A stretch of 64,000 bases of DNA from Flavobacteriales bacterium (GTDB taxonomy: Bacteria; Bacteroidota; Bacteroidia; UBA10329): the NCBI GenBank assembly GCA_016124845.1, contig WGMW01000033.1, positions 1 to 64,000 of the forward strand. Reading direction: 5' to 3'. Shown in pieces: positions 1 through 64,000 of this stretch. Positions within the stretch are counted from its first letter, which is position 1. Each line of letters starts with the position of its first letter. The position numbers and the translations under genes were made by a program. The notes beneath the pieces are model-generated. The model was not told the origin of the DNA. It searched no databases and saw only the letters and a program-made list of their open reading frames with translations.

Positions 1-609
1 GAAAAACATGTGGGAAAGATCCATAGTGTGTTCCATGAGTTGGTGTCAGAACACGTTCATATTGATGTCCATTGGGTGAAACCCACCGAGGAACGGCCTT
101 TCCACACGTTGGTCACTTCGGGCATGAGCGACAGACCAATGAACACCCCCGAGGAATTGGAGGGCTGCGATTTTGCCGAACTCAGCATCTGCCTGCCAGC
201 CGATTGGAAAATATCGGAAGACGATTTCAAGGATGACAGGAACTATTGGCCCGTGCGCTGGCTGAAGATGTTGGCGCGGTTCCCACACCAATATAATACG
301 TGGTTGGGTTATGGGCATACAATCCCCAACGGAGACCCGGCCGGGCCTTTTGCGCCCAACACCAAACTGAACACCATGGTGCTGTTGCCGTCCATCGTCT
401 TCGGCCTAGAATTCCACACACTCAAACTGGAGAACAGGTCCATTGATTTCTATACGCTCATCCCGCTCTATGACGAGGAGGTGAAGGTGAAGATGAACAA
501 AGGCGTGGAGGCCCTTTTCGATGGCTTCGACAAGTTCGGTGTGTCCGACATCCTTCAGTTGGACCGACCCAACACCGCCAAAAGAAAGAAGCTGTTCGGG
601 TTGTTCTGA
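1..609 (+). CDS. Suppressor-of-fused-like (SUFU family) protein, 5'-truncated by window edge
   Basis: The open frame runs into the left edge, so the N-terminus is missing. The GTG at 10 is in frame, but the upstream codons (E-K-H) also read as family sequence, so GTG is probably internal. The visible 200 residues show the SUFU pattern: VFHELVS, HIDVHWVKPT, TLVTSGMSDRPM near the start, then AELSICLPADW and the WLGYGHTIPNG block. In bacteria this domain occurs in cytoplasmic proteins of unknown function, some linked to contact-dependent immunity. The exact job here cannot be told. It ends at TGA 607-609, 21 bp before the next gene. Confidence 0.8.
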   Translation, partial: EKHVGKIHSVFHELVSEHVHIDVHWVKPTEERPFHTLVTSGMSDRPMNTPEELEGCDFAELSICLPADWKISEDDFKDDRNYWPVRWLKMLARFPHQYNTWLGYGHTIPNGDPAGPFAPNTKLNTMVLLPSIVFGLEFHTLKLENRSIDFYTLIPLYDEEVKVKMNKGVEALFDGFDKFGVSDILQLDRPNTAKRKKLFGLF

Positions 610-630
610 TGAAACAGACATGGACAGAAA

Positions 631-1092
631 TTGAAGCATATCCCGTCCCTTCTTTTGTTTTTTATTCTTGTTGGTTGCGCCACGCCCCGATATACCAGGA
701 GTTACTATTATCCTCCTGCAACATTTTCATTGAACAGAAGCGAATACAACCGATTGATCGTGAATCGAAAGTCGCGGTCTTACCTGAAGCACCAAGGCGG
801 CTGCATCGCCATAGGGCAAATAGCCGTTGTGTTGAATACGTTGGATAATGGTTGGATCAGCGGATTTGCGCTGGATAGGGCAAATAAGGAATCACTTCTG
901 TTTGCCACGGTGAAGGTCTATCGGGAAGGGGATTCAAAACCCTTGGAAATCCTTACTGACCTTGATGGTCAGTTCAAATTCGCACAGGCTTCTACCACAG
1001 ACAGCCTCGTGGTGGAATACCTCGGATACCAGACCTTTCGAGTGAATCTTCAAAGTTTGAAGGAACAGCTTTCGCAGCCCAACGCTGAGTGA
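631..1092 (+). CDS. Small lipoprotein with carboxypeptidase-regulatory-like domain
   Basis: The only possible start in this frame after the upstream stop at 610-612 is TTG at 631. It gives an n-region MKH, a hydrophobic stretch SLLLFFILV and a lipobox LVGC, so a lipid-anchored protein is predicted. The second half (about residues 80-145) has the beta-sandwich pattern of CarboxypepD_reg-like domains: ISGFALDRANKESLLFATVKV, TDLDGQFKF, VEYLGYQTFRVNL. These domains are usually attached to outer-membrane receptors in Bacteroidota, but here one stands alone. The specific function is unknown. A rare TTG start lowers certainty about the 5' end. Confidence 0.6.
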   Translation: MKHIPSLLLFFILVGCATPRYTRSYYYPPATFSLNRSEYNRLIVNRKSRSYLKHQGGCIAIGQIAVVLNTLDNGWISGFALDRANKESLLFATVKVYREGDSKPLEILTDLDGQFKFAQASTTDSLVVEYLGYQTFRVNLQSLKEQLSQPNAE

Positions 1093-1101
1093 AGCCTAGG
1101 C

Positions 1102-1165
1102 TATTTGCTAATTGGCCAATAAGCCAATCTGCTAATTAACTGGTCAACGAATTAACTGATCAACT
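1102..1165. repeat. Degenerate octamer array (8 units of 8 bp)
   Basis: Read on the minus strand this is a run of octamers such as AGTTGATC, AGTTAATT, CGTTGACC and AGTTAATT. The phase is unbroken over eight units. The last unit contains the stop codon of lpxH. The same octamer family recurs at 45653-45716 and 46934-46981. Confidence 0.75.
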
Positions 1166-1909
1166 GACTCCCCGCACAACCAACTCCTCGCCATCCCAAA
1201 CGGCAAAGTGCGGGTCTTTGAACCATGCGCCAAGGTTGATGTAGCGGCTGTTGTCGCCCACCACGCGGTCCAACACCAAATGGCGATGTCCGAAGATGAA
1301 GTAATCGTAATGCTCTTTCTGAAGCACGCTTTTGCAGTATTGCAGCAGCCATTCGTTGTCATCTCCATGGTATTTCTCGTCCGATTCCATGTTTGATTCG
1401 CGGCTGCGGCCGCTCCAGAAATTGGCCAATCGAATTCCTATGTCCGGGTGCAACCATTTGAACAGCCAGATGCACACCGGGTTGGCAAATACCTTCTTGA
1501 TAAACTTATAGCCGTGATCGCCCGGGCCCAGCCCATCGCCATGGCCAATGAAGAACTTCTTGCCGTTCCATTCGCGGGTCGTGGGCTGGCGGTGCATCTT
1601 CACGCCCAGTTCCTCCTCAAAGTAGTTGAACATCCACATGTCGTGGTTGCCCGTAAATACATGCACGGGAATGCCTCGGTCGCACAGCTCCGCAATTTTG
1701 GCCTGAAACCGCACAAACCCCTTCGGCACTACCGAGCGGTACTCATACCAGAAATCGAAGAGGTCGCCCAAGAGGTACACCTCTTTGGCATCGGCCGAGA
1801 TGCGATCCAGCCAATCCACCAGCAGTTTCTCGCGCTCGCGGCTCTTTTCCTTGGTGGGTACGCCCAAGTGGAAATCGGATGCGAAGTAGATCTTGGTTCT
1901 TTCGGCCAC
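1160..1909 (-). CDS. lpxH: UDP-2,3-diacylglucosamine diphosphatase (LpxH-type)
   Basis: A calcineurin-like metallophosphoesterase of 249 residues. The metal-binding motifs are in order: D12-x-H14 (SDFHLG), G48-D49 (LGDLFDFW), G87-N88-H89-D90, H123-G124-D125 and a C-terminal FGHRH. The long insert with SRESN and the family length of about 240-260 match LpxH, which cleaves UDP-2,3-diacylglucosamine to lipid X at the inner membrane during lipid A synthesis. No other lipid A gene is adjacent. The stop codon falls in an octamer repeat array, so the last two or three codons may have been changed by repeat insertion. Confidence 0.88.
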   Translation of the reverse strand: MAERTKIYFASDFHLGVPTKEKSREREKLLVDWLDRISADAKEVYLLGDLFDFWYEYRSVVPKGFVRFQAKIAELCDRGIPVHVFTGNHDMWMFNYFEEELGVKMHRQPTTREWNGKKFFIGHGDGLGPGDHGYKFIKKVFANPVCIWLFKWLHPDIGIRLANFWSGRSRESNMESDEKYHGDDNEWLLQYCKSVLQKEHYDYFIFGHRHLVLDRVVGDNSRYINLGAWFKDPHFAVWDGEELVVRGVS

Positions 1910-1918
1910 GGATCGGAT

Positions 1919-2045
1919 TATTTCACAAAGAACGCAATGAGGTGCAAAGTTTCACAAAGGGGTTATTACAGAGAGGGACTTTGAGAAGGGGAGATGCACA
2001 GAGAATGGCATTCGTCATATTCGTGGTGATTCGCAATTCGTAACC
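1919..2045. repeat. Intergenic dispersed-repeat text between lpxH and the M1 peptidase
   Basis: This spacer holds short repeats seen elsewhere in the window: a TTTCACAAAG pair (about 1921-1961) and an ATTCGTCATATTCG/ATTCGCAATTCG cluster (about 2016-2042). The second type recurs at 5033-5060 and 5272-5306, on either side of the 5' region of the same M1 peptidase gene. No promoter was recognised here. Confidence 0.45.
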
Positions 2046-5000
2046 TCAATTGAGCAATTGTTGCAGACGCTGCTGCGGTTTCAGTTCATTGAGGTTAAAT
2101 GTAAAACGAATCTGCTGTCCGTAATTGGATGTGTTCAAGTTCACGTCATTCCGAACATCCCGCGAGTAGAGGAACGGGAAATGGACCTCCAGCACATCGC
2201 GGACGATGATGACGCTTGCCCCGAACTCGGCCAGGAACAATTGCGAACCGGGGAATGCCGAACTGGCGTTGGCGTAGGTTCCCACGCTTGCAAAAAGTTC
2301 AATTGGCACCTTTCGGTAGATGGTGGAACTGAGGTTGAGCGCAATGATCCAATCATTTGTCTGCCCCACCTTGAACTGACTTTTGAATCCGCCATCGGCC
2401 TCCATCATCTGCTGGTCGAGGAAACCGTTGTTCAGCTTTCGCCCGATGAAGGTGCCTTCGTAGAGGTAATCCTGGTATTCGCGGAAGGAGCTCATGCGGA
2501 AATTGAACGCGGGCGTGGAGGATTTCATGATGAACTTGCCGAAGAAGAGCCGCGCACGGAACCCGTAACCCTTGCGGAATTTGAAGCGGTAAATGGCCTC
2601 AATGCTGAACTTGGCCTCGTTGTTCAGCCATTGCAGGTCGGCCGTCAGTTCTCCGATGTGTGGGGCAAATGCCTGCTTGAAATGGTAGGTGAGCTGCGGA
2701 ATGTGGCGGATCACCTTGCCCTTTTCGGTGATGTACATGGTATTGCGCAGGCGGATGCTCTGCGTGCGGTTGCTGCGCCTGTGGTGCGGCAGGAAATCGA
2801 ATTTCAGTTCGGGCCGTAGAATGTTGCGCGGCAGCTGCGGACTGTACACATCCGAAGGGTTGTAGTAAGGCGAGATGCGTCCCACGTTGAAGCGTTGACC
2901 CGAAATGGCGAGCGTCACATTCGGGTAATGCTGCCGCTGATGGAACGTGTAAGCAATGCGTCCCGAACCCGTGATGGTCTTGGAACGGAATGCCCACATG
3001 GGCATGAGCATGTACGAGAGTTTGTTCTTGGGCATGATGTCGTTGTACGCGGCAAAACCGAGCATGAGGCCATCGTACGTGTTCCAGCCCAAGGTGGGGG
3101 CCAAGGCGAACTGGGTGCGTTTCGGATTCTCGTAATACGCCACAAAGCGAGGTTGCAGGGGTTCGGTCATGCGGAAGATGCCGTTCACCCGCGCTTGGTT
3201 GTTCTTGCGGTTGATGTCGGGAATGACCTGCTCGGCATCCAAGATCACCTCATCGCAATCCTCGCAGTTCACTTCTATCCACCCCGACTTTTCGATGCCC
3301 TTGAACCATTGCGTTGCGAGGGTGTCTTTCCCGCGCATGGTGGTAATGGGGAACGGCCCCGCAATGCTGCCAACGTTGTTGATCTTCAGTTTCAGACGGC
3401 CATCTTCCTTTTTGATGCGGCTGATGGAATAATCCATCTTCTTCTCATCGCGGATCACATCATCGAAGAACCACGTGAGCGAATCGCCCAGCACTTCGTG
3501 CGAAATGGCTTCAAAGTCAGCAGGCTGCGGATGTTTGAACTGCCACCGCTGGAAGTAGGTATGCATCAGGTCATTGATGCGGTCCTCGCCCAGATATTGC
3601 ATCAGGTAATTGAACGCGATGGCCGTTTTCATATACACGATGGTGCCGTAGTTGATGCTGGTGTAATCGTTGGACGGCAATTCAATGGGTTGATCCGTGT
3701 TACTGCGTGCCGAAACCGTGTACGCCTGCATGCCTATCTGGTCATGCTTCATGTTGTAAACGCCCAGCAGTTTCATCCCAAAGTCGATGAGTTTGCGGCC
3801 ACCGTAAACATCTCTCAGCATCAGATTCGGATACTTGCGCTGCATGTATCGCGTCTCAATGAAGGAGTTGAGCCCTTCGTCCATCCACGGATGGTCGCGT
3901 TCGTTGCTGCCCAGCATACCATAGAACCAGTTGTGACCGATCTCGTGCATGATCACATCTTCCAGCGAAGTGGCATTACCACTCTCACCGATAATGGTCA
4001 CGTTCGGGTATTCCATGCCGCCACCTTCCGAAAGCACACCGTCCACAGCCGTGACGTGATTGTACGCGTAATCGCCCACCCACAGCGAATAATAGTAGGT
4101 GGCATCATTCAGGTATTCGATGGAGTTCTTCCAAAGGTCGGCCTCGTTGTTGGTGAACATGGCCCATGTGGTCACCTTTCGGCCTGAACCGGGCAGAGCG
4201 ACCTCTCCTTTCAGCACGTGGTAACGCTTGTCGGCAAACCACGCGAAGTCGTGCACTTTCTCCTGATGATAATGCACCGTTTTGGTGTTGGTGGAAGATG
4301 CTGGGAACGAAAGATCACGCTGATTGAACTCGGTGATGGCTTCGGTTTCCTTCACTTTTCCGTCCAGCCACGCAAGTTCATTTTCTCCATTCACAAGGTC
4401 GCCCGTGGCACCCACCACGTAATTCTCAGGCAGCGTGATGTGCACATCGAAGGTGCCATATTCCGAGTAGAACTCACCTTGACCGAGGTACGGCATCTGG
4501 TGCCAACCATCCTTATCGAACACTGCGGGTTTCGGGTACCATTGCGTGATCTGGTATGCCTGTCCCAAATGGCCGAGGCGGGAGAAGATCCCCTTCGGAA
4601 TTTTGACATGGAACGGAGTGGTGATGGTAATCCGTTCTCCGTGTTGCAGTGGTTTGTCCAGAAATAGCCTTCCAATATCTTCATTCGTTTGGTCGACCTC
4701 AAACCGCGCCTTCTCGCCATCCACTTGGAAATCGAGACTGTCGATCCAGCCACGGTCGCGGTAATGCGCGAAGTAGAGCGATAAGTCGCCATCCTGCCGC
4801 ATCTGTTTGGAAAGAGCCGTGTGGCCATCCTTGTACGCATTGGGCCAAATGTGGAACCAGATGAACGTGAGCGGAGTGGGGGAGTTGTTCACGTATTCGA
4901 TGGACTCCGAAGCATGCAGTTCATGCTGCTCATCATCCAACGAAACGTGTATCTCGTAGTTGACCTCCTGCTGCCAGTAATCCTGCGCTGAAAGAGCAGT

Positions 5001-5201
5001 AGGAAAAATGAGAGATAATATAAGGCTGATACGAATTACGAATCGAATGTGAATATGCGAATATGCTGATCCGTCTTTATGCGTATCAACATGAAATGGC
5101 CACAACTTGTCCCGACCATTCGGGAGAAACACAGAGGAACACAGATGTGGCACAGAGATATTCATTTCATTCTGTGAAATCCTCTGTGAAAATCTGTGCA
5201 T
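2046..5201 (-). CDS. M1 family metallopeptidase, exported
   Basis: A large aminopeptidase-type zinc protease. The catalytic HEIGHNW lies near residue 417 and is followed 18 residues later by the third zinc ligand in WMDEGLNSF. The N-terminal beta domain (YWQQEVNYEIHVSLDD onward) and a long C-terminal beta-rich half of about 400 residues match the Bacteroidota M1 proteins that carry an extra barrel-like C-terminal region. A signal peptide is clear (ISLILSLIFPTALSAQ). The start is a problem: the first in-frame ATG is at 5201, leaving about 55 odd residues before the signal peptide, and these are encoded by dispersed repeats. A start nearer the signal peptide with a non-standard codon, or repeat invasion of the original start, is possible. 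Confidence 0.85.
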   Translation of the reverse strand: MHRFSQRISQNEMNISVPHLCSSVFLPNGRDKLWPFHVDTHKDGSAYSHIHIRFVIRISLILSLIFPTALSAQDYWQQEVNYEIHVSLDDEQHELHASESIEYVNNSPTPLTFIWFHIWPNAYKDGHTALSKQMRQDGDLSLYFAHYRDRGWIDSLDFQVDGEKARFEVDQTNEDIGRLFLDKPLQHGERITITTPFHVKIPKGIFSRLGHLGQAYQITQWYPKPAVFDKDGWHQMPYLGQGEFYSEYGTFDVHITLPENYVVGATGDLVNGENELAWLDGKVKETEAITEFNQRDLSFPASSTNTKTVHYHQEKVHDFAWFADKRYHVLKGEVALPGSGRKVTTWAMFTNNEADLWKNSIEYLNDATYYYSLWVGDYAYNHVTAVDGVLSEGGGMEYPNVTIIGESGNATSLEDVIMHEIGHNWFYGMLGSNERDHPWMDEGLNSFIETRYMQRKYPNLMLRDVYGGRKLIDFGMKLLGVYNMKHDQIGMQAYTVSARSNTDQPIELPSNDYTSINYGTIVYMKTAIAFNYLMQYLGEDRINDLMHTYFQRWQFKHPQPADFEAISHEVLGDSLTWFFDDVIRDEKKMDYSISRIKKEDGRLKLKINNVGSIAGPFPITTMRGKDTLATQWFKGIEKSGWIEVNCEDCDEVILDAEQVIPDINRKNNQARVNGIFRMTEPLQPRFVAYYENPKRTQFALAPTLGWNTYDGLMLGFAAYNDIMPKNKLSYMLMPMWAFRSKTITGSGRIAYTFHQRQHYPNVTLAISGQRFNVGRISPYYNPSDVYSPQLPRNILRPELKFDFLPHHRRSNRTQSIRLRNTMYITEKGKVIRHIPQLTYHFKQAFAPHIGELTADLQWLNNEAKFSIEAIYRFKFRKGYGFRARLFFGKFIMKSSTPAFNFRMSSFREYQDYLYEGTFIGRKLNNGFLDQQMMEADGGFKSQFKVGQTNDWIIALNLSSTIYRKVPIELFASVGTYANASSAFPGSQLFLAEFGASVIIVRDVLEVHFPFLYSRDVRNDVNLNTSNYGQQIRFTFNLNELKPQQRLQQLLN

Positions 5202-5324
5202 CTGTGGCTGAAAAATGTCTTTTCAAAAGTTGCTTACACAAGCAGGATATCATTTGAAAGAATTGCAAAATTCATATTCGCAATTCGTCATATTCGTACC
5301 GCGTAGCGGAATTAGTAATTCTTA
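5033..5324. repeat. Dispersed repeats around the M1 peptidase 5' end
   Basis: Two repeat types lie here. One is an ATTCG-rich type at about 5033-5060 and 5272-5306. The other is a CACAGAGGAACACAGA/CTCTGTGAAAATCTGTGC type at about 5113-5215, partly self-complementary. The CACAGA type recurs at 6512-6606 and 14484-14560. They separate the M1 peptidase from the TlpA-like gene and cover the region where a promoter should be. Confidence 0.5.
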
Positions 5325-6467
5325 TCAGCCGAAGATCTCAGCAAGTTTCTGCTCCAACTCATCACCACGCAATCCTTTGGCAATGATGATTCCGTTCTCA
5401 TCCAACAGATAGGTCATCGGAATGCCTTCAAGGCTGTACGCGGGGATGAAACTCGATTGCCAGTATTTCAGTTCGCTGCCGTGCTTCCACGTCAGGCCGT
5501 CCTGTTTGATGGCTTCTACCCACTTGTCGTGGTCTTGGTCCAAAGAAACCCCGAAGATCTCGAAGCCTTTGCTCTTATACTTGTTGTAAATGCGAACCAC
5601 GTTCGGGTTTTCCATGCGGCACGGTTTGCACCATGATGCCCAGAAATCGATCATGGTCACTTTCCCTCTGAAATCGGAAAGTTTGACGGTCTCGCCTTCG
5701 GGTGTTTTGAGTACCATTTCGGGAGCTTCTGCACCAACGCCTGTCCGTGCCTGTGCCTGCTGCCGCGCTTTCAGTTCCACCAGTTGCTTTTGGAATGATT
5801 TCACGTAATCTGAGTTCGGATAAGCCTTGCCCAGGTTTTCAGCCACTTTATCAAACAGTTCCGAGTTCTCATCAAACCGTACTGATTGCACCGCGGAAAG
5901 CGACACCAGCGAGGTCGGATTCTGTTCGATGAAATCCTTAACGAAAGCGGTCTTTTTGGTCTGTGCTTCCTTGAAAAATTCATCAATAGACTGCGTGATG
6001 GAATCCAACCGTGGATGTCCCTGCGCCTGATATTGCATGAACACTTTGCGCAGGCTGTCCGTCATCTCATAGTCTCTGCGAAGGCGTTTGTCCAGCGCGC
6101 GCAGTTTCAGCGAACCATCGGAACCGGACAGGTCATAACTCTTGTAGAAATCGAGTGCGTTACCGCTCACTTCGGCCTTTTCGCCCTTATCGAGCAGAAG
6201 GATGACGAAGTTGTTCTGATTCACACTCAAACGGTAAAATGCAGGCTCCGTGATTTCTCCCGTGCTGAGTTTGAAATCACCGTTCGAACCGACCTCGACC
6301 GAATCGACAGGAATCACGTCTGTTGAGGTCATACGTTCCAGTTTCACCATTTCTCCTTCGCCATTGGTCAGGTTGCCTTTCACCACCGCATCATTCTGAT
6401 TGCAAGCAGCCAAAAACAGCATTCCTGCAATCGCCATCATCCAATTTTTCATCTTATTCGTTTTCAT
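5325..6467 (-). CDS. TlpA-like thiol-disulfide reductase lipoprotein with DUF4369-type N-terminal domain
   Basis: An ATG at 6467 (MKTNKMKN) is chosen over the TTG at 6482. It gives a typical lipoprotein signal ending LFLAAC. Residues from about 25 to 125 read as the DUF4369 beta domain (VKGNLTNGEGEMVKLERM). A helical linker follows. The C-terminal thioredoxin fold has the redox motif WASWCKPC around residue 279, then the cis-proline segment GIPMTYLLDENG. Such proteins act in the periplasm or at the outer membrane, reducing disulfides for cytochrome or extracytoplasmic protein maturation. The target is unknown. It is monocistronic, with repeats on both sides. Confidence 0.85.
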   Translation of the reverse strand: MKTNKMKNWMMAIAGMLFLAACNQNDAVVKGNLTNGEGEMVKLERMTSTDVIPVDSVEVGSNGDFKLSTGEITEPAFYRLSVNQNNFVILLLDKGEKAEVSGNALDFYKSYDLSGSDGSLKLRALDKRLRRDYEMTDSLRKVFMQYQAQGHPRLDSITQSIDEFFKEAQTKKTAFVKDFIEQNPTSLVSLSAVQSVRFDENSELFDKVAENLGKAYPNSDYVKSFQKQLVELKARQQAQARTGVGAEAPEMVLKTPEGETVKLSDFRGKVTMIDFWASWCKPCRMENPNVVRIYNKYKSKGFEIFGVSLDQDHDKWVEAIKQDGLTWKHGSELKYWQSSFIPAYSLEGIPMTYLLDENGIIIAKGLRGDELEQKLAEIFG

Positions 6468-6482
6468 TTCACAAAGGAACAA

Positions 6483-6660
6483 TTACGGTTTTATTGCACC
6501 GAGAATATTTGAGTGACAGAGATACACAGAGGAACTCTCTGTCTTTGGCATCTCCCCAAAGCGGAGAGTTCTTTGCGTTCTTGGCAAAACCTCTGCGTCT
6601 TTGCTGCTGATCATACCGAACCTGTCAACTTTGTAAACGCTATCTCTTTGTAAACTCAAC
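6483..6660. repeat. Spacer with CACAGAG-type dispersed repeats
   Basis: The stretch at 6512-6606 contains GACAGAGATACACAGAGG and CTCTGCGTCTTTGC, the same text type as 5113-5215 and 13126-13160. It lies between gatB (3' end) and the TlpA-like gene (5' end), both on the minus strand. Nothing coding was seen. Confidence 0.45.
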
Positions 6661-8124
6661 CTAACCCTCAAGTTTTTGCCGAACCAGTTGGTTTGCCAGT
6701 TTCGGGTCGGCCTTGCCCTTGCTCAGTTTCATCACTTCACCCATGAAAAGGCCGAGCACGCCTTTTTTTCCTCCGCGGTATTCTTCCACTTTATCAGGAT
6801 AGGCCGCCAAAGCCGCATTCACCCATTCTTCTAACTGGCCTGAATCGCTCTCTTGGATAAGGTCGAGTTCTTTGGCAATGTCCAACGGTTCTTTGCCGGC
6901 ATTCTGGCACAACGCAGGGAAAATTTTCTGGGCAGCGGCCGAATGGCTCACCTTTCCATCATCGATCAAGGCAATGAGTTTGGCCATGGTTTCCGGTTTC
7001 ACCGGGAAATCTTCCATGTGAATGGCAAACTCGTTCACGTACGATTTGATGTCGCCCGTCACCCAGTTCGAAGCGGCCTTGTAATTCTTGGTGTGCGAAG
7101 TGAGTTCGTTGAAGTATAAGGCAACGGGTTTGCTGTCTGTCAACACGCCCGCATCATATTCGTTCAGTCCGAACTCCGTTGTAAACTTCTCATGAAGTTC
7201 ATTCGGCAGTGCTGGCATGGTTGCGTGAACCTGATCGATCCATTCCTTGCTAACGATGATCGGTTGTAGGTCTGGCTCAGGGAAATAACGATAGTCGTTC
7301 GCCTGTTCCTTGCTTCGCATAACGAACGTGCTTCCGTTGGCAGCATCGAAACTGCGCGTATCCTGACTGATAACACCACCAGCTTCCACCTCTTTTATCT
7401 GTCGTTTGATCTCAAAACGGATGGCGCGCTGCACATTCCGAAGCGAGTTCATGTTCTTCACTTCCACACGGTTTCCGAACTTCTCAGCACCCTTCAGCAT
7501 TACCGAAATGTTGGCATCGCAACGCATGGAGCCTTCTTCCATGTTGCCATCGCATATCTCAAGGTAACGCAGCAGTTTGCGCACTTCGGCCAAATAAGCA
7601 TAGGCCTCTTCCGCGCTGCGGATGTCCGGTTCGGAAACGATCTCCAAAAGCGGAACGCCTGCACGGTTAAGGTCAACCAACGTGTCGTAAGGATCTACAT
7701 CATGCATGCTTTTTCCAGCATCTTCCTCCATGTGGATGCGCTGAATGCGGATGTCCTTCGTTTCACCGTTCTCCAGTTTGATCGTGATCTTGCCACCATT
7801 GCAAATAGGCGTGGTGTCCTGCGTGATCTGGTAGCCTTTCGGAAGGTCAGCATAGAAGTAGTTCTTCCGTGCATATTCGTTCCGTTCGCGAATCTCGCAA
7901 CCGCAGGCCAAACCAAGCTTGATGGCGTAATCGATCACCGATCGGTTCACCATTGGCAGCGTACCCGGATGGCCGAGCGTTACCACACTTACGTTGCTGT
8001 TGGGCATGCCACCGAATTCGGTGCTGTCGCTGCTGTACGCCTTGCTTTGGGTCAGCAACTGGGCGTGTACCTCAAGACCGATTACGGCCTGGTATTTTTC
8101 AATTAATTCGTTCATCCTTTCCAT
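6661..8124 (-). CDS. gatB: Aspartyl/glutamyl-tRNA(Asn/Gln) amidotransferase subunit B
   Basis: GatB phosphorylates and transamidates misacylated Glu-tRNA(Gln) or Asp-tRNA(Asn) together with GatA and GatC. The family signature is clear: VIGLEVHAQLLTQSKAYSSDS at the N-terminus, LGHPGTLPMVN, RKNYFYADLPKGYQI, EDAGKSMHD, VDLNRAGVPLLEIVSEPD and GSMRCDANIS. The C-terminal YqeY-like helical tail ends in ANQLVRQKLEG. At 487 residues it is the normal length. A second ATG three codons in (8115), preceded by GGAAAGG, is an equally good start. gatA and gatC are not in this window. Confidence 0.96.
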   Translation of the reverse strand: MERMNELIEKYQAVIGLEVHAQLLTQSKAYSSDSTEFGGMPNSNVSVVTLGHPGTLPMVNRSVIDYAIKLGLACGCEIRERNEYARKNYFYADLPKGYQITQDTTPICNGGKITIKLENGETKDIRIQRIHMEEDAGKSMHDVDPYDTLVDLNRAGVPLLEIVSEPDIRSAEEAYAYLAEVRKLLRYLEICDGNMEEGSMRCDANISVMLKGAEKFGNRVEVKNMNSLRNVQRAIRFEIKRQIKEVEAGGVISQDTRSFDAANGSTFVMRSKEQANDYRYFPEPDLQPIIVSKEWIDQVHATMPALPNELHEKFTTEFGLNEYDAGVLTDSKPVALYFNELTSHTKNYKAASNWVTGDIKSYVNEFAIHMEDFPVKPETMAKLIALIDDGKVSHSAAAQKIFPALCQNAGKEPLDIAKELDLIQESDSGQLEEWVNAALAAYPDKVEEYRGGKKGVLGLFMGEVMKLSKGKADPKLANQLVRQKLEG

Positions 8125-8126
8125 GA

Positions 8127-8250
8127 TAAATCCCCCGACCGTGAAAGTTCCACAAGCTCCACTTTCAGGTCACCCCCTTTCAAAGGGGGAAGGAGCTCAT
8201 TCCTCCTTAAAAAGGAGGTGCCGAGGAACGAGGCGGAGGATTTTTTTAAT
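8127..8250. repeat. Hairpin-rich repeat between accA and gatB
   Basis: Two perfect hairpins stand close together: CCCCCTTT-C-AAAGGGGG at 8173-8189 and CCTCCTT-AAA-AAGGAGG at 8202-8218. The text GCCGAGGAACGAGGCGGAGG and a T-run follow. This type of element occurs between genes in many Bacteroidota genomes. On the minus strand the hairpins follow accA and could terminate its transcript before gatB. Confidence 0.55.
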
Positions 8251-8274
8251 GCCTGTCCGATTTTCAATCGCAGA

Positions 8275-9228
8275 TCACTCATTGAAAACGCCCATTTGGC
8301 TGTACTTGTCAATTCGTTTTTGGATGCGTTCATCCGCATCCATGTTGTGCAAACGCGTGAGGTGTTTCTTGATCTCCTTTTTCACGTTTGCGAAGGTCGT
8401 TTCGTAATCTCGGTGCGCTCCTCCCAACGGTTCGGGAATGATGGCATCGATGATTTTTTGATCCAACAGGTCTGGCGCGGTCAGTTTCAATGCTGCCGCA
8501 GCCTGTTCTTTCTGGTCGCGTGTCCTCCATAGAATGGTCGAACAACTCTCAGGCGAAATGACCGAATACCACGTGTTCTCCAACATGAAAACCTTGTCGC
8601 CAACGCCAATTCCGATAGCACCACCCGAAGCTCCTTCACCGATGACCACACAGATGATCGGAACACGCAATTGCATCATTTCGATGATGTTGCGGGCAAT
8701 GGCTTCGGCCTGTCCGCGCTCTTCCGCTTCAATTCCTGGGAAAGCTCCAGGAGTGTCAATGAACGTGATGATCGGCTTGTTGAACTTCTCCGCCAACTTC
8801 ATCAATCTCAACGCTTTGCGATACCCTTCAGGATTGGCCATGCCGAAATTGCGGTACTGGCGCATTTTGGTATTGATGCCTTTCTGCTGACCGATAAGCA
8901 TCACCGATTTTCCATCAATGCTACCGAAACCGCCCACCATCGCCTTGTCGTCCTTCACATTGCGGTCGCCATGCAACTCCACAAAAGTTCCTTCAGTAAG
9001 CGCGTTTATGTAAGCAAGGGTGTAAGGTCGTTTTGGGTGGCGCGAAACCTGTACTCGTTGCCAAGGCGTCAGTTGACTGTAGATATCCTGCGTGCGTTTG
9101 GCAATGTTCGCCTCCAGTTCTTCAATGCTCTTGGAAACATCCGTCTTTCCCTTTGCCTGAATGGCGCGGGTCTTTTCCAGCTGTTCTTCCAACTCCTGAA
9201 TGTCACTTTCAAAATCGAGAAAGTCCAT
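8275..9228 (-). CDS. accA: Acetyl-CoA carboxylase carboxyltransferase subunit alpha
   Basis: AccA is the alpha half of the carboxyltransferase that moves CO2 from carboxybiotin to acetyl-CoA in fatty-acid synthesis. The 317-residue length is typical. The sequence has the N-terminal coiled helix ([18 protein letters not shown]), [19 protein letters not shown], the crotonase-fold core [18 protein letters not shown], and [15 protein letters not shown] with [11 protein letters not shown]. It is a single gene on the minus strand, and its partner accD is elsewhere. Confidence is high. Confidence 0.97.
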
Positions 9229-9338
9229 GGCTGTACGTTTAGCCCGCGAAGATAGGCGACTTCTGTTGGTAGTTCAAAGCCATGCGAAATCTGCAAACGG
9301 AATTGCCTGATTCTCCTATTCTGTAATGACCTAATCAA

Positions 9339-9346
9339 TACATTCG
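9339..9346 (+). promoter_or_regulatory. Candidate -7 element for ispE
   Basis: TACATTCG is one mismatch from the Bacteroidota -7 consensus TAnnTTTG. It ends only 4 bp before the GTG start of ispE, which would make the transcript leaderless or nearly so. No convincing -33 TTTG was found at the usual spacing. Confidence 0.4.
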
Positions 9347-9350
9347 CCCC

Positions 9351-10169
9351 GTGATCGGTTACCCCAACGCGAAGATCAACCTTGGGTTGAATGTGGTTCG
9401 GAAACGCTCTGATGGTTTTCACGACATCGAAAGCGTTTTCTATCCAATTCCTTGGTACGATATTCTGGAAATTGTTCCGGAATCGAAAGGAAGTGGAAGA
9501 GTGACCTTCACCTCTTCCGGAATTGATATTCCATCCGATGGCAAGCCGAATCTGTGCGAACGGGTTTACCAACTGATGCATGACGAATTCGACCTGTTTT
9601 CGGTGAAAATGCATTTGCACAAGATCGTGCCGATAGGTGCCGGATTGGGCGGTGGAAGTGCCGATGCGGCCTTTGCGGCTGCGATGCTGAATGATATGTT
9701 CGATCTGGGACTTTCCGAAGAAAGACTGGAAGCCATCGTTTCGCAGGTCGGGAGTGATTGCCCTTTTTTCATCCGAAACAAACCTGCGTACGTGACGGGC
9801 AGGGGAGAAGTGCTCGAACCGTTCGATCTTGACCTTTCGGGATATTGGATCATACTGGTGAATCCCAATATTCACATCGGAACAAAGGAAGCATACGCGG
9901 GAATCACGCCTTCCGAGCCAGAATTCTCATTGAAAGAACTGCTTTCGAAAGATGTTTCGGAATGGAAGAATGGTGTGAAGAATGATTTCGAAGCTTCTAT
10001 TTTTCCCAATCATCCGGCAATTGAAAAACTGAAAGAACAGCTTTATGCTTTGGGGGCCGATTACGCTTCCATGACCGGAAGTGGTTCCACCGTCTTCGGA
10101 CTTTTTGAAAAGCAACCGAGCGATGTGAAGTTCTCGTACGGTTATTCGGTAAAAATCGCACAGTTGTGA
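9351..10169 (+). CDS. ispE: 4-(cytidine 5'-diphospho)-2-C-methyl-D-erythritol kinase
   Basis: IspE phosphorylates CDP-methylerythritol in the MEP isoprenoid pathway. It is a GHMP kinase: the N-terminus has PNAKINLGLNVVRKRSDGFHDIE, the ATP-binding glycine loop PIGAGLGGGSADAA lies around residues 94-107, and the third motif SMTGSGSTVFGLF is near the C-terminus. The start is GTG at 9351, the first codon that includes the conserved N-terminal strand. At 272 residues it is normal size. A second MEP gene, ispH, is 3 kb away on the other strand, but the two are not in one operon. Confidence 0.94.
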   Translation: MIGYPNAKINLGLNVVRKRSDGFHDIESVFYPIPWYDILEIVPESKGSGRVTFTSSGIDIPSDGKPNLCERVYQLMHDEFDLFSVKMHLHKIVPIGAGLGGGSADAAFAAAMLNDMFDLGLSEERLEAIVSQVGSDCPFFIRNKPAYVTGRGEVLEPFDLDLSGYWIILVNPNIHIGTKEAYAGITPSEPEFSLKELLSKDVSEWKNGVKNDFEASIFPNHPAIEKLKEQLYALGADYASMTGSGSTVFGLFEKQPSDVKFSYGYSVKIAQL

Positions 10170-10237
10170 GGAATTGGGCAATAAGTCCAAACCCTGACCG
10201 TTACCGCAGCCGTGAATTATCCGTTTATTTGCCTTTG

Positions 10238-11323
10238 ATGCGAGCCATACTTTCTCTCTGTCTCATTATCTCATTGTCTCTTCCGTCTTTCGCCCAGTTG
10301 GGCGGAAGTGCCACGTACAGTTTTCTGAACATGACCGCTTCTGCCCGTAATGCGGCCATGGGCGGTAAGCAGATCGCCATCAAGGACGGAGACCTTGACA
10401 TGCTGTACATGAACCCGTCCATTCTGGACAGCTCCATGAACAACTATCTCGCTACGGATTTTACCAATTACTACGCGGGCATCAACTACGGTTATCTCGG
10501 TTACGCACGCACCTTCGATAAGATCGGCAATATGGCCTTTGGCGTGATGTACGCCAACTATGGCGATTTCACGCGGGCAGATGTGAACGGAACGGTGCAA
10601 GGGAGTTTCTCGGCCAATGAGACGATGATGCACGCCACCTACGCGCGCGGTTTCGGTAAGTTCTTCTCAGCTGGGGCGCACGTCAAATTGATCTATTCGC
10701 AATTGGCGGATTACAACAGTTTCGGCATGGCGGCCGATCTGGCGGCCACGTTCCATCACCCGAAAAACTGGACGGTGAGTTTGGTGGCGCGCAACCTGGG
10801 TTCGCAGATCAAACCTTACGTTTCAGGTCAGTACGAGCCACTTCCGCTCAGTCTCGATCTGGGTATCAGCCACAAACTGAAATACATTCCGCTACGACTT
10901 TCCATGACCGTTGTCGATTTACAGAAACCAGACCTTTCGTACCATGACCCGACCAATTCGCCACCAGCGGTGGATCCCTTGACAGGGGAGGCCATCGTGC
11001 AGAAAAAGAACGTGGGTGATGCCATTATGCGGCATTTCATTTTTAGTACGGAATTGACCATTGCAAGAAGGATCTTCCTGCGTGCAGGCTACAATTACGG
11101 AAGGCGACAGGAGTTCAAAGTTTCCAGCAAACCGGGAACGGTCGGTTTCTCGTGGGGGATCGGCATTAAGGTCAATCGGTTTACCATTTCGTACAGCCGC
11201 GCCACCTACCATTTGGCGGGAGGAACCAACCAGATCTCCATTTCCACCAATTTGGGCAAGCACATTCCGATGCCGAAAAGGGTGAAGAAGGACAAACCGA
11301 AAAAGGAGAAAAGTGAAGGGTAG
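10238..11323 (+). CDS. porQ: Type IX secretion system protein PorQ
   Basis: The start is set at ATG 10238, which opens a clean signal peptide (MRAILSLCLIISLSLPSFAQ); the longer frame from 10166 runs back into ispE. The mature protein begins LGGSATYSFLNMTASARNAAMGG, the hallmark PorQ N-terminus. It has alternating beta strands of an outer-membrane barrel throughout and a lysine-rich tail. PorQ is part of the T9SS attachment complex with PorU, PorV and PorZ and is needed for handling of C-terminal-domain cargo. This fits the six T9SS cargo genes in the window. cmk overlaps its end by 11 bp. Confidence 0.88.
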   Translation: MRAILSLCLIISLSLPSFAQLGGSATYSFLNMTASARNAAMGGKQIAIKDGDLDMLYMNPSILDSSMNNYLATDFTNYYAGINYGYLGYARTFDKIGNMAFGVMYANYGDFTRADVNGTVQGSFSANETMMHATYARGFGKFFSAGAHVKLIYSQLADYNSFGMAADLAATFHHPKNWTVSLVARNLGSQIKPYVSGQYEPLPLSLDLGISHKLKYIPLRLSMTVVDLQKPDLSYHDPTNSPPAVDPLTGEAIVQKKNVGDAIMRHFIFSTELTIARRIFLRAGYNYGRRQEFKVSSKPGTVGFSWGIGIKVNRFTISYSRATYHLAGGTNQISISTNLGKHIPMPKRVKKDKPKKEKSEG

Positions 11324-12005
11324 AATAACCATCGCGATAGATGGTTACTCGTCATGCGGCAAGAGCACCCTTGCCAAGCAACTCGCATCCAAGCTCAATT
11401 ACACCTATGTAGATAGTGGTGCCATGTACCGCGCCATTACACTTTTCGCCATTGAAAACGGGTTGGCAAGCAAGGAGCATGTTGAAGTACAAGGTTTGAT
11501 CGCGCAACTTGATAATATTGAAGTTGATCTGCAGTACAATCCCGAAACACAGGCGGTCACTACCTTCCTGAACGGGAAGAACGTGGAAGAGGAGATACGC
11601 ACCATGCGTGTTTCGGAAGTGGTGAGCCACGTGAGCGTGATTAAGGAAGTGCGCGCCAAGCTGCGTTCCATGCAGCAGGAATTGGGCAAGCGCGGAGGAG
11701 TGGTAATGGATGGCCGCGATATTGGGACAGCCGTATTCCCGCATGCTGAATTGAAGATCTTTATGACGGCTTCGCCCGAAGTTCGCGCCCAGCGCAGATT
11801 CGATGAACTGAAAGCCAAAGGCAAAGACGTCTCATTGGAAGAGGTGCGTCATAACCTCGTTTCACGCGATCAGGAAGACACTTCCCGCAAGGAAAACCCG
11901 CTTATTCAAGCAGAAGATGCCGTGGTACTTGATAATTCTGTTCTAACGCCAGACCAGCAATTGGAAATGGCTTTGGGGTGGGTGAATCAGAAGGTGGTTG
12001 GTTGA
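11313..12005 (+). CDS. cmk: (d)CMP kinase
   Basis: Cytidylate kinase, 230 residues. The P-loop GYSSCGKST is at residues 11-19. YVDSGAMYRAIT, MDGRDIGTAVFPHAELKIF and the C-terminal REENPL-like segment (SRKENPLIQAEDAVVLD) identify it. The start is GTG at 11313, inside the last codons of porQ, so the two genes are translationally linked. A convincing terminator lies about 310 bp downstream at 12315-12340. Confidence 0.95.
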   Translation: MKGRITIAIDGYSSCGKSTLAKQLASKLNYTYVDSGAMYRAITLFAIENGLASKEHVEVQGLIAQLDNIEVDLQYNPETQAVTTFLNGKNVEEEIRTMRVSEVVSHVSVIKEVRAKLRSMQQELGKRGGVVMDGRDIGTAVFPHAELKIFMTASPEVRAQRRFDELKAKGKDVSLEEVRHNLVSRDQEDTSRKENPLIQAEDAVVLDNSVLTPDQQLEMALGWVNQKVVG

Positions 12006-12051
12006 AAAAACTAAACTGAAAACCAATGATTTAATATATAGTGTCGTGAAT

Positions 12052-12380
12052 AACCTTACTCACAGGCATCTTTATCAGTAACTTTATTGGGACGTTTTAC
12101 AGCATCTCTTACACTTTTAAAAACTTCAATTAGTTCTTTGGTAAATCGATGTGTAGAACTACTTTAGCCATCGGATGAAATGAAGAAAGGGATGCGGTAA
12201 CATCCCTTTCCAACCAGTCGAGAACCTCTCTAAGTATTGCTTATGAGGCAACCTTCAAAAGGTAAGGCTCTATTTCATCCTCTCTGGTTTTTGCCCTGGG
12301 AGGCACTATCAACAAAAGGCACTCACTAGAGTGCTTTTTTGTTTCTGATGTAAATGTACCGTGAACATTTAGCGAAAAAA
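12052..12380 (-). pseudogene. Possible degraded open frame or structured RNA region downstream of cmk
   Basis: No intact gene lies between cmk and the ispH-tail copy. On the minus strand a protein-like frame reads ECLLLIVPPRAKTREDEIEP, meets one in-frame TAA near 12242, continues as REVLDWLERDVTASLSSF, and shifts frame near 12160 into TKELIEVFKSVRDAVKRP before stopping near 12055. Base composition here is more AT-rich than in neighbouring genes. The same stretch has a perfect 9-bp hairpin (AAAGGGATG, 6-base loop, 12186-12209) and ends at a plus-strand terminator. It may be a dead gene brought in with the toxin module, or an RNA. I do not recognise a family. Confidence 0.3.
12315..12340 (+). 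terminator. Intrinsic terminator (plus strand)
   Basis: GCACTC-acta-GAGTGC (12319-12334) is followed by six T residues, and the stem is extended by flanking A/T pairs. It may end a long 3' UTR of cmk or a separate RNA starting within 12006-12310. Confidence 0.65.
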
Positions 12381-12470
12381 AATGAAAGTGGTATTGACTT
12401 TGTGAAACTTTTGGTGCAATATATGAGCCCTCCGTAACTTATGTTCAGGCACCGTATTTGTATTCAATAC

Positions 12471-12560
12471 CTACACGATTTCCAACTCCCCAATCACAAC
12501 CTCAATCTCACGACTTTCATTGAAGTAAGAAAGCACCTTCTGTAGCGCGCGGTCAATCAT
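12471..12560 (-). pseudogene. Diverged second copy of the ispH 3' end
   Basis: Read on the minus strand from 12560, 29 codons and a TAG match the last 28 codons of the intact ispH gene (13168-13254). Shared residues include D-R, L-Q-K-V-L-S, E-I and E-L, 16 of 28 in all. Both copies end in TAG. The fragment begins in the overlap with the yoeB stop. It cannot be expressed as IspH. It marks the far boundary of the toxin-antitoxin module, so the module is bracketed by two ispH tails. Confidence 0.8.
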
Positions 12561-12810
12561 AATGAAACCGACATTTCACAATCCAGATTTCATCATCCAC
12601 CACACGGTAAATGATGCGGTGTTCACCGTCAATCCTCCGAGACCAATAACCACGGTATTTGTGTTTGAGCGGTTCAGGTTTACCGATGCCATCGTAAGGT
12701 GATCTGGAAATATCTTTGATAAGCGCGTTAATGCGTTTGAGCATCTTCTTATCCGTCTGTTGCCAGTACAGATAATCCTCCCAAGACTCATCCACGAAAC
12801 AGAGTTTCAT
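12553..12810 (-). CDS. yoeB: YoeB-family mRNA interferase toxin
   Basis: Toxin of a type II toxin-antitoxin pair. At 85 residues it is the length of E. coli YoeB, and the catalytic residues are at the same numbers: E46 (GKPEPLK), R65 (GEHRIIY) and H83 with Y84 at the C-terminus (CRFHYD). YoeB cuts mRNA at the ribosomal A site when freed from YefM. The start overlaps the antitoxin stop by 4 bp (ATGA), so the pair is co-translated. All residues needed for activity are present, so it should be functional. Confidence 0.95.
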   Translation of the reverse strand: MKLCFVDESWEDYLYWQQTDKKMLKRINALIKDISRSPYDGIGKPEPLKHKYRGYWSRRIDGEHRIIYRVVDDEIWIVKCRFHYD

Positions 12811-13061
12811 TCTTCTATCAGGTCTTTGGAGAAGCCTTCACCCTTTTGGAATTTGCTGATGGCGCTATCGAGCCGTTCTTCGTTTTTCTTAGAAGAAAGT
12901 TCGTGCTGTGTGGCCTGCAACGAATTGTATTCTTCCAATGAGATCACAACCACACCCGCATCTTTTCCGCGATTGATGATCAGCGTCTCAAAATCCTTCG
13001 TCACCTTGTTTAGGTAATTCTTAATGTCCTTTCGGAAGTCGGAAATGTTCGTGGTCAACAT
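12807..13061 (-). CDS. yefM: YefM/Phd-family antitoxin
   Basis: The ATG at 13061 (MLTTNISDFRKDIKNYL) is the right start. Upstream codons in the same frame run into the operator. The N-terminal Phd/YefM fold binds DNA and dimerises: INRGKDAGVVVISLEEYNSL is diagnostic. The charged C-terminal tail (residues 52-84) wraps and blocks YoeB. Length is 84 residues. The gene is first in the two-gene operon and should repress it through the palindrome at 13072-13095. Confidence 0.93.
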   Translation of the reverse strand: MLTTNISDFRKDIKNYLNKVTKDFETLIINRGKDAGVVVISLEEYNSLQATQHELSSKKNEERLDSAISKFQKGEGFSKDLIEE

Positions 13062-13071
13062 GAGTACGTGA

Positions 13072-13095
13072 TTTTGTACAAAAATACGTACAAAT
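13072..13095 (-). promoter_or_regulatory. Likely YefM operator
   Basis: TTTTGTAC (13072-13079) and GTACAAAT (13088-13095) form a dyad with 8 bp between the arms. It lies 10 bp upstream of the yefM ATG. The known YefM-YoeB operators have TGTACA cores, which both arms contain in whole or nearly whole. Confidence 0.65.
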
Positions 13096-13097
13096 CT

Positions 13098-13130
13098 AAA
13101 GTCGTCAACTTTCAAAAAGTTGACGACTTT
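13098..13130 (-). terminator. Perfect 15-bp hairpin between ispH and yefM
   Basis: AAAGTCGTCAACTTT (13098-13112), loop CAA, and AAAGTTGACGACTTT (13116-13130) pair perfectly. The hairpin lies 37 bp after the ispH stop and just before the yefM operator. It can insulate the toxin-antitoxin operon from ispH transcription. The T-run after the stem is short. Confidence 0.6.
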
Positions 13131-13167
13131 GCGTTCTTCGCGAAATCTCTGCGTCTTTGCGGTTAAG

Positions 13168-14397
13168 CTAAACCGTCTTCAATTCATCCATCACCTTCCC
13201 AATTTCCTTACTGTCCATAAAGAAGGAAAGCACCTTCTGAAGTACGCGGTCAACAACCGCATCGGGGCAACTTGCACCGCTGGTCAGAGCAATTTTCAGC
13301 GGTCGGTTGGTTTTGGGTAGGAAGTTTTCGGTGTGTTCTATTGTTCCTTCGTGGAAATTGAAATGCTCCACGCTGAAGTCTTCCTTAATATCGTTTTCTG
13401 AACTGATATAATAGGTTGGGAATTTCTCTTCAAGCAGTTCAACCAAATGCGATGTGTTGGAACTGTTGTAACCGCCCACAACGATGGCCAGGTCGGCATC
13501 GGTTTCCATCAGTCCAAGCGTGGATGACTGGTTGTCGTTGGTGGCGTAGCAGAGCGTGTCACGCGTGTCTGCGAAATGCTCCTTGTATTCCACTTCACCG
13601 AATTTCTCCACCATCACATTTTTAAGGTGGTCTGCAATGGCCTGTGTTTCGGTGGCCAACATGGTCGTTTGGTTCACCACACCAATGCGGTCGAAATCGG
13701 TTTTCGGGTCAAAATCTGCGGAAGCACGTTCACGGAAAAGGCTTTCGAACTCATCCAAACCTCGTTTCCCAAGAATGATCTCGCCAAGGGTCTGCGCCTC
13801 GTTCATATCCTTAATAACCAACGAAGGCGCATTCTGATAACTGTGTGAGAAGGTAGCGCGGGTTTCCTCGTGCTTCTGCTTTCCGTGAATGATCACGGTG
13901 AAATCATCCTCGCCCAGTTTGGCCGAACGTTTCCAAACTTTCTCCACAAACGGACAGGTCGTATTGTACAGTTCGGGCTGGATGTTTTTCTCTTTCAGTA
14001 GATTTTCAATTTCCACCGTGGTGCCAAAAGCGGGCGTAATGACAATATCATCGGAAGAAATCTCATCCCAGGGAATGAGTTGATTCCCATAAGTATCCAT
14101 AATGAACTGGATGCCGTGACCTTGCAGGTCGTCATTCACCGCAGGGTTGTGGATCATTTGACTTAGAAGAAAGATACGTTTGCCTGGGTTTTCGCTCAGC
14201 GCGCGATAGGAGATCTCAATGGCATTTTCCACACCATAACAGAAACCGAAATGCCGCGCGATGTAGAATTGCACAGGGCCGAAATCCAAAACGGTAGGAG
14301 TGAAGTCCTGCTTGCGCGGGTCCTTGTTCTTGCGCATTTCCTTCAGTGGCCCAATTATGGGACTTCGGTAAAACTCAGGTATGTCGAATTTTTTCAT
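13168..14397 (-). CDS. ispH: 4-hydroxy-3-methylbut-2-enyl diphosphate reductase
   Basis: IspH makes IPP and DMAPP in the last MEP step using a [4Fe-4S] cluster. The three cluster cysteines are C53 (FGFCYGVENA), C148 (NTTCPFVEKVWK) and C377 (SGASCPDAVVD). At 409 residues it is the longer form seen in Bacteroidota, with an N-terminal extension before the first cysteine. The last 28 codons have a diverged duplicate beyond the neighbouring toxin-antitoxin module. It is transcribed alone, followed by a strong hairpin. Confidence 0.96.
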   Translation of the reverse strand: MKKFDIPEFYRSPIIGPLKEMRKNKDPRKQDFTPTVLDFGPVQFYIARHFGFCYGVENAIEISYRALSENPGKRIFLLSQMIHNPAVNDDLQGHGIQFIMDTYGNQLIPWDEISSDDIVITPAFGTTVEIENLLKEKNIQPELYNTTCPFVEKVWKRSAKLGEDDFTVIIHGKQKHEETRATFSHSYQNAPSLVIKDMNEAQTLGEIILGKRGLDEFESLFRERASADFDPKTDFDRIGVVNQTTMLATETQAIADHLKNVMVEKFGEVEYKEHFADTRDTLCYATNDNQSSTLGLMETDADLAIVVGGYNSSNTSHLVELLEEKFPTYYISSENDIKEDFSVEHFNFHEGTIEHTENFLPKTNRPLKIALTSGASCPDAVVDRVLQKVLSFFMDSKEIGKVMDELKTV

Positions 14398-14483
14398 CTG
14401 CGGCAGCGAAGTTACTCATTGCCTGTAGCAATGGTGAATAATGAGAAAAGGATGAAATGAAAAACGAACGTGAACATCTTTTA

Positions 14484-14560
14484 GCCACAGATACACGGAT
14501 TTTCACAGATTGCTCAGATCGGTTGATTATGAAATCTGTGTTCAACTGAGAATCTGTTGC
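14484..14560. repeat. CACAGA-type dispersed repeat upstream of rpsA
   Basis: GCCACAGATACACGGATTTT and GAAATCTGTG form a partly self-complementary block of the type also seen at 5113-5215. It fills the space between the divergent ispH and rpsA genes, upstream of the rpsA promoter. Confidence 0.45.
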
Positions 14561-14591
14561 TTTTACATGCGGTCACATTTTCCTTTTTCGT

Positions 14592-14629
14592 TTTGCCGTT
14601 TTATCCTTGAAAAGGAAACACTATCTTTG
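14592..14629 (+). promoter_or_regulatory. rpsA promoter (Bacteroidota type)
   Basis: TATCTTTG at 14622-14629 matches the -7 consensus TAnnTTTG. A TTTG at 14592-14595 could be the -33 element, though the 26-bp spacing is longer than usual. It gives a leader of about 90 nt before the rpsA ATG. Confidence 0.55.
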
Positions 14630-14726
14630 CGCGCCCAAAACTGGGAGGCTCTCCCCGAACAAGAGCTTTAGAAAAACAATCTCTCGGCATTATCGGGAAC
14701 GCTGAGATACAAATCTTGCCCATCTA

Positions 14727-16769
14727 ATGGCAGAATCAAAAAAAGAGGCAACTGAAGAGAAAAAAGTTGCTGTAGAAGGCGAAGTAGCTGAAAAGCCAAA
14801 AGCCAAGAAAACCACCAAAAAAGCAGCCGATAAGTCTGAGAAGCCAGCTGCGAAAAAAGCAACCAAGAAGTCCGAAGACGAAGCAGCAGCCGTAGAAGCT
14901 CCTGCTACTGAAGAAGCTGCGCCAGCAGTTGAGGCCAAAGAAGAAGTTGCTGAGGTAAAAGCAGAAAAGAAAGCAGAACCACGCAAACCAATGGAGCGTC
15001 CAGCCGATTTCGATTGGAGTGCCATCGGCAAAAAAGATGTGGTTTACGCTGAGAAGGAAAGAAAGGCGTTGGAGGAGATGTACGACTCAACCATCACTTC
15101 TTTCAACTCGCATGATGTTGTTGACGGAAAGATCATCGATAAGACGAAGAAGGACTTCATCGTTACCATCGGTGGTAAATCAGAAGGAGCGGTTCCAGTG
15201 AGCGAAACACGCTACAATCCTGAATTTGAAGTTGGCGACACCATTGAGGTGTATATTGAAAAAGTAGAAGATAAAGAAGGCCAGTTGGTGCTTTCTCACA
15301 AGAAGGCGCGCGCGCTTCGTTCTTGGGAGCGTGTTAACGAAGCTCTTGAGAAAGATGAGGTTATCCGCGGTCTTATCAAGTGCAGAACAAAAGGTGGTCT
15401 TATTGCCGATGTATTCGGAATTGAGGCGTTCCTTCCTGGTTCTCAGATCGATGTGAAGCCTATCCGCGACTACGATATCTACGTTGGTAAAACAATGGAG
15501 TTCAAGGTCGTTAAGATCAATAACGAGTACAAGAACGTGGTCGTTTCGCACAAGGCGCTTATCCAAGAAGAGCTTGAGTCTCAGAAGAAAGAGATCATCG
15601 GTAAATTGGAGAAAGGACAGATCCTTGAAGGAACCGTTAAGAACATCACTTCTTATGGTGTATTCGTGGATCTTGGAGGTGTTGACGGACTTATCCACAT
15701 CACAGATCTTTCTTGGGGACGTATCAACCATCCAGAAGAGATCGTTGAGTTGGATCAGAAGATCAACGTGGTTATCCTTGACTTCGATGATGACAAGAAG
15801 CGAATTGCACTTGGTCTGAAGCAATTGAGCCAACATCCTTGGGATGCAATGACACAAGAGGTGAACGTTGGAGACAAGGTGAAAGGAAAAGTGGTTGTAG
15901 TTGCCGATTACGGTGCGTTCGTTGAGGTCGCTCCAGGAGTTGAAGGACTGCTTCACGTTTCTGAAATGAGCTGGTCACAGCACTTGAGAAGCGCTTCTGA
16001 CTTCTTGAAAGTTGGAGACGAGGTAGAATGTGTAGTGCTTACCTTGGATAAGGAGGACAGAAAGATGTCGTTGGGTATGAAGCAGTTGATGCCAGACCCA
16101 TGGGCAGACATCATGACCAAATATCCAGTTGGATCGCAGCATACAGCCAAGGTTCGCAGCTTCACCAACTTCGGAATCTTCGTTGAGCTGGAAGAAGGAG
16201 TTGATGGACTTGTTCACATCTCAGACCTTTCTTGGAACAAGAAGATCAAGCATCCATCGGAGTTCACCAGCATTGATGCCGACCTTGAAGTAAAAGTGTT
16301 GGAGATCGATGCCGAGAACAGAAGACTGAGCTTGGGTCACAAACAACTGGAAGAGAATCCTTGGGACGTATTCGAAACGGTATTCACCATCGATAGCGTA
16401 CATCAGGGAACTGTTACCGGTTCGAACGACAAAGGCGCAACTGTTGCACTTCCTTACGGAGTGGAAGGTTTCTGCCCTAAGCGTCACATGAAGAAAGAAG
16501 ATGGTTCCGATCTGAAAAATGACGAGACCGCAGATTTCAAAGTGATCGAGTTCAACAAGGACAGTAGAAGAATTCTTGTCTCTCACGCAAAAGTTCATTC
16601 TGATGAAGCTTATGCTGCTCAGGCGGATGAGAAAGAGAAGACAAAATCTTCAACCAGCCGTGGCGTGAAGAAAGTTCAGCAAAGTCAAGAAAAGACCACA
16701 CTTGGTGATCTTGATGCACTTGCGGATCTGAAATCTCAGATGGAAGAATCTGAGAAGAAAAAGAAGTAA
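14727..16769 (+). CDS. rpsA: 30S ribosomal protein S1
   Basis: Ribosomal protein S1 of 680 residues with a series of S1 RNA-binding domains from about residue 110 onward. The repeats are marked by GVFVDLGGVDGLIHITDLSW, GAFVEVAPGVEGLLHVSEMS and GIFVELEEGVDGLVHISDLS. The first 90 residues are an Ala/Lys/Glu-rich low-complexity extension typical of Bacteroidota S1. Codon use is strongly biased, as expected for high expression. The 5' leader contains a small hairpin (TCTCGGC 14682-14688 with GCTGAGA 14701-14707) that could serve feedback control, which is inference only. Confidence 0.96.
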   Translation: MAESKKEATEEKKVAVEGEVAEKPKAKKTTKKAADKSEKPAAKKATKKSEDEAAAVEAPATEEAAPAVEAKEEVAEVKAEKKAEPRKPMERPADFDWSAIGKKDVVYAEKERKALEEMYDSTITSFNSHDVVDGKIIDKTKKDFIVTIGGKSEGAVPVSETRYNPEFEVGDTIEVYIEKVEDKEGQLVLSHKKARALRSWERVNEALEKDEVIRGLIKCRTKGGLIADVFGIEAFLPGSQIDVKPIRDYDIYVGKTMEFKVVKINNEYKNVVVSHKALIQEELESQKKEIIGKLEKGQILEGTVKNITSYGVFVDLGGVDGLIHITDLSWGRINHPEEIVELDQKINVVILDFDDDKKRIALGLKQLSQHPWDAMTQEVNVGDKVKGKVVVVADYGAFVEVAPGVEGLLHVSEMSWSQHLRSASDFLKVGDEVECVVLTLDKEDRKMSLGMKQLMPDPWADIMTKYPVGSQHTAKVRSFTNFGIFVELEEGVDGLVHISDLSWNKKIKHPSEFTSIDADLEVKVLEIDAENRRLSLGHKQLEENPWDVFETVFTIDSVHQGTVTGSNDKGATVALPYGVEGFCPKRHMKKEDGSDLKNDETADFKVIEFNKDSRRILVSHAKVHSDEAYAAQADEKEKTKSSTSRGVKKVQQSQEKTTLGDLDALADLKSQMEESEKKKK

Positions 16770-16785
16770 TTCTGAAAAATTGAGA

Positions 16786-16814
16786 AAGCCCCCGAATTTC
16801 GGGGGCTTTTTTTT
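16786..16814 (+). terminator. rpsA terminator
   Basis: AAGCCCCCGAA/TTCGGGGGCTT forms a strong GC stem followed by a run of eight T residues, 16 bp after the rpsA stop. Confidence 0.92.
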
Positions 16815-16828
16815 ACCCATTAGGCAAC

Positions 16829-16836
16829 TATCTTTG
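16829..16836 (+). promoter_or_regulatory. pyrR -7 element
   Basis: TATCTTTG fits TAnnTTTG exactly. It ends 10 bp before the pyrR ATG, giving a very short 5' leader. The poly-T of the rpsA terminator occupies the -33 zone. Confidence 0.6.
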
Positions 16837-16846
16837 CCACCGTTAA

Positions 16847-17398
16847 ATGAGCATCGGGTCGCGAATAATCCTTGACAGTAAGCAGCTCAATCTTTCCATT
16901 GAAAGAATCTGCTATCAGCTCATTGAAAATCACAACGATTTTTCAAACACAGTTTTGGTCGGTCTGCAACCGCGAGGTGTATTCGTGGCGCAGCGCATTC
17001 ACAGACTGCTGGAAAAAATGGTCGGAAGATCGATTCAGATCGGTTCGCTGGACATCACGTTCAATAGAGACGACCATCGCAGACGCGACATTCCGCTCAT
17101 TCCATCCAAAACCAAAATGGATTTTCTGGTGGAAGGCAAAAAGGTCATCATGATCGATGATGTCCTTTTTACAGGCAGAACGATCCGCGCAGGAATGGAT
17201 GCGCTGATGGCGTTCGGCAGGCCATCGGTCATTGAGTTGGTGGTGTTGGTGGATCGAAGATTCAGCCGTCAACTTCCTATTGAGCCGAACTATGTGGGCG
17301 CTCGAATTGATACGATCGTCTCTGAAAGAGTGGAGGTCGCACTCACCGAAGGAGGCGGAAATGATACAGTAAAACTCTATTCACCAGAAACAGAATGA
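16847..17398 (+). CDS. pyrR: PyrR: bifunctional pyrimidine regulator / uracil phosphoribosyltransferase
   Basis: A type I phosphoribosyltransferase with the PRPP loop VIMIDDVLFTGRTIRAGMDA at about residues 99-118 and the PyrR-typical LVGLQPRGVFVAQRI and DITFNRDDHRRRD. In other bacteria PyrR binds pyr mRNA to cause attenuation. Here there is almost no leader before it, so the enzymatic role (uracil salvage) or control of a distant leader is more likely. Its TGA overlaps the pyrB ATG by 4 bp. Confidence 0.92.
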   Translation: MSIGSRIILDSKQLNLSIERICYQLIENHNDFSNTVLVGLQPRGVFVAQRIHRLLEKMVGRSIQIGSLDITFNRDDHRRRDIPLIPSKTKMDFLVEGKKVIMIDDVLFTGRTIRAGMDALMAFGRPSVIELVVLVDRRFSRQLPIEPNYVGARIDTIVSERVEVALTEGGGNDTVKLYSPETE

Positions 17399-18321
17399 AC
17401 GGATTATCGGTAAAGCATCTTCTTGGCATCAAGTACATCACCAAAGAGGATATTGAACTGATATTTCAGACGGCTGATGAATTCAAAGAGGTCATCAACC
17501 GACCTATAAAGAAGGTTCCTTCGCTACGCGACATTACCATTGCCAACCTCTTCTTCGAGAATTCCACCAGAACCAAACTCTCGTTCGAATTGGCCGAAAA
17601 GCGCCTTTCGGCTGATGTTATCAATTTTTCTGCATCAGGTTCATCCGTAAAGAAAGGAGAAACGCTGCTTGATACGGTGAACAACATCTTGGCCATGAAA
17701 GTGGACATGGTCGTTATGCGACATCCATTGCCTGGGGCAGGACAGTTTCTCTCGAAGAACATAGATGCAGTGATTGTCAATGCCGGTGATGGCACGCACG
17801 AACACCCCACGCAAGGACTGTTGGATGCATTTTCCATTCGTGAACGCTACGGTGAAGTGGTTGGAAAGAAAGTGGTGATTGTAGGTGATATTCTGCATTC
17901 AAGGGTGGCGCTTTCGAACATTTTCGCGCTGCAAAAACTGGGGGCAGAAGTAAAGGTCTGTGGTCCGGCAACACTTATTCCGAAGTACATCGAATCGCTT
18001 GGCGTGAAGTACGAACCAAATCTTATTAAAGCACTCGAATGGTGCGATGTGGCAAATATGCTCCGTATTCAGATGGAGCGGTTGGACGTGAAGTATTTCC
18101 CATCGTTGCGAGAATACACGCTTCAGTATGGTCTGAACAAACAGATTTTGGATAAACTCGACAAAGAGATAACGATCATGCATCCTGGGCCAATTAACAG
18201 AGGCGTGGAGGTGACATCCGATGTGGCAGACAGCGATCAGGCCATCATTTTAGATCAGGTTGAGAATGGTGTGGCCGTCAGGATGGCGGTTCTTTATCTT
18301 CTTGCAGGAAAAATAGAGTAG
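17395..18321 (+). CDS. pyrB: Aspartate carbamoyltransferase catalytic subunit
   Basis: PyrB joins carbamoyl phosphate and aspartate in the first committed pyrimidine step. Motifs: the carbamoyl-phosphate loop S57-T-R-T (FFENSTRTKLSFELAEKR), GSSVKKGETLLDT, the ATCase segment HPTQGLLDAFSI, and MHPGPINRGVE near the C-terminus. At 308 residues it is the normal length. The 4-bp overlap with pyrR makes a pyrRB operon. No regulatory subunit pyrI is adjacent. Confidence 0.96.
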   Translation: MNGLSVKHLLGIKYITKEDIELIFQTADEFKEVINRPIKKVPSLRDITIANLFFENSTRTKLSFELAEKRLSADVINFSASGSSVKKGETLLDTVNNILAMKVDMVVMRHPLPGAGQFLSKNIDAVIVNAGDGTHEHPTQGLLDAFSIRERYGEVVGKKVVIVGDILHSRVALSNIFALQKLGAEVKVCGPATLIPKYIESLGVKYEPNLIKALEWCDVANMLRIQMERLDVKYFPSLREYTLQYGLNKQILDKLDKEITIMHPGPINRGVEVTSDVADSDQAIILDQVENGVAVRMAVLYLLAGKIE

Positions 18322-18375
18322 GAGTTTTGCGTAGGGAATTGAATTTGGTATTACCTTTCGCCATCGAATTTTTGG

Positions 18376-18383
18376 TAATTTCG
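18376..18383 (+). promoter_or_regulatory. Candidate -7 element for the STAS gene
   Basis: TAATTTCG, one mismatch from TAnnTTTG, lies 18 bp before the ATG. A second candidate (TACCTTTC at 18352 with TTTG at 18326-18329) lies upstream at a 22-bp spacing. Confidence 0.4.
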
Positions 18384-18401
18384 CAACAAAGCCAAGGCTA
18401 A

Positions 18402-18779
18402 ATGAATTTCGAAATAGATAAGAAGGACAATTACGCAGTTGTTAAGGTGAAGGCTGAAAAACTGGACAGTCAGATTTCGCCATCGCTTAAATCGGAGTTG
18501 GTTGTTCTGAATGCAGATGAGTTCAGTAACATCATTATCGACCTTACTGAAACACGCTATTGTGACAGTTCTGGTTTGAGCGCCATCTTGGTGGCCAACC
18601 GTCTTTGCAAGAACTCTGGCGGAACATTCGTACTGTGTGGTCTTCAGCGCTCGGTTTCTAAATTGATCTCTATTTCACAATTGGATACCATCCTGAATAT
18701 CACACCGACCTTCGAAGAGGCTGTGGATTTTCTTGCATTGGAATCCATCGAAAAGGGTCTTGGTTCAGAAGAATCTTAA
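18402..18779 (+). CDS. STAS-domain anti-sigma-factor antagonist
   Basis: A 125-residue single STAS domain (SpoIIAA/RsbV type). The phosphorylatable serine motif is YCDSSGLSA with S56/S57, preceded by the IIIDLTET strand. Such proteins bind and sequester a serine kinase or anti-sigma factor when unphosphorylated and are reset by a SpoIIE/PP2C phosphatase. A SpoIIE phosphatase is encoded 15 kb away (32947-34995), but no partner kinase is adjacent. It stands alone downstream of pyrB with its own promoter. Confidence 0.85.
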   Translation: MNFEIDKKDNYAVVKVKAEKLDSQISPSLKSELVVLNADEFSNIIIDLTETRYCDSSGLSAILVANRLCKNSGGTFVLCGLQRSVSKLISISQLDTILNITPTFEEAVDFLALESIEKGLGSEES

Positions 18780-18821
18780 TTTTGTAAAACTTAATCTCAA
18801 ATAATCACCTTAAAAACAATC

Positions 18822-19736
18822 ATGAAAAAAGCTCTATTATTTTTAGTTATGGGAGCATTGGCAACTGGCACGGCCAGCGCTCAGTGTTCTTTTGATTCTC
18901 AGTACGCTGGTGCTTCCGGTAATTTCTTCCCAGACAGCACAACATTTCTGGCCAACAATTACGCTACCATTAACATGGCGTACGATGCAACAATCAGCAT
19001 GAAGACGATCAGCGATACCCTCGTTACCGCTGGTGGTTTTACAGTAACTGCTTACATTGATGCATTCAAGATCTATCAGATCAATGGGGCTCCTGCAGGG
19101 TTCAACTTTACGGGTGGAGGCGATACGTACGAGACAGCCGATCCACGAACTGATTTTAACGACCCTTCTGACTCAACGTGGTGGAACAATTACGGAACTC
19201 CGAACAATGCCACTACACTCTCTCCGGTACAAGGGTGTTTTCAAATTACGGCTGATGCCGCTTCGGTTACTGCTGCAGCTCCTGTCGTTGGTTACACTGA
19301 TTATCCGGTTGTAGTTTTGGTTGATGCACGTGTTGCAGCTACAAATCCTGATGTAAGCGGTTTCCTTTTGGCCAATGGTACTTGGTTGTCTGAGACATCA
19401 CTTGCCGATCCGCTACCAGTAGACAACTATGTACTTCGTGTTTATGGTCCAACTGGGGTGTCAGAATTGTTGAATGGAAATGTATTTGACGTAGCTCAAT
19501 CATATCCTAACCCAGCAACAGATCACGCAATGATCTCTTTCACAACTCCAACTCCAAGCAACGTTGAAATTCGCGTTTACAACATGTTGGGAGCATTGGT
19601 TCACAAGGATAACGTTCTTTCTAAGAAAGGAGTTAACGACTACAAGCTGAGAACAGATCAAATGGCTTCTGGTCTTTACATCTATACTGTTTCTAACAAC
19701 GGTAAGACCATCACTAAGAAGATGAACGTAAGATAA
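18822..19736 (+). CDS. T9SS type A sorting-domain protein, unknown N-terminal region
   Basis: Signal peptide MKKALLFLVMGALATGTASAQ. Residues 22-210 form a beta-rich region without a family I recognise. It has aromatic and aspartate-rich stretches such as FTGGGDTYETADPRTDFNDP. The last 80 residues are a classic T9SS C-terminal domain: SYPNPATDHAMISF, VEIRVYNMLGALVH, GLYIYTVSNNGKTITKKMNV. It should be exported through PorQ-containing machinery and released or anchored at the cell surface. A strong terminator follows. Confidence 0.85.
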   Translation: MKKALLFLVMGALATGTASAQCSFDSQYAGASGNFFPDSTTFLANNYATINMAYDATISMKTISDTLVTAGGFTVTAYIDAFKIYQINGAPAGFNFTGGGDTYETADPRTDFNDPSDSTWWNNYGTPNNATTLSPVQGCFQITADAASVTAAAPVVGYTDYPVVVLVDARVAATNPDVSGFLLANGTWLSETSLADPLPVDNYVLRVYGPTGVSELLNGNVFDVAQSYPNPATDHAMISFTTPTPSNVEIRVYNMLGALVHKDNVLSKKGVNDYKLRTDQMASGLYIYTVSNNGKTITKKMNVR

Positions 19737-19760
19737 TTCTGAGTTTCTCAGAATAGAAGA

Positions 19761-19788
19761 AAGGCTCCGAATTTCGGGGCCTTTTTTT
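19761..19788 (+). terminator. Terminator after the T9SS gene
   Basis: AAGGCTCCGAA and TTCGGGGCCTT pair with one G-U, followed by seven T residues. Confidence 0.88.
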
Positions 19789-19828
19789 ATACCCTCAATA
19801 TGGTATTGCTCTCAGGAAAGGTCAGGTA

Positions 19829-19836
19829 TAGATTTG
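19829..19836 (+). promoter_or_regulatory. Promoter of the iron-uptake operon
   Basis: TAGATTTG matches TAnnTTTG. An ATTG at 19805-19808 stands 20 bp upstream as a -33 candidate. The leader to the ATG at 19876 is about 35 nt. No clear Fur-type box was recognised. Confidence 0.5.
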
Positions 19837-19875
19837 TGCCGTTATTTAAAATCAATCTAAATAAAAACTTCCATC

Positions 19876-21018
19876 ATGCCCAGACTATCCAACCGCATCC
19901 TATTCGTAATAAGTATTTCTATTTCATCTTTTATTCTGAACTCTTGCAACTCAGATAATGGTTCGGACCTTGACGTTCCGTCTATCTACAACTTTACCCG
20001 CAATGGTAGCTCAACGGTAGACTATTCAGGTCAGACCGAAAGACTCGATATGCTGGAACTGATGGGTACGTATATGAAGTCTGCGAATGCGGTCGGCTCA
20101 GCTCCACTGGATGCGAACAAATTGAAAGACATGTTTGCCAATCAGAATGACGCGTTCACGGGGCAAACGTTTGCTAAAGACCTAAGGTCCAAGTGTTTTC
20201 AGAATGACGTGGCCATGTTTGAGTCTTTTATGGATGAACTTGCAATTGCAAGTCAAGCAAGCGGAACGGCATACAGCGGAACGGCCGGAGTATTGGTGGA
20301 TGGAAGTGCAGATTCGACCATCGGTTACCGCGTAAATGCCAATGGAATAGAGCTCAGACAGGTCATTATCAAAGGACTGATGGGAGCCGTATTCTATTAT
20401 CAGGCAATGGAAGTATATCTTTCTGCGGATGGAATGGGAGTGGTCGGTAATGAAGATGTGGAAAATGGTGAGAATTACACACAAATGGAACACTATTTTG
20501 ACGAGGCATTCGGTTATTTTGGAGTGCCCACAGATTTCCCGGACTTAGCTACCGTTGATGACGCACGATTTTGGGGTGAGTACTGCAACAAGACCAATGG
20601 TGGGCTATATTCTGGAATGAATGATGAAGTTGCCGATGCTTTCCGAACAGCCCGTGCTGCCATTACTGCACGAGATTATGAAATACGGGATCAGGCCATT
20701 CAGAAGATTCAGGATAAATGGGCCATTATTGCCGCAGCAAGTGCTGTAGATTACTTGAGCGAGGGGTTGTCAACTTCAGGTACACCGAACTACAAACGTC
20801 ATCATGAGATGAGTGAAGGGATCGGTTTCTTGCTGGCGCTCAAATATCATTTTGCTGGAGGCAATTCTAAATATCCACCGAATTACACTTATTCGCATAT
20901 TGAAGACGCGTTGGCCATTGTCGGACCGAATACGAATCTTTACAACCTTACCGATCAGCAGATAGAGACGGCCATTGAGCATATTAGAATGGCTTTTCCA
21001 AGCGGTGAAATCCAATAA
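19876..21018 (+). CDS. DUF4856 family lipoprotein (iron-locus protein)
   Basis: Lipoprotein signal with lipobox SFILNSC. The body (YNFTRNGSSTVDYSGQTERLDMLELMGTYMKSA, then GIELRQVIIKGLMGAVFYYQAME) matches the DUF4856 family, an all-helical domain related in layout to imelysin. It is found next to imelysin genes in Bacteroidota. The next gene, an imelysin, starts 3 bp after its stop, and a TonB-dependent receptor follows. Together this suggests binding of an iron source at the outer or inner membrane surface. The biochemical role is not established. Confidence 0.85.
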   Translation: MPRLSNRILFVISISISSFILNSCNSDNGSDLDVPSIYNFTRNGSSTVDYSGQTERLDMLELMGTYMKSANAVGSAPLDANKLKDMFANQNDAFTGQTFAKDLRSKCFQNDVAMFESFMDELAIASQASGTAYSGTAGVLVDGSADSTIGYRVNANGIELRQVIIKGLMGAVFYYQAMEVYLSADGMGVVGNEDVENGENYTQMEHYFDEAFGYFGVPTDFPDLATVDDARFWGEYCNKTNGGLYSGMNDEVADAFRTARAAITARDYEIRDQAIQKIQDKWAIIAAASAVDYLSEGLSTSGTPNYKRHHEMSEGIGFLLALKYHFAGGNSKYPPNYTYSHIEDALAIVGPNTNLYNLTDQQIETAIEHIRMAFPSGEIQ

Positions 21019-21021
21019 TCG

Positions 21022-22137
21022 ATGAAGAAACTATTGCTTGCAATTTCTGGAGTATTGTTTTTTGCCAGTTGCGACACATCGCCAAATCTGAGCAATTGCG
21101 ATTTTGATGAGACCGGCATGCTGACCAATTATGCCGACAACATTATCATTCCACGTTTTTCCGATCTTGATGTGAGCTTAACGTTGCTTCATTCACAGGC
21201 GCAGCAGTTTGCAGCAACGCCTACATCTGGATTGCTGAATGAGGTCAGGATCTATTTCGGTGCTGCTTATGGTCAATATCAGGAATGCAGCATGTTTGCT
21301 TTCGGGCCTGGACTGATCTCCGGTGTGCCTTTCAGTCAGCGGTTCAATACATTCCCGACCAATGCTTCGCAGATTGAAACCAACGTTCAGAATGGGGCAG
21401 AAGTAAGTGCCAGTCCGAACGCAAATGTGGGCTTTCCGGCATTGGATTACCTGTTGTTCGGCCCGGAGGGATCTTCAGATTCTGATATTCTTGCGTTGTT
21501 CACGACAGATGCAAATGCTCAGAACAGACTTGATTATCTGGTGGGATTGACATCAGAACTGAGTTCGACCGCATCATCCATAATTACTGCTTGGGATGCT
21601 TCGGGAGCAAATTACCGACAGACATTCATCAATAACACGGGAACGGCAACGGGTTCTTCCATTTCATTGGTGGTAAACGATCTGAACCACGATTTTGAGA
21701 CATTGAAGAATTTCAAGTTCAAAATTCCGCTTGGAAAGTTCAATGGCGGAATTGTCTTGCCCGAACAGGTGGAAGCGTACTACGCTGGTGGTTCTGCCCA
21801 ATTGGCAAAGCGGCAGGCCGAAGCGTTCCAGAAACTCTACGCTGGAATTGGGGCAGACCAAGCAGATGGCCTTGGTCTGGACGACTACATGGACTGCTTG
21901 GAGGCCAAGAGTACAACCACAGGTGAAGCCTTGAACCCTGAAATTCTCACTCAGTTCAGTAACATCATCTCGGCCATTGACGCCATTCCCGACCCGATGT
22001 CGGAAACCTTGGTCAGTAACCAACAGGTGGTTGATAATGCTCACACACAGTTGCAGCAGATGGTACCGAAGATCAAGTATGATCTTACCACCGCCTTGGG
22101 CGTACAGATCAATTACCAGGATAATGACGGTGATTAG
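21022..22137 (+). CDS. Imelysin-family (peptidase M75 / EfeO-like) lipoprotein
   Basis: Lipoprotein signal MKKLLLAISGVLFFASC. The body carries imelysin features: NYADNIIIPRFSDLDVSL at the start, a central segment with GFPALDYLLFGPEG (the GxHxxE-like region, here without the histidine), and a long helical C-terminal half. Imelysins act in iron acquisition, although a peptidase role was once proposed. The altered core motif argues against peptidase activity. It is the middle gene of DUF4856-imelysin-TonB receptor. Confidence 0.85.
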   Translation: MKKLLLAISGVLFFASCDTSPNLSNCDFDETGMLTNYADNIIIPRFSDLDVSLTLLHSQAQQFAATPTSGLLNEVRIYFGAAYGQYQECSMFAFGPGLISGVPFSQRFNTFPTNASQIETNVQNGAEVSASPNANVGFPALDYLLFGPEGSSDSDILALFTTDANAQNRLDYLVGLTSELSSTASSIITAWDASGANYRQTFINNTGTATGSSISLVVNDLNHDFETLKNFKFKIPLGKFNGGIVLPEQVEAYYAGGSAQLAKRQAEAFQKLYAGIGADQADGLGLDDYMDCLEAKSTTTGEALNPEILTQFSNIISAIDAIPDPMSETLVSNQQVVDNAHTQLQQMVPKIKYDLTTALGVQINYQDNDGD

Positions 22138-22152
22138 CGAAAGCGGAATTTG

Positions 22153-24597
22153 ATGTCATTTCCTCGTACTGCCATTTTTTGGCTGTTCCTTCTTTTCTGC
22201 ATTCCGAGTGCATTTGCGCAGATCACCATCAAAGGTGTGGTGCGCGATGAGGCGGAAGAACCGCTTTTTGGAGTGGTTGTGCATGTGGAAGGCGTGCCAG
22301 ACAATTTCTCTACGGATGAAAAAGGGCGCTATAGACTGGACGGCCTTACGCCTGGGCTAAAGAAGATCACCTATTTCCAGCAGGGATACAAAAAGGAGGA
22401 AAGAACGATCGACCCCAAGAACGGGACACACATTCTGGATGTGATCCTGAAGCCACTTTCAAAGGACCTGAACACGGTTACGGTAACGGATAAGCGTGAA
22501 GACAATGGTGTGATGACCACGCTACGTGCAGTAGATGGAATGGCCATTTATGCGGGAAGAAAGACCGAGGTTATTCAGTTGGATAAGGTCACGGCCAATT
22601 TGGCATCGAACCGTGCGCGGCAGGTTTTTTCGCAGGTTACGGGGCTCAACATTTGGGAATCGGACTGTGGCGGTATACAGATCGGAGTAGGAGGTAGAGG
22701 CTTGAGTCCGAGTCGAACCGAGAACTTCAATACGCGCCAGAATGGTTATGATATTGCTGCAGATGCGCTTGGCTATCCTGAAAGTTACTACTCGCCACCG
22801 ATGCTTGCGGTGAAAAAGATCGAAGTGGTGCGCGGTGCGGCCTCGCTGCAATATGGCCCGCAGTTCGGTGGGATGCTCAATTTTGTGATGAAAGAAGGCC
22901 CCGACAGTGCCAAGATTCAAGCTGAGGCGGTTCAGTCGGTCGGTTCGTATGGCTTTTACAATACGTACACGTCTTTGGGAGGAACCATTGGACGATTCAA
23001 TTATTACACGTCATTCCAATACCGCTTGGGCAAATGTTGGCGTTGCAATTCTGAATTTGACAGTTACAACGCTTACGCTGCGCTGAAGTACACTTCGAAA
23101 AAAGGAACTACCATAAAAGCCGAATACACGCGTATGTGGTATTTGGCGCGTCAGGCAGGAGGGCTCACAGATGCACAGTTCGCACAGGATCCGCGAGCTT
23201 CCTACCGCGATAGAAACTGGTTTCGCGTAAAATGGAATGTGATGGCACTTTCCATTCGACATGAGTTCTCTTCGGCCACAAAAGTGGATGTGCGCCTGTT
23301 CGGATTGATGGCCATCCGCGAAGCGCTGGGATTCCTGAGCCCACCGAATGTGAGTGATCCCATCAATAATCCTGGAGTGTCCGACATTGATAAGTATCGG
23401 AATCTTATCCATGGCGATTTCAATAATGTGGGTGGAGAGTTTCGATTTCTACAGCGTTATCACATCAAAAATCAACCGCAGACATTTCTGACAGGCGTAC
23501 GGGTTTACAAAGGATTCACCAAGAGCAGACAAGGAGCAGCAGATTCCACCTACGGACCCGTTTTCGAGTATGTGGATGTGGTGGCGAATCAGTCAGCATC
23601 CAGTCATCCCAGTGGGAATGTGGCGTGGTTTGCTGAGAATGTGTTCAACCTTCGCAAGAATCTGAGCATCACGCCAGGCGTTCGAATTGAGTACATTGAT
23701 ACGAAAACGGTCGGTTCTTCGCATACGGTTTATCGCGATCAGGCAGACAATGTGATCTTGGACAGCTTGAAAACGGGCGAATCGAGACGGAAGCGTTGGT
23801 TTCCGCTTTTCGGTATCGGGGTGAGTTACAAGCCGCTGAAAGGAATCGAACTCTACGCCAATTTCTCACAGAATTACAAATCCATCAACTTCAATGACCT
23901 GTGGGTTGCCAATCCCAGTTACAAGACCGATCCGAACATGAAGGACGAGACAGGCTACAATGCCGACCTTGGGATCAGAGGGCGTATTCGGAACGCATTT
24001 CAATATGAAGTGACAGGATTTATGATGATGTACAACGACCGCATCGGGTATGTGCAACAGGTGGATCCGCTGCTTTACAGCGTTTACAGGCTGCGCACCA
24101 ACGTGGCCAATGCACGGAGCGTGGGCGTGGAAAGCTACCTGCGGTGGAGCACCATTCAAACATTCCGTCCAAACTCAGATTGGAAACTGGATGTCTTCTC
24201 CAACATCACCTGGCTCAGCGCCAAGTACATCGCATCCGAAGAAAGTGCCTTCCGAAACAAGCGCGTGGAACTGACACCTGCATTGCTCATCCGAACTGGA
24301 TTGGATTTCGGCTATAAGGATTTTCGCATGTCGTATCTGTTCTCGTACACCGATAAGCAGTTTACCGATGCCACCAATTCCATCAGTACAGGCAATTCTG
24401 TCAATGGCCTTGTACCATCTTATTATGTGATGGATCTGAACTTTGCTTACAAGTATTGGAAGCTCACATTCAACGCTGGTATTGAGAACCTGACCAACAA
24501 CTGGTACTTCACAAGAAGAGCGGTCGGATATCCCGGACCAGGCATCATTCCGTCATCGGGTCGCACCTTCTATATTACCATTGCAATAAAGGTTTAA
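22153..24597 (+). CDS. TonB-dependent outer-membrane receptor, FecA-like
   Basis: ATG at 22153 is preferred over TTG at 22150. Signal peptide to FAQ. Residues 25-110 form a carboxypeptidase-regulatory-like domain (ITIKGVVRDEAEEPLFGVVV). The plug carries IQIGVGGRGLSPSRTENFNT and VVRGAASLQYGPQFGGMLNF. The rest is a 22-strand barrel ending in an aromatic strand (RTFYITIAIKV). The plug text resembles ferric-citrate/FecA-type receptors. Placed after the imelysin pair, it probably imports a ferric chelate. The specific ligand cannot be read from the sequence. Confidence 0.9.
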   Translation: MSFPRTAIFWLFLLFCIPSAFAQITIKGVVRDEAEEPLFGVVVHVEGVPDNFSTDEKGRYRLDGLTPGLKKITYFQQGYKKEERTIDPKNGTHILDVILKPLSKDLNTVTVTDKREDNGVMTTLRAVDGMAIYAGRKTEVIQLDKVTANLASNRARQVFSQVTGLNIWESDCGGIQIGVGGRGLSPSRTENFNTRQNGYDIAADALGYPESYYSPPMLAVKKIEVVRGAASLQYGPQFGGMLNFVMKEGPDSAKIQAEAVQSVGSYGFYNTYTSLGGTIGRFNYYTSFQYRLGKCWRCNSEFDSYNAYAALKYTSKKGTTIKAEYTRMWYLARQAGGLTDAQFAQDPRASYRDRNWFRVKWNVMALSIRHEFSSATKVDVRLFGLMAIREALGFLSPPNVSDPINNPGVSDIDKYRNLIHGDFNNVGGEFRFLQRYHIKNQPQTFLTGVRVYKGFTKSRQGAADSTYGPVFEYVDVVANQSASSHPSGNVAWFAENVFNLRKNLSITPGVRIEYIDTKTVGSSHTVYRDQADNVILDSLKTGESRRKRWFPLFGIGVSYKPLKGIELYANFSQNYKSINFNDLWVANPSYKTDPNMKDETGYNADLGIRGRIRNAFQYEVTGFMMMYNDRIGYVQQVDPLLYSVYRLRTNVANARSVGVESYLRWSTIQTFRPNSDWKLDVFSNITWLSAKYIASEESAFRNKRVELTPALLIRTGLDFGYKDFRMSYLFSYTDKQFTDATNSISTGNSVNGLVPSYYVMDLNFAYKYWKLTFNAGIENLTNNWYFTRRAVGYPGPGIIPSSGRTFYITIAIKV

Positions 24598-24791
24598 GAG
24601 TGATCGGATTTTTGTAACCATCGTCCTGCTTTTTAAGTATCAGGGCATCAAAGACAATGGGAATCCTACCTCAAACCGCTTGGTCGTTTATCGATAACTC
24701 TTGTAGAATCAAGGGGTTGCGGAGCGTTAGGCCCGTTGTCGTTTCGTGCTAATTTTTGTTACTTGCGAACCACATTAACCAGAAAGAGGTC

Positions 24792-25709
24792 ATGACTAAA
24801 AGCAACTATTTTAAAAAGTGGATCGGATACAGCGGGGCGGTGGCATGCGCGGCCATGTTCCTTGTAGGCTGTGTTTCGGACGTGAAAAAAGACGATGGGG
24901 GAGGAGAAGGTGTTTCCGAAGTGGACAGCTCCGCTACCAAACTGATGTCCATCGGTGGAAACATGTTCAGTATTCCGTCTCCGATTCAGACTGCTTTGCT
25001 TATTGAGAAATCAGGTGCTGATTACAGCAAAGGTTATCTGAACGATTCCAAGAAAGTGACCACTTACGCCACCAATTTCCAGAAGGCGGTCAATCTCGGG
25101 GTCTATGGTGCTGATGTGGGCTACGTGACCATTTACGATCAAAGTCAGGATGCCCTGAAATATCTGGGAGTGATCAACAAACTTTCGGATGAACTGGGAA
25201 TTACAGGCGCATTTGATGAGCAGACCATCAAGCGTTTTGAAAGCAATTTCGGAAAGCGTGATTCCATGCTGAATCTTGTTGCTGTTGCTTACAGAAATGC
25301 AGATGCTTTCTTGAAAGACAACGACCGATTGAATGTCGGGGCGCTTGTTCTTGCTGGAGGATGGGTGGAGACGCTGTATTTTTCTACTCAGATCGCGGTG
25401 AAGGACAAGAATCAGGATGTCATCAACCGTATCGGTGAGCAGAAGTACACGCTCAACAATATCGTGAAGATGCTCACTCCGTACTACAATCAACCAGAGT
25501 ATGATGTGTTGGTGGATGACCTGATCGAGCTGGCGTACGATTTCGATGCCATCGATATTCAGTACTCGTACGAGAAGTCTGAAGTTGATATTGCCAACAA
25601 GACCACGAAGATCAACAGTAAGACAACTGTTGTGATTACTCCTGAACATTTGGAGGCAATTGCGGAACGAGTTAAAATGATCAGAAACAAAATAGTAGGC
25701 CAACAATGA
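24792..25709 (+). CDS. Conserved-looking lipoprotein of unknown function
   Basis: The ATG at 24792 (MTKSNYFKKW, preceded by AAGAGGT) gives a lipoprotein signal ending FLVGC. A short acidic/glycine linker follows. The rest is largely helical: IPSPIQTALLIEKSGADYSK, LGVYGADVGYVTIYDQSQ, LGVINKLSDELGITGAFDEQ. I do not recognise the family. Its stop overlaps the ATG of the next exported protein by 4 bp, so they act together. A 158-bp gap with no clear terminator separates it from the receptor gene upstream. Confidence 0.75.
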   Translation: MTKSNYFKKWIGYSGAVACAAMFLVGCVSDVKKDDGGGEGVSEVDSSATKLMSIGGNMFSIPSPIQTALLIEKSGADYSKGYLNDSKKVTTYATNFQKAVNLGVYGADVGYVTIYDQSQDALKYLGVINKLSDELGITGAFDEQTIKRFESNFGKRDSMLNLVAVAYRNADAFLKDNDRLNVGALVLAGGWVETLYFSTQIAVKDKNQDVINRIGEQKYTLNNIVKMLTPYYNQPEYDVLVDDLIELAYDFDAIDIQYSYEKSEVDIANKTTKINSKTTVVITPEHLEAIAERVKMIRNKIVGQQ

Positions 25710-26134
25710 GAACTAAGACCTTGAGAATACTGATGGCAACCTTCGTTATGGGGTTGGCCTATGTGGGAAGTGCCTCGGCACAATGCGATTCCATTGCAAA
25801 GATCTGTTCGGAAAATGTGACAGCCGATTACATCTCTGACGGGCAGTCGTACAGAGCGCTGTTGAACGGAGATCAGGTGGCCGAATTCCGCGCCACGTTC
25901 TACGGTGGCAGCACCTACCGAATTGCAGGCTGTAGCGGCTTTACCGATGGCAACCTCATCTTTGAGATATATGATGAGGAACACAACCAACTTTTCGCCA
26001 GCAGCGAGTATAAGAACACACCTTACTGGGATTTCGAATTCGGTTCTACCATCGATTGCACCATTGAAGCGAAACTGAACACCGTGAACGTGAAATCTGG
26101 CTGCGCCACCATGGTCATTGGATTTAAGCAATAG
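25706..26134 (+). CDS. Small exported beta-rich protein of unknown function
   Basis: Signal peptide MRTKTLRILMATFVMGLAYVGSASAQ. The 115-residue mature part has paired cysteines (CDSIAKIC; IAGCSGF; IDCT; SGCATM) and a beta-sandwich pattern (LIFEIYDEEHNQLFASSEY). It is translationally coupled to the preceding lipoprotein. No family is recognised. A strong terminator follows. Confidence 0.75.
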   Translation: MRTKTLRILMATFVMGLAYVGSASAQCDSIAKICSENVTADYISDGQSYRALLNGDQVAEFRATFYGGSTYRIAGCSGFTDGNLIFEIYDEEHNQLFASSEYKNTPYWDFEFGSTIDCTIEAKLNTVNVKSGCATMVIGFKQ

Positions 26135-26158
26135 GAAATACGCGATTCGCGTAACCCG

Positions 26159-26193
26159 AGGTCTCCTTACTGCGTTGTAAGGAGACCTTTTTT
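26159..26193 (+). terminator. Strong terminator 11 bp before the ABC transporter ATG
   Basis: AGGTCTCCTTAC (26159-26170), loop TGCGTT, and GTAAGGAGACCT (26177-26188) make a 12-bp perfect stem with a six-T tail. It leaves only 11 bp for any promoter-leader before the next start codon at 26205. Confidence 0.9.
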
Positions 26194-26204
26194 GTTTGTA
26201 GCCG

Positions 26205-29200
26205 ATGAGCGAACGTATACTCCGTGCCCTTATGCAGCTTTTTGCCTTGGTAGCCAAGGACGAAAGCTTTTCTGACCGCGGAAGAAAGGTGGTGAAGGTG
26301 TTCCTTGAGCAGCAGCTGAACAAGGAACTCGTTCTGCGTTATCTCGAAACCTTCGATGATTTTTTCCGCGAGTATCACGGTGGTCCCGATGAACAGGACG
26401 AGAAGAAACGGAAGCGTATCTCGCGTTCCTCGGTCAAGATTCTCAAGATCTGCATGGCCATCAATGCCGAGCTGACGCAGAAACAGAAGATCATTGTGCT
26501 GTTCCGTCTGCTGGAGTTCGTCAATTCCGATGGCTCTATTGACGGGCAGGAACTGGATTTTGTGAACACGGTTTCCGACAGTTTCAATATTGATGAGCAG
26601 GAATTTCTTCGCTGCCTGCATTTCGTAAAGGCGAAGCAGTATGATGAGCATGATTCGGAGAACATTCTGGTTATCAGTAATCAGCCAGAGTTAAAACTTG
26701 AACGGTCGCATCATATTTATGCAGAATTACTCCATGGTGAGATTCGGGTACTTAATGTCCAAAGCGTTGGACTCTATGTGTTCCGATATTTTGGTACTGA
26801 AACACTCTTCATTAACGGGCAGCCCGTCAGCTCTGGGCGTGTGAACATTCTCTCGCAAGGCTCGTCTATCCGAACTTCGGGCATCTCGCCCATCTACTAC
26901 AGCAACATCGTCAGCCGCTTTATGCGCGCTACTGTTGACCACGATCTGGTTTTCGAGGTAAAGAACATCGAATTCGTTTTCTCAGGAGGCAAGCAGGGAT
27001 TGCATGAACTGAACTGTCGCGAGCATTCGGGCCAGTTGCTTGGCATTATGGGTGCCAGCGGTGCTGGAAAATCCACACTGCTCAATATTTTGAATGGAAC
27101 CACGGCTCCTACCAAAGGCGCTGTTCGCATCAACGGAATCGATATTTACAAGGAACCAGAGAAGGTTGAAGGGCTCATCGGGTACATCTCGCAGGACGAC
27201 CTGCAGATAGAAGACCTGACAGTTTTCGAGAACCTCTACTACAGCGCCAAACTCTGTTTCGACAATGTGAGCAGTTACAAGCTCACGCGGATGGTGATGA
27301 GTACGCTCAAGAGCCTCGGTCTTCACGAGATCAAGGATCTGAAGGTGGGAAGTCCGCTCAACAAGAAGATAAGCGGTGGGCAGCGCAAGCGTTTGAATAT
27401 TGCGTTGGAGCTTATCCGTGAGCCTTCCATCCTGTTTGTGGATGAACCGACATCGGGGCTTTCTTCCCGCGACAGCGAGAACATTATGGACCTGTTGAAG
27501 GAACTTGCGCTGAAGGGAAAGTTGGTCTATGTGGTCATTCACCAACCATCTTCCGACATCTACAAGATGTTCGATAAGCTGTTGATCCTTGATACAGGCG
27601 GTTTTCCAGTTTACTATGGAAACCCGATCGATGCCATCAGCTACTTCAAGTCGCAGATCAATGATGTGACCAGCGAAGACGTGGAGTGCTTCAATTGTGG
27701 TAACGTCAATCCCGAGCAGGTCTTCAACATCATTGAAGGAAAGGTGTTGGACGAATATGGCCAGCCCACCCAATCGCGGAAGGTGAAACCTGCCGACTGG
27801 AATGAGAAGTTTATCCGTTCGGGAAGAATGGATGCAGAACTTGCCGATTCGGATGGAAAAGGAGGGAAGCTGCCGCCAGTGGCCACCATTCCTTCGCTGT
27901 GGTCACAGTTCAAAGTATTCATTACCAGAGATGTACGCGCCAAATTGGCCGATACGCAGTACATGCTCATCAACTTTTTGGAAACGCCTGTGCTGGCGTT
28001 GATCCTTGCCTCGTTGGTCAGGTACTATGCCAATGATGAAGTGGGCTACATGTTCCGCGAGAACGACAACATTCCCGCCTACATGTTCATGTGCGTGGTG
28101 GTGGCGCTGTTCTTCGGACTTACCGTAAGTGCCGAGGAGATCATCAAGGACCGAAAGATCCTGAAACGGGAGAAGTTCCTGAACCTAAGCCGTTCCAGTT
28201 ACCTCGTGTCCAAGATCATCATCATGTTCTTCATTTCACTGGTGCAAACGCTGGCGTTCGTGCTCATCGGCAATGCCATTCTCGAAATTCAGGGCATGAA
28301 CATGGCGTATTTCCTGGTGCTGTTCTCCACGGCCTGTTTCGCCAACATGCTCGGACTGAACATTTCGGCCAGTTTCCGAAATGCGGTGACCATCTATATC
28401 CTCATTCCGTTCCTTATTATTCCGCAGTTGCTGCTCAGCGGTGTAATCGTTGAGTTCGATAAGTTGAACCCTGGTTTTTCTTCGGACGAGTATGTGCCGT
28501 TCACGGGTGAGATCATGGCCTCCAAATGGGCGTATGAGGCGTTGGCCGTGCATCAGTTCAAGAACAATGCTTATCAGAAGGATCTGTTCGATTACGAAAA
28601 GACCGTCAGTGAGGCCACCTTTCGCAAGGACTATTGGATACCAGAAATGCGCAAGAAGGTGATCACGCTTGGAAATATGCTTCAAAGCGATAGCGTGGAT
28701 CAGGACAAGAAGGAGCTTATTATCCGACTGATACGGAAGGAATTGGCCAAGGAGAATGCGTTCAATTCGGAAGTGCAGTTCAGTAAAGTGGACGAACTCA
28801 CGCCCGAAACGGTCACTCCAAAATTGCTGGAGGAGGTGCGTGACCATTTGGAGCGCCTGCAACGACATTATGTGAAGGTGCGCAACCAGATGGATGCGCA
28901 AAAGGACCGTGTAATCGCATCCAAGGTGAAAACACCTGAAGAACGGGAGGTTTTCAATCGCTTGCGCGATGATTTTTACAATGAAAGTCTGGGCGACCTT
29001 GTGCTCAATAGCAGCGATTTCTATCGCATCATTGAACGCGATGACAAGCTCATTCAGCGCTTGCACCCGATCTATCAGGATCCGATGGGAAGCGTATTCC
29101 TCCGCTCGCATTTCTTCGCGCCACGCAAGAATCTCTTCGGAATGTACATCGATACGTATTGGGCCAATGTGGCCGTTATCTGGCTCATGTCCATCTTTTT

Positions 29201-29297
29201 GATGATCACGCTCTATTTCGATGCACTGTCCAAATTTCTCGCTTGGATGGATCACACATTCGACCGCCTGAAGGAAATGCTTCCGAAAAGGGGCTGA
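26205..29297 (+). CDS. TerB-like / ABCG-type ABC transporter fusion (ATPase plus permease)
   Basis: A 1030-residue half-transporter. Residues 1-145 are a helical TerB-like domain (LMQLFALVAKDESFSDRGRK, FVNSDGSIDGQELDFV). Residues 150-240 are a beta region that may be FHA-like. The ABC ATPase follows: Walker A GASGAGKST near 282-290, signature ISGGQRKR near 388, Walker B LFVDEPTSG near 410, then an H-loop histidine. A permease with about five helices lies at 587-750, then a long soluble helical insert (about 780-980) and a last helix near 987-1008. It resembles ABCG-type exporters of Bacteroidota. Substrate unknown. The TerB-like start suggests envelope-stress or metal sensing. Confidence 0.85.
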   Translation: MSERILRALMQLFALVAKDESFSDRGRKVVKVFLEQQLNKELVLRYLETFDDFFREYHGGPDEQDEKKRKRISRSSVKILKICMAINAELTQKQKIIVLFRLLEFVNSDGSIDGQELDFVNTVSDSFNIDEQEFLRCLHFVKAKQYDEHDSENILVISNQPELKLERSHHIYAELLHGEIRVLNVQSVGLYVFRYFGTETLFINGQPVSSGRVNILSQGSSIRTSGISPIYYSNIVSRFMRATVDHDLVFEVKNIEFVFSGGKQGLHELNCREHSGQLLGIMGASGAGKSTLLNILNGTTAPTKGAVRINGIDIYKEPEKVEGLIGYISQDDLQIEDLTVFENLYYSAKLCFDNVSSYKLTRMVMSTLKSLGLHEIKDLKVGSPLNKKISGGQRKRLNIALELIREPSILFVDEPTSGLSSRDSENIMDLLKELALKGKLVYVVIHQPSSDIYKMFDKLLILDTGGFPVYYGNPIDAISYFKSQINDVTSEDVECFNCGNVNPEQVFNIIEGKVLDEYGQPTQSRKVKPADWNEKFIRSGRMDAELADSDGKGGKLPPVATIPSLWSQFKVFITRDVRAKLADTQYMLINFLETPVLALILASLVRYYANDEVGYMFRENDNIPAYMFMCVVVALFFGLTVSAEEIIKDRKILKREKFLNLSRSSYLVSKIIIMFFISLVQTLAFVLIGNAILEIQGMNMAYFLVLFSTACFANMLGLNISASFRNAVTIYILIPFLIIPQLLLSGVIVEFDKLNPGFSSDEYVPFTGEIMASKWAYEALAVHQFKNNAYQKDLFDYEKTVSEATFRKDYWIPEMRKKVITLGNMLQSDSVDQDKKELIIRLIRKELAKENAFNSEVQFSKVDELTPETVTPKLLEEVRDHLERLQRHYVKVRNQMDAQKDRVIASKVKTPEEREVFNRLRDDFYNESLGDLVLNSSDFYRIIERDDKLIQRLHPIYQDPMGSVFLRSHFFAPRKNLFGMYIDTYWANVAVIWLMSIFLMITLYFDALSKFLAWMDHTFDRLKEMLPKRG

Positions 29298-29373
29298 TCC
29301 CAACCAATTTCACAGTTATTTGCTTTGACGCGCAGAGAGCGGTCTCCGCAACGCCAACCGCATTGCCTTTGGC

Positions 29374-29499
29374 TTTGCGGACACTCCTTTTGACCTTGCG
29401 GACGATGCCGCTGGCTTTGCGGAGCGCGCCCTTGATATTGCGGACTGACCTTCTGAAACTGCTGATGGAATCGCCAGATGTGCGGAGGATTCATTCAGC
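29374..29499. repeat. Phased 21-bp array with TTGCGGA core (6 units)
   Basis: The 403-bp gap 29298-29700 has no supported gene. Within it TTGCGGA (or close variants) starts at exact 21-bp steps: 29374, 29395, 29416, 29437, 29458 (degenerate) and 29479. The rest of each unit varies, with TGA or similar near its end. Any frame through it encodes heptapeptide repeats (for example LALRTLL, LTLRTMP, LALRSAP), so shadow frames look open. It lies upstream of the penicillin-acylase-type gene. Confidence 0.75.
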
Positions 29500-29700
29500 A
29501 TATCTAATGGTTCAATTGCATCACATCATGCTACATTTCCTGTTGCTGACAGAACTTTTGCATTGGCTGACCGCGCCTTACACTTTCATTCATGTCTCTT
29601 TCATATTCATTTAATGTTGTTGAGCTGGAAAAAGCGCTGCATGCATACTATTTTTGAAGAGCCGTAGTTAATGCGGCATCAACCCTAATTCTTACGGCTT

Positions 29701-31806
29701 ATGAAAGGCAGAATTTCGGGTCTCATTCTGGGGCTCATCACGCTTTGCGCTACCATCGCGCAAGCACAGATAGACATTAACAACATTGAAATTGTACGCG
29801 ACAAATGGGGCGTGCCGCACATCTTCGGCAAGACCGATGCGGATGCGGCCTACGGACTGGCGTGGGCAACCTGCGAAGACGATTTCAATACCGTTCAGCA
29901 ACTGCTGCTGGCAGCCAACGGAAGGCTGGGAGAAGTGACGGGAAAGGACGGGGCGTTGCTCGATTTCATGGGAAAGATCACCCGTGTTTCGGAAGAGGTT
30001 GAAAACCGCTGGGATGGCGCATTCTCGGACCATTACCTCAAATACCTGGATGCATACTCTGCGGGGCTGAACCGATTTGCTGAAACGCATGCAGACGAGA
30101 TTCTGCGCAAAGGGCTGTTCCCGATCTCATCCAAGGATATTGTGAAGGCCAACACGCTTACATTGGTGTTCCTTACCAGCGTTTACATCGAGATACAGCA
30201 GATATTTACGCGTTCCATCTCGCTCTACGAGCGGAATGTGAAGTACACGGGAAACCTGCCTGATGGTTCGAATGCGCTGGCGTTCAATGGCAACAAAACG
30301 GCCAACGGACACACGTATCTGGCGGTCAACTCGCACCAGCCGTTGCAAGGGCTGTTTTCGTGGTATGAGGCGCATCTGGTCAGCGAGGAAGGGTTGAACA
30401 TCTTGGGAGGAACATTCCCTGGTGGTGCCAACATTTTCCACGGAGTGAATGAACACTTGGGCTGGGCGGCCACACTCAACCATCCCGATCTGTGCGATGT
30501 GTACAAACTGGAAATGCATCCGCACAAAAAACTCCTTTATAAGTTTGATGATGGTTACGAGAAGTTGGTGCCGTTCAAGGCCACGGTGAAGGTGAAGGTC
30601 GGGCCGTTCCGAATTCCCATCACTAAGAAGTTCTACCGCAGCAAGCACGGCACGGTGATCCGTAACAAGGACGGTTTCTATGCCATCCGTTTTCCTGCCA
30701 ACATGGATCTGGCGGGTACCGAACAACTGTATTACATGAACAAGGCCACCAATTTGGAGGAATACAATGCGGCCATGGCCATGGGGCATTTCCCTGGGAC
30801 CAATAATATTTATGCCGATGGCGAGGGAAACATCCAGTACATGAGTTTGGGCAAATTCCCCTATCGCGATTCGTCTTACAATTGGTTGAATGTACTTCCT
30901 GGAAACACTTCGTATACGCTTTGGGAAGAGAAATTCCATCCCGTTTCGGAATTGGCAACCTACCTTAATCCAGAATGCGGCTATCTGTACAACACCAATG
31001 GAACGCCTTTTTTCGCCACCGCTCCCGAAGAGAATCTGAAAGCGGCCGATTTCGACCCCACGTTCGGGTATCAGGATGAAAGCAGGATCAACAACCGCGC
31101 TATCCGTGCGCAGGAACTCATCTCTGGTTTCGGAAAAATGACCTGGGAGGATTTCAAGACGGTGAAGTACGATAAGAAGTACAATGAGGAAATGCGCGGT
31201 TACAACATCAATAACATGTGGATGCTGGACAGCATTGACGTGGAAAAATATCCCGATCTGAAGGAATCTTTTGAGGTGATCCGCGCTTGGGACCACGTGG
31301 CCGATGTGGATGACAGGGAAGCCACCTTATTGGTTTTCACCTTCAACAATATCATGGATATGATCCTCTCGAAGGGGTTGACCTACAACTCCAATGCATT
31401 GACCGAAGAGCAATATGTGGAGGCCGTACGTAAGGCCACCAAGCACATGAAGAAGTATTTCGGGTCGCTGCGCGTGCGGTTGGGAGATGTGCAGAAACAC
31501 GTGCGTGGAGATGTGGTGCTGGATGTGGGCCGTGCGCCAGAGGTGCTTGCGGCCAACATCACGCGACCTTACAAGAAAGGACTGCTCCGAACGTTCGTGG
31601 GCGATTCTTACATCATGCTCATCGACTTCGGAAAGGACGGCAAGCCGATCATCAACACCATCAATGCTTACGGCACGTCAACGCATCCAGATAGTCCGCA
31701 TTACACCGATCAGATGGAAATGTTCGTGGCCGAAAAGACCAAGCCGATGACCTTGGACAGACAGAAGATCTACGAGGGAGCCGAGAAGATCTATCATCCG
31801 CAGTAG
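29701..31806 (+). CDS. Penicillin acylase-family (Ntn) hydrolase, periplasmic
   Basis: Signal peptide MKGRISGLILGLITLCATIAQAQ. The alpha chain begins INNIEIVRDKWGVPHIFGKTD and AYGLAWATCEDDF, both family hallmarks. The predicted autocleavage site is G189-S190 (LPDGSNALAF), making S190 the N-terminal nucleophile of the beta chain. VNSHQPL, GGTFPGGANIFHG and GWAATLNHPD follow. The family includes penicillin, cephalosporin, aculeacin and N-acyl-homoserine-lactone acylases. The substrate here cannot be decided, though quorum-signal or lipopeptide hydrolysis is plausible. At 701 residues it is within the family range. Confidence 0.9.
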   Translation: MKGRISGLILGLITLCATIAQAQIDINNIEIVRDKWGVPHIFGKTDADAAYGLAWATCEDDFNTVQQLLLAANGRLGEVTGKDGALLDFMGKITRVSEEVENRWDGAFSDHYLKYLDAYSAGLNRFAETHADEILRKGLFPISSKDIVKANTLTLVFLTSVYIEIQQIFTRSISLYERNVKYTGNLPDGSNALAFNGNKTANGHTYLAVNSHQPLQGLFSWYEAHLVSEEGLNILGGTFPGGANIFHGVNEHLGWAATLNHPDLCDVYKLEMHPHKKLLYKFDDGYEKLVPFKATVKVKVGPFRIPITKKFYRSKHGTVIRNKDGFYAIRFPANMDLAGTEQLYYMNKATNLEEYNAAMAMGHFPGTNNIYADGEGNIQYMSLGKFPYRDSSYNWLNVLPGNTSYTLWEEKFHPVSELATYLNPECGYLYNTNGTPFFATAPEENLKAADFDPTFGYQDESRINNRAIRAQELISGFGKMTWEDFKTVKYDKKYNEEMRGYNINNMWMLDSIDVEKYPDLKESFEVIRAWDHVADVDDREATLLVFTFNNIMDMILSKGLTYNSNALTEEQYVEAVRKATKHMKKYFGSLRVRLGDVQKHVRGDVVLDVGRAPEVLAANITRPYKKGLLRTFVGDSYIMLIDFGKDGKPIINTINAYGTSTHPDSPHYTDQMEMFVAEKTKPMTLDRQKIYEGAEKIYHPQ

Positions 31807-31809
31807 CAA

Positions 31810-32403
31810 TTACTTCAGTAAAACATTTTCGATGGAAAGGAAGAGGCCAGATGCTTCTTCCTTTTCTTTTTCAGGCATTTCAATTTCCCACTTGCAATCC
31901 ATGCCGAAATCTTGATGCTTGATGTTCCAGCCATGCTGGCGGATAATGCGTTCCACATCGCCAATGCTCGAATGCTGGAACTGTAATCTGATGATGGCGG
32001 TAGGAATTCTTTCCACCACAGCGGCCTTTTCCAGCGCGTCTTTCGCAGCTTCCTTGTAGGCATTTATCAGTCCCGAAACGCCCAGTTTTGTGCCTCCGAA
32101 ATAGCGTACCACGGCCACCAATGTGTTGGTCACATCCTTGCTTTTTATCTGGTTGAGAATGGGTAGCCCCGCAGAGCCGTTGGGTTCGCCATCATCGTTG
32201 GCGCGATAGTCGTTGCCATCTGTTCCCAACTGATAGGCGTAACAGACGTGTCTTGCAGATGGATGCTCAACACGCAATCGGTCCAAAAGCGGTTTCACAT
32301 CATCTACGTTTGTGATAGGAAAAGCGTAGGCAATGAACTTGGAACCTCGGTCTTTGAAAAGCCCTTCGGTCGGTTGGGAAATGGTGCGGAATGCCTGCGA
32401 CAT
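31810..32403 (-). CDS. YigZ/IMPACT-family protein
   Basis: A UPF0029 N-terminal domain with the signature GEPNGSAGLPILNQI and VVRYFGGTKLGVSGLINAYKEAA, and a small ferredoxin-like C-terminal domain. Length 197, normal for the family. The eukaryotic homologue IMPACT acts on translation control; the bacterial function is unclear. It converges with the acylase gene with 3 bp between stops. Confidence 0.9.
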   Translation of the reverse strand: MSQAFRTISQPTEGLFKDRGSKFIAYAFPITNVDDVKPLLDRLRVEHPSARHVCYAYQLGTDGNDYRANDDGEPNGSAGLPILNQIKSKDVTNTLVAVVRYFGGTKLGVSGLINAYKEAAKDALEKAAVVERIPTAIIRLQFQHSSIGDVERIIRQHGWNIKHQDFGMDCKWEIEMPEKEKEEASGLFLSIENVLLK

Positions 32404-32475
32404 GGGTTATAGATAGAAACGATTTGATGTAATGAGAGAAGCATAACTTTTCGAGAGCGTTCTTCCATAATTCTT

Positions 32476-32907
32476 TCACTCCTCTGAATCCGTTGAATCA
32501 TACCTGTAAATGTCCACGTCTAATATGGTACCTGTTCTACATAAAAATTCAATTGTACTTAGACTATGTCGAAGCTCTGGTGTTGATACTTCAGGGTTAG
32601 TATCAATGTACAGCACAATTTCAAGAACAGAATATAAATCGAATTCGTTCTTTAACTGATTGATTGTTTCGATTTTTTCGTTCAGATGACTAATGATTTT
32701 ACCGACCAGTTTGTCAATCGGAAGTGGTTCGGCCACTCCTTGAGTGGAAAGTTCCCAACAAGAGTAGCCCATAAATGGGTTGTATTTCCCTTTGTCTCCT
32801 TTCTTCCAACAATTTGTCGGTTCAATACCCAATCTTTTCGTCAACTCGTTTGGGTCAAAGTCAGCACCTTTCAGTACAAAATAAACGTTCGGTTCATTTG
32901 TTTTCAT
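32476..32907 (-). CDS. DUF4279-type cytoplasmic protein
   Basis: The ATG at 32907 (MKTNEPNVYFVL) is chosen; earlier codons overlap the SpoIIE gene's tail region. The sequence FVLKGADFDPNELTKRLGIEPTNCWKKGD and SCWELSTQG fits DUF4279, whose members often occur singly near toxin-like or immunity genes. The acidic C-terminus ends STDSEE. Function is unknown. It lies downstream of and on the same strand as the phosphatase gene (39 bp gap). Confidence 0.7.
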   Translation of the reverse strand: MKTNEPNVYFVLKGADFDPNELTKRLGIEPTNCWKKGDKGKYNPFMGYSCWELSTQGVAEPLPIDKLVGKIISHLNEKIETINQLKNEFDLYSVLEIVLYIDTNPEVSTPELRHSLSTIEFLCRTGTILDVDIYRYDSTDSEE

Positions 32908-32946
32908 TATGGATTTCTGAGATGAAAATAGAGCGTTCACATTTAC

Positions 32947-34995
32947 TTAAATCGTCAGCCCGATCAGGCTCACATCATCGATCTGTTCGCTTGGGCCTTT
33001 CCATTCCAGATAGAACGATTCCAGCGAATGAAGATCATTGTTTGCTACTGCTTGTAGCAGAACGTTGCGGAGCTTTCGGATGCCCAGCTTCTTATCATTC
33101 GGCCCACCGAACTGATCGGCATAGCCATCAGAAAACACAAAGAGCGTGTCGCCTTTTTCGAGCGTCAACTCATGGTCGGTGAACGGACCTGCGTCAAAGA
33201 ATCCACCGATGCTTCTGCGGTCGGCCTTCACCTCAAACACATTCCAGCCGTCCTGACCTTCTTTTAGCGTGCAGTTGGCAATCTCTGTTCGTTTGGAAAC
33301 GAGGAGGAGCGGATTGTGCGCACCTGCAAAGGTCAGCTGCTTTTGGTCTTTGGAAATGGCGAAAAGCGCAATGTCCATTCCATCGCGCACGCTGCCACCG
33401 CTCTTCTCAAACTGTTCCTCAATATGATCGCTCAGGCTTTGCAGAATCTCTGATGGTTTGGAAAGCTGGTTCTCACGTACGGCCTTGTTCAATCCTTGGT
33501 AGCCGACCATGCTCACCATCGCGCCAGGCACACCATGACCTGTGCAATCGGCCACGGCCACAAAGGTCTTTCCGTTGGCCTCTTCCAACCAGTAGAAATC
33601 TCCCGAAACGATATCCTTCGGTCGATAGAGAATGAAGTGTCGGTCGAATCTTCCTTCAAACGCTGCATGTTTGGGCAGAATGGCGTGCTGTAACTGTTGC
33701 GCGTAGCGGATGCTGTCCGTAATGTGCTCGTTCTTCTCTTCAATAACGGCCTTCTGTTCGGTGATCTCCGAATTCATCTTCTCCAGCAGTTCATTGTCGC
33801 GCTGCTTGCTGCGGTAATTGCTGAACAGCACGAAGAACAGGATCAGCGCCATCATCCCAATGCCGATGGAAGCATTGCTCAACTGGCGTTGTCTGTTCAG
33901 TTCTGCTTCGGCCAGTTCTTTCTGATGTGCAATTTCAGATTCGATGCGCATGCGCTCCTTCTCGTGTTCAAAACGCTGACGCAGCAGTGAGATGTCATTC
34001 TCCAGATTGTATCTGTGCACGCTATCCGTATAATTGAAATATTGCTGCCAGTACTGTTGTGCCTTTGCGCCATCCTTCAGTCCGATGTACGCATCTCCCA
34101 AACACTTGCATGACGGGCCTTCCCATTCCAACTGGTGTTGTTGCGAAAGCTCCAAAGCCTCTTGACAATATTTCTTGGCCTTGGAATACTGTTTCGTTGC
34201 CGCAGCATCTTGGCCAATGTTTCCCAGCACCATGGCCTCGCCCCAAGCGTTTTCCTTCTTGCTGTAAATGGCCAAGGCTGCCTGATAGAGCGAATCGGCC
34301 TTGGCGTACATGAATTGCTTGGATGCAATGGTGCCAAGGAGGTTGAGCGCCTGCGCCTGACCGAGTTCATTTCCATACTTCCTGCGTATCTCGAAACACT
34401 TTTGGGCGTACGAAGCGGCTTTCCCGTACTCAGCTTTCTTCTTGTAGATGAGGGCAACGTTGTTCCACGTGTTGCCCATCAATCTCGGAATGCTGAGTTT
34501 GGTAGCGATGTCCAGACATTGCAGATGGAAGTCCAAGGCTTTGTCGTCTTCGCCCTGCTCCTCGTAGAGAATACCGATGTTCCCAAGAATGGAACCCATC
34601 AATCCAGAATCTGGGATGCTCTTGGCCATTTCCAAGGCATTGAGGAAATGGTCAACTGCCGTGTTCTTATCGCCCAGCCCTTGGTAATTCAACCCAAGGT
34701 TGTTCAGCGAATAGGCGATGCCATCCTTGTAGTCGATTTGTTTGCGGATGTCAAGTGCCTTGCCATGGGCTTGAATGGCAGCAGAATAATCCGCCTTCAC
34801 CCAATTGGCGATGCCGATGACCTCAAACGCATTCGATCGGATTTGCTTGGAGGTGTCGGTTTCTATGACCTGCTCAGCCAGTTGAATGGCAGAGTCGGGA
34901 TAGAAATTCTGCACCGAAATGGCCTGTTGCAAAAGTGCATTCTGGCCAAGGCCGAAAAGGGGTAAAAGGCATAGAAAGGTCAACCATTTCTTCAC
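32947..34995 (-). CDS. TPR-membrane-SpoIIE serine phosphatase
   Basis: Signal/anchor MKKWLTFLCLLPLFGLGQ, then about seven TPR motifs (residues 20-330; for example AYSLNNLGLNYQGLGDKNTA, NTWNNVALIYKKKAEYGKAA), a coiled coil (ERMRIESEIAHQKELAEAEL), one membrane helix (IGIGMMALILFFVLFSNY) and a cytoplasmic PP2C/SpoIIE domain (DIVSGDFYWLEEANGKTFVAVADCTGHGVPGAMVSM with metal-binding aspartates). It should sense an extracytoplasmic signal through the TPRs and dephosphorylate a STAS antagonist, possibly the one at 18402. Divergent to the kinase at 35412. Confidence 0.9.
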   Translation of the reverse strand: MKKWLTFLCLLPLFGLGQNALLQQAISVQNFYPDSAIQLAEQVIETDTSKQIRSNAFEVIGIANWVKADYSAAIQAHGKALDIRKQIDYKDGIAYSLNNLGLNYQGLGDKNTAVDHFLNALEMAKSIPDSGLMGSILGNIGILYEEQGEDDKALDFHLQCLDIATKLSIPRLMGNTWNNVALIYKKKAEYGKAASYAQKCFEIRRKYGNELGQAQALNLLGTIASKQFMYAKADSLYQAALAIYSKKENAWGEAMVLGNIGQDAAATKQYSKAKKYCQEALELSQQHQLEWEGPSCKCLGDAYIGLKDGAKAQQYWQQYFNYTDSVHRYNLENDISLLRQRFEHEKERMRIESEIAHQKELAEAELNRQRQLSNASIGIGMMALILFFVLFSNYRSKQRDNELLEKMNSEITEQKAVIEEKNEHITDSIRYAQQLQHAILPKHAAFEGRFDRHFILYRPKDIVSGDFYWLEEANGKTFVAVADCTGHGVPGAMVSMVGYQGLNKAVRENQLSKPSEILQSLSDHIEEQFEKSGGSVRDGMDIALFAISKDQKQLTFAGAHNPLLLVSKRTEIANCTLKEGQDGWNVFEVKADRRSIGGFFDAGPFTDHELTLEKGDTLFVFSDGYADQFGGPNDKKLGIRKLRNVLLQAVANNDLHSLESFYLEWKGPSEQIDDVSLIGLTI

Positions 34996-35054
34996 TCTGT
35001 GAAGCTACCGATTTCCTCGCTAAACACTTATGCTCGGTGTTCGGTCTTGAATCA

Positions 35055-35322
35055 GGTTATTGAGTTATTGGTTATTTTAAGGTCACGCCATAATAACCCA
35101 AAACGATTATCCCCAAAGTGACCCTGAACTATTCAGTTGGGGAATTGGTACGCTGAATACGGATGACTCAATAACTAATAACAGCCAAACCAAGGAAGCA
35201 TCTCACATCTCTTGAGATTCCTCACTCGCTCGGAATGACAGAACCATCGGACTCTGCCTCATACATAACGCTTCGATAGCTCTGCGTACGATCATCTCCC
35301 AATAACGAATAACTCAATAACC
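35055..35322. repeat. Inverted repeat in the SpoIIE-kinase divergent spacer
   Basis: The 416-bp spacer 34996-35411 holds no gene. GGTTATTGAGTTATT (35055-35069) is exactly inverted as AATAACTCAATAACC (35308-35322), 238 bp apart, and a related copy lies near 35166. A CTCGGAATGACA-type dispersed repeat is at about 35200-35246. Upstream of the kinase is the LytTR box described separately. Confidence 0.55.
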
Positions 35323-35337
35323 GATTAGCGATGCTTG

Positions 35338-35366
35338 CACTTATTACCGTATCTATTACAGTTATT
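35338..35366 (+). promoter_or_regulatory. LytTR-type operator upstream of the kinase gene
   Basis: CACTTATT (35338-35345) and CAGTTATT (35359-35366) are direct repeats exactly 21 bp apart. The same pair occurs at 38048 and 40053. LytTR regulators bind paired 9-bp direct repeats about two helical turns apart. A possible -7 element TAATTCTG follows at 35391. Confidence 0.65.
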
Positions 35367-35411
35367 ACGCGTAAGCGCATCCGCAACCTCTAATTCTGCA
35401 ACTTCAAGTTG

Positions 35412-37319
35412 ATGATCCGCCACCTACGAATGTCATCGGTCTTGGCCATTGGCCTGTGTCTGATATTGGTTCAGACAGCTTTCTCTCAGCATTCGGCTGC
35501 TGTGGGCGACACGGTCGTTTGCCGTTTGTACATGGATTCTACCACGGCCTATTCGCATCGGTATGATGCCAATGATTCGCTCCGCTATTTTGCCAATAAG
35601 GTGTTGGAATGCACCGAGGCTTCAGGCCAATGGAATGAACACATGGATGCGCTTACGGTGGTTGGGGTCACTTATCTGCGTGAAAGCAACTATACGGAGG
35701 CATTGAAGTATTTCAAGCAAGCAGAGGATGAGTGCAGACTCATAAGCGATTCGCTCAATCTGGCCAAGGTTTACATTAACATCGGCAGTTGCTACCAAAG
35801 TATGGACAGTAGTGCCAAGGCGATGGAGATTCTGATGTCATCGGCCGCTATTCTGGAACATTACAACGATTCGGCACATCTACTTTATGTATACACCAAT
35901 ATCGGGGCATTGCTGGGCACTATCGGCCGTCATGATGAGCAATTGGAATTCAGCAAGAAGGCGTTTGACATGGCAGGAGGGAAGTTGAACAGTCGCATTG
36001 CGCTTGGGTTGGGATCCAATCTTTCCATCAATCTGCTTAAACACAATATGATTGATTCGTCAGAGGCATTGGCATTGCGCGTGCTGGCAGAGAGCAGAAA
36101 GATCAACTACAGCAAAACGCTTACGCAGATACTGAATCACCTGGCCAATATTTCGCTCAAGAAAGAGGAGTATGAACGGGCGCTGAAATACACCGATGAA
36201 GTGCTGACCTACGAGGGTTCATTCACACACAACCATACTTTCACGGATGCTTACAATTATCAAGGTGCAGCATTGCTTCGGCTGAACCGTGTGGATGAGG
36301 CGATCAACAGTCTGGAAAAGGCATGGGAATATGCAGGTGCAGAGAATACGGTCATATCGAAGGAGCGCGTACTGCGGAACTTGCAGAAGGCTTACGCCAT
36401 GCACGGTGATTATAAGAAGGCGTATGAGAACATGGAACTCCTGAAGCTTTATACCGACACACTGCTGCGGGAGGATAACGTGCGCATAGTGAATGAGCTT
36501 GAGACCAAGTATCAGACCGAGAAAAAGGAGCAGCAGGTACGTGAACTGAGCCAGCAGAATGAGATTAATGAACTGAAACTGCGACAGCGAAATATCTGGA
36601 TCATTGTACTTGTGGTGGTAGCGTTGCTGGTTGCGGGCAGCATCTATTTCGTTTCGCGGCAGCGATTGCTGAAACAACAGCAGGAAGCATTGGAGAACCG
36701 ATTGCTGTCGTTGCGCGTACAGTTGAATCCGCACTTTATTTTCAATGCGTTGACGGCCGTTCAGAACTACATGTTAGGAGGAAAAGACCTGCGCGAGGCC
36801 GTTCGGTATCTGTCCAATTTCGCCAAAGTGATGCGTGCATTCTTGGAGTACAATCAGGAGGAGAAGATCACGCTCGATAAGGAACTGAACGCGCTCGAAC
36901 TCTACGTGGGAATTCAGAAACTGCGTTTCAATAATGGTTTCGAGTTCGATGTGGAGATGGATGAAGAGCTTGACCCTGAGGAAGTTCTGGTGCCACCCAT
37001 GATATTGCAACCGCTCATCGAAAATGCCATTGAACATGGGATCAGGAATCTCGATAATGGAAAGATCACGCTCAAATATGAGTTGCAGGATGACCATTTG
37101 GTGATGCGGTTGACAGATAACGGCATTGGTCGGAAAAAGGCGGGAGAGAGCAGTCCGAAGTCGGAAGAGAAAACATCGCTTGCAACCAGAATCACGAAAG
37201 AGCGTATTGCTTTACTGAACCGAAAGGCAGAAGGAAAGTATTCGCTGGAGATCCGTGATCTGAATGAAGATGGAACGGGAACGGAAGTGATATTCAAAAT
37301 TCCATTTGTGCTGGCATGA
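35412..37319 (+). CDS. TPR-containing LytS-type sensor histidine kinase
   Basis: Starts at ATG 35412 with a signal anchor (LAIGLCLILVQTAFSQ). TPR-like repeats span residues 60-350 (EALKYFKQAEDECR, YNYQGAALLRLNRVDEAINS). A coiled coil, one membrane helix (WIIVLVVVALLVAGSIYFV) and a His_kinase (PF06580 type) domain follow, with the phospho-acceptor in LNPHFIFNALTAVQNYM near residue 440 and N-box LIENAIEHGI. G-box residues near the end are GIGRKKA and GTGTEVIF. The regulator ATG overlaps its TGA by 4 bp. It should phosphorylate that regulator. Confidence 0.93.
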   Translation: MIRHLRMSSVLAIGLCLILVQTAFSQHSAAVGDTVVCRLYMDSTTAYSHRYDANDSLRYFANKVLECTEASGQWNEHMDALTVVGVTYLRESNYTEALKYFKQAEDECRLISDSLNLAKVYINIGSCYQSMDSSAKAMEILMSSAAILEHYNDSAHLLYVYTNIGALLGTIGRHDEQLEFSKKAFDMAGGKLNSRIALGLGSNLSINLLKHNMIDSSEALALRVLAESRKINYSKTLTQILNHLANISLKKEEYERALKYTDEVLTYEGSFTHNHTFTDAYNYQGAALLRLNRVDEAINSLEKAWEYAGAENTVISKERVLRNLQKAYAMHGDYKKAYENMELLKLYTDTLLREDNVRIVNELETKYQTEKKEQQVRELSQQNEINELKLRQRNIWIIVLVVVALLVAGSIYFVSRQRLLKQQQEALENRLLSLRVQLNPHFIFNALTAVQNYMLGGKDLREAVRYLSNFAKVMRAFLEYNQEEKITLDKELNALELYVGIQKLRFNNGFEFDVEMDEELDPEEVLVPPMILQPLIENAIEHGIRNLDNGKITLKYELQDDHLVMRLTDNGIGRKKAGESSPKSEEKTSLATRITKERIALLNRKAEGKYSLEIRDLNEDGTGTEVIFKIPFVLA

Positions 37320-38041
37320 GGGCAGTAATTGTAGATGATGAACAGAATGTACGGGAGGCGCTGAGAGCCTTATTGCACTTGTATTCGCCAGAAACGGAGG
37401 TGGTCGGAGAGGCGGATTCTGTCGCCTCCGCGCTTACCGAAATAGAACAGCAACAGCCAGAACTGCTCTTTTTAGATGTAGAGATGGGAGATGGCACGGG
37501 CTTCGACCTGCTCAAGCAGTTGCCCGACCGCGATTTCGAGGTCATCTTCGTTACCGCGCATCAGCATTATGCCATCAAGGCCATTCGCATGAGTGCTTGC
37601 GATTTTCTGTTGAAACCCGTGGATCCTGACGATCTGGTGGCAGCCATCGAACGGGCACACCTCAACCTACGGAAACACGGTGGCGATCCTATTGATGTGA
37701 TGCTTCAGCACGCATCGGGTATCAAGGACCGCATGGTGCTCAAGGATCTGGAGAATATTTATGTATTGAAGATCGATGATATTGTCCATTGCGAAGCAGA
37801 CGGTCGCTACACAAGGTTTCATGTAAAAGGGCAGGAGAAACCGATTCTGGTGTCCACCAATCTCAAGGAATACGAGGTACTTCTATCTCCATCAGGTTTT
37901 GTGCGTATCCACCATTCTCACCTTATCAATCTCAATCACATTCAGCGCATTGATAAGGTCAATCTTACGGTTCATCTGAGTGCCGACCAGAAGGTTCCGA
38001 TCTCGGTCCGTAAGAAGGATGAGTTGCTGAAACGCCTCTGA
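37316..38041 (+). CDS. LytTR-family response regulator
   Basis: Receiver domain with acidic pocket D7-D8 and phospho-acceptor D54 (LLFLDVEMGDGTGFD), T/K switch residues FVTAHQHYAIKAIRM and FLLKPVD. The C-terminal LytTR DNA-binding domain (about residues 140-241) has EADGRYTRFHV, LSPSGFVRIHHSHLINLNHI. It is paired with the upstream kinase. Its likely targets in this window are the three 21-bp-spaced boxes before the kinase gene and the two T9SS genes that follow, so autoregulation is expected. Confidence 0.94.
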   Translation: MRAVIVDDEQNVREALRALLHLYSPETEVVGEADSVASALTEIEQQQPELLFLDVEMGDGTGFDLLKQLPDRDFEVIFVTAHQHYAIKAIRMSACDFLLKPVDPDDLVAAIERAHLNLRKHGGDPIDVMLQHASGIKDRMVLKDLENIYVLKIDDIVHCEADGRYTRFHVKGQEKPILVSTNLKEYEVLLSPSGFVRIHHSHLINLNHIQRIDKVNLTVHLSADQKVPISVRKKDELLKRL

Positions 38042-38047
38042 GCGAAA

Positions 38048-38076
38048 CACTTATTACAGGTACATCAACGGTTGTT
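38048..38076 (+). promoter_or_regulatory. LytTR-type operator upstream of the LamG T9SS gene
   Basis: CACTTATT (38048-38055) and CGGTTGTT (38069-38076) are 21 bp apart. TACACTTG at 38109-38116 is a candidate -7 element, 32 bp after the box. The downstream ATG is at 38147. Confidence 0.65.
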
Positions 38077-38146
38077 GAAGTCCGCCCGATCGGGTTGGAC
38101 AATGGGGGTACACTTGTGTCATACTAATCCCCTAAATCAACACATT

Positions 38147-39961
38147 ATGAAAAAACACGTACCCTTTTTATTGAGCCTTTTAAGCGTTATGGCCCTACTG
38201 GCATGGGCGGCCACGGTCAGAGCGCAATGTTCACAAGAGAAAGTGCTTCTAAACCTTCCGCTCAATGGAAACCTTACAGATATCTCGGCCTATGCGCATA
38301 CAGTGAATGCAGTTGGAAATCCGTTGTATGCCAATGGCTATGATAATACAGTTCAAGGAGCCATTGGGCTTGGGACAGGTAAGCGACTCACAATTCCTGC
38401 CGCACCTGAGTTTTTGGATATGGATGATGCTTTTACCATTTCGGCTTGGATCAATGCCAGCTCGCTGGATTCTTACAATTCGGTAGTAACCAAATTGAAC
38501 GGTAGCCATCGCGATATTGACCTACGTATCCATTTCGATGGAAAGATGCAGATTCATTTTACCAATTCCTCCAGCGGAATTACTGCCGTTACCAGCGATG
38601 TGCCTGTCATTACAACGGGTACATGGTATCATGTGGCTGCAACTTGGGACGGAAACACCATGAAGCTTTTTGTAAATGGTGTTTCTGTGAAGGAAATGGT
38701 GCTTTCAGAAGGGCCTGACTTTCAATCAAGCGGTGATGTAACGGTCGGAGCACTCGGTACTTCAGAAACCTTCAATGGTTATTTCGACAATATCCTGATT
38801 CGTGCGTACGCGACCCCCGATGATGAGATTGCCTGTCTGATGAATTCGTTTGTGCCGGCAACTAACGGTGTTGTTATAGAACTCCCTCTTGATGGAGGTT
38901 CAGCGACCGATATTTCTGCCAACGGAAACAACGGCACGCCCCATTCAGCAACGGCCGTTGTAGATAGGTTCGGCAGTACTGGAGGTGCCATGCGCTTCAA
39001 TGGGCTTGCGAGCTATGTAGTGGTGCCATATACAAGCGCCTATGCCAACCTCGGACAGGAATTCACCATTTCGGCATGGGTTCTTGGAGGCAATGCCCCA
39101 GGATTCACCCATACCATCGTAAGTAAGACCTATAGTGGACGGGACATCGTTCTACATATCGAGAACGGGGTGCTTTCTGCCCATTATTATGTAAACGGAT
39201 ATACTTGGTGTACCGCGCCATCAGCAACATTCAACGGTGGGGGCTGGAGCCATGTGGCATGTACTTGGGACGGCATATCCATGACCATCTATCAGGATGG
39301 CAATATTCTACAGACAATTACACCTGCAACTCCTCCGTCATTCTCAACCGCTCCATGGGTGGTCGGTGCGCTTACTTCTTCCGGTGGGGAGTATTTTGAT
39401 GGTGATATTGATGAGGTGAAGGTCTGGGATAGGGCTCTTTCACTATGCGAACTGCGTTCGGATATTGTAGCGAATATCGACCTTGTTTCTGAGGATAACC
39501 TGATGATGTGCGCTGGCCAGACACAGACGGTTACTGCAACAAGCATGTGTACATACCTCTGGACGGCCGATAACAGCACTTCCGATTCATTTGTGATTGA
39601 TGCAGACAATCTTGGTGCGGGTGACCATGCCATTGTGCTGGAAGCATACGATATGTACGATAACTTCTACAGCGATACTGTTCATGTGAACGTGTCACTT
39701 TGCACAGGAATTGAAGAACAGGAAAACTCAAATACCATGAAATTGATGCCAAATCCAGCGAGCAGCGTTGTGACAGTTTCTGCCACCGATCTTGCCGAAA
39801 TTCAATTGATGGATGTGAGTGGAAGGATCATCCAGCAAATTGCGGTGGTCGGTTCCAAAGAAACCAACATCGACATCTCATACCTTCCCGCAGGAATCTA
39901 TCTGGTAAGTGCAAAAAGCACAAACGGTACTGTAAATGTTGAACGCTTGATGAAGCGGTAG
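38147..39961 (+). CDS. T9SS surface protein with two LamG/concanavalin-like domains
   Basis: ATG at 38147 opens the signal peptide MKKHVPFLLSLLSVMALLAW...VRAQ. Two laminin-G-like domains follow: about residues 28-230 (LNLPLNGNLTDISAYAHTVN, FTISAWINASSLDSY, WYHVAATWDGNTMKLFVNG) and 245-440 (IELPLDGGSATDISANGNNG, WSHVACTWDGISMTIYQDG). A PKD-like beta segment precedes the T9SS C-terminal domain (LMPNPASSVVTVSATDLAEI). It probably binds glycans or acts as an adhesin. The last 278 bp, including the terminator, are nearly identical to the end of the next gene. Confidence 0.9.
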   Translation: MKKHVPFLLSLLSVMALLAWAATVRAQCSQEKVLLNLPLNGNLTDISAYAHTVNAVGNPLYANGYDNTVQGAIGLGTGKRLTIPAAPEFLDMDDAFTISAWINASSLDSYNSVVTKLNGSHRDIDLRIHFDGKMQIHFTNSSSGITAVTSDVPVITTGTWYHVAATWDGNTMKLFVNGVSVKEMVLSEGPDFQSSGDVTVGALGTSETFNGYFDNILIRAYATPDDEIACLMNSFVPATNGVVIELPLDGGSATDISANGNNGTPHSATAVVDRFGSTGGAMRFNGLASYVVVPYTSAYANLGQEFTISAWVLGGNAPGFTHTIVSKTYSGRDIVLHIENGVLSAHYYVNGYTWCTAPSATFNGGGWSHVACTWDGISMTIYQDGNILQTITPATPPSFSTAPWVVGALTSSGGEYFDGDIDEVKVWDRALSLCELRSDIVANIDLVSEDNLMMCAGQTQTVTATSMCTYLWTADNSTSDSFVIDADNLGAGDHAIVLEAYDMYDNFYSDTVHVNVSLCTGIEEQENSNTMKLMPNPASSVVTVSATDLAEIQLMDVSGRIIQQIAVVGSKETNIDISYLPAGIYLVSAKSTNGTVNVERLMKR

Positions 39962-39983
39962 TGCTTTATCATTGTAGGTGGAT

Positions 39984-40016
39984 GGGGTCCTTTGGCAAAG
40001 CCGAAGGGCCCTTTTT
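39984..40016 (+). terminator. Terminator of the LamG T9SS gene
   Basis: GGGGTCCTTTGGC-AAA-GCCGAAGGGCCC forms a long stem with small mismatches and a five-T tail. A near-identical copy ends the next gene (41777-41807). Confidence 0.88.
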
Positions 40017-40052
40017 GTTAGTTAGAATGAGTCTTTAGGTTCAAGGGGCAGT

Positions 40053-40081
40053 CACTTATTACATCTACATCGACAGTTATT
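40053..40081 (+). promoter_or_regulatory. LytTR-type operator upstream of the beta-helix T9SS gene
   Basis: CACTTATT (40053-40060) and CAGTTATT (40074-40081) are 21 bp apart. TAATCTTG at 40113-40120 is a -7 candidate 31 bp after the box, matching the layout at 38048. Confidence 0.68.
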
Positions 40082-40146
40082 CATCCCAGACCGAATGGCA
40101 GAGTGTAGTGGGTAATCTTGTAATGGATTCTAAAAATTTATGCAAC

Positions 40147-41754
40147 ATGAAGAAATCTATATCAGTATTAAAAATTATTTCAATCGTAACTATTTTGTTG
40201 AATTGTATTTCAACTGTTCGCGCTCAGGTAGTTGCGAACACAAATGACTCTGGGGCAGGGTCGTTGCGTGACGAAATTTCACAGGCTTCCTCTGGAGATA
40301 CCATAACCTTTGCTCCAAATTTGGAAGGTGCAACCATTATGACAAGTTCTACCATTACCATCAGTTCGGACATCGTCATCATAGGTTTTCCAGATGGTGA
40401 TGCGGTCACGGTCGATGCCAATAATAGCTGCCGCATTTTTAGTGTGCTGAATACGGGTTCTGCCACATTCTACGGAGTGGATTTTGTCCGAGGATTTGTT
40501 TCTACTGGTGGAGCGTTTCTGAACAGCGGAATGCTCGAACTGAACTATTGCAGACTGTACAACAACACAGCAGATATTCAGTCACTGAATCAGGGTGGAG
40601 GAGCCATTTTCAATAACACAAATGCTACGTTGACCCTGAACCATTGTGAACTGTTCAATAATGGAGCCATGCCAGCAGGACCTATCGGTGATGGTTTTGC
40701 GGGTGCTGTCTATAATCGGGGAGCGGAAATGAATGTGAACTACTGTAGTTTTTACGATAACATGGTTTCTACTGGTCAGCAATCGGCCTATGGTGGGGCC
40801 ATTTATAGTACTGCGACATTGAATATCCGTTCATCCACGTTTTCTGGAAATGAATGCATAGGTGGGAATGGTGGGGCCATTTTCTCTGGCTCAGGTTCAA
40901 CGCTGAACATTTCCAATTCAACGTTGTCCGACAACGAATCCCAAGGTAGCGGAGACAATATCTGGAACGCAGGAAGCCTGTCACTTTACAACACCATTGT
41001 TGCTAATGCAGTGGCCAACATTCATACAGACAACATTGGTACCGCAGTCAGTCTCGGGAACAATATTCTTGAAAACAGTTCGGGTTCAAACATTACGTTA
41101 TTAACTTCGGATCTGACGGTTGATCCAATGCTGGATACATTGGCTTATAACGGTCATTCATTCACCAAAACACGTGCCTTGAAATGTTCAAGTCCAGCTA
41201 TTGATGCAGGGAACTCCGTCAATGCTCCAGTAGAGGACCAAGCAGGAAAGGTACGAGTGGTGGGCAGTAGTATTGACATCGGTGCTTACGAACTACAGGA
41301 TCCACCGACCATTGTCCAAAATGGCCTCACACTTTCAATTCCTGAACAGGGATATTTTCAATGGTATAATGGCCCGACAGCTATTTCTGGTGCCACGGAT
41401 TCCAGTTATACGGTTACATCAAATGGTAGCTATCACGTTGACTTCTTAGATGTGTCGGGTTGCCCACTCAGTTCGAATATGGTTTCGATAATTACGGTGG
41501 GAATAACTGAAAGTGATAACCAAGTCGCGATGAAACTCAAGCCAAATCCAGCCAGCCGCATTGTAACGGTTTCTGCCACCGATCTTGCCGAAATTCAACT
41601 AATGGATGTGAGTGGAAGGATCATCCAGCAAATTGCGGTGGTCGGTTCCAAGGAAACCAACATCGACATCTCACACCTTCCCGCAGGAATCTATCTGGTA
41701 AGCGCGAAAAGCACAAACGGAAATGTAAGGGTTGAACGCTTGATGAAGCGGTAA
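40147..41754 (+). CDS. T9SS surface protein with right-handed parallel beta-helix
   Basis: ATG at 40147 gives the signal peptide ending VRAQ; an upstream GTG (40108) would add 13 residues. The N-terminus VVANTNDSGAGSLRDEISQA and the repeating GGAIFNNTNATLTLNHCELF, GGAIYSTATLNIRSSTFSGN, GGAIFSGSGSTLNISNSTLS show a beta-helix of the choice-of-anchor/polymorphic outer-membrane type. The segment ending SIDIGAYELQ closes it. The T9SS C-terminal domain shares almost all residues with the upstream gene. Likely a surface adhesin or polysaccharide-active protein under the same LytTR control. Confidence 0.9.
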   Translation: MKKSISVLKIISIVTILLNCISTVRAQVVANTNDSGAGSLRDEISQASSGDTITFAPNLEGATIMTSSTITISSDIVIIGFPDGDAVTVDANNSCRIFSVLNTGSATFYGVDFVRGFVSTGGAFLNSGMLELNYCRLYNNTADIQSLNQGGGAIFNNTNATLTLNHCELFNNGAMPAGPIGDGFAGAVYNRGAEMNVNYCSFYDNMVSTGQQSAYGGAIYSTATLNIRSSTFSGNECIGGNGGAIFSGSGSTLNISNSTLSDNESQGSGDNIWNAGSLSLYNTIVANAVANIHTDNIGTAVSLGNNILENSSGSNITLLTSDLTVDPMLDTLAYNGHSFTKTRALKCSSPAIDAGNSVNAPVEDQAGKVRVVGSSIDIGAYELQDPPTIVQNGLTLSIPEQGYFQWYNGPTAISGATDSSYTVTSNGSYHVDFLDVSGCPLSSNMVSIITVGITESDNQVAMKLKPNPASRIVTVSATDLAEIQLMDVSGRIIQQIAVVGSKETNIDISHLPAGIYLVSAKSTNGNVRVERLMKR

Positions 41755-41776
41755 TGCTTTGTCCTTGTAGGTGGAT

Positions 41777-41807
41777 GGGGTCCTTTGGCAATGCCGAAGG
41801 GCCCTTT
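41777..41807 (+). terminator. Terminator shared by converging genes
   Basis: GGGGTCCTTTGGC-AAT-GCCGAAGGGCCC with T-rich flank, a duplicate of 39984-40016. It lies between the convergent T9SS genes ending at 41754 and 41816. Confidence 0.85.
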
Positions 41808-41815
41808 CTCTTGCT

Positions 41816-43009
41816 CTAAAGTTTCAACACCCGCAATGCGTGCCGTTGGCCACTCTTTTCGGTAATGATAAGTTGATAGGTTCCAGGTTTGATGCCTTCC
41901 GTATTGACCCATAGCATGTTCTGACCTGCCGAAACTGTGTTGCTTGGGGTCAGATTGGTTGAAATGCAGCGGCCAAGAAGATCCCAAAGTGACAGATTGA
42001 CCGTGGCGTTCTTATCTGCATCGATGAAAACTATGAGTTCGCCATTGAATGGGTTCGGTGCCACGCGGAGGTCGTGTAGGGCAGAGGGGAAATCCCAAAT
42101 ACCCGAAGTTCCTGTGGTGTCTGTGGTTGTCGTATCAACGGTTGTGGTATCAACGGGATTGGGAGGCAACGAGGCCAAGGTGAATCCTCTGATCGAATCG
42201 AGGTATTCGATGGAATTGACCACGCGCTGACCGAAAAGTATCTGCCCCTTGGCCGTGAGTACGGGAATACCGATGTTCTTGGCAAACCATTTCACTTCAA
42301 ACGAGGTAGGCTGTGCCTGTTCAAAGTTCAGACCTTGGAAACTGATGGTGTCGGTCACATCCAAAATGGTGGTCACGCGCAGTGTATTGAACGTGCCGTA
42401 ACGTGTTGTCAACTCACCCCACGCATCAACGGTATTGCTACGCCAGATCTTCTGTCCGTAGTACCCGAAAGAAGGGACCGAAACACCGAACTGGGCAAAT
42501 GAGTTGTCCTGATCTCCGTATTCCAGCGGAAACTCGTAGATCTTATCGCGCGGATTCATTTTGGCGGTCAACGGAAAGCCATTGATGGTCAGTCCGAGCC
42601 CCACATTATCAAAGTAGGAGTTCGTTTCGCGGTAGAAGTCATACACCTCGGTCACATTGAGGAGGTTGGCCCCGAACTGCCCGAACTGGTCTGGCGCGGC
42701 CAAGGTGGCGAAGTAGTTCATATCGAAGAAGTTGCTGAACGTAACGTTGTAGATCAGCGGTGTTCCCAGAACGGGGTCAACAAATTCATCCACGCGCTGA
42801 TTGAAAGAACCCAATGTGGAATAGTTCCAGGTCTGGTCGGGGCCATCATCATTCAGGTTCACAATTCCCAAAAGGTTGTCGCAGATGCTCAAACGGAACG
42901 TATCGTTCACATTGGGCATATCATTGTGGGTGATGGTGATCGCTTGTTGTGCCATTCCGTTAAAGAGGAAGGACACAACTGCAAAAAGTGTAAGAAAGAG
43001 ATGTCTCAT
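41816..43009 (-). CDS. T9SS type A sorting-domain protein, unknown main domain
   Basis: The ATG at 43009 (MRHLFLTLFAVVSFLFNGMAQ) starts a clear signal peptide. Residues 22-290 are a beta-rich region (DTFRLSICDNLLGIVNLNDD, FDMNYFATLAAPDQFGQFGA) that I do not assign. A Thr/Asp linker with VDTTT repeats precedes the C-terminal sorting domain (RVAPNPFNGELIVFID, LSLWDLLGRCIST, GTYQLIITEKSGQ). The sorting domain differs from those of the two neighbours, so it is not part of their duplication. Confidence 0.85.
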   Translation of the reverse strand: MRHLFLTLFAVVSFLFNGMAQQAITITHNDMPNVNDTFRLSICDNLLGIVNLNDDGPDQTWNYSTLGSFNQRVDEFVDPVLGTPLIYNVTFSNFFDMNYFATLAAPDQFGQFGANLLNVTEVYDFYRETNSYFDNVGLGLTINGFPLTAKMNPRDKIYEFPLEYGDQDNSFAQFGVSVPSFGYYGQKIWRSNTVDAWGELTTRYGTFNTLRVTTILDVTDTISFQGLNFEQAQPTSFEVKWFAKNIGIPVLTAKGQILFGQRVVNSIEYLDSIRGFTLASLPPNPVDTTTVDTTTTDTTGTSGIWDFPSALHDLRVAPNPFNGELIVFIDADKNATVNLSLWDLLGRCISTNLTPSNTVSAGQNMLWVNTEGIKPGTYQLIITEKSGQRHALRVLKL

Positions 43010-43134
43010 GATGTTCAGTTTCACGGCTTCCTCCAGCACAAAATATCATGAATGATGATGCCGCTATTCAATAAGCGGCAGTAAAGGTCTGAACCACAGA
43101 CCGTAAATGAAATGAGAATGGTCAGTAAAACGCG

Positions 43135-43656
43135 TTATGACGTGGCGTTGACAATGATGCCCTTCAAGGTCATCACATTCCCGAGGTTCTTACCTCCGTC
43201 AAACAGGGTGGTCGGAACCACTGGCCGACTTTCGATCGTGATCTTTCCATCGGTGAATTTGAGAGCTATTTTCTCTCCCCAAGATTTCCAGTTCACATCT
43301 GTTTTTCCGCTCAGATTCTTTTCGGTATCGAACTTCAGCGTCCAGCCTTTAGTGTCCTCGTTCTTGTTGATCAGCTCCAGCACCTGTTCTGATGAGAGCG
43401 GACTATCGATGGTTATGATCTGATTCACTTTAAAATCATCAATTGTCGGATTCTCGATCCCGTGTTTCTTGATGACCCGTTTGACGGACAATGCGCTCAA
43501 CAGGGTCATGAAAAGCCCGAAGAATGTGGATTGAAAGAGCTGCTGATACCACACCACCCGACCTTCTGCAACGAACTGATAAGCTGTCATCAATGCACCG
43601 AAGATCAGCGCACTTACAATAAACGTTCGGAAATATATTTTGGTGGTCGGTTTCAT
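43135..43656 (-). CDS. Small membrane-anchored protein, unknown
   Basis: ATG at 43656 (MKPTTKIYFRTF). Two hydrophobic helices (TFIVSALIFGALMTAYQFV and LFQSTFFGLFMTLLSALSV) are followed by a 110-residue soluble domain (ITIDSPLSSEQVLELINKNE, GWTLKFDTEKNLSGKTDVNW). No family is recognised. It lies downstream of lysA on the same strand, with 36 bp between. Confidence 0.7.
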   Translation of the reverse strand: MKPTTKIYFRTFIVSALIFGALMTAYQFVAEGRVVWYQQLFQSTFFGLFMTLLSALSVKRVIKKHGIENPTIDDFKVNQIITIDSPLSSEQVLELINKNEDTKGWTLKFDTEKNLSGKTDVNWKSWGEKIALKFTDGKITIESRPVVPTTLFDGGKNLGNVMTLKGIIVNATS

Positions 43657-43692
43657 CTCTATCAGGTTTTGATCGATTCCCGAAAGTAGCAA

Positions 43693-44934
43693 TTAGCTGT
43701 CTTTCACTGCTTTCTGCTTGGTTTTGAAAAGATGGCTCACATCCACCTGGCTCACCAACAGGTCGTCAAGGGTCTGTCTGCGACTGATGAGATAAGGCTT
43801 GCCACCTTTCAGCAGCACTTCGGCCGGTTTCAGGCGCGAGTTGTAGTTGCTGCTCATGGCAAACACGTACGCTCCCGCATTGTGGAATGCCAGAATATCG
43901 TTCTCGCGTATCTCTGGTATCTTCCTGTCCCACGCAAAGGTGTCCGTCTCGCAGATGTAGCCCACCACAGTGTAAATGCGGTCGGGCCCTTCGGGATTGC
44001 TGATGTTGGTAATGTGGTGGTACGAATCGTAGAACATGGGGCGGATGAAGTGGTTGAAACCCGTGTCCACACCCGCAAAGACGGTGGCGGTGGTCTGTTT
44101 GATCACGTTCACCTTGCAGAGGAAGGTCCCAGATTCGCTTACAAGGAACTTGCCCGGCTCAAAGGCCAGTTCCAGCTCCTTGCCGTACTCCTTGCAGAAC
44201 TCCTGAAACTGAACGGAGAGTTTCTCACCCAGCTCCTCAATGTCCGTAGCCACATCATTCGGCTTGTAGGCCACTTTGAAACCGCTTCCGAAGTCGATGT
44301 ATTCCAGTTCTGCGAACTGAAAGGCCGCTTCCAGTAGAATCTCCGTTCCTTTCAGGAACACGCCCACGTCCAGAATGTCGCTGCCCGTGTGCATGTGCAG
44401 CCCATTTACATGAATGCCGTAAGCTTTAATGATGCGCGTAAGGTGACGCATCTGATGGATGGAGATACCGAACTTGGAATCGATGTGCCCCACCTGTATC
44501 TTATGGTTGCCACCCGCCACAATATGCGGGTTGAGACGCACACACACGGGATACTTGTCGCCATACTCGCTGCCGAACTTCTCCAGCATCACCAGATTAT
44601 CGATATTGACGCGCACGCCCAGTTCAACGGCCTGCTTTATCTCTTCAAAGCTCACTCCGTTGGGGGTGTAAATGATGCGTTCGGGCGTGAAACCCGCGCG
44701 CAGCCCCAGCTGCACCTCTTCGATGGAAACCGTGTCGAGCCCCGCGCCCAAGGCGTTGAAGTGCTGCAACACCGCCTGATTGCTCAGTGCCTTGCACGCA
44801 TACTGCACGTTCAGTTTCACGCCCTTAAAGGCGTTGAGAAGGCGTTTGTACTGCGCCTCCATCACATCTGCATCGTACACAAAAAGCGGGGTGCCGAACT
44901 CCTCGGCAAGGTCAAGTAACTGTTGGTGGTTCAT
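43693..44934 (-). CDS. lysA: Diaminopimelate decarboxylase
   Basis: PLP enzyme of fold III that decarboxylates meso-DAP to lysine. The PLP lysine is K48 (NVQYACKALSNQAV). Other signatures are VRLNPH, HIDSKFGI, GLHMHTGSDI, GSGFKVAY, LAFEPGKFLV and the active-site CETDTFAWDR from the partner subunit, then NAGAYVFAMSSNYNSR. The ATG at 44934 is preferred to the TTG at 44940. Length 413 is normal. A single gene with no other lysine genes nearby. Confidence 0.95.
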   Translation of the reverse strand: MNHQQLLDLAEEFGTPLFVYDADVMEAQYKRLLNAFKGVKLNVQYACKALSNQAVLQHFNALGAGLDTVSIEEVQLGLRAGFTPERIIYTPNGVSFEEIKQAVELGVRVNIDNLVMLEKFGSEYGDKYPVCVRLNPHIVAGGNHKIQVGHIDSKFGISIHQMRHLTRIIKAYGIHVNGLHMHTGSDILDVGVFLKGTEILLEAAFQFAELEYIDFGSGFKVAYKPNDVATDIEELGEKLSVQFQEFCKEYGKELELAFEPGKFLVSESGTFLCKVNVIKQTTATVFAGVDTGFNHFIRPMFYDSYHHITNISNPEGPDRIYTVVGYICETDTFAWDRKIPEIRENDILAFHNAGAYVFAMSSNYNSRLKPAEVLLKGGKPYLISRRQTLDDLLVSQVDVSHLFKTKQKAVKDS

Positions 44935-44956
44935 ATCCAAGTTGTGTTCAAAAAGA

Positions 44957-44986
44957 AAGGCGAAAGTGGAATCACACTTTCGCCTT
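44957..44986 (-). terminator. Terminator between the CHI-like gene and lysA
   Basis: AAGGCGAAAGTG and CACTTTCGCCTT form a 12-bp perfect stem with a 6-base loop. On the minus strand it is followed by a T-rich tract (TTTCTTTTTG), ending the chalcone-isomerase-like transcript. Confidence 0.85.
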
Positions 44987-45009
44987 CGGGTGATTCTTCG
45001 TTCTAAGTT

Positions 45010-45576
45010 CTACTTCTTACCAAGCATGGCGGCCTTCAGGTCTTCATCGGCAGGTTTGCCGCTGAGCCAGATACCGAAAAGCGCCTTTTTGAAATCCATG
45101 CCTTCGATGGTCCCTTCCAGCTTGCCGTTCTTGTACGACTGAACGCCAACGCCCGGCACGTAAATGATGTCGAAGACATTGCCTTCCACGATCTCACTCT
45201 TCTTAAAGGTGTTGACGAATTCCTCGATCTTCGACTTGAGCGGGGCGGTGTTGCCATTGGTACTGTTCTCGAAACCTTCCAGAATGGCCTCGCTCATGTT
45301 CTCGCTGCTTATCATGCCTGAGGTGATCTGCAACTTCACGGCCATTGCCTCATCGGCATTGATGATGGCATTGGCATCGGACGACCTTTTGGCCAGATAC
45401 AGCCCACCGACATACAGTTTGAAGAACAGTTTTTTACGGATGCCGCCCCCGTTGAGGGTAATGCTCTCGTCTCCGGCCTTCATGGTGGCCGGCAGCGTAA
45501 CGCCATTGATGGTTACCTGTGCCTGCGATGGCAGCACCATCATCAGGGCAATCATAGATGTGAATAGAATTTTCAT
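45010..45576 (-). CDS. Exported chalcone-isomerase-like protein
   Basis: Signal peptide MKILFTSMIALMMVLPSQAQ. The remaining 168 residues match the chalcone-isomerase-like family: INGVTLPATMKAGDESITLNG, KLFFKLYVGGLYL, GIWLSGKPADEDLKAAMLG at the end. In bacteria these proteins are not flavonoid enzymes and may bind fatty acids. Its role here is unknown. Confidence 0.87.
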   Translation of the reverse strand: MKILFTSMIALMMVLPSQAQVTINGVTLPATMKAGDESITLNGGGIRKKLFFKLYVGGLYLAKRSSDANAIINADEAMAVKLQITSGMISSENMSEAILEGFENSTNGNTAPLKSKIEEFVNTFKKSEIVEGNVFDIIYVPGVGVQSYKNGKLEGTIEGMDFKKALFGIWLSGKPADEDLKAAMLGKK

Positions 45577-45652
45577 TGTTTGAGGTTTTTAGAGGTTGCG
45601 CAAAAATAAAGCTTAAACGAATTGGTGGGGTGCAAGAATGAGGCAGGTGATG

Positions 45653-45716
45653 AGTTGACCAGTGGATCAGTTAATTAGTTGGTCAGTGAATTAGTTGACC
45701 AGTTGATTAGTTGATC
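45653..45716. repeat. Octamer array, 8 units
   Basis: Eight unbroken octamers: AGTTGACC, AGTGGATC, AGTTAATT, AGTTGGTC, AGTGAATT, AGTTGACC, AGTTGATT, AGTTGATC. It runs directly into a GATCAGTC stem-loop of the REP family. Confidence 0.8.
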
Positions 45717-45757
45717 AGTCTGCGACCGACCGCAGTCTGTTCCACACAGGACATCCC
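45713..45757. repeat. REP-like element (distal copy)
   Basis: GATCAGTC-TGC-GACCGACC (45713-45731) is a weaker copy of the stem-loop that brackets the transposase. It is followed by CTGTTCCACACAGGACATCC (45737-45756), the left half of the hairpin seen complete at 46891-46927. Confidence 0.6.
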
Positions 45758-45764
45758 TTTGGTT

Positions 45765-46196
45765 TTACATCCCGACAGTTTCATAAACGTAGCAAACACC
45801 TGTTTTCGGGTTAATGATGTATCTCGAACGTTCAAATACGTCAGTTTGGTCTTTGCAATATGTCAAAGAGTATTTGTCAGGTTTGAACCAAGCAGGTAAT
45901 TCCGTCCACCGCGCCCAATCATTTCCCGTTGTATCAAGTTCTAAATTGTTGTACGCGGCCAATTCAATAAACCAACTCTTATCGGTTTTGAATTTTAGAA
46001 ACAGTTCATACTCCAATGTGAAATGAGGCGATTGATAGTATTCACCATTGTAAAGTTCAACTTGCTGCGGGACTTCGATGCCTAACCAGTATTTCCAAGC
46101 TTCTTTTGGGTCATCGGTTTTCGTTGACCAGCAGCCAGTAAACAGAAATGATAGAATAAAGATGACTGCGCCCGCGCGAGTGTTCCGAAGGGTCAC
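45765..46196 (-). CDS. Small lipoprotein with REP-derived N-terminal codons
   Basis: The lipobox is FTGC after a hydrophobic stretch (AGAVIFILSFLF). The open frame continues to TTG 46256, but those codons come from the REP hairpin. A GTG at 46196 gives a good signal peptide starting M-T-L-R-N-T-R and is chosen here. The mature part (WKYWLGIEVPQQVELYNGEY, WARWTELPAWFKPDKYSLTY) is of unknown family. It lies 57 bp downstream of the RAYT gene on the same strand. The start remains uncertain. Confidence 0.55.
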   Translation of the reverse strand: MTLRNTRAGAVIFILSFLFTGCWSTKTDDPKEAWKYWLGIEVPQQVELYNGEYYQSPHFTLEYELFLKFKTDKSWFIELAAYNNLELDTTGNDWARWTELPAWFKPDKYSLTYCKDQTDVFERSRYIINPKTGVCYVYETVGM

Positions 46197-46233
46197 TCGT
46201 GTGGTGATCTTGGCGATCGGTCTGTGACTGATC
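46177..46233. repeat. REP element downstream of the RAYT gene
   Basis: Two hairpins: CGAGTG (46177-46182) with CACTCG (46194-46199) around a TTCCGAAGGG loop, flanked by CCCGCG; and GATCGGTC-TGT-GACTGATC (46215-46233). The second lies 20 bp past the transposase stop and matches the stem-loop upstream of it at 46863. Confidence 0.75.
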
Positions 46234-46252
46234 TTTATTTGATCGGGTCCTC

Positions 46253-46807
46253 TCAATATCCTATCCGTTCAATTTGCAGGAGTCCGTTGCCATCGGCATA
46301 GTTGCTGGCACTGCTGTAAAGGTACTGTTCGGGATGCTGCACAATTCCCTCTACCACCGGATTGTTGTGGATATAATCCAGTTTCTGTTGGGTAACATCG
46401 GCCGTATAGCATTCTACAGGGTGATTGTCCTGCCGCCAGAACTGATACCTCGTGTTGTTCGGATTATGGCTTCCTGCGTTGGCAAACATACCCAGCAACC
46501 ATTCTCTTCTGCTTTCCTGCGGGTTCTGCTCAATGGCCGTTATGAGTTGCTTTGAAGTATATTTCTTCAGATCGCGGATAATGTCATTGAGCCGATGGCC
46601 TTCCTTGGCCCTTGCCAGCAGATGCGCATGGTTGGTCATGAGGCACCAGCCGAACAGTTCCAATCCTTTCTGCTGCTGGCAGTAACGTATGCTTTCAATA
46701 AATATCTCCTTGTATGCTGCTCTGGTAAATACATCTGTCCAGCCTACTGTGGCAAAGCTGATGAAGTAAACCCCTTCCGGGTTGTGGAACTTATAGCGCG
46801 TGCTCAT
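46253..46807 (-). CDS. REP-associated tyrosine transposase (RAYT, Y1 family)
   Basis: A 184-residue Y1/HUH nuclease. The metal-binding motif is H60-A-H62 (WCLMTNHAHLLARA) and the likely nucleophile is Y83 (RDLKKYTSKQL). RYQFWRQDNHPVECY and LDYIHNNPVVEGIV are typical of RAYTs, which are single-copy, vertically kept relatives of IS200/IS605 transposases that cut and mobilise REP hairpins. The gene is bracketed by GATCRGTC/GACTGATC stem-loops and additional REPs. All catalytic residues are present. Confidence 0.92.
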   Translation of the reverse strand: MSTRYKFHNPEGVYFISFATVGWTDVFTRAAYKEIFIESIRYCQQQKGLELFGWCLMTNHAHLLARAKEGHRLNDIIRDLKKYTSKQLITAIEQNPQESRREWLLGMFANAGSHNPNNTRYQFWRQDNHPVECYTADVTQQKLDYIHNNPVVEGIVQHPEQYLYSSASNYADGNGLLQIERIGY

Positions 46808-46862
46808 GGTCGGTTTTACTTGAGCAAGTTAAGAAGAACGGCTTCTTCAGGTCAGTAATGGA

Positions 46863-46927
46863 GATCAGTCGCAGACTGATCGTATTCTGTTCCACACAAG
46901 ACATCCTGCGGAAGTCTTGCGCGAGCG
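46863..46927. repeat. REP element upstream of the RAYT gene
   Basis: GATCAGTC-GCA-GACTGATC (46863-46881) is a perfect 8-bp stem. CAAGACATCC-TGC-GGAAGTCTTG (46897-46919) is a second stem with one mismatch, followed by CGCGAGCG. It lies 56 bp before the transposase start. Confidence 0.78.
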
Positions 46928-46933
46928 GGGGGT

Positions 46934-46981
46934 AGTTGACTAGTTGATTAGTTGACCAGTTGATTAGTTGACAAGTAGATC
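46934..46981. repeat. Octamer array, 6 units
   Basis: AGTTGACT, AGTTGATT, AGTTGACC, AGTTGATT, AGTTGACA, AGTAGATC in unbroken 8-bp phase, between two REP elements. Confidence 0.78.
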
Positions 46982-47004
46982 AGGTTAAAATCGATTGTGT
47001 TCTG

Positions 47005-47066
47005 TTCCACACAAGACGTCCCTTCGGCTTTCCTCAGGGCAGCGCCTTCGAAAGTCTTGCGCGAGC
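47005..47066. repeat. Second REP element upstream of the RAYT gene
   Basis: TTCCACACAAGACGTCC at the left and GAAAGTCTTGCGCGAGC at the right repeat the ends of 46891-46927, with a longer middle that includes TTCGG loops. Together with the arrays it fills the 46808-47275 gap, in which no gene is supported. Confidence 0.65.
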
Positions 47067-47181
47067 AAGAGGTCCTTGAATAAACTATTGCAGAAGACAA
47101 CAGGTAAGCCAGAATTAGTAAGACTATTACTTCTGTCGTCATTGGTTTTTCTGCTTGCCGCCAACGCTATACTCGAAAAGA

Positions 47182-47213
47182 AAACCCTACAATGCAACCG
47201 CACTATAGGGTTT
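47182..47213 (-). terminator. Terminator of the protease/inhibitor operon
   Basis: AAACCCTA (47182-47189) pairs with TAGGGTTT (47206-47213). On the minus strand the stem is followed by TTCTTTTC. It lies about 60 bp after the inhibitor stop. Confidence 0.65.
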
Positions 47214-47275
47214 GATCTTAGGTTTTTCGTGATGCAGCATTGATCGAACACCTATGTATCCGCGCACATCGCAAC

Positions 47276-47662
47276 TCAACTCACATTGAATTCGAGTTGG
47301 GCAAGGGTTGTTTTCGGAAAGCTATCATCCCATATCCTCGATTCATAAAAATTGATCTTGACCCTACCGGTTTCATGAAATTGAATTGTGTAGGTGGTTT
47401 GAATTGAATCGCCCGGCCGTATTTTTCTCAACGGAGTGCTCTCTGATCTGGTGACGGTAGCAATATTGCCGTCACTTATTTCCCATTGTATGGAAAGTCC
47501 AGTGCTGCCTCTGTTTGTTAGTGCGATGTCATATGAATCTTTCACTCTTACTGATATCGGTTTTATTTCCATGTCTGTTAAGATCTTGTTTTGGAAACAT
47601 ATCCGCGGTAAATTTTCAGAAACAACTGGACGATAATTTGAGAAAACACATTGAGTTGACAT
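47276..47662 (-). CDS. Chagasin-like (I42-type) cysteine protease inhibitor, putative
   Basis: Its ATG shares one base with the protease stop (TAATG, 47660-47664), so translation is coupled. The 128-residue frame has no signal peptide. From M31 on it reads as a chagasin-type beta-sandwich: strand VRVKDSYDIAL, loop N50-R-G-S-T-G55 in the place of the NPTTGY loop, IRPGDSIQTTYTIQF, and S108-R-I-W111 in the place of the RPW loop. Chagasins insert these loops into papain-family active sites. The match is by pattern only and the loop residues deviate. The neighbouring papain-like protease supports the call. A start at M31 (47572) is also possible. Confidence 0.6.
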   Translation of the reverse strand: MSTQCVFSNYRPVVSENLPRICFQNKILTDMEIKPISVRVKDSYDIALTNRGSTGLSIQWEISDGNIATVTRSESTPLRKIRPGDSIQTTYTIQFHETGRVKINFYESRIWDDSFPKTTLAQLEFNVS

Positions 47663-49299
47663 TATTGACCGGAGGAAATGATTCCCCAAAAACCAAGTCC
47701 GGTCGTTGACATGATCTGAATCGGTTTCTCAGCATTACAATCTGATTTTGCTCTGAATATCCATATACCGTCACTTCCATGCGTGGTCAGGTAAAAAATA
47801 TTTTGGAAAGCAGTAAGTTCCCTGAAGCCTAATCCTTTTGAAGATGGCACCTGCAAAGGTCTCGCCTCTGTATTGAGATTGAATTTCCAGACTCCATCAC
47901 TGCCTTGAGTGGTCAGGTAGAGAATATTGCCTACTTGTTTAATGCCCCAGAATCCAAGTCCAGCTGTAGATGATATCTGAGTGGGAATAGCTTCGGTGGC
48001 CATGTCAAACTTCCAAATACCATCGCTGCCATGAGTGGTGAGATATATGGTGTTGTTAACAACAACTGCAGACCTGAAACCCAAACCGGCCGTAGATGGA
48101 ATCTTAGTTGGGGTAGATTCTGTGGTCATATCAAATTTCCATATTCCATCACTACCCTGAGTCGTCAGATACAGGGTATTACCATTCTGAATAATACCCC
48201 AGAACCCAAGTCCAGCTGTAGATGGTATCTTAGTAGGTGTGGCCTCGGTTATCATGTTGAACTTCCATATGCCATCGCTACCATGCGTGGTCATGTACAT
48301 GGTATTGTTGATTGCAATTGTAGACCTGAAACCCAAACCGGCCGTAGATGGTATCTGTACCGGTTTGGCCTGGGTTAGAAGATCGAATTTCCAAATACCA
48401 TCACTTCCCTGCGTTGTCGTGTAGAGCTTATTTGGTGGAAGGGTGGCCGGAAGGGAGGTTCCGGAAATACCGTATTTCATGTTAAGATCAATATTGCACT
48501 GATTATAGGCGATGAAAAAATAGCCTTGCATTCCCCAGTTCGGTCCCCATGAGTTCTTACATATCCAGTAACCATTACCGTTGTTGTCATTGAAGCCTAC
48601 AATACAGATGGCATGACTACCATCCAGGTTTCCCGTGGTATGCTTGTATATGCCTGATTTGTATCCGTAAAAATCCTGATACACGTTGAAACAGGCCACA
48701 ATAGGACCTGTATTTACCAAATACGCCTTAGTGGTATCTACAGTATTTGCAGAGTTGATACTGCCATAAGCGTATGTATAGTTGGAACGGTGTGGCAATA
48801 TTTCGCAATAAGGACATGCCCATGTAGGAAACGCTGCATCGTATGAGAATAACAGGTCCGGGATAACGCCTCTGCTCAGGTTATCGTTGAAAAACGAAGC
48901 TGGCCACCACCCCTCGCATGTGGTTCCATGTGTTGAACAGAAAAATGAATCGGCAACCGATAGGTTGTTCAATTTTTCAACCCCATGCTCAATACCTACC
49001 ATGCTCTCAAATACCGCACAGGAAGAAAACCCAACGCAAGACCCGCATGACCCTTGATCTTTGACGTTCGTAACAAAATTGCCATTGTTATTGCGCCAGT
49101 CGATCTGACTCGGTAAGGCTGCCAGATCCACAACGCTCCGTTTGTTTATCAATAGACCTTCTGGTTCGGGTTCTTCAATAACCCCCAACATTCTGATCCT
49201 TGCTTCGGGATCCATTTTGGTAATGTGATTTTCTTCAGCTTCCCAAGAATGTCCTTTCTCCTTGATGGCTTTTCGTATTACATCGATATTCATGCTCAT
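47662..49299 (-). CDS. Papain-like (C1) protease fused to six 42-residue repeats
   Basis: No signal peptide. Residues 1-60 are a short pro-region (VIRKAIKEKGHSWEAEENHI, MLGVIEEPEPE). The C1 catalytic domain spans about 63-280: Q82 and C88 in DQGSCGSCVGFSS, H229 in GSHAICIVGF, N249 in WICKNSWGPNWG. The tryptophan usually after the catalytic Cys is V89, as in several bacterial C1 enzymes. Residues 292-545 are six repeats of about 42 residues (LYLTTQGSDGIWKFDMTTES, PTKIPSTAGLGF), probably a six-bladed beta-propeller. Repeats alternate between Q...FRS and H...FWG types. It is the second gene of a three-gene operon with a probable inhibitor. Confidence 0.88.
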   Translation of the reverse strand: MSMNIDVIRKAIKEKGHSWEAEENHITKMDPEARIRMLGVIEEPEPEGLLINKRSVVDLAALPSQIDWRNNNGNFVTNVKDQGSCGSCVGFSSCAVFESMVGIEHGVEKLNNLSVADSFFCSTHGTTCEGWWPASFFNDNLSRGVIPDLLFSYDAAFPTWACPYCEILPHRSNYTYAYGSINSANTVDTTKAYLVNTGPIVACFNVYQDFYGYKSGIYKHTTGNLDGSHAICIVGFNDNNGNGYWICKNSWGPNWGMQGYFFIAYNQCNIDLNMKYGISGTSLPATLPPNKLYTTTQGSDGIWKFDLLTQAKPVQIPSTAGLGFRSTIAINNTMYMTTHGSDGIWKFNMITEATPTKIPSTAGLGFWGIIQNGNTLYLTTQGSDGIWKFDMTTESTPTKIPSTAGLGFRSAVVVNNTIYLTTHGSDGIWKFDMATEAIPTQISSTAGLGFWGIKQVGNILYLTTQGSDGVWKFNLNTEARPLQVPSSKGLGFRELTAFQNIFYLTTHGSDGIWIFRAKSDCNAEKPIQIMSTTGLGFWGIISSGQ

Positions 49300-49309
49300 G
49301 ATTTTGGTT

Positions 49310-49705
49310 TTAAATGAATGTTCTTAGTAGATTTATTGTGGCCTGTACGTAATCGTAATGCTCTGTGTCTTGGACAGCCGAGTTGCGTATGGCTGCGCGT
49401 GTCACGTCTGTATGCACCGTAACAAGCGTTAGGTTTGGTGGGTGTTGGGGATAGTTTTTCTCTCCTTTTTCAAATTCCGAGTAGTCGATAAAGTTCCATG
49501 GTATGTCCTTTTTGAAAGTTGCAATGCACTCTTCAATAAAGTCCAACGGTACGTCATTCTTATAAAATGTCACGGTTCTCGTCTTTTGCGTATCGTTACG
49601 AAAAATTTCCATTACTAATTCATTCTCCTGATAAACCTCAATCCCAATTCCGTCTCGATTGAAGACGTCACTTGCAATTTCAACTCTGTTTTTGTCAGAC
49701 TTCAT
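49310..49705 (-). CDS. Unknown cytoplasmic protein heading the protease operon
   Basis: ATG at 49705 (MKSDKNRVEIASDVFNRDG); a TTG 15 bp upstream would add five residues. 131 residues, no signal peptide or membrane segment. It has mixed alpha/beta text (IGIEVYQENELVMEIFRNDT, TRTVTFYKNDVPLDFIEECI). It ends 10 bp before the protease ATG, so it belongs to the same operon. I do not recognise it; roles as immunity, chaperone or adaptor protein are guesses. Confidence 0.65.
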   Translation of the reverse strand: MKSDKNRVEIASDVFNRDGIGIEVYQENELVMEIFRNDTQKTRTVTFYKNDVPLDFIEECIATFKKDIPWNFIDYSEFEKGEKNYPQHPPNLTLVTVHTDVTRAAIRNSAVQDTEHYDYVQATINLLRTFI

Positions 49706-49846
49706 TAGTCCCAATTTCAAATGCGCTACAACTACTTGCTAAAGAAAGCATTTGCGATATCAAACACTGCCGTTAGTTGTTTTAACCTGCTGCAATATAC
49801 TCAATTACATCATTCAACAAGGAAATGTCGTTGTTTTATTTTTGGT

Positions 49847-49878
49847 AAAAAAAAAGCCCCGCACCGCGGAGCCTTTTT
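49847..49878 (-). terminator. Terminator of the fibronectin-III gene
   Basis: On the minus strand GGCTCCGC-ggt-GCGGGGC (one mismatch) is followed by nine T residues. A-rich flank on the other side. Confidence 0.8.
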
Positions 49879-49920
49879 CCCAATTGCATGGCCAATGGCC
49901 AGTAGCTAAGAGCCAACGGC

Positions 49921-50547
49921 TCATTGCGGCCTGTAGGTAACGGTAATGCTCCAGGTTCCCTGTCCGGCTGCGCTGAGGGTGGCCACGCGCATGGCATACA
50001 ACTGCCCGCTTACCAGATTCTTAAATGTATAGCTCAGACGTTTGGCCTTGTAGGTGGTCCATGCACCTATTTCACCGTCTGTTTGGATGGGGGCAATGCT
50101 TGCCATGTAGCCGCTGCTGCGGTCCACACCCTTCCAAGACAGGCGTATACTTCCTGTTCCCTGCCCATCCGCTTGCCGTTTAAAGGTGTCTGGCGGGGAG
50201 AGCTCCCCTACGGAACTTTTGTCATCAACAAGTTTGAATCCGGATAGCAGAATGATGTCTCCATTTCCATTGGCCACGCCCGAAACGTACGTTGCCAGTT
50301 GCACAATGAGGGGGTGAAGTGCCTTTTTTGCCTCATCGCGCAGGTAGGTGGCATTCTTGCCCTGTTTATTGTCCACCGCCTGTTGGCGGACGGCCAGCAG
50401 TTGAATGGCCGCATCTATGGTGGCCAGCGGTGGGTTGGGCGTTGCAAAGGTGGCCACATTGGTTGCCACAGAATTGGATATGCCGGAAGTGCGGACAATG
50501 TAGTCGGGGATGCTGAGGCCACTGAGGGCCATTTTCAATTTTGCCAT
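49921..50547 (-). CDS. Fibronectin type III domain protein, non-secreted form
   Basis: ATG at 50547 (MAKLKMALSGLSIPDYIV) is chosen; the longer frame upstream is a heptad reading of the 21-bp array. The N-terminal 125 residues are helical (AAIQLLAVRQQAVDNKQGKN). The C-terminal 75 residues form an FN3 domain (IRLSWKGVDRSSGYMASIAP, GQLYAMRVATLSAAGQGTWS). Proteins of this build are common in Bacteroidota and often lie near mobile or repeated DNA. Function unknown. Confidence 0.75.
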   Translation of the reverse strand: MAKLKMALSGLSIPDYIVRTSGISNSVATNVATFATPNPPLATIDAAIQLLAVRQQAVDNKQGKNATYLRDEAKKALHPLIVQLATYVSGVANGNGDIILLSGFKLVDDKSSVGELSPPDTFKRQADGQGTGSIRLSWKGVDRSSGYMASIAPIQTDGEIGAWTTYKAKRLSYTFKNLVSGQLYAMRVATLSAAGQGTWSITVTYRPQ

Positions 50548-50568
50548 GATGTAGATGATTTTGGTGAA

Positions 50569-50820
50569 TAATTGTTTGCGTTTTCTTTCAATGTCTTTTC
50601 GGATGACCGTAAGTGCTTTATACATGGTAGGATGATCTTTGGCCGTTGCATAAGGTCTTTTGCATGGCGCATAATGGTCATTGCACGTTTGCTAAAGGTT
50701 TTTGTTGGTTGTAAAAAGATGTTTCTTCATTGTGGAATTGACTTTCTGTTCCGTTTAAAGGCGTTTGTGCAAACCGGAAAGATCTTTCTATACCGTCAAA
50801 AGATCTTTACACGGCCGTTG
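50569..50820. repeat. Phased 21-bp array with AAGATCTTT core (about 12 units)
   Basis: From 50569 to 50820 every 21 bp brings a variant of AAGATCTTT (for example 50674 AATGGTCATT, 50716 AAGATGTTT, 50779 and 50800 AAGATCTTT). The remaining 12 bp vary freely. The open frame encodes heptads of the type K-x-F (KVFVGCK, KMFLHCG, KAFVQTG, KIFLYRQ). It occupies the region immediately upstream of the fibronectin gene (minus strand). The core is a near-palindrome. Confidence 0.78.
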
Positions 50821-50870
50821 TTGCTCTGTCAAATTTCAGCAATGGGGTGTTACGTCTCGGCAGCAAACAT

Positions 50871-50933
50871 GTGAAACCCGGTTTTGAGCGTGTGAAACCG
50901 GGTTTTCAGCCCGTGAAACGGGAATTGAGCAGG
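50871..50933. repeat. Second 21-bp array with AAACCSGGTTT core (3 units)
   Basis: GTGAAACCCGGTTTTGAGC, GTGAAACCGGGTTTTCAGC and GTGAAACGGGAATTGAGC start at 50871, 50892 and 50913, exactly 21 bp apart. The first two cores are palindromic. The last unit carries the stop codon of the small gene at 50906-51268. Confidence 0.75.
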
Positions 50934-51268
50934 TCTTTCACCTCTGTTATTTTTTCTTCGGGTATGTAAATGGCGGGTAGGGCGGCATCCTGCGGGTCGA
51001 AGAGGATGAGGTCTTTCTGCATTCCGGCCACATACTTCAGGTTGCAGCTGGCCTTTTTGCACAGGCGGTCGAGCATGCCATGGCAATGTTCGAGGTAATG
51101 CTCCATGGACTTGGTGCCGGTAATGGATACGAGCTTCTTTTGCCGGTTGTAATAGTAGATATTGCAGCAGTTGAGTTCGCATACCATGCTTACAATACGT
51201 TTGATGGGGATGTAATGCATAATTCCCATCTCTGTCACCTTCAGTTTCCAATTCTTAGGCTGTTTCAT
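50906..51268 (-). CDS. Small protein with possible LytTR-like domain
   Basis: A 120-residue protein. Residues 10-60 (GIMHYIPIKRIVSMVCELNC, LVSITGTKSMEHYLEHC) follow the strand-helix pattern of LytTR DNA-binding domains, but the rest differs and no receiver domain is present. It could equally be an unrelated small alpha/beta protein. Its last codons (LLNSRFTG) lie inside the 21-bp array. Confidence 0.45.
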   Translation of the reverse strand: MKQPKNWKLKVTEMGIMHYIPIKRIVSMVCELNCCNIYYYNRQKKLVSITGTKSMEHYLEHCHGMLDRLCKKASCNLKYVAGMQKDLILFDPQDAALPAIYIPEEKITEVKDLLNSRFTG

Positions 51269-51532
51269 GATTTATAGGTTATATGACATTAACAAGGTAG
51301 TCGTGTTTGAGGGTGAGGTACAGGGTTGACCTGTCTTCTTTATTAACAGGTTGTTGTTTATTGCGCGGTGCAAGGTTGCGCGTAAGTACGAACAATGGGG
51401 CAGTGTTTTTTCCGTTCACTCCGCCAAACGGGCATTTCATTACCGAAAATCGGCCATTCATTCAATTACAGAACACAAGTGTTCTACATCATGCATTCAA
51501 TGCATACCTTTAGGGGAAATGTTGTGGATGCC

Positions 51533-53878
51533 ATGAGACGTTCATTTTTCCTATTTGTAATCATGTTCTTGTCGGACTTGATCACTGCTGGCGAATCCTT
51601 CTCACAGAATTTTGTGTGGGCAAGACAGTTGAATCTTCACGATACTTATTCTGGTTCGATTGTGGATGTTGCCATGGACGAAGAAGGCAACTCATATATT
51701 ACCGGCCATTTCAATGGGTCAACACTTTTTACTGGATTTCCTCTTGTTTTTACTGATGAGGGTGGATTCTATCTGGCTAAAATCAATCCCGCAGGAGAAA
51801 CTGTTTGGCTAAGAACAGTTAAGGGCGTAATAGGTACAACGGCAATTGCCTACGACAACAATGGTAATATTTGCGTTATCGGATTCCTTGAAGGCACCGT
51901 TCATTTTGGAATATCTCTGGTAACGGTTGATACGGGTGTCGGTTCTTATTTTATTGCCAAATACACCACTTCGGGAGCGCTTGTTTGGTCAAAGATCTAC
52001 GAGAACGCTTATTCGCCAACGAACAGTGACAGTCTAATATCACTTTCGGATATAGCTTGCACGCAGTCAGGGGATATTCTGATTACAGGAATGCTATACA
52101 ACTATGAAATTGGAGGTGCTGTCCTAAATCCGAACACGCATACGAGACGCGTGTTTCTGGCTCAATTGAACGATACGGCTAACACAGAATGGGCGAAGGT
52201 GGTAGAGGGAGATGCCCGGTATTTGAATCCAACCCAGCTTACGTCCGATCCGGATGGGAATGTGTTTCTCGGAATAATTTGGACCGATGTGATCGGAGAG
52301 ATCATATTCGATGCGCAGACAACACTTACTGGTTCAGGATTTGTCAATTCTGTCATCGCAAAATATGACCCACTCGGTAATTGCCTGTGGGCTCAAAGAA
52401 CCAGTAGTTTGGTCAGGGATGAACTTAAAGGGCTGAATACTGATGAATTCGGCAATGTCTATGTTTCAAGATACAGTTCCGTCTTAGTATCACCGGTTCC
52501 CAATAGTGACAGGTTTTCTTGGCTCGATAAATTGAATCCATCTGGCCAATCGATCTGGACAAAGTCAGGTAGGGATGTATTATGTAGGTCGTCCGTTACA
52601 GCAAAGGATGGGAATACGTATATGCACATCGGTTCCATCTTTGCAACAGACTCGCTTTTTTTCAATGGTTTTGAAATAGAATATCAGGAAGATGAAAGTG
52701 CTGTAATGAAGGTTAACACCTCCGGCACCGTTCAGTGGGTCAAATACGTTAAGTCCGGCAATGGAGGTATGAGAATAGCTGCTTCGGGCAATGGTTCCAT
52801 ATTATTCGGCTACGGAGGAGTGAGTGGTTTCAGTTATGTGTTTGATGAGAACGTTTTGAGCGGGACGGATGATGCTTATTTCGACTATGCCGCACTTATT
52901 TATGATAGGTCTTACGCTCCAGTATCGAACAACACCATTACCGGAAATATCTTTAACGATAATAATTCCAATTGCCTTATCGACTCTGTTGATGATCCGA
53001 TTGAAGGATTCTCAGTAGTTGCAATTCCCGGCCCTTACTACGGAACCTCTGATTCATTGGGCAATTACACAGTAGCTGTAGATACGGGCGAGTATGTCAT
53101 CTCTCAGATAGAAGTCCAGTCGCATCAGTTTACAAATGCGCTTAATTGTCCGGTAACCAACGAATATTCGGTTCAGTTACATACGATTGACTCTGTGGCT
53201 GATGGTTTTGATTTTGCCAATAATTACAATTTGTGCGGACTGCTTACAGGTAAAAGTTCAATGGGTGAGTCGGTATGCTGTGATTCCGTTCTTCAGTATT
53301 CCCATATCTTTTGCAATCATGGTCTGGACACGGTTCGTGATGTGTCTGTCGAGATACAGTATTCTGATAGAGTAATTCCTTTGGCAAGTAGTATTCCATG
53401 GTCCAGCTATGACCCTTTAGATTCCATCATGGTTCTGAATATTGGAGATATCCCTCCTGGATCCTGCACGGAATTGATAATGATTGACTCGGTCACTTGT
53501 ACACCAGACACCTATTATGGGAATTGGTATGGTTACGATGTCCGAATTGAACCTCAGAATCTCTGCTATGCAAATGACAGTATTTTCAATAAATACTCAG
53601 GGGCATTTTTTGCCTACAGATGTATTGATGCTATATACGAACGGGAAAAGCATGCGATTCTCATCTTCCCCAACCCCGCCACAACCACCCTGCGCATCCA
53701 GTTGCCCGATAATGTGCGGCAGGCCACGGGCATTTGCCTGTATGATATGATGGGCCGACAGGTGCAGCAATTGGCCTACAGCCCCACTATTGACATAAGC
53801 CCCCTTGCCAAAGGCACCTACGTGGTGGTGGTTGCTACCGAGCAGGGAAGATTCAGAAATGTGATACAGAAGGAATAG
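51533..53878 (+). CDS. T9SS surface protein with beta-propeller (SBBP-like) repeats and SdrD-like domain
   Basis: ATG at 51533 (MRRSFFLFVIMFLSDLITAG) gives the signal peptide; the frame upstream to 51395 is unlikely coding. Residues 25-460 carry repeated D-x-x-G-N blades (DVAMDEEGNSYITGHFNG, YDNNGNICVIGFLEG, DPDGNVFLGIIW, DEFGNVYVSRYSS). Residues 480-560 form an SdrD-B/Cna-B-like domain (ITGNIFNDNNSNCLIDSVDD). A beta domain with DUF11-like text follows, then the T9SS C-terminal domain (IFPNPATTTLRIQLPDN). Predicted large surface or released protein of unknown target. Confidence 0.87.
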   Translation: MRRSFFLFVIMFLSDLITAGESFSQNFVWARQLNLHDTYSGSIVDVAMDEEGNSYITGHFNGSTLFTGFPLVFTDEGGFYLAKINPAGETVWLRTVKGVIGTTAIAYDNNGNICVIGFLEGTVHFGISLVTVDTGVGSYFIAKYTTSGALVWSKIYENAYSPTNSDSLISLSDIACTQSGDILITGMLYNYEIGGAVLNPNTHTRRVFLAQLNDTANTEWAKVVEGDARYLNPTQLTSDPDGNVFLGIIWTDVIGEIIFDAQTTLTGSGFVNSVIAKYDPLGNCLWAQRTSSLVRDELKGLNTDEFGNVYVSRYSSVLVSPVPNSDRFSWLDKLNPSGQSIWTKSGRDVLCRSSVTAKDGNTYMHIGSIFATDSLFFNGFEIEYQEDESAVMKVNTSGTVQWVKYVKSGNGGMRIAASGNGSILFGYGGVSGFSYVFDENVLSGTDDAYFDYAALIYDRSYAPVSNNTITGNIFNDNNSNCLIDSVDDPIEGFSVVAIPGPYYGTSDSLGNYTVAVDTGEYVISQIEVQSHQFTNALNCPVTNEYSVQLHTIDSVADGFDFANNYNLCGLLTGKSSMGESVCCDSVLQYSHIFCNHGLDTVRDVSVEIQYSDRVIPLASSIPWSSYDPLDSIMVLNIGDIPPGSCTELIMIDSVTCTPDTYYGNWYGYDVRIEPQNLCYANDSIFNKYSGAFFAYRCIDAIYEREKHAILIFPNPATTTLRIQLPDNVRQATGICLYDMMGRQVQQLAYSPTIDISPLAKGTYVVVVATEQGRFRNVIQKE

Positions 53879-53884
53879 ACCGTT

Positions 53885-53988
53885 TGTCACCCTGACGGAG
53901 CGCCTGCCCTGAGCTTGTCGAAGGGAAGGGTCTCTGAGATAAGTGCGCTGAACTGAGATTCATCGCACACTCGGAATGACAGGAAAGG
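53885..53988. repeat. Dispersed intergenic repeat (GAGCTTGTCGAAGGG / GGAATGACA type)
   Basis: CCTGAGCTTGTCGAAGGG (53910-53927) and CACTCGGAATGACAGG (53969-53984) are common Bacteroidota intergenic repeats. Similar pieces occur at 35200-35246 and 55134-55170. Confidence 0.55.
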
Positions 53989-54009
53989 TGAAATGACAAA
54001 AAAGAAAAA

Positions 54010-55005
54010 ATGAAAAGAATATTACTCTTCGCTTTTGGGTTGCTGCCGCTGGTAGGGGTGGGGCAGAATTGGCAGTCGGTAAGTTGTGGTGATCTGCCAA
54101 GTGAGTTCGAATGCTATAGTTCTGAATCGATGCACAGCTTTACAGATACCATTGACCCTATTGCAGATACGTCACTTTTTTGGGTGGATGAGACAGGTCT
54201 TTGGCAATATGGTCATGGCTATAAACCGATGTTTGATAGTATTTCACCTTTTCAGGGGTGGATAACTGATTCGGTAAATAGTTACCCCATTGGGGCAAAT
54301 GCACACCTGAATATCTCAATTGGAGATTTTTATGGAGGATGGCCTGGAGGAAATTTCATCCTGTTCCAACACAAATTGGATATTCAATCTGATCTTGAAG
54401 GCGCTTTTATCGAAATTTCATTCGACAGCTTGAATTGGTATAAAGCAGAAGAGGTGTCATGTCCTACCACACGTTTTTACCATTATCCCATCAATCAAAC
54501 ACGCACAACCATGTACGATACGGGATATATGTTCTCTGGGACATTACCGGACTGGATATGGAGTGGGGTTCAGTTCATTTGGGGCTATCCAGTTTTTCAG
54601 GGAGATGAAAATCGGTCGGTTGAAGCAAATGGCAGCCATGCAACAGCTGGCAATAAACTGTATATGAGGTTTGTTTTTCAAAGTGATGACATTGAATCGG
54701 AACAGGCTGGATGGATGATCAGGAAAATTGTTGTTGGACGATTTGACCTATATGGCTCCGTTTCCGAAACCGACTATCTGCCCCTCACCATTTACCCCAA
54801 CCCTACCACAACCACCCTGCGCATACAGTTGCCCGATAATGTGCGGCAGGCCACGGGCATTTGCCTGTATGATATGATGGGCCGCCAGGTTCACCAACAG
54901 GCCTACAGCCCAACCATTGACATCAGACTCCTTGCCAGAGGCACCTACGTGGTGGTGGTAGCTACCGAGCAGGGAAAATTCAGAAACGTTATACAGAAGG
55001 AATGA
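54010..55005 (+). CDS. T9SS type A sorting-domain protein, unknown main domain
   Basis: Signal peptide MKRILLFAFGLLPLVGVGQ. Residues 20-255 form a jelly-roll-like beta region (FTDTIDPIADTSLFWVDETG, AFIEISFDSLNWYKAE, LYMRFVFQSDDIESEQAGWM) of unknown family, possibly carbohydrate-binding. The sorting domain (IYPNPTTTTLRIQLPDN to VIQKE) is a near copy of that in the upstream gene. The stop overlaps the ATG of a truncated third copy. Confidence 0.85.
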   Translation: MKRILLFAFGLLPLVGVGQNWQSVSCGDLPSEFECYSSESMHSFTDTIDPIADTSLFWVDETGLWQYGHGYKPMFDSISPFQGWITDSVNSYPIGANAHLNISIGDFYGGWPGGNFILFQHKLDIQSDLEGAFIEISFDSLNWYKAEEVSCPTTRFYHYPINQTRTTMYDTGYMFSGTLPDWIWSGVQFIWGYPVFQGDENRSVEANGSHATAGNKLYMRFVFQSDDIESEQAGWMIRKIVVGRFDLYGSVSETDYLPLTIYPNPTTTTLRIQLPDNVRQATGICLYDMMGRQVHQQAYSPTIDIRLLARGTYVVVVATEQGKFRNVIQKE

Positions 55006-55151
55006 AAAGAATATTGCTCTTCGCTTTTGGGTTGCTGCCGCTGTCTGTGCGTGGGGCAGTCCGAGTGTCCGCCACAAGCGGACGTATCGAGGACCGTGGG
55101 GAGGCATACCCGCGCACTTCTCGATACATCATTCCACTTCGTGGCTGCTGA
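55002..55151 (+). pseudogene. Truncated T9SS gene start
   Basis: The first 48 bp repeat the signal-peptide region of the 54010 gene almost exactly (MKRILLFAFGLLPL), starting in the overlap with its TGA. The frame then enters dispersed repeat text and stops at 55149-55151. The body and sorting domain are missing. The following 270 bp to 55423 hold a hairpin repeat (CACTTCG 55135-55141, CGAAGTG 55158-55164) and no gene that I can support. Confidence 0.7.
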
Positions 55152-55423
55152 GCCTGTCGAAGTGCTCAGGCCACTCAATTTGGTAATGTAGCATTCTTGT
55201 TTCCATCTCATTGAAGTTTTTGTCGACCTCAAAGGAAACGCTGAATGCTGCTTATACATGGATGCTAACCCTGCTTCTTGTGAGGGTGTTGTTGTCGTTC
55301 CAAGTGTGCGAGGAGCCCTCTGTTCAGCACAGCGGACCTCAATGATATTGTTGTTGTTCGATTCAGTGTTGGTTGGTTCCTCATCATCACAAAAACGAAG
55401 AAATTCCACACTAATTTGCGGGC

Positions 55424-56434
55424 ATGAAAGACACCCTCCGCATCTGTATTGTCGGCCTTGGTAGGGCAGGCAACTTCCATCTTACATCCATTGAACGTAT
55501 GGACGGCCTCGAACTGCATTCGGTAGTAGATACCGATGCCGCCTTGGCGCAGCGCGAAGGTGAAGCTCGCGGTTGCAAGTGGAGTACCGAGTTGACCGAA
55601 CTCCTAACGGATGATGCCTTGGATGCCGTCATTGTGGCATCGCCAACGGATGCGCATTTCCAGTACATCTGCGATGCGCTGAACGCAGGCAAACACGTTT
55701 TTACGGAAAAGCCCGTGGGGCACACGGTAGAGGAGATAAACACGTGTTTTGAGCTGGCATCAAAGCATGGTTTGGCCTTGCATCTGGGATTTCAGCGCAG
55801 GTTCGATAAAAACTTCATGGCCCTTAAACGCAGATTGCCCGAACTGGGCGATGCACGTATCGTGAAGGCCAGTTCGCGCGATAATCCGCGGCCATCGTAC
55901 GAATACCTCAAAATATCGGGAAACATCTTCCACGATATGCTCATTCACGATTTCGACATGCTCATGTTCCTCTTCGGGGCCAAACGTCCCGAAACGGTAT
56001 TTGCCGCAGGGCACGCTTACGATGAGACCATTGCCAGCTACAACGATTACGATACCGTGATGGTGACCATCAAGTACCCCGATGGACTCGTGTGCAGCAT
56101 CGATACCAGCCGCATTGCCGCCTATGGCTACGACCAGCGCATAGAGGTTTTCGGGAAGAACGGCATGGCCACCGTGGAGAACGAGCGCAACAACTCCGTG
56201 AACGTGTACACCGAAAAGGGTGGAAGCCACGAGCCGTACAACTACAGTTTCCCGCAGCGGTATAAGGAAGCGTACTTTGAGGAGATGGTGCAGTTTGCAG
56301 ATGGCATTCGCAACAGAAAGTTGACCAATGTGTCGCACGAGGAATGTGTGCTCTCGCACCAACTGGCCGATGCTGCGTTGGAATCCATCAGAACAGGTGT
56401 TGCCGTACGCTTCAATGATTTCCTTGAAATCTAA
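55424..56434 (+). CDS. Gfo/Idh/MocA-family NAD(P)-dependent oxidoreductase
   Basis: N-terminal Rossmann fold with ICIVGLGRAGNFHLTSI, the family EKP motif in VFTEKPVGHT near residues 92-101, and the catalytic-domain HDMLIHDFDMLMFLFG with the aspartate-histidine pair of inositol-dehydrogenase-type members. The C-terminal GFO_IDH_MocA domain has DTVMVTIKYPDGLVCSIDTS. Length 336. The sequence resembles inositol 2-dehydrogenases but the sugar substrate is not settled. It is preceded by a TAATTTGC close to the ATG, so its leader is short. Confidence 0.9.
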   Translation: MKDTLRICIVGLGRAGNFHLTSIERMDGLELHSVVDTDAALAQREGEARGCKWSTELTELLTDDALDAVIVASPTDAHFQYICDALNAGKHVFTEKPVGHTVEEINTCFELASKHGLALHLGFQRRFDKNFMALKRRLPELGDARIVKASSRDNPRPSYEYLKISGNIFHDMLIHDFDMLMFLFGAKRPETVFAAGHAYDETIASYNDYDTVMVTIKYPDGLVCSIDTSRIAAYGYDQRIEVFGKNGMATVENERNNSVNVYTEKGGSHEPYNYSFPQRYKEAYFEEMVQFADGIRNRKLTNVSHEECVLSHQLADAALESIRTGVAVRFNDFLEI

Positions 56435-56450
56435 CTCTTGTTAATAAGAG

Positions 56451-56458
56451 TACCTTCG
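56451..56458 (+). promoter_or_regulatory. Candidate -7 element of the helicase gene
   Basis: TACCTTCG, one mismatch from TAnnTTTG, 66 bp before the helicase ATG. A long leader is common for cold-inducible DEAD-box helicases. Confidence 0.4.
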
Positions 56459-56524
56459 CGCCAGCAAAAACGGAAATGGCATTGAACGATTTGATGGCTG
56501 TTTCACAACTATCTATCAAACTAT

Positions 56525-57808
56525 ATGTCATTTAAAGACCTCGGCTTGGCCGAACCTCTGCTTCGTGCCATCAACGATAAAGGCTACGAAACCCCATCAC
56601 CCATTCAAGAAAAGTGTATTCCGGTAGTGCTCGAAGGCAAGGATGTTTTGGCATCTGCCCAAACGGGCACGGGTAAGACCGCAGGCTTTTCGCTTCCCAT
56701 GTTGCAACTGCTTTCGCAGGGAAGGGAAAAGCATAATCGTCCAGTAAGGGCGCTCATCCTCACACCGACCCGCGAACTGGCGGCACAGATCGGTGAGGAG
56801 CTCAAGGATTACAGCAAGTATCTGCATCTGCGGTACACGGTCATCTTCGGAGGCGTGAATCAGAATCCGCAGGTTCGTGCCATTAAGCAAGGTGCAGATA
56901 TTTTGGTTGCCACCCCGGGCCGACTTTTGGACCTGCACGGTCAGAACCTTCTCCGTCTCGATAATGTGGAGATGCTGGTGCTGGATGAGGCCGACCGCAT
57001 GCTCGACATGGGCTTTCAGCGCGACCTGAACCGCATTATCCACCTTCTGCCTGCCAAGCGACAGAATCTTCTGTTCTCTGCCACCTTCAGCAAAGAGATA
57101 AAGAAGCTGGCGCAGACCTACCTTACGCATCCGGTATCGGTTTCGGCTACGCCTGAGAACACTACGGTAGAGAAGATAGAGCAGCGCACCATCCGTGTAG
57201 ATAAGGGAAAGAAGACCGCGCTTACCATTAAGCTCATTTCGGAGGGCAATTGGCAGCAGGTGCTCATCTTTACTCGCACCAAGCACGGGGCCAATCGCCT
57301 CAGTCAGAAGTTGGAGAAGGCCAAGATCACTTCAGCGGCTATCCATGGCAACAAGACGCAGAACGCACGTACCAGCGCGTTGGCAGGTTTTAAGAGCGGG
57401 AAGATCCGTGTGCTGGTGGCCACCGACATTGCCGCCCGTGGTTTGGATATTCCGTTGCTTCCACACGTGATCAATTACGAATTGCCGAATGTGCCGGAAG
57501 ATTATGTGCACCGCATTGGCAGAACAGGCAGAGCAGGTGCAAGCGGTGAGGCCATCTCATTGGTAGGTGGCGATGAGGTGGATTACCTAACAGGCATTGA
57601 GAAACTGCTGGGTGAAAAGCTCACACGACAGATCATTCCGGGTTTTGAACCGCAGGATCCTGAGACCGCGCCCGAAAAGAAGCAGTCATCTCCACGTCCT
57701 CCTCGCGACAAAAAGGCTCACCAGAGATCTGCCCCTAAACCGAAGAGTAGCACGGGTAAACCAAAGGGCAAATGGCGTGGTAAGCGTCCAAAGCGTGGTT
57801 CGGCATAG
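56525..57808 (+). CDS. DEAD-box RNA helicase (RhlE-like)
   Basis: ATP-dependent RNA helicase of 427 residues. Motifs in order: Q motif ([14 protein letters not shown]), [11 protein letters not shown], Ia PTRELAAQI, Ib [59 protein letters not shown]. The basic tail (residues 370-427, [20 protein letters not shown]) binds RNA non-specifically. It probably works in ribosome assembly or RNA decay in the cold. Confidence 0.95.
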
Positions 57809-57886
57809 TTTTCAAGAATATTGTTTAGATGCTTGAACATTTAACAACTTTTTATGGTTGGCTTTTCAACTGGCGTTTAAACATCA

Positions 57887-57900
57887 GTTACATTTGTAAC
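57887..57900 (+). promoter_or_regulatory. MarR-operon operator overlapping the -7 element
   Basis: GTTAC-attt-GTAAC is a perfect dyad that contains TACATTTG (57889-57896), a full -7 match. A second small palindrome GTTGCAAC is at 57902-57909. A MarR dimer bound here would block RNA polymerase, giving autorepression of the efflux operon. Confidence 0.6.
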
Positions 57901-57902
57901 CG

Positions 57903-58394
57903 TTGCAACCAAAACCATCCAAGTTGTACCGATCAGGCGTTTACGGGTATGAAATGACACTCATTTCGGAGGTGTATATCAGCACACTTTCGGAGTTGAT
58001 GAAGCCGCATGGGCTGGAACGTTATTTCGTGGCCGTGATGTATCTGAACGAACACAATGGCGAACTCACACAGAAGGATCTTGGTGCTGCGCTGAGGCGC
58101 GATAAGGTCTTTATAATGCGTTTGGTGGACGCGCTAAGTGAGAAAGGTTTTGTGGTGAGAAGGCAGGACAGTAACGACCGCAGGTGTCAACTGCTGGAAC
58201 TTACACCAGAAGGCATGGCGCTCATCCCGAAGATCGAAGAGGCCATCAGTCAGACCAACGAATTGATATTCAAGGATTTTACAGAAGAAGAGAGAAGCTG
58301 TTTTGAGAAGGGCATGCATCATTTGATGAAGCTCTTGGAAACGCAGCCAAAACCAAGTTTTACAGTTAAAGCAAGCGAACGCGAAGATGATTAG
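57903..58394 (+). CDS. MarR-family transcriptional regulator
   Basis: Winged-helix regulator of about 163 residues. The DNA-binding wing lies at QKDLGAALRRDKVFIMRLVD and VRRQDSNDRRCQLLELTPEG. The start is unclear: TTG at 57903 stands 7 bp after the -7 element (leaderless), whereas ATG at 57954 would give 146 residues but cut the first helix short. It overlaps the adaptor gene by 8 bp and so leads an RND efflux operon, which it likely represses until a toxic ligand binds. Confidence 0.87.
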   Translation: MQPKPSKLYRSGVYGYEMTLISEVYISTLSELMKPHGLERYFVAVMYLNEHNGELTQKDLGAALRRDKVFIMRLVDALSEKGFVVRRQDSNDRRCQLLELTPEGMALIPKIEEAISQTNELIFKDFTEEERSCFEKGMHHLMKLLETQPKPSFTVKASEREDD

Positions 58395-59436
58395 ACCATT
58401 GGAATGGATATCTGGAAGCACGATGCTTTCGGCCATCATATTGCTCGCCTCGTGTGGAGGTGAAGCAACCAAAGAAGTGAAGCCAGGACCAGCGGCTGCT
58501 TCCATGCAGGTGGATGGATATAAGGTAGTGCCGAAGCCTTTCAACAGCACCGTAACGGTAACGGCCGAACTGCGTCCGAACGAACAGGTGCAACTGATGG
58601 CACCCATGGCGGCTCAGGTGCTGGACATCTTCTTTGAGGAAGGCCAGCAGGTTTCCGAAGGAGACGCCATCATCCGCATGGACGACCGTAGTTGGAAAGC
58701 GCAACTTACGGGGCTGCGAGCCGAACTCAATACCGCAACCAGAGATCTGGAGCGGAAACAGTCATTGCTTTCCATTGAAGGAAGTACGCAGGAGGAGATC
58801 GATCAACTGACATCGACCATCGAAACGCTTCGAGCGCAGATTCAGCAACTGGAGATCAACATCAATCTGGCCAACGTCACGGCACCGTTTTCCGGGCGAT
58901 TGGGCATGCGGAACTTCAGCAAAGGAGCGTATCTCAAAGCAGGTGATGTCATCACCACGCTTTCATCCACCAACGAGATCAAGGTCGATTTTTCCATTCC
59001 GCAGGAACACCGCAAGAGCATTTCGTTGGGAGATGCCGTCAAATTGATGGTATTGGGCGATACGCTTCAGGCAAAGGTTTATGCCATTGACCCTGTGATA
59101 GATGCCACCTCGCGAACCTTGGATGTTCGGGCCAAAGTGAAAGGCACAGAGGCGAATGTTGTTCCAGGTGCGTTTGCCGAAGTGCAGGTGGCCACCGACT
59201 TTGTAAAGGATGCATTGCTTGTCCCAACGCAAGCAGTTGTGCCAGAGATCAACGACCAGACCGTTTTCGTTTGTCATAATGGGAAAGTGGAACGCAAGGT
59301 GGTGCAACTGGGCGCGCGTACGGCCGAACTGGTTCATGTGAAGGAGGGAATTGCAGCAGGCGATACCATCATTCTTACAGGATTGCTTTCCATAAAACCA
59401 GACATGAGCGTTCAAATACAGACCCTTAACCAGTAA
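58387..59436 (+). CDS. RND efflux periplasmic adaptor (HlyD/MFP) lipoprotein
   Basis: Signal with lipobox LLASC. It has the membrane-fusion layout: barrel-sandwich half-motifs (VQLMAPMAAQVLDIFFEEGQ and VTAPFSGRLGMRNFSKGAYL), a central alpha-hairpin (ELNTATRDLERKQSLLSIEG), and the beta-barrel domain VDFSIPQEHRKSISLGDAVK. It links the inner-membrane pump to TolC. At 349 residues the length is normal. Second gene of the marR-adaptor-pump-tolC operon. Confidence 0.94.
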   Translation: MIRPLEWISGSTMLSAIILLASCGGEATKEVKPGPAAASMQVDGYKVVPKPFNSTVTVTAELRPNEQVQLMAPMAAQVLDIFFEEGQQVSEGDAIIRMDDRSWKAQLTGLRAELNTATRDLERKQSLLSIEGSTQEEIDQLTSTIETLRAQIQQLEININLANVTAPFSGRLGMRNFSKGAYLKAGDVITTLSSTNEIKVDFSIPQEHRKSISLGDAVKLMVLGDTLQAKVYAIDPVIDATSRTLDVRAKVKGTEANVVPGAFAEVQVATDFVKDALLVPTQAVVPEINDQTVFVCHNGKVERKVVQLGARTAELVHVKEGIAAGDTIILTGLLSIKPDMSVQIQTLNQ

Positions 59437-59448
59437 GCAAAACCGACC

Positions 59449-62400
59449 ATGACGCTTTCTGATCTGAGTATAAAAAGACCTGTCCTTGCCACGGTTTTCG
59501 CCATCACGGTGGTGTTGCTGGGAGTTGTCGGGTATCTGTCGCTGGGCGTTCGGGAATATCCGAGTGTCGATCCGCCCATTGTAACGGTTACGACCAACTA
59601 CACGGGCGCCAATGCCGAGATCATTGAGTCGCAGATAACCGAACCCATCGAGGAGCAAGTGAACAGCGTGGAAGGTGTGCGCAAGCTGAGTTCCACGAGT
59701 ACCGATGGCCGAAGCACCATCAGCATTGAGTTTCTGCCAGAAATGGATCTGAACGATGCGGCCAACGATGTGCGCGACAAGGTTTCGCAGGCGGTGAAGA
59801 ATTTGCCGCCCGATGCCGATCCGCCCATTGTGAACAAGGCCGATGCCAATGCCGAGACCATTCTTTCCATCACCGTGCAAAGTGACAAGCGCGGGTTGCT
59901 GGAGTTGACGCAGATCGGAAATGACGTGTTCAAGGAACGTCTTCAGACCATTCCTGGTGTCAGTAGCATCCGTATTTGGGGAGAGAAGAAATACGCCATG
60001 CGGCTGATGTTGGACCCTGGAAAGATGCGCGATCTTGATGTCACCCCGTTGGATGTTCGCAATGCGCTGGCCTCGCAGAATATCGAGCTGCCATCGGGTA
60101 GGATAGAAGGAGATGAGACAGAACTGACCGTGCGAACAGTTGGACGTTTGTACACGCCAGAGGAGTTTGATGAGCTGATTGTGGCCGAAAGGAACGGAAC
60201 ACTCATCCGTTTGAAAGACATTGGTAAGGCGCGTTTGGGAGCAGAGTCAGAACGAACGCTGCTTCGCGGTAATGGTGTGCGCCCGATGGTGGGAATTGCC
60301 TTGCAGCCGCAGCCTGGCTCCAATTACATTGATATTGTCGATGAGGCGTTCCGCAGGGTCGACATCATGAAAAAGGATCTTCCAGAAGACATCGAACTCG
60401 ATGTGGCCATGGACAGAACCATTACTATCCGCAAGGCCATCCGCGAAGTGGAAGGCACCATTGTGCTGGCCTTTATTTTGGTTCTGATGGTGATCTTCTT
60501 CTTCCTGCGCAACTGGCGCACTACGCTCATTCCCATCGTTCTTATTCCTATTGCCTTGATTGGTAGTTTCTCTGTGCTTTATGCGGCTGGGTTCTCCATC
60601 AACATTCTTTCGTTGCTTGGGCTGGTACTTGCCACAGGGCTTGTGGTGGATGACGCCATTGTGGTAATGGAGAATATCTACGCCAAAGTGGAAGCAGGCA
60701 TGCATCCGATGAAGGCTGCGTTCGAAGGTTCACGCGAAGTTTTCTTTGCGGTCATTGCCACATCAGTTTCGCTGGTGTGCGTGTTCCTTCCCATCTTTTT
60801 CATGCCTGGTCTAACGGGGCAGTTGTTCCAAGAATTCGCCATGGTAGTGGTCGGTGCCATCGTCATTTCCACGTTCATTACACTTTCGCTTACACCCATG
60901 ATGAGTTCGCGGTTGTTGAAGAAAAGCACGCGCGAGAATGGGCTGATGCGGTTATTCGGCAACGTGGTGGAATCTTCCATCCGTGGTTACACCAGTTCGT
61001 TACAGGCGTTTATGAAAGTGCGCTGGGTGGCCTTTCCGCTGTTCGTCATCATTTCGGCCGCAGCCTATTTTTTCATGGACAACTTACAACAGGAGTTGGC
61101 CCCGATGGAAGACAAGAGCCAGTTGCGCATCGTTTCCGTGGCTCCTGAAGGTACTTCGTATGATGCCATGGATGCGTATCAGGAAAAGCTGATGCACATG
61201 TTGGACACCATTCCTGAGAAAGCGTTCCTTTTGGGGGTTACTGCGCCTTCGTTCCGTGCTGCCACGGCCGTCAACTCCAGTTTTGTCTTCATGCCACTCA
61301 AGCAGCCAGATGAACGCGAAAAATCGCAGGATCAGCTGGCCAACGACATCAATAAAATGCTGCGGAAATTGAGTTTCGCGCAATCGTTCGTGCAGCAGGA
61401 GCCCACCATCAAATCAAGCAGTGGAGGTTTTGCAGGACTTCCTGTTCAGTTCGTGCTTCAGGCGCCTGATCTTGAGCGGCTGCGCGAAGTGCTTCCGCAG
61501 TTCATGGACCGCGTACAGCAGAGTCCGAAATTCTCCGCTTCCACGGTCGATCTCAAGTTCAATAAACCAGAGATCACGGTTTCCATCAATCGTAATAAGG
61601 CATTGCTGATGGGCGTGAGCGTGGAAGATATTGCGCAGACCCTTCAGACCTTCCTCAGCGAGCAGCGCGTGGGGTATTTTATGAAGGATGGCAAGCAGTA
61701 TTACGTGATCACCGAGGCCATCAAGGAAAAACGCAATGAACCTGTGGATGTGAAGAACATCACCGTAAGGAATGCCAGCGGGCAGATGGTGACCTTGGAT
61801 AACTTGGTGGATGTGGAATTGCGCAGCCGTCCGCCATCGCTGCTTCGTTACAATCGATACACTTCGGCAACCGTGCAGGCATCGCCTGCGCCAGGTTACA
61901 CTATTGGCGATGGCATTGAAGAGATGCGCAGCATTGCTGCCGACCTGTTGGATGAGAGTTTCAGTACCGAGCTGGCAGGTAGTGCCTCCGATTTTGCGGA
62001 AAGCTCCAACAGCACACTCATCATTTTCATCTTCGCGTTGGTGTTGGTCTATCTCACGTTGGCCGCGCAGTTCGAGAGTTTCCGTGATCCGCTCATCATC
62101 ATGTTCACCGTGCCGTTGGCACTGACGGGCGCGGTGGCCACGCTCTACATTTTCGGCCAAACGTTGAACATTTTCAGTCAGATCGGGATGGTGGTGCTTA
62201 TCGGTATCGTTACCAAGAACGGAATTCTTATCGTGGAATTCGCCAATCAGAAACGCGATGCAGGCATGCCGCTGCAACAGGCGGCTTTCGAAGCAGCATC
62301 GCAGCGTTTCCGCCCCATTCTAATGACAAGCCTTTCCACCGTGCTCGGTGCGCTGCCCATTGCGTTGGCCTTGGGCGATTCATCCACCAGCCGCGTACCG

Positions 62401-62526
62401 ATGGGATTGGCCATTATCGGAGGATTGATCTTCTCCCTTTTGTTGACACTTTACATCATTCCAGCCCTGTATTCATACATGGCAACCAAAGAGAACATTT
62501 TAGTAGATGAAGCAGATTTTCAGTAA
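59449..62526 (+). CDS. RND-family efflux pump (AcrB-type, HAE1)
   Basis: A 1025-residue inner-membrane proton-driven exporter. The N-terminus SIKRPVLATVFAITVVLLGV, conserved YPSVDPPIVTVTTNYTGANA, and duplicated 12-helix topology are all present. The TM4 relay acids are in GLVLATGLVVDDAIVVMENI and the TM10 lysine in GIVTKNGILIVEFANQ. Substrates cannot be predicted. The tolC gene starts 20 bp inside its end. Confidence 0.95.
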   Translation: MTLSDLSIKRPVLATVFAITVVLLGVVGYLSLGVREYPSVDPPIVTVTTNYTGANAEIIESQITEPIEEQVNSVEGVRKLSSTSTDGRSTISIEFLPEMDLNDAANDVRDKVSQAVKNLPPDADPPIVNKADANAETILSITVQSDKRGLLELTQIGNDVFKERLQTIPGVSSIRIWGEKKYAMRLMLDPGKMRDLDVTPLDVRNALASQNIELPSGRIEGDETELTVRTVGRLYTPEEFDELIVAERNGTLIRLKDIGKARLGAESERTLLRGNGVRPMVGIALQPQPGSNYIDIVDEAFRRVDIMKKDLPEDIELDVAMDRTITIRKAIREVEGTIVLAFILVLMVIFFFLRNWRTTLIPIVLIPIALIGSFSVLYAAGFSINILSLLGLVLATGLVVDDAIVVMENIYAKVEAGMHPMKAAFEGSREVFFAVIATSVSLVCVFLPIFFMPGLTGQLFQEFAMVVVGAIVISTFITLSLTPMMSSRLLKKSTRENGLMRLFGNVVESSIRGYTSSLQAFMKVRWVAFPLFVIISAAAYFFMDNLQQELAPMEDKSQLRIVSVAPEGTSYDAMDAYQEKLMHMLDTIPEKAFLLGVTAPSFRAATAVNSSFVFMPLKQPDEREKSQDQLANDINKMLRKLSFAQSFVQQEPTIKSSSGGFAGLPVQFVLQAPDLERLREVLPQFMDRVQQSPKFSASTVDLKFNKPEITVSINRNKALLMGVSVEDIAQTLQTFLSEQRVGYFMKDGKQYYVITEAIKEKRNEPVDVKNITVRNASGQMVTLDNLVDVELRSRPPSLLRYNRYTSATVQASPAPGYTIGDGIEEMRSIAADLLDESFSTELAGSASDFAESSNSTLIIFIFALVLVYLTLAAQFESFRDPLIIMFTVPLALTGAVATLYIFGQTLNIFSQIGMVVLIGIVTKNGILIVEFANQKRDAGMPLQQAAFEAASQRFRPILMTSLSTVLGALPIALALGDSSTSRVPMGLAIIGGLIFSLLLTLYIIPALYSYMATKENILVDEADFQ

Positions 62527-63913
62527 AATCCTTCCTTCGTCATTACGAGGGAGGAACGACCGAAGTAATCTTTTCGGTAGAGATTGCTTCGTTGCTCTCG
62601 CAATGACGCGTGGTGTAGTTGCTGCGGGAGTCATTTGCGCGTTCAGTTTGAATGCATCGGCACAGACGCTGAAGGAATTCATCAGTACCGCGCTTGAGAA
62701 GAACTACCAGATACGCATCTTGAGGAACGAGGAGCAGATCGCTTCCAACAGCAACACGTTGGGGAATGCAGGTTTTCTGCCATCGTTGGGCATTGATGGA
62801 ACGGGCTCCTATTCGTTGAACAACATCCGCCAAGGATATTCGGACGGCTCAAGTAGGACGGGTAACAACGCTTCAAACTTCAGCGCGAGTGCACAGGCGC
62901 TTGTCGATTGGACACTCTTTGACGGATTCTATGTTCGCGCCAAGCGCAAACAACTTGGCGTTTTGGAGCAGATGGGTAGAACGAACGCCAAGTTTTACAT
63001 CGAGCAGACGGTGGCAGACATTGCCACGTCTTACAACCAGTTGATCTACGAGCAGCAGTTGCTGAGCAATTATCAGAAATCGATGCAGATCTCGGCCTAC
63101 CGTCTCAGCATTGAGAAGAAGCGGAAGGAAGTGGGTTCAGGAAAAGGCATCGATTATGCGCAGGCGTTGGTCGATTACCAGACAGACAGCATGCGGTATC
63201 TCGCGCAGCAGAATGCCATTCAGACCTTGAAAATTGAACTCAACCGCATTTTGAACAACGGGTTGGAGGATGAATTGAATGTGACGGATGAGGAATTCAA
63301 GATATATCCGCTTGCGGAGAAGGACAGTTTGCTTGCAAGCATCAAAGCTTCAAACCAACAGTTGGAGCAGCAACGGCTGGCAGAGTTGATCGCGGAATCC
63401 GACCTGCGCATGGCCAAGGCCGACCGTTATCCGACCATCAACCTGTTTGCGGGTTACAAATTCACCGATACATATTCTGCGGTCGGTTTCTTCAAAACCA
63501 ATTTGAATTACGGTCCGACCATGGGAGCAAGCATCAGCTTTAACCTTTATAATGGTGGCAAGACCAATGTGGCCATCAAAAATTCGCGCGCTTACGCGGA
63601 GAATGCCACGCTTTCCAAAGAGCAGGTCAACCATAATCTCGATGCCGATGTGCTGAAATTCTACGGACAGTACGTTTCTGTTCTGGAGCGCGTGCAATTG
63701 GCAAAAAGCAATGTGGCCGAAAGCAGAAAGGTGTATGACATTGCAGAACAACAGCTGCGTCAAGGAACCATCAACGGCTACGACTTCCGCCTTACGCAAC
63801 TCACCCTGCTCGAGAGCCAACTGAGCCTGATGCAACTGCAGTACACGCTCAAAACCATTGAGATAAATCTGATCAGAGTGGCAGGAAAGGCGGTGGAAAT
63901 GTATCTACAGTAG
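62507..63913 (+). CDS. TolC-family outer-membrane efflux protein
   Basis: The frame opens at ATG 62507 inside the pump gene. It encodes a TolC channel: two OEP halves with long coiled helices (TLKEFISTALEKNYQIRILR, VKRKQLGVLEQ-like text, KSMQISAYRLSIEKKRKEVG) and beta-barrel strands. The signal peptide is split: MKQIFSKIL, then about 24 codons from a palindromic repeat (62538-62608), then the hydrophobic core VVAAGVICAFSLNASAQ. The repeat ends with an ATG (62603) that could serve as a new start giving a normal signal peptide. Last gene of the efflux operon. Confidence 0.92.
   Translation: MKQIFSKILPSSLRGRNDRSNLFGRDCFVALAMTRGVVAAGVICAFSLNASAQTLKEFISTALEKNYQIRILRNEEQIASNSNTLGNAGFLPSLGIDGTGSYSLNNIRQGYSDGSSRTGNNASNFSASAQALVDWTLFDGFYVRAKRKQLGVLEQMGRTNAKFYIEQTVADIATSYNQLIYEQQLLSNYQKSMQISAYRLSIEKKRKEVGSGKGIDYAQALVDYQTDSMRYLAQQNAIQTLKIELNRILNNGLEDELNVTDEEFKIYPLAEKDSLLASIKASNQQLEQQRLAELIAESDLRMAKADRYPTINLFAGYKFTDTYSAVGFFKTNLNYGPTMGASISFNLYNGGKTNVAIKNSRAYAENATLSKEQVNHNLDADVLKFYGQYVSVLERVQLAKSNVAESRKVYDIAEQQLRQGTINGYDFRLTQLTLLESQLSLMQLQYTLKTIEINLIRVAGKAVEMYLQ
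62538..62608. repeat. Palindromic element inserted in the tolC signal-peptide region
   Basis: CGTCATTACGAGG at the left pairs with CTCGCAATGACG at the right. The inner arms GAAGTAATCT and AGATTGCTTC also pair, around a short loop near 62571-62580. The 71-bp unit translates in frame as SLRGRNDRSNLFGRDCFVAL-type text, typical of dispersed palindromes in many bacteria. Confidence 0.82.
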
Positions 63914-64000
63914 TGTTGTTGGATTTTTTCGAGTTCACCTTCATGCATTTACATGTAAGACTGGAAACCTCGCGTAATTTCCGTCTACTCATGCACGGAG

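Follow-up and report, generated by a model that had tools for sequence, protein, structure and literature searches.

LytTR sites in general consist of repeats of 9–11 nt with spacers of 11–13 nt (PMC4847170). Published sites are 9-bp direct repeats resembling ACCACTTAT with a 12-bp gap, which are located about 10 bp before the −35, and a published example repeat, ACCACTTAT-12-ACCGCTTAT, is found mostly 10 bp before a −35 (PMC6193735). The HdrRM / BrsRM LRS of Streptococcus mutans and relatives (PMC6193735) have a LytTR regulator and pairs of direct repeats resembling ACCACTTAT at a distance of 21 bp, which lie just upstream of the promoters of the own operon and of neighbouring targets. The locus described here shares these features as well as the distance between repeats and the −10/−7 element. 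An LRS operon, however, encodes a LytTR regulator together with a membrane inhibitor. The operon analysed here falls outside this class, as it encodes a LytS-type kinase and a regulator with a receiver domain; it also differs in its Bacteroidota promoters and its putative T9SS cargo targets. In Escherichia coli, YpdA/YpdB and BtsS/BtsR (YehU/YehT) likewise combine a LytS-type kinase and a LytTR response regulator with a direct-repeat site, and YpdB-yhjX is a precedent for a regulon of one target (PMC4847170). Our locus is distinguished from these systems by its TPR sensor, by other site letters and by other predicted targets, which adjoin the regulator gene, and its operon is also preceded by a box. 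In the LRS-like operons of Bacteroides thetaiotaomicron and B. ovatus, direct repeats of 11 bp precede a Bacteroidota −7 element (TATCTTTG) of the operon itself, a layout much like that of our cargo promoters, but these operons encode a membrane-bound LytTR regulator and an NfeD/DUF2154 protein without a kinase, the letters of their repeats are TCCGGTATTCA, and no T9SS cargo has been reported (PMC6193735). PorXY-SigP of Porphyromonas gingivalis is described as a two-component system tied to type IX secretion in Bacteroidota (PMC4800418) that acts on genes of the secretion machine via an ECF sigma factor, whereas single cargo genes and LytTR repeats are concerned here. The literature searched contained neither a binding site nor a target for a kinase-linked LytTR regulator in Bacteroidota, no tie of such a regulator to T9SS cargo and no recurring module of LytSR, box and T9SS cargo.

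The locus is part of a window of 64,000 nt (positions 1 to 64,000 of contig WGMW01000033.1). A gene for a TPR sensor kinase of the LytS type (35412..37319, + strand; Pfam His_kinase PF06580 and HATPase, phospho-acceptor motif NPHFIFN present) adjoins a gene for a response regulator with receiver and LytTR DNA-binding domain (37316..38041, +; Pfam Response_reg 3.9e-24, LytTR 1.5e-19). With both proteins matching Pfam above cut-off, the pair has the composition of a LytS/LytTR two-component system. The same strand encodes a LamG-domain protein (38147..39961; Laminin_G_3 3.9e-48, Por_Secre_tail 3.9e-11, TIGR04183 above cut-off) and a choice-of-anchor-Q, probably beta-helix, protein (40147..41754; NF041518 6.7e-17 and TIGR04183, above cut-offs). 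Both carry a C-terminal type A sorting domain (PF18962 / TIGR04183) above the curated cut-off, which identifies them as T9SS cargo. Between the two cargo genes a terminator-like hairpin was identified (39984..40012, +; 13-pair stem and T tract; 1 vs 0.1 in shuffles). In agreement with the preliminary description, 37316 is the start of the only LytTR regulator gene nearby: the genome encodes four LytTR domains in total, and the three other LytTR proteins are all located elsewhere. The match of one of these regulators (G000:C42:28861-29595) runs across an in-frame TGA and may therefore represent a decayed gene or two frames. The divergent neighbour of the kinase gene (32947-34995, − strand) encodes a TPR protein with a SpoIIE-type phosphatase domain, and no box was found before this gene. 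Over 265 bp, positions 39737-40001 and 41530-41794 are 91.7% identical, covering the DNA of the LamG and beta-helix T9SS sorting domains and about 40 nt downstream. Judged by its sequence, this sorting cassette is a recent local duplication or conversion onto unrelated N-terminal parts.

A pattern search of the window revealed CACTTATT-N13-CRGTTRTT with 0 mismatches at 35338-35366 (box 1), 38048-38076 (box 2) and 40053-40081 (box 3), all on the + strand. As had been proposed, these boxes precede the genes for the LytS-type kinase and for the LamG and beta-helix T9SS proteins, and all three are intergenic. The boxes had been called identical, which has to be corrected, since the spacers and the second units differ among the three. 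Between the end of box 1 and the ATG of the kinase gene (35412) there are 45 nt; this box precedes the kinase-regulator operon, and AC follows each of its units (CACTTATTAC ... CAGTTATTAC). The intergenic region immediately before this box is flanked by the arms of a 22-nt inverted repeat (35055-35076 / 35301-35322), which are 224 nt apart and 95% complementary. Box 2 starts 6 nt past the stop codon of the regulator gene and ends 70 nt before the ATG of the LamG gene (38147), while box 3 follows the terminator-like hairpin and ends 65 nt before the ATG of the beta-helix gene (40147).

The repeat unit is ACACTTATTAC, with 21 bp from start to start. In relatives both units mostly consist of one and the same word, and the boxes are thus a true direct repeat of ACACTTATTAC. 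The 9-mer repeats and the 12-nt spacer correspond to the definition of LytS/LytTR sites (PMC4847170), and in letters, spacing and promoter distance the ACACTTATTAC repeat is near the published LytTR sites. When the window was scanned with the published consensus at 21 bp, the three boxes ranked best; counts at other spacings were similar, so that the count itself is not unusual across spacings and the scan is weak on its own.

Pattern and model searches were applied for genome-wide scans. In 4.36 Mb on 65 contigs the three boxes were the sole matches with 0 mismatches. Allowing up to 3 mismatches in the whole genome gave 132 matches versus 220 for a reversed-pattern control; in view of this lack of an excess of near matches, the motif is not a scattered one. 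A refined pattern, CRCTTRTTAC-N10-ACRSTTRTT, had 3 matches in the genome and 0 in the control. A regulon beyond the locus was considered and rejected: the near matches showed no excess, and the inspected two-mismatch sites of congeners were located in or beside unrelated coding sequence.

TACACTTG (38109..38116, +), 32 nt past box 2, is the putative −7 of the LamG gene, and the same word occurs at the same distance in congener G004. For the beta-helix gene the putative −7 element TAATCTTG (40113..40120, +) lies 31 nt past box 3, which confirms the distance of 31–32 bp given in the preliminary description. No −33 element was evident by eye at the LamG and beta-helix promoters. Since 31–32 nt separate the end of the site from a −7 element of the Bacteroidota type, and the site occupies the place of a missing −33 element, the regulator probably activates both cargo genes. 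No recognisable −7 follows box 1 at the distance seen for boxes 2 and 3. In four congeners GAAATTTA is present exactly 31 nt past the kinase box, with the ATG at 41–45 nt, and this word may be a weak −7 of an almost leaderless mRNA or may belong to the translation-start context. The predicted autoregulation is well supported by the site upstream of the kinase gene, and box 1, conserved in five species, has its counterpart in LRS, whose operons are also preceded by direct repeats.

The feedback could also be negative, with the regulator repressing its own kinase operon from a box that overlaps the kinase core promoter and activating the cargo genes. This arrangement would fit the short distance of only 45 nt between kinase box and ATG and the lack of a consensus −7 at 31–32 nt past the box, and in some congeners unit 2 of the kinase box itself resembles a −7 (G005: TACACTTG). 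On the other hand, the GAAATTTA word of the four congeners stands where the cargo genes have their −7 elements, and LytTR operons with upstream repeats were positively autoregulated where tested (PMC6193735). We consider repression of the kinase operon a less likely alternative to its activation.

The genus allowed the conservation of the boxes in relatives to be assessed. The kinase box is present in all five species that have the kinase and the LamG box in two of two loci (box 2 also occurs in the G004 locus, L066:9209), while the surrounding DNA has diverged. Around the kinase box, mean pairwise identity amounts to 96% in one unit and 88% in the other, drops to 63% in the spacer and is 29% over the 60 nt upstream. 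A box lies upstream of the kinase gene in each of G002, G004, G005 and G006. The G006 regulator gene is partial at a contig end, and G002 has the start of the kinase gene at a contig end. The regulator orthologues of G004 and G005 are 82% identical. G004 has a LamG orthologue with its own box; G005 has the regulator and the kinase box without a LamG neighbour, which indicates that targets vary. A second, paralogous system of G004 (L067; gene order T9SS gene, kinase, regulator, LamG gene; regulator 48% identical) carries three 21-bp-spaced units (ACGCCTATTCC, ACACCTTTTCC, ACAGTTGTAC) before its T9SS gene at L067 5021-5073 (G004:C9).

The presence of a box tracks the kinase-regulator locus, being found in five of five genus genomes with the locus and in none of the four without it. 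Over 395 genomes of the class the refined pattern yielded 7 exact matches, all at the kinase-LytTR locus of five species of the genus; the four congeners without the locus had none. A sequence model applied to nine genomes recovered eight sites with E values from 1.2e-6 to 1.3e-4, the next best match having 0.075; as the model was built from these same eight sites, its meaningful result is the gap to the remaining matches. A PWM derived only from the three sites of this genome ranked the congener box first in four of four congener loci.

Confinement to the locus and conservation in related bacteria make it very probable that the boxes are the binding site of the regulator encoded at 37316. Binding of the boxes by another regulator or a sigma factor is improbable in our judgement: the three further LytTR proteins of the genome could in principle bind, but the sites occur solely at this locus and solely in congeners that have it, their spacing and letters are LytTR-like, and LytTR genes of other families are likewise accompanied by 21-bp repeats. 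That the boxes are mere copies of one locally duplicated stretch and have no regulatory meaning is very unlikely given their conservation. Local duplication does occur here in the cargo sorting-domain DNA, but the duplicated block stops short of the boxes, the box flanks are unrelated, and in other species the boxes are kept at fixed promoter distances against diverged flanks.

Outside the genus, the closest regulators of other families (about 40–48% identity) provided 40 loci, which were scanned for pairs of the half-site CACTTATTA at spacings from 10 to 40. With 7/9 matches per unit, 28 pairs were found at 21 bp versus 1–7 at every other spacing; with 8/9 matches per unit there were 8 pairs at 21 bp and none at other spacings. 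Control DNA from the same group of genomes (20 stretches, 400 kb) showed no such peak. The pairs concentrate within 60 nt past the stop codon of the regulator gene or just before the regulator gene, and loci with a box beside the regulator gene belong to five families. The half-site was picked after a few of the same loci had been seen, a bias against which the other spacings, the control DNA and a motif-free test guard. In this last test, covering 160 nt past the stop codon, 21-bp repeats were present in 11 of the 40 loci and any other spacing in at most 3. L155 and L156, both among these 11, have a different half-site, ACGAATTTYC: their 21-bp direct repeats ACGAATTTCC and CGAATTTTCA lie in the first 60 nt past the regulator stop, so that the geometry is kept and the letters differ. 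Besides the boxes after the regulator gene, L154, L158 and L160 have further boxes of the CACTTATTA type in the interval from kinase to regulator gene, some 100 nt ahead of the regulator start. With regulators of 35–41% identity (L072-L083) the genus PWM gave no clear sites.

A T9SS cargo gene is the next gene in 11 of the 40 distant loci, and LamG proteins recur (L151, L152). Box and T9SS cargo co-occur in 7 of 9 boxed loci versus 4 of 31 others (Fisher p=0.0005, a naive value from few families), an association that is only suggestive because the boxed loci come from few families. LytTR regulators of this similarity are common, being present in 98 of the 395 class genomes. We lean, by a modest margin, towards a recurring Bacteroidota module in which a LytS-type kinase and a LytTR regulator would control an adjacent T9SS-exported surface protein via 21-bp-spaced boxes directly after the regulator gene, often also before the operon. 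In such modules the half-site letters would change from regulator to regulator but the 21-bp geometry would not, so that the class would contain many private switches, each for one cargo.

The circuit suggested in the preliminary description is thus supported as a very local regulon, by a motif confined to the locus, conserved boxes, a LytTR-like repeat and a 21-bp peak in distant loci. The boxes are very probably operators of the 37316 regulator in a neighbours-only circuit of its own operon and the one or two T9SS cargo genes next to it. The mechanism is of a known kind, namely LytTR direct-repeat control. A signal would act through the TPR sensor kinase, whose TPR part is presumably periplasmic, and phosphotransfer would lead from the kinase to the regulator. 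Two regulator molecules would then bind the two ACACTTATTAC-like half-sites on the same DNA face, 21 bp or two turns apart. The phosphorylated regulator would activate the genes for the LamG and beta-helix T9SS-secreted surface proteins, and through the kinase box the kinase-regulator operon would control itself.

The boxes would thus mark a small self-contained switch for surface proteins. For a kinase-linked LytTR regulator, the analysis describes a site by its letters, its spacing and its placement relative to the promoter. It also offers a route to the sites of related regulators, which may be sought as a 21-bp direct repeat just past the gene of each regulator, and it yields a hypothesis, open to test, for the switching of individual T9SS surface proteins.
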